Under the pieces are notes generated by a model. That model saw only the letters and a list, made by a program, of their open reading frames with translations, was not told the DNA's origin and did not search any database. From Candidatus Latescibacterota bacterium (GTDB taxonomy: Bacteria; JAAXHH01; JACQVL01), in NCBI GenBank assembly GCA_016209865.1, contig JACQVL010000118.1:1-22615 (forward strand): a stretch of DNA of 22,615 nucleotides. The letters run 5' to 3'. Numbering within the stretch: the first letter of the stretch is position 1; each line of letters opens with the position of its first letter. Position numbers and translations under genes: made by a program. Shown here in pieces: positions 1 to 22,615 of the stretch.

Positions 1-32
1 GGTTTTTACCGATTTGGGTCGTCAAATCTCAT
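1..32 (+). repeat. Dispersed repeat, copy A
   Basis: This 32-nt stretch beginning GGTTTTTACCGATTT recurs inverted at 22452-22483 with 29 of 32 positions identical by eye. Its right half (about 12-36) recurs in direct orientation at 22551-22573 with a few mismatches. It is non-coding and abuts a palindrome, as the inverted copy also does. The element may extend past the left window edge. Its function is unknown. Confidence 0.7.
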
Positions 33-35
33 GAG

Positions 36-84
36 GGGCGACCCGGTGAGTCGCCCAGGGCGCGGCACCGCCTCGTCTCTACAG
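36..84 (-). repeat. REP-like palindrome pair, partly degenerate
   Basis: Positions 36-42 (GGGCGAC) pair with 50-56 (GTCGCCC) around a short loop. A second, degenerate GC-rich palindrome follows at 57-84 and ends in CTAC, which reads GTAG on the minus strand. GTAG at the foot of a stem-loop is the hallmark of REP elements acted on by RAYT (TnpA-REP) transposases. The REP assignment is inference, and no RAYT gene is in the window. Confidence 0.5.
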
Positions 85-142
85 TCTTGCCCATGATTCC
101 CGCCAAAATCCCGGATGAGCCAAAAACCTTTGTATTGTTTTT

Positions 143-168
143 ACTCGTCACTTGTCACTCGTCACTCT
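143..168 (-). repeat. Tandem heptamer repeat (AGTGACG family), inverted copy upstream of the Asp-box gene
   Basis: Heptamers ACTCGTC, ACTTGTC and ACTCGTC run in tandem at 143-163, followed by a partial unit. On the minus strand this is the AGTGACG repeat seen at 1179-1210 and 22387-22411. With the 1179-1210 copy it forms a 26-bp perfect inverted repeat around the Asp-box gene. Here the pyrimidine-rich strand is the sense strand, ending about 28 nt before the ATG at 198, so it lies in the 5' leader. It resembles the short tandemly repeated repetitive (STRR) heptamers of cyanobacteria in form. Confidence 0.8.
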
Positions 169-197
169 GTTTACCTGACCATTTTCAAGGAGACACC

Positions 198-1163
198 ATG
201 CCATCCACCATCACAGTTTACGTCGGCACGATCGGCCAGAGCATCTGGCGGAGCCGGGACGGTGGGGAGAGCTGGGAACGTCTGAGGGACAGCCTGTTCG
301 CTGAGTGCGATGTCCGGGCGATCTCCGTCCATCCCGCGTCCCCGCAGGTGATGTACGCGGGCACGGAGCGGGGCTGCTACCGGACGGACGACGGCGGCGA
401 CCACTGGACGCGGCTCGACTCAGCGATGAACACGACCCCCGTCTGGGCGCTGGCCGTCCATCCCCATCGGCCCGACACCGTTTTCGCCGGGACGTGTCCG
501 TCCGCCCTCTACCGGACGGACGACGGCGGGGCGACGTGGACGAAGCTCAACGCACCGATCGAGACGGACTGCCCGCCCATCATCCACACGCGGGTGACGA
601 CCATCCTCGTTGATCCGACGGACGACCGGACGATCTGGGCGGGGGTCGAGATCGACGGAGTCTATCGCAGCACGGACGACGGGGCGACGTGGACAGGCCA
701 CAAGGCCGGCCTCAACAGCCTGGACATCCACGGCCTGGCCGTCATCCCCGGCACACCGAAGACGCTCATCGCCACGACGAATCAGGGGGTCTGCACGAGC
801 ACGGACAACGGAGAAACCTGGCAGGACCTCCACGTGAACGAGCGTTTCCCGTGGGGCTATTGCCGGGGCATCGCTCGAAAAGCCGATGGGTCGAGCGCCG
901 TGTTCGTCGGCAACGGCAGCGGCCCGCCCGGTGACGCCGGGGCGATCCAGTGGTCGGCGGATCGTGGCCAGACCTGGCATCGGGCGGCGCTGTCGGTCGA
1001 CCCGAACAGCACGATCTGGCATTTCGCCACGAACCCGTCAGACCCCAACCTGCTCTTCGCGTACAGCATCAGCGGGGAGGTGTTCCGCAGCACGGACGGC
1101 GGGATCATGTGGACGAAGCTCCGGCGCGAGTTTGGCGAGATTCGGGCGATGGTGTGGGCGTGA
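198..1163 (+). CDS. Asp-box (BNR repeat) beta-propeller protein
   Basis: This 321-residue protein is built almost wholly from Asp-box repeats (S/T-x-D-x-G-x-x-W). Seven are visible, at about residues 19-26, 63-70, 107-114, 158-165, 201-208, 253-260 and 298-305, each following a strand such as VMYAGT, VFAGT or IWAGV. That spacing fits one propeller of the sortilin/sialidase-like BNR family. No sialidase catalytic residues are evident, so the role is more likely binding or scaffolding. The start at 198 is chosen because AAGGAGA lies 4 nt upstream. The frame stays open back to 87, but that extension translates a heptamer repeat and has no ribosome binding site. With this start there is no signal peptide, so a cytoplasmic location is implied. 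The gene stands alone between inverted heptamer repeats. Substrate and pathway are unknown. Confidence 0.85.
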   Translation: MPSTITVYVGTIGQSIWRSRDGGESWERLRDSLFAECDVRAISVHPASPQVMYAGTERGCYRTDDGGDHWTRLDSAMNTTPVWALAVHPHRPDTVFAGTCPSALYRTDDGGATWTKLNAPIETDCPPIIHTRVTTILVDPTDDRTIWAGVEIDGVYRSTDDGATWTGHKAGLNSLDIHGLAVIPGTPKTLIATTNQGVCTSTDNGETWQDLHVNERFPWGYCRGIARKADGSSAVFVGNGSGPPGDAGAIQWSADRGQTWHRAALSVDPNSTIWHFATNPSDPNLLFAYSISGEVFRSTDGGIMWTKLRREFGEIRAMVWA

Positions 1164-1178
1164 GGGGTCGGTAAAAGC

Positions 1179-1210
1179 AGTGACGAGTGACGAGTGACAA
1201 GTGACGAGTA
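1179..1210 (+). repeat. Tandem heptamer repeat (AGTGACG family), copy downstream of the Asp-box gene
   Basis: Four tandem heptamers (AGTGACG, AGTGACG, AGTGACA, AGTGACG) plus AGTA begin 15 nt after the stop of the Asp-box gene. Twenty-six bases are a perfect inverted match to the 143-168 copy, so the gene sits inside an inverted repeat of about 1.05 kb. It is non-coding. Confidence 0.85.
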
Positions 1211-1300
1211 GAAGCGCGAGGGATTGCGTCCGTCAGATCGCCCACTGTTGAAACGGCGGACTGAGTGGTCGGATACACTCCAGCGGGAATCCAAATCATT

Positions 1301-1332
1301 CTCTTTGTGTCCTTTGTGTCTTTGTGGTGAAA
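1301..1332 (+). repeat. T-rich 8-9-nt tandem repeat in the leader of the oxidoreductase gene
   Basis: Three near-copies of CTTTGTGTC run in tandem, ending about 18 nt before the ATG at 1351 and just before its Shine-Dalgarno region (GGGGAGA). Similar CTTTGTGTC strings recur as intergenic repeats in other environmental bacterial genomes; that is from memory and unchecked. It is pyrimidine/T-rich on the sense strand, like the other leader repeats here. Confidence 0.6.
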
Positions 1333-1350
1333 ACCTTGGGGAGACTCTCA

Positions 1351-2388
1351 ATGGACCGTATCTTCAAAGTCGCTGCTGTCGATGCATCGCACGGCCATAT
1401 CTTCGGGCTGCTGCGCGAGGCGATCAACTGCCCGCTCGCGCAGGTCGTGGGGTTCGCGGACGGGGAGGCGTCCAACCGGGACCGGGTGGTCCGGGACTAT
1501 GGTCTGAGCCACGACCAGGTGTTCAGCGATTATCGGATGCTGGCCGACCGGGTGAAACCGGATGTCGTGATTTGCTGCTCGCCCAACGCGAAGCACGTTG
1601 AGTATGTCGAAGACCTCGCCCCGCGCGGCGTCCACGTCCTCATCGAAAAACCGTTCGCCGCACGGCTCGGCGAAGTCGACCGGATGATCGCCGCGGCCGC
1701 ACGGCACGGGACGTACCTGATGTGCAACTACCCGGTCGCCTGGCAGCCGTCGATGCGCCGCGCGTACGACCTCGTCCAGGCCGGGACGATCGGCAGGGTG
1801 TTCCAGATCGCCCTCCGGGGCGGCCATGCGGGGCCGACCGGAAAACTCCCCGCCGAGGAGATGCGGAAGTTCTGGTGGTACCGCCCGGAATTGGGCGGCG
1901 GGGTGCTGCTCGACTACTGCTGCTACGGCGCGTTCATCGCGAGCTGGTTCCTGGGGAAACTCCCGCGCAAAGTCATGGGGATGGCGATGACGATCGACCG
2001 GCCGGTCGAGGCGGACGACAACGCCGCCTTGCTCGTCCAGTACGACGACGCGTTGTGCATGTTCGGGGCGACGTGGACGCGCCCGGCGGAGTACGGCAAC
2101 CCGTTCGGTCCGGTCATCAACGGCCTGAACGGCTCCTTGTCGTTCCTCAGCGGGGACGACCTCCGACTGGCGCTGCCGGGCAAAGAGGTGGAGAAAATCG
2201 ACGTGAGTCAGCCCATGCCCGAAGGGGAGCGCAACGGGGTGGAGTATTTCCTGAACTGCATCGCCAACGGCCGGCCAGTCGGGGAGCCGGTCAGCCTGAA
2301 GACGACCCGGATGGCGCAGGAGATTCTCGAAGCCGGCCTCCGGTCGGTCGAGACCGGACGCACAGTCGAGTTGCCGGTGAAGGTCTAA
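1351..2388 (+). CDS. Gfo/Idh/MocA family oxidoreductase
   Basis: This 345-residue protein has the two-domain layout of NAD(P)-dependent sugar/inositol dehydrogenases. It has an N-terminal Rossmann part (residues 1-120), with DVVICCSPNAKHVEYV at about 71-86 and the family's EKP motif at 99-101, whose Lys is catalytic. The C-terminal alpha/beta domain contains GGGVLLDYCCYGAFIASWFLG in place of the usual D-x-G-x-H region, a D-x-x-x-Y form seen in some members. The N-terminus reads VAAVDASHGHIF, so the classic GxGxxG loop is not recognisable and cofactor binding may be altered. The ATG at 1351 has GGGGAGA upstream; an earlier in-frame GTG at 1324 lies inside a repeat and is rejected. It is followed after 6 nt by a phosphoesterase gene. 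Substrate cannot be told from sequence. Confidence 0.9.
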   Translation: MDRIFKVAAVDASHGHIFGLLREAINCPLAQVVGFADGEASNRDRVVRDYGLSHDQVFSDYRMLADRVKPDVVICCSPNAKHVEYVEDLAPRGVHVLIEKPFAARLGEVDRMIAAAARHGTYLMCNYPVAWQPSMRRAYDLVQAGTIGRVFQIALRGGHAGPTGKLPAEEMRKFWWYRPELGGGVLLDYCCYGAFIASWFLGKLPRKVMGMAMTIDRPVEADDNAALLVQYDDALCMFGATWTRPAEYGNPFGPVINGLNGSLSFLSGDDLRLALPGKEVEKIDVSQPMPEGERNGVEYFLNCIANGRPVGEPVSLKTTRMAQEILEAGLRSVETGRTVELPVKV

Positions 2389-2394
2389 TCCCGC

Positions 2395-3264
2395 ATGACT
2401 CGACTGGCCGTCCTCGCCGACATTCATGGCAACCTGCCCGCGTTAGACGCGGTCTTGCAGGATATGGCACCGTTCCGCGTCGAGACGGTCGTCGTTGCGG
2501 GGGACGTGATCAACTGGGGGCCATTCTCCGCGCCGGTGGTGGAACGGGTCGTCCGGAACGGGTGGGGGGTGATTCGCGGGAATAACGAGTTCTACCTGCT
2601 GGATTACAACACTCCCCGCGCGCCGGCGGAATGGGCGGATCGCGCGAAATTTGCCCTCCTGCCGTGGCTGCACCGGAACCTGAACGGTCGCTGGCGCAGC
2701 GCGATCGCCGCGTGGCCGGACACCCTCAGCCTGCGCTTCCCCGACGCGCCGCCCCTGCGCATCGTCCACGGCTCGCCCCGCAGCCCGTGGGAATCGATGT
2801 ACCCCATCTTATCTGACGAGGAGATTGAAGTCTTCATGACTGATGTGGAAGAAGCGACCGTCATCGCGGGCCACACCCATCTGCCGATGGACCGCCGGGT
2901 CGGCCGCTGGCGGATTCTGAACCCCGGCTCCGTCGGCGTGCCCGTCGACGGGCGGTCTGGGGCGAGTTATCTGCTGCTGGAAGGCACGGATGAGGGCTGG
3001 CGGCCAGCTTTCCGGCGTGTCCATTATGATGTGGCGCCACTCTTCCGGGAATTCGAACGGCAGGGCTTTCTCGACGAGTGCGGGGTGATCGGTCATCTCG
3101 TCCTCGAAGAGTTCCGCACCGCGCGGCTTCAGGTGCACCCGTTCGTCCGCTGGCGGCAGGCACACTACCCGAACGAGCCGGTGACGATGGCCCTGCTGGA
3201 GCGCTTCTCCCCTACCAGCCGATGGGCGTATACCCCGCTGGCGTATCATGTGAATAGGGAATAA
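2395..3264 (+). CDS. Calcineurin-like metallophosphoesterase (YfcE/MPP superfamily)
   Basis: This 289-residue protein carries the metal-binding motifs of the metallophosphoesterase superfamily in order: DIHGN at residues 9-13, GDVINWGPF from 36, GNNE at 62-65 (a variant of GNHD/E), HGSP in the middle, GHTHLPMD, and NPGSVGVPVDGR. These bind two metal ions and hydrolyse a phosphoester or phosphodiester. The C-terminal 70 residues or so extend beyond the core fold and match nothing I recognise. It starts 6 nt after the oxidoreductase stop and is probably co-transcribed with it. There is no signal peptide, so it is cytoplasmic. The substrate is unknown. Confidence 0.9.
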   Translation: MTRLAVLADIHGNLPALDAVLQDMAPFRVETVVVAGDVINWGPFSAPVVERVVRNGWGVIRGNNEFYLLDYNTPRAPAEWADRAKFALLPWLHRNLNGRWRSAIAAWPDTLSLRFPDAPPLRIVHGSPRSPWESMYPILSDEEIEVFMTDVEEATVIAGHTHLPMDRRVGRWRILNPGSVGVPVDGRSGASYLLLEGTDEGWRPAFRRVHYDVAPLFREFERQGFLDECGVIGHLVLEEFRTARLQVHPFVRWRQAHYPNEPVTMALLERFSPTSRWAYTPLAYHVNRE

Positions 3265-3286
3265 TGATGTAGAACAGGAATTGTCT

Positions 3287-3979
3287 ATGAGTTTTATCGC
3301 TGACGGTCTCCGCGAAGCCGTCCGGTTGATCGTGACCCTGAACCGCGACATGCTGGGGATCGTCGCCGTGTCGGTGACGGTCTCCAGTGTCGCGACGCTC
3401 CTGGCCGCGCTCGTCGGCCTGCCGATCGGCTATGCCGTGGCGACGCACCGTTTTCCCGGCCAGCGGCTGGCAGCCACGATTCTCAATACCCTCCTCGCCC
3501 TCCCTACGGTCGTCGTCGGGCTTGTCGTCTACTCGATGCTCTCCCGGCGCGGCCCACTGGGGTTTCTCGACCTGCTGTACACCCCCACCGCCATCATCAT
3601 CGGGGAGGCGATCTTAGCCATCCCCATCGTCTCGGCGTTCACGATCTCCGCGTTGAAGGGCGTCGACCGGCGGGCGGGCGAGACCGCCTTGACGTTAGGC
3701 GCGACGCCCGCGCAGGCCGCGGCCGCCATGATCCTCGAGGCCCGGTTCGGCATCTTAGCGGCAATCGTCGCCAGCTTCGGCCGGGTGATCGCGGAGGTCG
3801 GGGCCGCCATGATGCTCGGCGGGAACATCCGGGGGAGCACCCGGACGATGACGACCGCCATCGCGCTCGAGACGAGCAAGGGGGAATTCGGCCTGGCGAT
3901 GGCGCTCGGCTTCATCCTCCTGACCGTCGCGTTCGGGGCCAACATCGTGTTCCAGTGGCTGCAGGGGTTCCAGGAATAA
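3287..3979 (+). CDS. tupB: ABC transporter permease, TupB-like (tungstate/molybdate type)
   Basis: This 230-residue inner-membrane permease of the binding-protein-dependent type has about five or six membrane segments. The stretches LNTLLALPTVVVGLVVYSML, SRRGPLGFLDLLYTPTA and TTAIALETSKGEFGLAMALG strongly recall TupB tungstate permeases. The EAA-type loop that docks on the ATPase is around GETALTLGATPAQAAAAMIL. The start at 3287 (ATG) has CAGGAA 6 nt upstream; a TTG two codons earlier is less likely. It pairs with the ATPase gene that follows. No tungstate-binding protein gene (tupA) is visible nearby, so it must lie elsewhere or be absent. The substrate could also be molybdate. The stop codon is followed directly by an AAGGACG repeat. 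Confidence 0.87.
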   Translation: MSFIADGLREAVRLIVTLNRDMLGIVAVSVTVSSVATLLAALVGLPIGYAVATHRFPGQRLAATILNTLLALPTVVVGLVVYSMLSRRGPLGFLDLLYTPTAIIIGEAILAIPIVSAFTISALKGVDRRAGETALTLGATPAQAAAAMILEARFGILAAIVASFGRVIAEVGAAMMLGGNIRGSTRTMTTAIALETSKGEFGLAMALGFILLTVAFGANIVFQWLQGFQE

Positions 3980-3980
3980 T

Positions 3981-4147
3981 TAAGGACGAAGGATGAAGGA
4001 CGAAGGACGAAGTAAGGACGAAGAGAGCAAGGACGAAGGCCAAAGAACGAAGGCCAAAAGTGACGAAGAGAGCGAAGAAAATAAAGGAAGAATGTCTTTT
4101 TCGTCCTTCGCCCTTCGTCCTTCGTCCTTGCCTTTCTCTCCTTTCCT
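3981..4147. repeat. Inverted heptamer repeat (AAGGACG family) forming a long imperfect hairpin
   Basis: The left arm (3981-4060) has repeated purine-rich units AAGGACG/AAGGATG and starts 1 nt after the tupB stop. The right arm (about 4100-4147) is its pyrimidine-rich complement, with four tandem heptamers CGTCCTT, CGCCCTT, CGTCCTT and CGTCCTT at 4102-4129. The arms could pair as a long imperfect hairpin around about 40 nt. The same family borders the four-helix-bundle gene at 16583-17041. The right arm lies inside the ATPase reading frame. Confidence 0.85.
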
Positions 4148-5141
4148 TCTCATCGAAGACTTAGTCCAGGGGCAGGACGGGTTCCGCCTGAGTGTGCCGC
4201 GATTCGCCGTGGCTCCCGGACGGGCGTACGCCATCACCGGACCGAACGGGTCGGGGAAGACGACGTTCCTGAAGACGCTCGCCCTGCTCATCCGGCCGGC
4301 GGCGGGACGGCTGATGTTCGAGGGGACCGTGGTCACGGGCGATGCTGAACAGGAACAGCGGTACCGCCATCAGGTCACGCTGGTGATGCAGGATGCGTAC
4401 CTGTTCAAGAGGAACGTGTTCGAGAACGTCGGGTACGGACTGCGTGTGCGCGGGGTTTCGGAGGACGAGGTCAGAACGAAAGTCGGTCGGGCGCTGGAGG
4501 CGGTCGGCCTCCCGGACTTCGGCCTGCGGGCGGCGCACCGGCTCTCCCGCGGGGAAGCCCAGCGTGTCGCCTTAGCGCGGGCGCTCATCCTCGACCCCCG
4601 GCTCCTCTTGTTGGACGAGCCGACGGCGAACGTGGACGCTGCCAACGCGGACATCATCGAGCAGATCATCAGCCGGACGATGTCGGCGCATGGCATGGCG
4701 GTCGTGTTCTCGACCCACAACCTCGACCAGGCATACCGGTTGACGGACGAGGTCGTATCCCTGCGGGACGGCCTGATGCTCGATGCCGGTCCGACCAACC
4801 TGTTCACGGGGGAGGTCGAAGCCACTGTGGGACTGCAGCGCGTCCGTCTGACCCCGGACGTGGCCGTCCAGGTGACGACGAGCAAGACGGGACGGGTGCA
4901 CCTGCTCATCCCGCCGGAAGACGTCGTCGTCTCACAAGCCCCCCTGGCATCGAGCGCCCGGAATTCATTCCCGGGCAGGATCGTCCGGGCGGTGGCCGAC
5001 GGGGAGCAGATCCGGCTGGGCCTCGACATCGGGGTGGAGTTGTCCGCGCTCATCACCCGGCAATCGTTCGCGGACATCGGACTGATGGTCGGGGGGAAGG
5101 TGTACGTGACGTTCAAGACGTCCGCCGTGCGGGTGTTTTGA
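4092..5141 (+). CDS. tupC: ABC transporter ATP-binding protein with C-terminal TOBE-like domain (TupC-like)
   Basis: This 349-residue ATPase has Walker A GPNGSGKTT (50-58), Q-loop Gln100, signature LSRGE (151-155), Walker B LLLLDE (171-176) and H-loop His209. Residues about 275-349 form a TOBE/molybdate-binding-like domain (PGRIVRAVADGEQIRLGL...), as in molybdate and tungstate importers. It should power the TupB-like permease upstream. The ATG at 4092 is chosen because AAAGGAAG lies just upstream; the frame is open to 3993 but that extension is translated repeat. Even so, residues 3-17 are encoded by the pyrimidine arm of the heptamer repeat, an unusual N-terminus before the normal first strand (FLLIEDLV). 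A TTG at 4128 would give a conventional start but has no ribosome binding site. The 3' end overlaps the convergent oxidase gene by 29 nt. Confidence 0.87.
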   Translation: MSFSSFALRPSSLPFSPFLLIEDLVQGQDGFRLSVPRFAVAPGRAYAITGPNGSGKTTFLKTLALLIRPAAGRLMFEGTVVTGDAEQEQRYRHQVTLVMQDAYLFKRNVFENVGYGLRVRGVSEDEVRTKVGRALEAVGLPDFGLRAAHRLSRGEAQRVALARALILDPRLLLLDEPTANVDAANADIIEQIISRTMSAHGMAVVFSTHNLDQAYRLTDEVVSLRDGLMLDAGPTNLFTGEVEATVGLQRVRLTPDVAVQVTTSKTGRVHLLIPPEDVVVSQAPLASSARNSFPGRIVRAVADGEQIRLGLDIGVELSALITRQSFADIGLMVGGKVYVTFKTSAVRVF

Positions 5142-6462
5142 CGCAAGGAGCACGAGACGCTGCAAACACTGTCCGGATTGACGGAAAACGGGATTCAAGC
5201 TCGGATGGCCGTTCTAAGATTCGGTCGGCCAAGATGCGCGCCGCCGCCGTCGCGTACGCGTTCCCGCGGCCGGTGAACCCGGCGATGACGTACACCCCCG
5301 GCGTCTCCGTCTCGCCGACGAATGGGCTGCTGTCGAACGAAAACCCCATGACTCCGCCCCACCGGTGGGTGCGCTTCAGGTGGGCTAAATGGGGGAACGT
5401 CCGGTTGAACGCCAGGTCGTTCGACCGTTGCACCATGCCGGTCGGGCGTTCTTTATAGCCCCGGTAGGTCTTGATGATGCGCCCGCGCTGATGGAGGACG
5501 TGAGACCCGCGTTCGGCGGCGAGATGGTGATTCCGCGACCCGCCGAACAGCAGACGCCCGCCGTCGCCCGGCCCGTCGTGCAACTGCCGCCAGTAGTCCC
5601 ACCCGTCGTTCGCGTAGAACACTCCGTTGAACAGCCGCTCCGCCACCGGTTCTGTCACGAACGCCTGGCCACGGTTGGGGGTGATGCGCGTCTCGTAGCT
5701 CATGTCGAGCTGCGGGGTGTACGCGTTCGTCCCCATCACCATCCACTCCGCGCGCACCCGACCGCCCGGCGTGCGGATGAGCAGCCCGCGTCCGTCCCGC
5801 ATCACATCCTGGATGGGCGTGTTCTCGAAGATGGCCACCCCACGCCCGCGGGCGGCTTGCGCCAGGCCCCGGACATACTTGACGGGGTGCAACTCTCCGT
5901 CGAACCGGTTGAAGAGCGCCCCGGACACGGCCGTGCTCCGGAGGAGGCCCTGCATCGTCTTCGCGTCGAGCAACTCTGAATCGAACCCATCCTCTTGCAG
6001 CAGCCTCGCGGACTGTGCAACACGCTCCATCGGCCTGGGATGCGACCCACGGTCGGGCCGGGCCATCGCCACGACATAGCTGCCGTGGTTGCAGTAGTCG
6101 CACGCGATGCGGTACCGCTGCATCAGGCCGACCATCAGCCGGTGGTTCTCGATGGCCAACTGCCACACCTCACGGGCATGCCGCCGGCCGCCAGGCCCGT
6201 ACGCCGTCGTCAGCTCCTCGACGGCATCCGCGTAGTACTCGTGCGTCCCGGACAGCATGAACCCGCCGTTGCGCCCGGACGCCCCGCTCGCCACTTCACG
6301 CCGTTCGAGCACCGCCACGCGGACGCCCGCTTCCGCCAGGAACAGCGCCTCAGACAGCCCGGTGATTCCCGCGCCGCTGATGACGATGTCCACGTCAAAC
6401 TCCCCGTCCAGCGGGCTGGTCGGCTGGTATTCCTGATCAAGCCAGTACGAGTCACGGATCAT
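5113..6462 (-). CDS. FAD-dependent oxidoreductase, DAO/PuuB-like family
   Basis: This 449-residue protein is of the D-amino-acid-oxidase fold (glycine oxidase, sarcosine oxidase, gamma-glutamylputrescine oxidase). The FAD dinucleotide-binding motif DIVISGAGITGLSEALFLAE is near the N-terminus, followed by AVLERREVASGASGRNGGF, the typical R-x-x-x-S-G-R-N-x-G second FAD motif. The C-terminus has GVYVIAGFTGRGNAYA, the last FAD contact. It probably oxidises a C-N bond of an amine or amino acid; the substrate is unknown. The start at 6462 fits the family, which begins about 28 residues before the FAD motif. A good promoter at 6508-6536 places the transcript start near 6501, ruling out an open-frame start at 6567. 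An ATG at 6492 remains possible but would leave a leader of under 10 nt. It overlaps the convergent ATPase gene by 29 nt. Confidence 0.85.
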   Translation of the reverse strand: MIRDSYWLDQEYQPTSPLDGEFDVDIVISGAGITGLSEALFLAEAGVRVAVLERREVASGASGRNGGFMLSGTHEYYADAVEELTTAYGPGGRRHAREVWQLAIENHRLMVGLMQRYRIACDYCNHGSYVVAMARPDRGSHPRPMERVAQSARLLQEDGFDSELLDAKTMQGLLRSTAVSGALFNRFDGELHPVKYVRGLAQAARGRGVAIFENTPIQDVMRDGRGLLIRTPGGRVRAEWMVMGTNAYTPQLDMSYETRITPNRGQAFVTEPVAERLFNGVFYANDGWDYWRQLHDGPGDGGRLLFGGSRNHHLAAERGSHVLHQRGRIIKTYRGYKERPTGMVQRSNDLAFNRTFPHLAHLKRTHRWGGVMGFSFDSSPFVGETETPGVYVIAGFTGRGNAYATAAARILADRILERPSELESRFPSIRTVFAASRAPCVKTPARRTS

Positions 6463-6467
6463 GATAT

Positions 6468-6489
6468 CGATTGCGGATTGCGAATTGAA
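6468..6489 (-). repeat. Short tandem repeat (CGCAATC family) just before the oxidase start
   Basis: On the minus strand this reads as three near-copies of an 8-nt unit (AATTCGC, AATCCGC, AATCG) and ends 5 nt before the ATG at 6462. If translation starts at 6492 instead, it would encode residues 2-8 of a longer N-terminus. It is another member of the leader-repeat pattern in this window. Confidence 0.5.
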
Positions 6490-6507
6490 CATCCAGGGAC
6501 ATTCTAA

Positions 6508-6536
6508 AAAATACCCCTTCTCACTCAGGCCGTCAA
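6508..6536 (-). promoter_or_regulatory. Sigma-70-type promoter for the FAD oxidoreductase gene
   Basis: Read on the minus strand, TTGACG (6536-6531), a 17-bp spacer and TATTTT (6513-6508) form a good -35/-10 pair. Transcription should start near 6501. It stands back to back with the plus-strand promoter at 6556-6584; the two -35 boxes are about 20 bp apart. Confidence 0.6.
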
Positions 6537-6555
6537 GAGCCAGTTGAGAAGAGGG

Positions 6556-6584
6556 TTGACGAAACACGACGGAGGATGTACATT
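6556..6584 (+). promoter_or_regulatory. Sigma-70-type promoter for yggT and the M16 peptidase genes
   Basis: TTGACG (6556-6561), a 17-bp spacer and TACATT (6579-6584) match the -35/-10 consensus well. The transcript would start near 6591 and run through the palindrome at 6598-6621 before the YggT start at 6654. Confidence 0.6.
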
Positions 6585-6597
6585 ATCCGCACACATC

Positions 6598-6621
6598 GGG
6601 CACGGCGCGCCGTGCCCCTAC
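6598..6621 (-). repeat. REP-like perfect palindrome with GTAG foot
   Basis: Positions 6598-6617 are a perfect 20-bp palindrome (GGGCACGGCG and its complement), followed by CTAC, which is GTAG on the minus strand. The arrangement matches REP elements. It lies in the leader of the yggT transcript and could fold as a strong hairpin there. Confidence 0.7.
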
Positions 6622-6653
6622 AGTCTCGTTCACCCCTACAACCCGTGCCGCCC

Positions 6654-6887
6654 ATGATCCTGTTCAGCCTGCTCCGGCTGTATCTCTGGCTGGTGCTCAT
6701 CCGCGCGGTCCTCTCCTGGTTCAACCCCGACCCGACCCACCCGCTCGTCCGGTTGCTGGTGGCGGTGACCGAACCGGTGCTCGCCCCGATCAGGCGGATC
6801 GTTCCCCCGATCGGCGGGCGGATCGACCTGTCGCCGCTGATTCTGTTTTTGTTAGCCCAATGGCTCTTGTCGAGACTGCGGTTTTAA
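6654..6887 (+). CDS. YggT family membrane protein
   Basis: This 77-residue protein has two hydrophobic segments (about residues 2-22 and 59-73) separated by a loop. RAVLSWFNPDPTHPLVRLLVAVTEPVLAPIRR is the conserved YggT core, followed by PPIGGRIDLSPLILFLLAQWL. The family sits in the inner membrane; its role is poorly defined, with suggestions in osmotic tolerance and in cell division or organelle partition. The ATG at 6654 directly precedes the conserved region, but no clear Shine-Dalgarno sequence is present. The frame is open to 6576, but that extension translates the palindrome. Confidence 0.88.
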   Translation: MILFSLLRLYLWLVLIRAVLSWFNPDPTHPLVRLLVAVTEPVLAPIRRIVPPIGGRIDLSPLILFLLAQWLLSRLRF

Positions 6888-6927
6888 TGAGTCATCGGAG
6901 CACCATCCAGCCCGTGAGATCAGAGAG

Positions 6928-8250
6928 ATGATCAGACGACCCCTCTTATTGGTGCTCTTTCTTCTGATCCCATCCGAATCATTCGGCCAGCGAGTGCAGG
7001 TCCCTCTCACCGTGACGCGCCACCGGCTGGAGAACGGCCTCCAGATCCTGGCCCGCGAAGATCATTCCCTGCCGGTCATCAGCTTCTACACGTTCTTCAG
7101 AGTCGGTTCCCGGAATGAGACGGTCGGTCTGACGGGTATCTCTCATCTGTTCGAACATCTGATGTTCAACGGCGCGAAAAAATACGGGTCGAAGGAATTC
7201 GACCGGGTGCTGGAAGCGAACGGCGGGTTCTCGAACGCCTACACCATCACCGACATGACGTCGTACTACCAGAATTTTCCGAGCGACAAACTTGAACTCA
7301 TCATCGACCTCGACTCCGACCGTATGGCCAGTCTCGCCCTGACCGAGGAGAGCCTCCGGTCAGAACGGGAGGTGGTCAAGGAAGAGCGGGGTCTGCGGAT
7401 TGACAATGAGGTGTCCGGTGCGATGATGGAACAGTTGTACGCGCTCGCCTACCTGGCCCATCCGTACCGGTGGCAGACAGTCGGGTGGATGTCCGACCTG
7501 GACAACATCACGCTCCAGGACTGCCGCCAGTTCTTCCGCACCTACTATGCGCCCAACAACGCGGTCATCGTCCTCTCCGGGGATTTCAAGACGGAGGAGG
7601 CGGTCGCGCTCATCCGGACGTATTACGGCGGGATTCCATCACAGCCGCCTCCCCGGCCTGTCGGGACGATCGAGCCGGAGCAGCGGGGCGAGCGGCGAGC
7701 GGTGTTCCAGAAGCCGGCAGAGCTCCCCGCTCTCGCCGTCGGCTACCACGGGCCGTCTGTCCGGAGTGAAGACATCTTCGTCCTGGAGGTGCTGGAGGTG
7801 CTCCTTGCCCGTGGGGAGAGTTCCCGGCTGTACCGGCGGCTCGTCTACGAGGAGCAGGCTGCCGTGTCGGTGTCGGCCGCGTTCCCGTGGATGCTCGACC
7901 CGGGCCTGCTCACGTTCTCGGTCGAAGTCAAACCGGACCAGAAGACGGAGGAGGTGGAAGGACTGCTCTACGCTGAGATCGAGCGGCTGAAGCAGGAGCC
8001 AGTCCCGGATCGCGAGCTGCGGAAAGCCAAAAACATCCTTCAAGCCGAGTTCGTCAAAGGTCTGGAGACGAACAACGGGACAGCGGACAACATCGGGATG
8101 TATGAGCTCCTCTTCGGCGACTGGTCGATGATGAGGACGGCGCTCGACCGGTATGAGGCGGTGACGGCGGAGGACGTGGCCCGCGTGGCCCGGGCGTACT
8201 TGTCGGACTCCAGCCGGACGGTTGTGACGTTGATCCCGGAGGTAGAATGA
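6928..8250 (+). CDS. Secreted M16 family zinc metallopeptidase, catalytic subunit
   Basis: This 440-residue protein begins with a signal peptide (MIRRPLLLVLFLLIPSESFG, about 1-20), so it acts in the periplasm or outside. The inverted zinc motif HxxEH is intact as HLFEH at residues 73-77. The distal Glu ligand lies in VVKEE near 149-153. The second domain ends with the usual M16 C-terminal region (VARVARAYLSDSSRTVVTLIP). At 440 residues it is a half-length, processing-peptidase-like subunit that works with a partner. The next gene overlaps it by 4 nt (ATGA) and encodes an M16 protein without the zinc motif, so the two very likely form a heterodimer. Substrates are unknown; such pairs usually degrade peptides. 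Confidence 0.93.
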   Translation: MIRRPLLLVLFLLIPSESFGQRVQVPLTVTRHRLENGLQILAREDHSLPVISFYTFFRVGSRNETVGLTGISHLFEHLMFNGAKKYGSKEFDRVLEANGGFSNAYTITDMTSYYQNFPSDKLELIIDLDSDRMASLALTEESLRSEREVVKEERGLRIDNEVSGAMMEQLYALAYLAHPYRWQTVGWMSDLDNITLQDCRQFFRTYYAPNNAVIVLSGDFKTEEAVALIRTYYGGIPSQPPPRPVGTIEPEQRGERRAVFQKPAELPALAVGYHGPSVRSEDIFVLEVLEVLLARGESSRLYRRLVYEEQAAVSVSAAFPWMLDPGLLTFSVEVKPDQKTEEVEGLLYAEIERLKQEPVPDRELRKAKNILQAEFVKGLETNNGTADNIGMYELLFGDWSMMRTALDRYEAVTAEDVARVARAYLSDSSRTVVTLIPEVE

Positions 8251-9779
8251 TGGAACGGATGAGGCGGGCAGTGGGCGGTGAAAAGGGAAGAATGGGCGAA
8301 TGGGCGTATGGGAGCAGAAAAGTATGGGAGTATGGGAGTGTGGGAGTAAGAGCCTTTTATTCGTTGCTCCCATACCCCCATACCCCCATACGTCTTCTCC
8401 CTTTTCCTTTTCGCCTTTTCGCCCTCTTTCTTTTTCTCTTGCTCACTGCCCCTGCTCACAGCGCGGACATCGTCCTGCCGTCTCCGCAGCGAACCGTCCT
8501 CCCGAACGGCCTGACCGTGCTCATCCTGCCCCAGGAGAAGCTCCCTCTCGTCGTCTTCCGGATGGTGATCCGGGCGGGCGCGGCGGCGGACCCGGACGGC
8601 AAAGCGGGGCTGGCCAACCTGACGGCCAGCCTGCTGAAGCAAGGGGCGGGCGGGCGAACGGCGGCGCAGATGGCAGAGGAGGTCGAGTTCCTCGGTGGAA
8701 GCTTGGAGGCGGAGAGTACGTACGATGCCACCTTCATCACCGGGCAGTTCCTCTCACGGGATATGGAGAAGGGACTGTCCCTCCTGGCGGATATTCTCAT
8801 CCGTCCGTCCTTCACGGATGAAGAAGTCGAGCGGGAGCGGGATCAGATGCTGGCAACCCTCGCGCAATCGCGTGAGGATGCTGAGTATCTTGCGGACATC
8901 TTCTACAACCGGTTCCTGTTCGGGCGGCATCCGTACGGCCGGCCAGATCTCGGGACAGACACCTCCGTCGCCGGGCTGACCCGGCTGGACGTCGTCGAGT
9001 TCCATCGGAGGTACTACGCGCCCAACAACGCGTTCGTCGTGGTCGTCGGCGACGTGAAGCCAGCGGAGACGATCCGGCTGGTGACCCTCCTCTTCGGGAC
9101 ATGGTCGCGGCGGGCGGTTGTCTCGCGGCCATTGCCGCACACGACCGGCCTCCAGGGACGACGGGTGTGGCTCGTCGATAAGCCTGATATGACGCAATCC
9201 CAGGTCTGCATCGGCAACCTGGGCATTCCCAGGAATCATCCCGACTTCTTTCCGGTCGTCGTCGCGAACACGGTGTTCGGCGAGGGATTTACCTCGCGGC
9301 TGATGAACGAGGTCCGGGTCAACCGGGGACTCACGTATAGCATCGGGAGCGTGTTTCCGGCGCGGAAGGAACGGGGCGCGTTTCTCATCTACACGTCCAC
9401 CAGGAACGAGACGACCGGGGACCTCATCGACGCGGTGCTGGCGGAGCTGAAGCGATTTCGGGAGGACGGCGTCTCTGAGACGGAATTGGCGGCGGCTCAA
9501 CAGTACCTCCGAGGCCAGTTTCCCCTCAGCCTCGAAGGACCGGAGGCGCTGGTCGAGCAGATCGCCCTCATCGAGCTGTACCAGTTGCCCGCCGATTCCA
9601 TCCGGACATACTCGCAGCGCATCCAGGCGGTCAACCGGGCCGATGTCCTGCGTGTGGCCCGGCAGTACTTCGCGTACGAGTCGCTGGGCATCGTGGTGCT
9701 GGGCAACACGGCGCAGGTGAAGCCTCAGGTTGAACGGTTCGGCCCGGTCGAGGCGCATGTGTTTGACGAGGAATGGTAA
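8247..9779 (+). CDS. Secreted M16 family protein, non-catalytic partner subunit, with repeat-encoded N-terminus
   Basis: This 510-residue M16 homologue has no HxxEH: the equivalent region reads KAGLANLTASLLKQGAGG. It should be the structural, substrate-binding partner of the peptidase just upstream, with which it shares ATGA. Typical M16 features are RTVLPNGLTVLILPQEKLPLV, FHRRYYAPNNAFVVVVGD and VNRGLTYSIGS. The N-terminus is odd. A hydrophobic signal-peptide core (RLFALFLFLLLTAPAHSA, about 56-73) is preceded by about 50 residues encoded by an inverted octamer repeat. The true start is uncertain: 8247, ATG 8292 and GTG 8340 are all in frame, and the last gives the most normal signal-peptide length. 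The repeat places start codons in three frames, which could allow frame switching. Confidence 0.88.
   Translation: MMERMRRAVGGEKGRMGEWAYGSRKVWEYGSVGVRAFYSLLPYPHTPIRLLPFPFRLFALFLFLLLTAPAHSADIVLPSPQRTVLPNGLTVLILPQEKLPLVVFRMVIRAGAAADPDGKAGLANLTASLLKQGAGGRTAAQMAEEVEFLGGSLEAESTYDATFITGQFLSRDMEKGLSLLADILIRPSFTDEEVERERDQMLATLAQSREDAEYLADIFYNRFLFGRHPYGRPDLGTDTSVAGLTRLDVVEFHRRYYAPNNAFVVVVGDVKPAETIRLVTLLFGTWSRRAVVSRPLPHTTGLQGRRVWLVDKPDMTQSQVCIGNLGIPRNHPDFFPVVVANTVFGEGFTSRLMNEVRVNRGLTYSIGSVFPARKERGAFLIYTSTRNETTGDLIDAVLAELKRFREDGVSETELAAAQQYLRGQFPLSLEGPEALVEQIALIELYQLPADSIRTYSQRIQAVNRADVLRVARQYFAYESLGIVVLGNTAQVKPQVERFGPVEAHVFDEEW
8267..8460. repeat. Composite inverted octamer repeat inside the start of the second M16 gene
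   Basis: The left arm (8267-8349) is purine-rich and includes tandem octamers TATGGGAG, TATGGGAG and TGTGGGAG at 8323-8346. The right arm (8365-8460) is its pyrimidine-rich complement, with CCCATACC-type octamers at 8370-8392. It then has CTTTTCC/TTTTCGCC runs and GCTCACTGCCCCTGCTCAC, which mirrors GGGCAGTGGGCGGTG at the left end. The segments occur in mirrored order, so the whole could fold as a hairpin of nearly 200 nt. The right arm encodes the signal peptide. The layout matches 3981-4147, though the unit sequence differs. Confidence 0.8.
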
Positions 9780-9791
9780 GGAAATTCCTTC

Positions 9792-9820
9792 TTGTCTTCA
9801 CTGCGTGCATCCTGTATATT
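9792..9820 (+). promoter_or_regulatory. Possible sigma-70-type promoter upstream of tsaB
   Basis: TTGTCT (9792-9797), a 17-bp spacer and TATATT (9815-9820) lie 32 nt before the tsaB start. It would let the t6A cluster be transcribed separately from the M16 pair. The -35 box matches the consensus at four of six positions. Confidence 0.4.
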
Positions 9821-9851
9821 GCGTGTACTTCTCTGACGATGAAAGGGAGGC

Positions 9852-10547
9852 GTGGTGATTCTCCTCGCGGTCGAGACGTCGACCCTGACGGCCAGTGTCG
9901 CGGTCGTCGATGAGAACACAGTGTTATCGGCCTCGTCGGTGCGGGTCGGGTCGGTCTACGCCGAGCAGCTCCCCGTTATGATCGATCGGGTGCTGTCGGA
10001 TGCGGCGCTTCCGGTCGATCGGGTGGAGGGGTTTGCGCTCTCGATCGGGCCGGGTTCCTACACTGGCCTCCGCGTGGGACTCAGCGTCGTGAAGGGTCTG
10101 GCGTTTGCCGCCGGGAAGCCGGTCGTCGCGGTGCCGACGCTCGACGCCCTGGCGGCCAGCGTTCCGTTCTGTGGCTTTCCGGTCTGCACGATGCTCGACG
10201 CCCGGCGGAACGAGGTCTACGCCGCGCAGTACCGGACGTCGGAAGGACTGCCAGAACGGCTGACCCCGTTCCAGGTGACCGCGCTCGTCCCCCTGCTGCG
10301 GATGATCACCCGGCCGACGGTCTTTGTCGGGACGGGGGCGGTCGTCTCTCGCCGTCAGATCGTGGAGACGTTGGGGGCGTCTGCCCGTTTTCTCCCGGAG
10401 GAGATGGCTTTCCCGCATGCCGTCCCGGTGGCCATCCTCGGCCTTCAGGCGTTGCAGCGGGGCGAGGTCGCGTCCCTGTACGACCTGGAGCCGCTGTACC
10501 TGAGACGAGCGGAGTTTGTGATGAAGAAAACGGGCAGTGAGCAGTAG
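9852..10547 (+). CDS. tsaB: tRNA N6-threonylcarbamoyladenosine biosynthesis protein TsaB
   Basis: This 231-residue protein of the ASKHA fold opens with ILLAVETSTLTASVAVV, has GFALSIGPGSYTGLRVGLSV near residue 60 and MLDARRNEVYAA in the middle, all diagnostic of TsaB. TsaB is the inactive paralogue that binds TsaD and TsaE to make t6A at position 37 of ANN-decoding tRNAs. AGGGAGG precedes two consecutive GTG codons at 9852 and 9855; the second gives the better spacing and the usual short N-terminus. The stop codon lies inside a GCAGTGA-type repeat, so the last residues (GSEQ) are repeat-encoded. rimI starts 12 nt downstream and tsaD follows, a common bacterial arrangement. Confidence 0.95.
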   Translation: MVILLAVETSTLTASVAVVDENTVLSASSVRVGSVYAEQLPVMIDRVLSDAALPVDRVEGFALSIGPGSYTGLRVGLSVVKGLAFAAGKPVVAVPTLDALAASVPFCGFPVCTMLDARRNEVYAAQYRTSEGLPERLTPFQVTALVPLLRMITRPTVFVGTGAVVSRRQIVETLGASARFLPEEMAFPHAVPVAILGLQALQRGEVASLYDLEPLYLRRAEFVMKKTGSEQ

Positions 10548-10550
10548 GCA
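10532..10550 (+). repeat. Short GCAGTGA/GCAGTAG repeat at the tsaB stop codon
   Basis: GGGCAGTGAGCAGTAGGCA consists of three near-copies of a 7-nt unit. The TAG of the second unit (10545-10547) is the tsaB stop. Related strings (GGGCAGTGGGCGGTG and the complement of GCTCACTGCCCCTGCTCAC) occur at both ends of the 8267-8460 repeat. Confidence 0.5.
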
Positions 10551-10559
10551 GGTGGGGGT

Positions 10560-11054
10560 ATGGGCGAATCCTCCCAGGTCGGCCTCTACGAACGTCCGGC
10601 CGCGCCGGATGGGATCATCGTCGAACGGATGCGGGACGACCATCTGCCGGGCGTCCTCCGGATCGAGCAGGAATCGTATTCGACCCCGTGGTCTCGGGAG
10701 GGGTTTACGAAGGAACTGGAGAATTTTCCGACCACCGTGGCGATCGTGGCCCGGCGTGAGCGGGTGGTCGTCGGGTACGTGGTCGCCTGGTTCGTCACGG
10801 AGGAGGCGCACATCGGCAACGTAGCGGTGGCCCGTGAAGCCCGCCAGCAGGGGATCGGCCGGGTAATGCTGGAGTGGTTGCTGGAGCGGGCGGTCGCGCA
10901 CGGGTGTACGTGCGCCACCTTAGAGGTGCGGGAGTCCAACTTAGCGGCGCGGCGGCTGTACGAACGGTTATCGTTCAGATCGGTCGGCCGGCGCCGGGCG
11001 TATTATATGAAACCGAGTGAGGACGCGATCGTGATGGTCAGAGAGTTGGCATGA
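10560..11054 (+). CDS. rimI: Ribosomal protein S18-alanine N-acetyltransferase RimI (GNAT family)
   Basis: This 164-residue GNAT acetyltransferase has the acetyl-CoA-binding loop VAREARQQGIGRVMLEWLL (Q/R-x-x-G-x-G/A) and the RimI signatures ESYSTPWSREGF and LEVRESNLAARRLYERLSF. The tail R-x-AYYMKPSEDAIVMV is also typical. RimI acetylates the N-terminal Ala of S18; homologues may have wider targets. About 18 extra residues precede the core domain. It lies between tsaB and the zinc-ribbon gene in a tight plus-strand cluster with tsaD. Confidence 0.93.
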   Translation: MGESSQVGLYERPAAPDGIIVERMRDDHLPGVLRIEQESYSTPWSREGFTKELENFPTTVAIVARRERVVVGYVVAWFVTEEAHIGNVAVAREARQQGIGRVMLEWLLERAVAHGCTCATLEVRESNLAARRLYERLSFRSVGRRRAYYMKPSEDAIVMVRELA

Positions 11055-11102
11055 ACGCAGAAATGCAACGATGAAGTTGGATGGGGAGGAGGGAAGGTTC
11101 GT

Positions 11103-11294
11103 ATGGAAGCGACATTTCCTGAGTGTCAGAAGTGTACCACCGGGGTTCTGGTTCCACTCTCCGATTATGGCCGTGATGGCGCGTCGATCATGTACAAAGC
11201 CTGGGTCTGCACGAACCCGGAGTGCGGGTTCAACCTGCGGATCGACAACGGCGAGCTCAGCGTCGGGCGCACGATCGGCCAGTCGAGCAAGTAA
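11103..11294 (+). CDS. Small zinc-ribbon protein of unknown function
   Basis: This 63-residue protein has two Cys pairs, CQKC (residues 8-11) and CTNPEC (36-41), spaced as in a zinc ribbon, followed by GFNLRIDNGELSVGRTI. GGAGGGAAGG lies upstream of the ATG at good spacing. It sits between rimI and tsaD, 48 nt and 15 nt away respectively, so it is probably in the same operon. It has no membrane segment or signal. It could bind RNA, DNA or a protein partner. I recognise no named family. Confidence 0.75.
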   Translation: MEATFPECQKCTTGVLVPLSDYGRDGASIMYKAWVCTNPECGFNLRIDNGELSVGRTIGQSSK

Positions 11295-11309
11295 GACCGT
11301 TCCTGCATC

Positions 11310-12308
11310 GTGCTCATTCTCGGCATCGATACTTCCTGTGATGAGACGTCGGCGGCGCTCGTCGAGGACGGGACGACGATCCTCGCGAACATCGTCTCAT
11401 CGCAAGGCATCCATCTCGACTACGGGGGAGTCGTCCCGGAACTCGCCGCGCGGGCGCATCTGACCCTGCTCCTGCCCGCGGTCGATGCCGCCCTCCAGAA
11501 GGCCCGGCTTCGGCTGACGGACATCGAGGGGGTGGCGGTCACCCACGGCCCTGGCCTGATCGGGTCGCTGTTGATCGGGGTGTCCGCCGCCAAAGCGATG
11601 GCGTACGTCCTGCGCCGGCCGCTCGTCGGCGTGAACCATATCGAGGGACATCTCTTCGCCGGGTTTCTGGCAGACCCGGCGCTCGAGCCCCCCTTCGTCG
11701 CCCTCATCGTCTCCGGCGGCCACACCCAGCTCGTCCACGTCCGGGATCGCGGGGCGTATGACGTCATCGGGCGGACGCGGGACGACGCGGCCGGGGAGGC
11801 GTTCGACAAGGCGGCGAAGATGCTGGGGGTGGGTTATCCCGGCGGTCCGATCATCGACCAGTTGTCTGAGACTGGGGACCCGGCGTACGTGGCATTCCCA
11901 CGGGCCTACCTGGACCGGGCGAGCGCCGAGTTCAGCTTCAGCGGGCTGAAGAACGCGGTACGCGTCTATCTGGCCGGCCGGTCGCCGGACGAGGTCGCGC
12001 GGGACCTCCCCCACATCGCGGCCAGTTTCCAGGCGGCGGTCGTCGATGTGCTGGTCGAGAAGACGATCAACGCGGCCCGCGCCCTCGGTCTGTCGCGGGT
12101 GCTCCTGACCGGCGGCGTCGCGTGCAACCGCCGGCTCCGCGGCCAGATGACCGCCCGGGCGGCCGAGGACGGGATAGGAGTGACCTGTCCGCCGCCCATC
12201 CTGTGTACGGACAACGGGGCGATGATCGCAGCGGCAGGCTACTTTCACCTGTCCCGCGGCGAGGCCGCGTCCCTGACACTGACAGCCAGTCCGAGAGCAC
12301 GGCTATAG
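11310..12308 (+). CDS. tsaD: tRNA N6-adenosine threonylcarbamoyltransferase TsaD
   Basis: This 332-residue protein (normal family length) carries all the TsaD/Kae1 hallmarks: GIDTSCDETSAALV at residues 5-18, GVVPELAARAH at 40-50, metal ligands His110 and His114 in NHIEGH, VSGGHTQLV, KAAKMLGVGYPGGP, FSFSGLKNAV, TGGVACNRRLR and CTDNGAMIA. It transfers the threonylcarbamoyl group to A37 of tRNA with TsaB and TsaE. The start is GTG at 11310, fixed by the position of GIDTS; no strong ribosome binding site is visible and the gene is probably coupled to the zinc-ribbon gene 15 nt upstream. It should be essential. The 190 nt after it hold no gene and, near the end, the next promoter. Confidence 0.96.
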   Translation: MLILGIDTSCDETSAALVEDGTTILANIVSSQGIHLDYGGVVPELAARAHLTLLLPAVDAALQKARLRLTDIEGVAVTHGPGLIGSLLIGVSAAKAMAYVLRRPLVGVNHIEGHLFAGFLADPALEPPFVALIVSGGHTQLVHVRDRGAYDVIGRTRDDAAGEAFDKAAKMLGVGYPGGPIIDQLSETGDPAYVAFPRAYLDRASAEFSFSGLKNAVRVYLAGRSPDEVARDLPHIAASFQAAVVDVLVEKTINAARALGLSRVLLTGGVACNRRLRGQMTARAAEDGIGVTCPPPILCTDNGAMIAAAGYFHLSRGEAASLTLTASPRARL

Positions 12309-12390
12309 CGGCGATGTCAAGACCCGCGTCTGGAACGAATCGCGCAGAAACGGCGTTTAAACCTATACAACAGATTAACGTGAAAAATTC

Positions 12391-12420
12391 TTGACAACAG
12401 AAGAAGTGCCGGTGTATGAT
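12391..12420 (+). promoter_or_regulatory. Strong sigma-70-type promoter for the outer-membrane peptidase/barrel gene
   Basis: TTGACA (12391-12396), an 18-bp spacer and TATGAT (12415-12420) form the best promoter match in the window. The transcript would start near 12427 with a leader of about 70 nt ending in AAGGAGG, 7 nt before the ATG at 12499. Confidence 0.75.
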
Positions 12421-12498
12421 GGCATCATTATCGTCGCCTGAGCACACGTGTTCCCCTCGCCTGGGTTTGATCATCATCGATAGGGAAGGAGGCTGGGT

Positions 12499-15400
12499 AT
12501 GAGGTCGATCGCGCGCCTTGTCCTCGCGGCAGTGATCGTGCTGGTAGGGCCGCTGGGGGTTTGGGCTCAGGAAGAGTATTTCGGGCAGAATAAGGTCCAG
12601 TACAAGAATTTCAAATGGGAGATCATGACCACGCCCCATTTTGAAATCTATTACTATAAAGGCGAAGAAGAGACAGCACGGGACGCCGCCCGGATGGCTG
12701 AACACGCGTACGCCCGTCTCAGCCGCATCCTCCGGCACCGGATCAGCGATCCCATCCCCCTCATCCTGTATGCCTCCCACTCTGACTTCCAGCAGACGAA
12801 CGTCATCCAGGAGTTCCTCGGAGAGGGCACAGGGGGGGTCACCGAATTCTTGAAGAACCGGGTGTTCCTCCCGTTTACCGGCTCGTATGCCGAACTCGAA
12901 CACGTCCTCACTCACGAGCTCGTCCACGCGTTCCAGGGGGATATCATGTTCGGGAACAGCCCCGGCGCCTCCCTGCTCAACCCCTTAGCCTTCCAGCCGC
13001 CCATCTGGTTCATGGAAGGGATGGCGGAGTACCTGTCGATCGGACATGTCGATGAGCATACGAAGATGTGGCTCCGGGACGCCGCCCTGCAAGGCTACCT
13101 CACGACCATCCCGGAGTTGAATTATACGTACGATATCCGCGTCTACCGGTTCGGCCAGGCGATCTGGGCGTACATCGGCAACCGGTATGGAGATGAGAAG
13201 GTCGGGGAAATCCTCCGGAAAGCGCCGAGGCTCCGGAGCGTGGACGACGCGTTCAAGTCGGCCATCGGGAAGAACCTGCAGGAACTGTCGGACGCCTGGA
13301 CCGAAGACGTCCGGAAGACGTACCTCCCGCAGATCGCGCAGTTCGAGAAACCGAAAGATTTCGCCCGCCAGTTGACCGACCATCAGAAAGACCGGTCGAG
13401 CATCAACCTCGCCCCGGCGATCTCTCCCCGCGGGGACAAGATGGTCTTTATCTCCGACCGGAGCCTGTACAACGATATGTACTTAGCGTCTGCGATCGAC
13501 GGGAAGGTCCTGACGAAGTTAGTCGCAGGCGAGCGGACGGGGAGCTTCGAATCCCTCCGGTTCTTCAGCACGGCCATCTCCTGGTCGCCGGATGAGCGGT
13601 TCATCGCCTTCCCGGCGAAAATCGGGGCACAGGACGCGCTGTACATTATGGATGTCCGGAAGAAGCAGATCATCCGCCGGATGAAGTTCGGGCTGGACGG
13701 ACTGACCTCGCCGTCCTGGTCGCCGGACGGACAGCATCTGGTGTTCGTCGGCCTGCAGGGCGGCCAGTCGGACATCTACACGGTGGACGCGAACGGGAAG
13801 AATTTCCGACCCCTCACGCAGGACCGGTACACCGACCGCGACCCGGCCTGGTCGCCGGACGGGACGAAGATCGCCCTGACGACCGACCGGGGGACGGAGA
13901 CGAATTTTTCGACGCTGACGTTCGGTCAGCAGCAGATCGCTCTCTACGACGTCGCCACAGAGCAGATCGAGGTCCTGCCCAATCAGTACGGGAAGAACAT
14001 CTCCCCGCAATGGTCGGGGGACGGCCACAAGATCGCGTTCATCTCGGATCGGACCGGAATCTCCAACCTCTTCATCATGGACCTGGAGACGAACCAGGCG
14101 TACCAGATCACGAACATCCTGACCGGGGTGACGAACATCACGCCCGAGGGGCCGGCGTTGAGCTGGGCGCAGAAGGGCAACCGGCTGATCTTCTCCGCGT
14201 TTTCGACGGGCGGCTGGGACATCTTCTCCATCAGCGACCCGGTGCGCCTGATGAAAGAGCCGTACGCCCCGCCGGTCGTGACGGCGGAGTTATCGACCAC
14301 GCGGCCGCAGCCGATGGCGTCGCTCGCGATCGATAGCCTGGCGACGGGCAACGGGACCGACGCCGCGCAGCCGCCGGTCGCCGTGACCCCCGCAGCCCCG
14401 GATACGATGGAGTCCGTCGCGTTCGTCGACACGACGGCGTTCACGACGAAACCCTACTCCCCCCGGTTTGCGATCGATTTCGTCGGCGGAACCGCCGGGT
14501 ACGCGACCAGCGTGGGGTTTGTCGGGCAGTCCGTCCTGTCCTTCAGCGATGTCCTCGGCAACCATAACATTCTGTTTGGGGCGAGCGTCTTCGGGTCGCT
14601 CACCGACGCCGACCTGTTCTTCCAGTACACCAACCTCACCCACCGGACGAACTACGGCCTGGCGCTCTTCCAGTACCGGTTCGACCAGTACTACTACTTC
14701 CTCGGTCCGACGGTCCTCCAGACGCAGACGCAGGTCAACCGCGGGGCCGCCGTGTTGCTCAGCCGGCCGTTCAGCCGGTTCAGCCGCTTCGAATTCTCCG
14801 TGCAGGGGGTGAACCGGACGCGCGAACTCGTCGATATCACCTCCAACCCGTTCCTCGGCATCCGTCGCACCCGGCGGGGCAGTCTCGGCAGCGTCACGTT
14901 CGCGTCGCCCAGCGTGGCGCTCGTCAGCGATAACTCGCTGTACGGCATCACCGGCCCGATCTCGGGCGGCCGGGGGCGCATCGAAATCTCACCGACGGTG
15001 GGAGAATTGGTGTTTAATCGTGTCCTGGTGGATTACCGGAAATACTTCAACGTCTACCAGGACTATGCGTTCGCGTTGCGGGCGTACGGGATGCTCAACC
15101 ACGGCCGGGATCAAGAACTCCTCCCGTTCGGCGGGCCGTACGATTTCCGCGGGCTTGACTTCTGGTCGGTCTGGGGCAGTAAAGTCGGGCTGTTCAACCT
15201 CGAATTCCGGTTCCCCCTGGTCGAAGTCCTGCGCCTCGGATGGCCGTTACCCCTGATCTTTGAACGGATTCGGGGTTCCCTCTACCTCGATGCCGGCGGC
15301 GCGTGGGACCAGAAGACGAGCGTCATCCAGGCCGGCCAGTACAGCGGGTACCCCAACGCCGGGACGTTAGACAGTCGGGGCCTGCTCGTCGGGACGAGCA

Positions 15401-15657
15401 CGATCGAAGAGGTCGCCGGAGGTCCGGTCGCGGTTGCGTACGGGTTCGGCGCACGGAGCCGGTTGAGTTTTCTCGTCTTCAAGTTCGACGTCGCCCACCA
15501 GATCGACTTGGGTATCCGTCCGGCCTGGTTCAACAACGAAAATATTCCGGGGATTCCGAACGGGATAGAGGAGGAATTCTACGGGACCCGCTCATACCGG
15601 CTTCGGCACGAGCTCAACGACACGAAGTTTTTCTTCACGATCGGAGCGGACTTTTAG
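12499..15657 (+). CDS. Three-part surface protein: peptidase-MA-like zinc protease, PD40 (TolB-like) propeller, outer-membrane beta-barrel
   Basis: This 1052-residue protein has a signal peptide ending at about WAQ (residue 24). Residues 25-290 form a gluzincin-like domain with HELVH at 139-143 and WFMEGMAEYLS at about 170-180, which supplies the expected Glu ligand (E173 or E177). Residues about 300-580 hold six PD40/TolB-type blades, for example SWSPDERFIAF, SWSPDGQHLVFV, AWSPDGTKIALT and QWSGDGHKIAFISDR. An Ala/Pro/Thr-rich linker (about 580-652) leads to a C-terminal region (655-1052) rich in alternating aromatic/hydrophobic strands. That region includes GRGRIEISPTVGELVFNRVL and FGGPYDFRG and ends in Phe, as in Omp85/BamA-like barrels. 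It probably anchors in the outer membrane with protease and propeller in the periplasm or outside. It has its own strong promoter. The substrate is unknown. Confidence 0.85.
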   Translation: MRSIARLVLAAVIVLVGPLGVWAQEEYFGQNKVQYKNFKWEIMTTPHFEIYYYKGEEETARDAARMAEHAYARLSRILRHRISDPIPLILYASHSDFQQTNVIQEFLGEGTGGVTEFLKNRVFLPFTGSYAELEHVLTHELVHAFQGDIMFGNSPGASLLNPLAFQPPIWFMEGMAEYLSIGHVDEHTKMWLRDAALQGYLTTIPELNYTYDIRVYRFGQAIWAYIGNRYGDEKVGEILRKAPRLRSVDDAFKSAIGKNLQELSDAWTEDVRKTYLPQIAQFEKPKDFARQLTDHQKDRSSINLAPAISPRGDKMVFISDRSLYNDMYLASAIDGKVLTKLVAGERTGSFESLRFFSTAISWSPDERFIAFPAKIGAQDALYIMDVRKKQIIRRMKFGLDGLTSPSWSPDGQHLVFVGLQGGQSDIYTVDANGKNFRPLTQDRYTDRDPAWSPDGTKIALTTDRGTETNFSTLTFGQQQIALYDVATEQIEVLPNQYGKNISPQWSGDGHKIAFISDRTGISNLFIMDLETNQAYQITNILTGVTNITPEGPALSWAQKGNRLIFSAFSTGGWDIFSISDPVRLMKEPYAPPVVTAELSTTRPQPMASLAIDSLATGNGTDAAQPPVAVTPAAPDTMESVAFVDTTAFTTKPYSPRFAIDFVGGTAGYATSVGFVGQSVLSFSDVLGNHNILFGASVFGSLTDADLFFQYTNLTHRTNYGLALFQYRFDQYYYFLGPTVLQTQTQVNRGAAVLLSRPFSRFSRFEFSVQGVNRTRELVDITSNPFLGIRRTRRGSLGSVTFASPSVALVSDNSLYGITGPISGGRGRIEISPTVGELVFNRVLVDYRKYFNVYQDYAFALRAYGMLNHGRDQELLPFGGPYDFRGLDFWSVWGSKVGLFNLEFRFPLVEVLRLGWPLPLIFERIRGSLYLDAGGAWDQKTSVIQAGQYSGYPNAGTLDSRGLLVGTSTIEEVAGGPVAVAYGFGARSRLSFLVFKFDVAHQIDLGIRPAWFNNENIPGIPNGIEEEFYGTRSYRLRHELNDTKFFFTIGADF

Positions 15658-15658
15658 C

Positions 15659-16579
15659 GTGGACGTCGAACAGCTCAGGCACGAGCACTACAACGCGACG
15701 CTGATCGCCATCAAGCCGGTCACCGACGACCTCTGGCTCATCCGGGTACGGCCCGATCAGGGGGTGCTGGCGTATAAGCCCGGCCAGTATACCACCCTGG
15801 GGTTAGGGTATTGGGAACCCAAGGTGGAAGGGGTTGGAGAGGAGCAATTGAGCGAGGAGCAGCAGTCGAAGTTGATCAAACGCGCCTATTCGATGTCGTA
15901 CCCCGTCGTGCGGGATGAGGATTCAGCGCTCGTCGACCCGGAAGAACTCGACTTCTACGAATTCTACATCGCCTTAGTCCAGAACGGCAGTCAGCCGGGC
16001 CAGGTTCCTGCCCTGACCCCCCGTCTGTTCACCCGCACGGTCGGGGATCGGCTGTTCGTGGGGGACAAGATCACCGGCCACTACACCCTGAACGCGCTTG
16101 GGCACGGCGATCAGGTCGTCTTTGCGGCGACCGGGACGGGGGAGGCGCCCCACAACTGCATGATCGCACAACTCCTCCGGACCGGGTATCCCGCGCCCAT
16201 CGTGTCGATCGTCTGTGTGCGGTACGAACGTGACCTGGCGTACAAGGGGGTGCATATCCGGCTCATTGAGCAGTTCCCGAACTACCACTACATCACCCTG
16301 ACGACACGGGAGTCGTGGAATCAAGGCCGCAAGGTGTACATCCAGGACTTCATCGCGTCGGGCGCGCTGGAGGAACAGACCGGGATGCGGCTCGACCCGG
16401 CGTGTACCCACGTGTACCTCTGCGGCAACCCGTCGATGATCGGGGTGCCGAAGTACCACGGGACAGACAAAACTTATCCCACTCCCAGAGGCGTGGTGGA
16501 AATCCTCGAAGCGCGCGGGTTCACGGCCGACTACAAGCAGCGCATTAAGGGAAACATTCATTTCGAAGAATATTGGTGA
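15659..16579 (+). CDS. Ferredoxin/flavodoxin-NADP+ reductase (Fpr-like)
   Basis: This 306-residue flavoprotein has a FAD-binding half with PGQYTTLGL (about residues 41-49) and RAYSMSYP (R-x-Y-S), and an NADP-binding half with FAATGTGEAPHNCMI and VYLCGNPSMIG. It ends in HFEEYW, the C-terminal aromatic of bacterial Fpr-type reductases that stacks on FAD. It passes electrons between NADPH and ferredoxin or flavodoxin in the cytoplasm. It is longer than E. coli Fpr, with an acidic insert (EGVGEEQLSEEQQSKLIK) before the FAD motif. The GTG start at 15659 lies one base after the stop of the upstream barrel gene, suggesting translational coupling although the products work in different compartments. 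An AAGGACG repeat starts 3 nt after the stop. Confidence 0.92.
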   Translation: MDVEQLRHEHYNATLIAIKPVTDDLWLIRVRPDQGVLAYKPGQYTTLGLGYWEPKVEGVGEEQLSEEQQSKLIKRAYSMSYPVVRDEDSALVDPEELDFYEFYIALVQNGSQPGQVPALTPRLFTRTVGDRLFVGDKITGHYTLNALGHGDQVVFAATGTGEAPHNCMIAQLLRTGYPAPIVSIVCVRYERDLAYKGVHIRLIEQFPNYHYITLTTRESWNQGRKVYIQDFIASGALEEQTGMRLDPACTHVYLCGNPSMIGVPKYHGTDKTYPTPRGVVEILEARGFTADYKQRIKGNIHFEEYW

Positions 16580-16582
16580 GAT

Positions 16583-17041
16583 GCAAGGACGAAAAAGCAA
16601 GGACGAAGGACGAAAAAGAAAAATCATTCTTTTGCTGCATTCTTAATGATGGTCGTAAGAATCTTCAGGAGTTCCTCGGATTCAGCGATTAAAGAGTCGA
16701 TGTCAGAAGGGCTGTTGTTGACACCATTTGCTGCTACGATTCTCAGCCAATACTTTGTTTCTCTGGCTTCTTTTCGAGCAATCGAGTATTTGGAAACAAA
16801 GTCAGCCCGGCTTTGTCCTGCCTGTGCCTCCTCGACGTTTGCGCCGATGGAAGTCTCTGCACGAAGAAGCTGGTGAGCTAAAGATCGAGCGACACCGGGT
16901 GTCTGATCGAGATTCCGGCACAGCTTAACAATACGCAACGCAAACTCAAATGTTCGTTCACAAATCTCATACGGTGGCTTGTTTTTTCCTCCCACTTTTT
17001 TTCTCTCTTTTTCGTCCTTCGGCCTTCGGCCTTCGTCCTTA
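16583..17041 (-). mobile_element. Putative insertion unit: four-helix-bundle gene between inverted AAGGACG repeats
   Basis: A left arm at 16583-16622 (GCAAGGACGAAAAAGC and on) and a right arm at about 17002-17041 (the complement of TAAGGACGAAGGCCGAAGG and on) are inverted copies; one 19-nt block matches at 18 positions. They enclose a single small gene that is visibly richer in A+T than all neighbours. The unit fits exactly between two stop codons: it begins 3 nt after the ferredoxin reductase stop, and the bicupin stop (17039-17041) forms its right edge. No transposase is present, so mobilisation would need outside help. Calling it mobile is inference from composition, borders and the habit of this family to sit as insertions. 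Confidence 0.55.
16624..16995 (-). CDS. Four-helix-bundle protein, 23S rRNA intervening-sequence (S23/Avd-like) family
   Basis: This 123-residue, fully helical protein contains the family core RAETSIGANVEEAQAGQSR (about residues 45-63) and SIARKEARETKYWLR (71-85). The family (PF05635/TIGR02436-like) was first found in intervening sequences inserted in 23S rRNA genes and shares its fold with bAvd, the accessory protein of diversity-generating retroelements. Solo copies are common between genes in many environmental phyla, and no function is established for them. The start is GTG at 16995 with a weak purine-rich upstream region; PYEICERTFEFALRIVKLC follows as in relatives. It is AT-rich against a GC-rich background and enclosed by inverted heptamer repeats, both signs of insertion. 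It does not belong functionally to the operon upstream on its strand, though it could be read through from it. Confidence 0.87.
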   Translation of the reverse strand: MGGKNKPPYEICERTFEFALRIVKLCRNLDQTPGVARSLAHQLLRAETSIGANVEEAQAGQSRADFVSKYSIARKEARETKYWLRIVAANGVNNSPSDIDSLIAESEELLKILTTIIKNAAKE

Positions 17042-17860
17042 TCTCTTTGTTAAGTCGTCCTCCAAATCCGTCCGGTCGAATTTTCCCCGCTCGATGCAGA
17101 CGCCCATGACGAGCAACTCCAGGACCGCATCGGTGTGGTTGTAGAGGCCGTGCGACCCGCCCAGCCGGTTCGGGATGGCGGTGTCTTGGGAGACCTCCAC
17201 CGTCTCGTCGTCGACGGTCATCCGGCCGCTCCCGCTCATGATGATATAACATTCCTCGATCGTGTCGTGGCGGTGGTAGCCGATGGAGGAACCGGGCGGG
17301 ACGAGCGCGTGCCCGACGAACCCCCAGTGCGTCCGGAAATCCTGCCACGACCATACTTCCCGGTGCCAGACCTCCCCGTTCCCGCCGTGGACACCGGTGT
17401 CCCGTTTGAGGAGAGTGCGCTCCAGCCGGCCGACGGGCAGCCGGTCGGTCGATTCGAGCGGCACTCCGACTCGCGGGTCGCCGAAGTCGGTGCAGTCATA
17501 CACCCCGCCCGGGTTGACGACGCAGAAATTGAGGAACCGGGTGTCGCGGTCGGTATGGTTGTAGATCGCGTGCGACTCCCCTTTGCGGCAGGGGACGGTC
17601 GCCCCGCCGATGATCTCCACCGTCCGGCCGTTGTGGGTGAACTGAGCCGCGTTGTCAAGGATCGTGAACATCTCTTCACAGTCATCATGCCGGTGATGGC
17701 CGATCCCGCCGCCGGGCGGGATGACGGCGTAGTGGACGAACAGCCAGGGCGTCTGGAACGCGTCCTTGTCCCAAAGGCCCTGGAACCGCAGGTGGCCGGC
17801 GCCGCCGTGGGCGCCTTTCGCTTCATGTAAGGCTTCCGGTAACGCGCGCGCGATCCGCAT
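17039..17860 (-). CDS. Bicupin (two-cupin-domain) protein
   Basis: This 273-residue protein has two cupin domains. Each shows both conserved motifs in nearly duplicated form: GHHRHDDCEEMF with SHAIYNHTD in the first half, and GYHRHDTIEECY with SHGLYNHTD in the second. The His/Glu sets imply one metal ion per domain. The halves clearly arose by duplication. Bicupins include oxalate decarboxylases, dioxygenases and isomerases; which applies here is not visible. There is no signal peptide. It lies 15 nt after the hybrid kinase gene, so it is probably its operon partner. AAAGGAG lies upstream of the ATG at a spacing of about 9 nt. Its TAA stop is the first base triplet of an AAGGACG repeat arm. 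Confidence 0.85.
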   Translation of the reverse strand: MRIARALPEALHEAKGAHGGAGHLRFQGLWDKDAFQTPWLFVHYAVIPPGGGIGHHRHDDCEEMFTILDNAAQFTHNGRTVEIIGGATVPCRKGESHAIYNHTDRDTRFLNFCVVNPGGVYDCTDFGDPRVGVPLESTDRLPVGRLERTLLKRDTGVHGGNGEVWHREVWSWQDFRTHWGFVGHALVPPGSSIGYHRHDTIEECYIIMSGSGRMTVDDETVEVSQDTAIPNRLGGSHGLYNHTDAVLELLVMGVCIERGKFDRTDLEDDLTKR

Positions 17861-17875
17861 TAGAAGGTGCTCCTT

Positions 17876-19624
17876 TCATCGTTCATCGTGATCTTTCTCG
17901 ATGATGGACTGCAGGGCCTCGACGAGTTCCTGGATCCGGTAGGGTTTGGCGACCACCCCGCGGAACCCGTACTCCCGGAAATTCGCCATGATCGGGTCGG
18001 TGGAGTACCCGCTCGACACGATCGCTTTGACGCACGGGTCGATGGCCCGGAGGCACTGGATCGCCTCTTTCCCGCCCATGCCGCCCGGGACGGTCAGGTC
18101 CATGATGACCGCATCGAACGGCTGTCCCGCCTCCTGAGCCACGGTGTACGCCTCGATCGCCTCCACTCCATCCTTGACTGACACCACCTCATACCCGAAC
18201 CGGGCCAGGATGCGCTCGACCAGTGTCCGGATCATCTCTTCGTCATCCATCACCAGGATTTTGCCCTTGCCAGTATGGAGAGGAGCATGAACCTCGGGCG
18301 GTGACGGGGCTGTGGGAGTGGCCACAGGAGCTCGCGCCGCCGGGAGGTAGAGGGTGGCGGTCGTGCCCATCCCGACCGTGGAATCGACGGTGATGGCCCC
18401 CCGGTGATTCTTGATGATCGAATAGGCGGTGGCCAGTCCGAGTCCGCTGCCGCTCGGTTTGGTGGTGAAATACGGGTCGAACACCTTGGGCAGGTACTCT
18501 TCGGGGATGCCGATTCCCTGGTCGGTGATGGCAACCTGGACGTACGGACCATCGGGGATGAGGAGGCCGTGGCGGGTCGAGGCCGCCTCCAGAGTGAGGT
18601 TGGCGCAGCGGATGGTGATCGGGCCCCCGTTGGGCATCGCCTGGTCCGCGTTGATGATGAGGTTATGGACGACCTGGCTGATCTGTCCTTCGTCGATATC
18701 CACCGGCCAGAGGTCGTCCGGGATGTCCCATTCACACCGGGCTTTGGCGCCCCGCAGGGCAAAACGGGCGGATTCGACGAGGAGGGAGGCGAGGGACGTG
18801 ATCTTCTTGATGGGCGCGCCGCCTTTGGCGAACGTCAGGAGTTGCTGGGTCAGGTCTTTGGCCCGCAGGACGGCGTGTTCTGCCTCCGTCAATCGAGAGA
18901 TCACCGGGTCAGCCGGGTTGAAGGCGATCCGGGTCAGCGTGAGGTTCCCTAAGATGGCGGTGAGCAGGTTGTTAAAATCGTGCGCAATCCCGCCCGCTAA
19001 GAGTCCCAAGGCTTCCAGTTTGCTCAGCTTGAGGCGTTCTTCTTCCGCTCGCCTGCGCTCGGTGATGTCGCGAGTGATCCCAAGCGCCGCGACGATCTCG
19101 TGCTGTTCATTGTACAGCGGGACTGCATGCGTCTCCACCCAACGATGGGTTCCTTTCAGTCCGATGATCTCGAACTCCAGCGCCTCTTTGTTCCCCCGGA
19201 AGACGCTCTCATTCAGGGCCTGGAACGCCTCGCAATATTCTGGAGCGAGGAAGAAGTCGAAGGACTTGCCGATCAGTTGTTCCAGGCTGTCGGCTTCGAC
19301 CATCGACAGGCCGGCCTGGTTCATCAGCAGCAGGGTGCCATCGGTTGCCACCATCTTGACGCATTCCGGCTCGGCATCGATGATCGCGCGCAGCGCCTCC
19401 TCCGCGCGTTTGCGTTCGGCGATCTCTTCCTGCAGAGCGACATTTGCCGCGGCCAGCGCCGCCGTCCGCGCGTGGACACGGTCTTCGAGGTCGTCGTAGA
19501 CTCGACCCCGCGCCTCCTCCGCCCGTTCACGCCGGGCAGCGGCATCCTGTAATTCTGCCACCTGGCGACGGAGCGTCTCCACTTCCTGGATGAGCTGCTG
19601 GATGGAGGGTTCGCGCTTCCGCAT
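17876..19624 (-). CDS. Cytoplasmic PAS-domain hybrid histidine kinase with C-terminal receiver
   Basis: This 582-residue protein, with no membrane segment, has an N-terminal coiled coil (about 1-78), a PAS domain with PAC tail (79-190, ending GITRDITERRRAEEE), and a HisKA domain with the H-box GIAHDFNNLLTAILGN (phospho-His about 215). The HATPase_c domain has the N-box NADQAMP, G1 DQGIGIP and G2 GSGLGLA. A Pro/Ala linker leads to a receiver with the acidic pair DDEE, phospho-Asp about 509 in MDLTVPGGMGG, and Lys about 560 in AKPY. Such HDFNN kinases form a distinct HisKA class. The receiver should pass phosphate to the Hpt protein encoded 15 nt upstream. The ATG at 19624 has GGGGGTG upstream; a GTG two codons earlier is possible. 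No output regulator is in the window, and the signal sensed by PAS is unknown. Confidence 0.92.
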   Translation of the reverse strand: MRKREPSIQQLIQEVETLRRQVAELQDAAARRERAEEARGRVYDDLEDRVHARTAALAAANVALQEEIAERKRAEEALRAIIDAEPECVKMVATDGTLLLMNQAGLSMVEADSLEQLIGKSFDFFLAPEYCEAFQALNESVFRGNKEALEFEIIGLKGTHRWVETHAVPLYNEQHEIVAALGITRDITERRRAEEERLKLSKLEALGLLAGGIAHDFNNLLTAILGNLTLTRIAFNPADPVISRLTEAEHAVLRAKDLTQQLLTFAKGGAPIKKITSLASLLVESARFALRGAKARCEWDIPDDLWPVDIDEGQISQVVHNLIINADQAMPNGGPITIRCANLTLEAASTRHGLLIPDGPYVQVAITDQGIGIPEEYLPKVFDPYFTTKPSGSGLGLATAYSIIKNHRGAITVDSTVGMGTTATLYLPAARAPVATPTAPSPPEVHAPLHTGKGKILVMDDEEMIRTLVERILARFGYEVVSVKDGVEAIEAYTVAQEAGQPFDAVIMDLTVPGGMGGKEAIQCLRAIDPCVKAIVSSGYSTDPIMANFREYGFRGVVAKPYRIQELVEALQSIIEKDHDER

Positions 19625-19639
19625 CGTCACCCCCAGGTC

Positions 19640-19999
19640 TCAAAGGCTGGTTCCACCGCTCGTACACCGGCCGGCCGCCTGCTTCAATGGCTCCAGGTAC
19701 ACGCTGATCTGGGCGAGTTGTTCGGGGGTTGGCGGAGCGGGACCCTCGATGAGCGTTTGGAGATACTGCTCCAGTCTGGACGCGGCCTCACTGACCGTCG
19801 TCAACCCGAACGTCGCGCCAGACCCGGTCAGTTTATGCACCAGAAAGTACAGCGTGTTGAGCGGGTCGGACGCGCCCGCGTTGTGCTGCAGCGCCTGCCA
19901 GGCGGCTTCGATCTGGCTGAGCTTGTCCGGAAGATGCGCGGCGTACGCCTCGTACAACGCCTTGAGTTGGTCGTTCAGGGCATCAGGACTCTCATCCAT
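19640..19999 (-). CDS. Hpt (histidine phosphotransfer) domain protein
   Basis: This 119-residue, mostly helical protein has LYFLVHKLTGSGATFGL at about 50-66. His55 in HKLTGSGATFG matches the Hpt consensus H-K-L-x-G-S-x-x-x-x-G, the phosphate-accepting site. RLEQYLQTLIEG and a final helix complete the bundle. It precedes the hybrid kinase by 15 nt on the same strand, so it should shuttle phosphate between that kinase's receiver and an unlinked response regulator. Its start lies about 15 nt past a pair of palindromes that follow folD. Confidence 0.88.
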   Translation of the reverse strand: MDESPDALNDQLKALYEAYAAHLPDKLSQIEAAWQALQHNAGASDPLNTLYFLVHKLTGSGATFGLTTVSEAASRLEQYLQTLIEGPAPPTPEQLAQISVYLEPLKQAAGRCTSGGTSL

Positions 20000-20015
20000 G
20001 TCGCGCCATCCCGTG

Positions 20016-20055
20016 CACGGCGCCGCCGTGAGGGCGCACGGCCGTGCGCCCCTAC
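20016..20055 (-). repeat. Tandem pair of palindromes with GTAG foot, overlapping the folD stop
   Basis: Positions 20016-20030 form a 15-nt palindrome (CACGGCG-C-CGCCGTG). Positions 20032-20051 form a perfect 20-bp palindrome (GGGCGCACGG and its complement). CTAC at 20052-20055 gives GTAG on the minus strand, and the TAG of that foot is the folD stop codon. Two palindromes in tandem recall BIME-type REP arrangements. On the folD transcript they would fold into stable hairpins between folD and the Hpt gene, possibly limiting decay or read-through. Confidence 0.7.
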
Positions 20056-20909
20056 CTGTGTTGGTTCACCGCCGCCTCGACCGTGTTCTTGAGGAGCATG
20101 GCGATCGTCATCGGGCCGACCCCGCCGGGCACAGGGGTGATCTTCGAGGCGACCTGCACGGCCGACTCGAAGTGGACATCGCCGACGAGCGTCGACCGTC
20201 CCGCCACCTTGTTGTATCCCGCGTCGATCACCACCGCGCCCGGCTTGATCATATCGCCCGTGATGAGTTCCGGCTTCCCGACGGCGGCGACGAGCACGTC
20301 CGCCCGGCGGGTGACGGACGGCAGGTCGACCGTCCGGGAGTGACAGATCGTGACCGTCGCATGGCGAGCGAGCAGCATGATCGCCATCGGCTTCCCCAAG
20401 ATCGGGCTGCGTCCGACGACGACCGCTTCCTTGCCCTGGAGGGGAATGTGATACCGATCCAGGAGTTCCATGATCCCGTACGGGGTGCAGCACCGGAACG
20501 CCGGGAGGCCGAGCGACAGCCGGCCGAACGAGGTGGGGGAGACGCCGTCCACGTCCTTGGCGACGGCGATCCGGTCGAACACGTCCAGTTCATTTAGATG
20601 GCGGGGGATGGGGTGCTGGACGAGGATGCCGGAGACGTCCGGCCGTGCGTTGAGGTCGTCGATCACCCGGAGGACCTGTTCCTGGCTGGCCGTCTCCGGG
20701 AGGGCGACCGTCTCCGACTCGATGCCCGCCTCCTCGCACGCCTTCCGTTTCATCCGGACGTACGCCTGCGATCCCGGGTCCTCGCCGATGAGCACCGCCG
20801 CCAGATGCGGCACGATCCCCCGCTCGGCTTTCAGCCGGGCGACCGCCCGGGCGACCTCATCGCGGATCTGCCGGGCGATCACCTTGCCGTCGAGTAATTC
20901 TGCGGTCAT
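20052..20909 (-). CDS. folD: Bifunctional methylenetetrahydrofolate dehydrogenase/methenyltetrahydrofolate cyclohydrolase FolD
   Basis: This 285-residue protein (usual length) interconverts 5,10-methylene-, 5,10-methenyl- and 10-formyl-tetrahydrofolate using NADP. The catalytic residues fall at the same numbers as in E. coli FolD: Tyr50 and Lys54 in YVRMK, Gln98 in GILVQHPIP and Asp121 in KDVDG. The cofactor region has VVVGRSPILGKPMA and CHSRT, and the C-terminus has TPVPGGVGPMTIAMLLKNT. The QHPIP form in place of QLPLP occurs in some phyla. GGGAG lies 7 nt before the ATG and itself overlaps the end of the upstream M16 gene region. Its stop codon is part of a REP-like palindrome foot, so an insertion may have set the present C-terminus. 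Confidence 0.96.
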   Translation of the reverse strand: MTAELLDGKVIARQIRDEVARAVARLKAERGIVPHLAAVLIGEDPGSQAYVRMKRKACEEAGIESETVALPETASQEQVLRVIDDLNARPDVSGILVQHPIPRHLNELDVFDRIAVAKDVDGVSPTSFGRLSLGLPAFRCCTPYGIMELLDRYHIPLQGKEAVVVGRSPILGKPMAIMLLARHATVTICHSRTVDLPSVTRRADVLVAAVGKPELITGDMIKPGAVVIDAGYNKVAGRSTLVGDVHFESAVQVASKITPVPGGVGPMTIAMLLKNTVEAAVNQHR

Positions 20910-20921
20910 GTCACGTCTCCC

Positions 20922-22367
20922 TTACTTACTCGCCGGCTCCAGCGGGATCTCCTGGACGGGCCCGAACGTGGACAGAGGCTTGTCGAAGCGATCCGCGTTC
21001 CCGACCGCCAGGATGACCAGGCTGTCGTGGTGGAGGTACGCCTTCGCCACCCTGAGGACATCCGCCTTCGTGACCTTCGTCAGGTTGTCCCGGTAGGTAT
21101 CTAAGTAGCCTTTCGGGTCTTTGTACCCGTAGTACTCGAGCTGCGCCATCTGGGCGACGATCTGCTGCGTGGCGGTGAATTGAAACACGAACTCATTAGT
21201 GAGGGTTTCTTTGGCCAGGGTGAGTTCCTCGTCTGACACCGGCGCTTGCTGCATGCTCTTGATAATATCCTGGATCAGGGAAATCGTCTCGGCGGTTTTC
21301 TCCACCCGCGTCTGGCAGGCGACGAAGAAGAGGCCGTAGTCCGTCCCCCAGCCTAAACGGCCGCCGACGCTGTACGCCAGGCCGCGGTTCGACCGGACTT
21401 CCCGCATCAGCCGCGAGGTGAACCCGCTCTCGCCGAGGATAAAATTCATCACGTTCACGGGAAACCGGTCGGGGTTGAACCGTTTGATGCCGAGATGGCC
21501 GATCCGGATGTTCGTCTGATTGATGTCTTTGGCGATGTAGTTGACCGATGACTTGAACGTGAGCTCGACCGGCGGGACGGGCGGCTGGTCGACCGGGACG
21601 CGCGGCCAGCCGCTGAACGCTTTCTCCAGTCGGGCCAGCAGGTCCTTCTTCGTGAAATCCCCCGAGATGCCCATGATGATGTTGTTCGGATGAACATACC
21701 GGCGATGGAAGGCGATCAGGTCGTCACGGGTGATGCGCTGGACGGTCTCGACGGTCGTGGTGCGCGCCCAGGGGCTGGTCTTGCCGTAGACGAGCTGGGC
21801 GAAGTGGCGGGCGGCGACTGCGCCGGGGTTGTCGTTCTGCCGGCGGAGGGCTTCGAGCATCTGGTTCCGTTTGAGGGTGATCTTCTCCTCCCGGAACGCC
21901 GGGTTCATCAGGACGTCGGCGAACATCTTGAGACCGGTGTCGATGTCTTTCTTGAGGACGGACACCGAGGCGGTGCCCAGCTCCACCCCGATGCCCGTCT
22001 CCACCGACCCGGCGATCAGCTCTAAGGCATCGTCGATCTCATCCCCGGTCATCGTCTTCGTCCCGCCGGTGCGCATGACGGTTCCAGTCATGTCCGCCAG
22101 GCCGAGCTTGTCCGCCGGCTCGTAGATCGCCCCGGTCCGGATGTACGCCACCGCGTTGAATAGCGGGAGCTCGTGGTCTTCCTGGATGTAGACGACCATC
22201 CCGTTCTTCAACACCACCCGCTCCACGGCCGGGACGGTGAACGTCAGCGGCTTGAACGTCAGGGCTGACGGATGCTGCGGAATCTGGGCGTGGGCGAGAC
22301 TCAGGCTACCGCAGAAGAGGAGTCCGACGAGGACGGTCGTCACACGAGAGAACGCACGTTGTCGCAT
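20922..22367 (-). CDS. Secreted M16 family protein, non-catalytic
   Basis: This 481-residue M16 homologue has a signal peptide (about 1-27, ending AHA). The zinc motif is missing: the HxxEH region reads KLGLADMTGTVMRTGG. Family features otherwise remain: RVVLKNGMVVYIQEDHELPLF near the start, FHRRYVHPNNIIMGISGDF in the middle and EVRSNRGLAYSVGG in the second half. It should be a structural or substrate-binding partner of a catalytic M16 peptidase. The only catalytic M16 in view is at 6928-8250, which already has a partner, so another may lie outside the window. AAGGAG precedes the ATG. Its leader carries AGTGACG heptamers like those before the Asp-box gene. It heads a likely operon with folD 12 nt downstream. 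Confidence 0.9.
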   Translation of the reverse strand: MRQRAFSRVTTVLVGLLFCGSLSLAHAQIPQHPSALTFKPLTFTVPAVERVVLKNGMVVYIQEDHELPLFNAVAYIRTGAIYEPADKLGLADMTGTVMRTGGTKTMTGDEIDDALELIAGSVETGIGVELGTASVSVLKKDIDTGLKMFADVLMNPAFREEKITLKRNQMLEALRRQNDNPGAVAARHFAQLVYGKTSPWARTTTVETVQRITRDDLIAFHRRYVHPNNIIMGISGDFTKKDLLARLEKAFSGWPRVPVDQPPVPPVELTFKSSVNYIAKDINQTNIRIGHLGIKRFNPDRFPVNVMNFILGESGFTSRLMREVRSNRGLAYSVGGRLGWGTDYGLFFVACQTRVEKTAETISLIQDIIKSMQQAPVSDEELTLAKETLTNEFVFQFTATQQIVAQMAQLEYYGYKDPKGYLDTYRDNLTKVTKADVLRVAKAYLHHDSLVILAVGNADRFDKPLSTFGPVQEIPLEPASK

Positions 22368-22386
22368 GGAAAAGGCTCCTTAAGAG

Positions 22387-22411
22387 AGTGACAAGTGACG
22401 AGTGACGAGTA
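22387..22411 (+). repeat. Tandem heptamer repeat (AGTGACG family) in the leader of the M16 gene
   Basis: AGTGACA, AGTGACG, AGTGACG and AGTA run in tandem. Read in the sense of the minus-strand M16 gene this is the pyrimidine-rich strand, ending about 19 nt before the ATG and just before AAGGAG. Its orientation and place relative to the gene match those of the 143-168 copy before the Asp-box gene. Confidence 0.8.
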
Positions 22412-22428
22412 AAACATAATCCACGACA

Positions 22429-22448
22429 GGGCACGATGAATCGCGCCC
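22429..22448. repeat. REP-like palindrome, one mismatch
   Basis: GGGCACGAT pairs with ATCGCGCCC around GA with one mismatch. The flanking CTAA (TTAG on the minus strand) looks like a decayed GTAG foot. It lies between the leader heptamers and the dispersed repeat at 22452. Confidence 0.5.
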
Positions 22449-22451
22449 CTA

Positions 22452-22483
22452 ATGAATTTTGACGACCAAAATCGGTAAAAACC
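22452..22483 (-). repeat. Dispersed repeat, copy B (inverted relative to 1-32)
   Basis: Read on the minus strand this is 29/32 identical to positions 1-32. Like copy A it is followed directly by a GTAG-type palindrome. The two copies lie about 22.4 kb apart in inverted orientation and nearly bracket the window. Confidence 0.75.
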
Positions 22484-22484
22484 T

Positions 22485-22510
22485 GTAGGGGCGAATCTTG
22501 TATTCGCCCC
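22485..22510 (+). repeat. REP-like stem-loop with GTAG foot
   Basis: GTAG at 22485-22488 leads into a perfect 9-bp stem, GGGGCGAAT (22488-22496) with ATTCGCCCC (22502-22510), around the loop CTTGT. This is the plainest REP-type element in the window: the GTAG tetranucleotide is at the 5' foot of the hairpin. Confidence 0.7.
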
Positions 22511-22550
22511 GATGCGGGCGATCACAAGGATCGACCCTACGGATGACCTG

Positions 22551-22615
22551 TTTTGATCATCAAATCTCATCAGGTGAACGCCACGAGATGCTTCGCCTTC
22601 GGCTCTGCATGACAC
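22551..22615 (+). repeat. Dispersed repeat copy C and start of another repeat
   Basis: Positions 22551-22573 match about 13-36 of the window in direct orientation, with four mismatches in 24 by eye. From about 22587, GAGATGCTTCGCCTTCGGC followed by TCTGCATGAC is an imperfect palindrome. It resembles a common intergenic repeat (GAGAT..TTCGC..GCTC..ATGAC) in environmental genomes; the resemblance is from memory. It runs off the window edge, and no gene is visible here. Confidence 0.45.

Follow-up and report, generated by a model that had tools for sequence, protein, structure and literature searches.

Two adjacent genes encoding M16 peptidase-like proteins are found on the plus strand of the window, i.e. 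the whole stretch of 22,615 nucleotides that was analysed. The upstream gene (6928-8250) matches Pfam PF00675 and PF05193 above cut-off and carries the HxxEH motif in the form HLFEH. The second gene (8247-9779), also assigned with Pfam, codes for a protein of 510 residues in which no HxxEH zinc motif was seen, unlike its partner; the two proteins therefore probably form a dimer of one catalytic and one non-catalytic subunit. The start region of the second gene (8238-8252, plus strand), delineated from the sequence and from relatives, contains an RBS-like GGAGG (8238-8242) followed by ATG 8247 and ATG 8250, both of which overlap the stop codon of the first gene (TGA, 8248-8250). The distance from the end of GGAGG to ATG 8250 is 7 nt. 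Alignment with the corresponding proteins of two relatives, G011 and G001, reveals approximately 50 extra residues near the N-terminus of the second protein. These are followed by the rest of the signal-peptide core and a cleavage-site-like AHSA (LFLFLLLTAPAHS, 8425-8463, plus strand), located by alignment with the native signal peptides of the relatives. Signal peptides were assessed throughout by visual inspection and from alignments. The peptides encoded within 8250-8420 in the M16 frame include MGEWAYGSR and AFYSLLPYPHTPIR. Codon-usage gene calling, which employs a home-made model trained on the window, places the best-scoring start of the second gene at 8439.

The DNA coding for the extra residues corresponds to a palindromic element of about 152 nt (8273-8424, edges within a few bases, no strand assigned) which is in frame and was delimited from copies in the same genome and from its absence in the same gene pair of the two relatives. 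Period-8 arms (GTATGGGA and CCCATACC) are nested within outer arms (GAAAAGGG and CCTTTTCGCC). Reading along the plus strand, an outer G-rich octamer block ATGGGCGAATGGGCGTATGGGAG (8292-8314; repeat family D1, inverted pair I1) precedes an inner G-rich arm (8322-8346) made of a G and the three octamers TATGGGAG (8323-8330), TATGGGAG (8331-8338) and TGTGGGAG (8339-8346). The inner C-rich arm (8369-8391), identified by TRF and by the inverted-repeat pairs, comprises 2.9 copies of CCCATACC with a 100% match, and the outer C/T-rich arm TTTCCTTTTCGCCTTTTCGCCC (8403-8424; inverted pairs I8 and I10) codes for FPFRLFA. The 28 nt at 8322-8349 are 86% complementary to 8364-8391 (inverted pair I2), the two left blocks (8287-8316 and 8322-8349) are each able to pair with 8364-8394, and in the outer arms 8277-8289 pairs with 8403-8423 (GGTGAAAAGGG with CCTTTTCGCC). 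Hairpin formation is predicted from these inverted repeats and from RNA folding, as the segment 8247-8463 reaches -118.7 kcal/mol, compared to -70.9 +/- 4.5 in 200 shuffles (z -10.75). The plus strand also contains a G-quadruplex motif (8285-8312) whose loops do not exceed 7 nt. A longer palindrome extending into the signal-peptide core (8266-8276 with 8441-8451) was discarded, its arms being short and possibly due to chance.

The octamers are real and not a chance pattern. The three tandem units listed by the original prediction were found in the sequence exactly where it had placed them, and ATG 8324, ATG 8332 and GTG 8340 do fall in three different frames; the M16 frame, however, contains GTG 8340 only and neither ATG. 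The C-rich octamers were likewise present, at 8369-8391 instead of 8370-8392. That reading had left out the 8292-8314 block, the outer arms, the upstream in-frame ATG 8247/8250 with its GGAGG, and the repetition of the element throughout the genome. The source assembly consists of 356 contigs at 83% completeness, and in such a fragmented genome the number of octamers in a long hairpin is open to mis-assembly.

The same M16-M16 pair lies side by side in G011 (51% protein identity) and in G001 (42%, fragment). In both relatives the second gene begins on the stop codon of the first (GTGA and TAATG), an overlap identical in kind to that of the window, and its signal peptide is ordinary (VRHALYRTVFLLLAVTLSARAQD and MHRIAMAVALCVCSALISVHPVEAQ). 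The element is absent from this gene pair in G011 and G001. In the alignment of the proteins it appears as an extra block of approximately 50 residues between MMERMRRAV and LFLFLLLTAPAHSA, so that an in-frame insertion into a protein gene is observed by comparison with these two relatives. The claim that the repeat lies in an open reading frame leading into a signal peptide was thereby borne out, the position of the 8247/8250 start being conserved in both.

A BLAST search of the source genome with 8247-8463 returned 19 matches at E<1e-3, the window itself included. The best other match displays 85% identity over 119 nt, and the best ones range from 80 to 85% over about 100-125 nt. With at most 2 mismatches allowed, a two-octamer pattern was counted 43 times in this genome, versus 2 for the reversed control. 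Roughly ten further hairpins of this type, mostly with three octamers per arm, are located within or at the edge of intergenic gaps. The 15 other loci were placed by the gene caller in gaps between genes, with only the copy on contig C313 sharing some 40 nt with the start of a called gene; three copies (C295, C64 and C140) lie between convergent genes. The octamers and the loop (GAGCC...TCTGTT) are common to the copies on C291, C295, C64, C140 and C142, and the outer GAAAAGGG and CCTTTTCGCC arms are present in most of them. Octamers were counted on the contig plus strand with one mismatch allowed in 11 C-rich arms (window, C291, C295, C64, C140, two on C142, C66, C313, C154 and C309): three units are present in ten of them and four in the remaining one. 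The G-rich arms hold two or three units, and a few looser loci consist of two-unit arrays. The open frames differ from copy to copy, and PFRLFAF, derived from outer-arm octamers, is found in the signal peptide of one other gene, on C192. There (C192:426-481, minus strand, locus L137), a TPR-like protein begins with MHLFPSSPFRLFAFFPLLLLLNC, a lipoprotein-like signal whose core is partly encoded by CGCCTTTT octamers.

The octamer repeat at 8273-8424 is not private to the M16 gene but represents a single copy of a dispersed element that forms a hairpin. With many similar copies, mainly outside genes, and a predicted hairpin, it belongs with the dispersed intergenic palindromic repeats, as an ordinary representative of this poorly understood kind. 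No match to the Y1 transposase family of REP type (PF01797) was obtained in the 83%-complete genome, and REP/RAYT mobilisation was rejected on that ground.

The most probable explanation, which we hold with good but not complete confidence, is that a copy of the element entered the second M16 gene in frame, at its 5' end, and that it constitutes a tolerated repeat and not a switch. It builds on direct observations, namely the dispersed and mostly intergenic copies, the absence in two relatives, the open frame and the conserved start position. The dispersed hairpin element would have come into the second gene of the M16-M16 operon after the split from the compared relatives, presumably copied from another site of the genome, and would have landed in the n-region of the signal peptide; gain here was preferred to loss in the relatives by parsimony, these relatives being distant (51% and 42% protein identity). 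The gain appears to have preserved the reading frame, and since the frame is kept, ribosomes can read through the element from 8247/8250. Translation would be coupled to the end of the upstream M16 gene, start at one of these ATG codons and proceed across the element, and the roughly 50 added residues would separate the charged n-region (MMERMRRAV) from the hydrophobic core LFLFLLLTAPAHSA. The C/T-rich right arm would supply F, L and P residues which merge smoothly into the signal-peptide core, and export of the second M16 protein presumably still works. Persistence of the element at this site would most likely result from the unbroken frame and not from switching, and the favoured view is that the repeat is tolerated and has no role specific to this gene. 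Against this explanation, neither a transposase nor a target-site duplication came to light (the edges of the element are too fuzzy to define duplications), and GTG 8340 or TTG 8364 could serve as alternative starts with the element as a leader. A more adventurous suggestion, which we consider doubtful, is that the C/T-rich octamer arms provide a store of preformed hydrophobic segments, supplying part of the signal-peptide core wherever they land at a gene start; the cases in point are the M16 gene (LLPFPFRLFALFLFLLLTAPAHSA) and the TPR-like protein on C192.

The leader alternative deserves some attention. The element would then be a non-coding leader or regulatory hairpin, with the true start at GTG 8340, TTG 8364 or a more downstream codon, and the hairpin or the G-quadruplex would tune the second gene. 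The codon usage of the element is indeed not coding-like, the hairpin is very stable, the G-quadruplex motif at 8285-8312 lies on the plus strand, and a GGGAG ends 9 nt 5' of GTG 8340. The Shine-Dalgarno sequence at 8247/8250 is nevertheless better, its start position is common to the relatives, and internal start codons would be hidden within the stem or next to it. Moreover, a leader needs no open frame, and only about 10% of insert shuffles are open in a given frame. We regard a leader as unlikely. Much less probable still is a role as a terminator of transcription in both directions, or as an RNA-processing hairpin, with a polar effect on the second gene: several copies do sit between convergent genes (C295, C64 and C140) and are flanked by A-rich and T-rich stretches, but the window copy is inside an operon and RNA fold energies have no consistent strand preference. 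A simple terminator scan was also silent on the element, although its 3-8 nt loop limit would miss the long loop. Strand preference of RNA folding was considered as a sign of an RNA role in its own right and dropped, the sense and antisense energies being patternless over seven copies.

In Neisseria, opa genes vary phase through CTCTT repeats located in signal-peptide codons, with many identical units and observed switching. The M16 element resembles this system by a repeat in signal-peptide codons whose unit is not a multiple of three, and differs from it by having 2-3 units. The original prediction had proposed that the second M16 subunit would be turned on or off, or its export altered, through slippage of the octamers. 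Its frame arithmetic holds: given a start at 8247/8250, one octamer more or less breaks the frame and truncates the protein. With 1, 2, 3, 4, 5 or 6 octamers in the left arm, the product lengths are 28, 188, 510, 36, 196 and 518 residues, respectively; among one to five units, the full 510 residues are obtained from the present count only, the others yielding 28-196. The unit, which is not a multiple of three, lies within the coding frame, where its count would set an ON or OFF state. One octamer tract of Haemophilus influenzae differs between strains, which carry from 1 to 6 units (PMC2651432), an observation in line with the proposal. The lower limit used for octamer SSRs in that species is however 3 uninterrupted units, and the 7-8-nt tracts proposed to vary phase have mostly 8-17 (PMC2651432). 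An uninterrupted tract of at least three octamers does not exist here, the left arm having two identical units and one altered, and the right arm 2.9. The C-rich arms of the hairpins in the same genome are nearly invariant (three octamers in all but one of the 11), and the other copies are intergenic, where there is no frame to switch. The authors of the study on Xanthomonas and Nostoc heptamers judged phase variation unlikely for similar dispersed repeats (PMC4692102). With a short and impure tract, a near-constant octamer number and mostly intergenic copies, the on/off switch is unsupported, and we consider it very improbable.

A literature search for octamer hairpins returned nothing direct, but several known systems are comparable to the tolerated repeat favoured here. 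In Rickettsia, palindromes of about 150 bp are inserted in frame into genes (reviewed in PMC10969869). These Rickettsia palindromic elements (RPE) and MITE-like repeats share with the present element the size, the palindromic structure, the dispersion and an in-frame copy in an unrelated protein gene; RPEs have a conserved ORF and are often in genes (PMC10969869), whereas nearly all copies here are intergenic and their arms are octamer ladders. The GGGNATC heptamers of Xanthomonas and Nostoc (Rehm et al. 2015, PMC4692102) are also dispersed, G-rich, invertible short-unit arrays capable of forming G-quadruplexes, biased to intergenic DNA near gene ends and of unknown function; the unit here is 8 instead of 7, there are usually three units per arm and not four, and a nested palindrome with a conserved loop is present. 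Geobacter metallireducens harbors multicopy octanucleotide pairs on opposite strands, i.e. inverted tandem octamers in tens of copies, intergenic with some within genes, as well as heptanucleotide elements; its octamers differ from ours by their sequence (GTTGCTYN), by their four units and by being putative regulator binding sites (PMC2700814). The TAACTGA repeats of Beggiatoaceae, cyanobacteria and Bacteroidetes are similarly short-unit, intergenic, near start codons and patchy across phyla, but are 7-nt direct repeats and hardly ever inverted (PMC4679880).

Short-unit arrays are abundant in the source genome. In 122 kb of sampled sequence, 35 tandem arrays of period 7-8 were detected, i.e. 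28.8 per 100 kb, a density of the sampled stretches and not a whole-genome count. Most of them (28 of 35) lie largely outside long ORFs, although non-ORF sequence represents only 15.5% of the total; their units include AGTGACG, AAGGACG, GATTTTG and AATCCAA. The same treatment applied to relatives belonging to the same order gave four arrays in G013 (55 kb), and none in G011 (54 kb) or G002 (60 kb). Of the 15 other genomes examined in the phylum, 14 lack the octamer pattern itself, the exception being G013 with three 2-mismatch matches. Within the window, a heptamer palindrome (AAGGACG / TTCGTCC, 3980-4145) fills the start of an ABC-transporter ATPase gene. An ORF from 3993 remains open through it (MKDEGRSKDEESKDEG...SSFALRPSS), and the N-terminus of this ATPase may consequently be repeat-derived too. 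Further heptamer arrays (143-167, 1179-1209, 16599-16614, 17011-17040 and 22386-22410; units ACTCGTC, AGTGACG, AAGGACG, TTCGGCC and GAGTGAC) are situated in or at the edge of gaps.

A total of 84,980 species, represented by a single genome each, were also scanned for the two-armed octamer pattern, and 36 stretches were found in MAGs under labels including Chloroflexi, Desulfonatronospira, Armatimonadetes, Kiritimatiellaeota, Chloracidobacterium, Rhodothermia, Bacteroidetes and others. Judging from these sequences, the octamer palindromes are not unique to one lineage; their loops and flanks differ in the MAGs of other phyla. Octamer palindromes with the same GTATGGG / CCCATAC unit as here occur in MAGs of several unrelated phyla (L101-L136), some of them directly before a start codon. 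A single Desulfonatronospira MAG contains several long octamer-hairpin copies (L102, L109, L113, L122, L127, L131, L132 and L135), three of which (L102, L109 and L122) have flanks in common (GGCCTTAAGAAG...), a feature that suggests a mobile unit. Transfer between phyla was not accepted as proven by the shared octamer, because the pattern was picked from the window and any unit would match some genomes.

A tempting but unsupported claim of phase variation is thus replaced by a genome-wide picture, in which the intergenic gaps of one lineage are filled with palindromic arrays of 7-8-nt units that its relatives lack, and at least one of these arrays appears to have entered a protein. Gene callers will misplace starts at such repeat sites. 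The genome renders testable both the multiplication of arrays without a known transposase and the occurrence of similar octamer hairpins in distant phyla.
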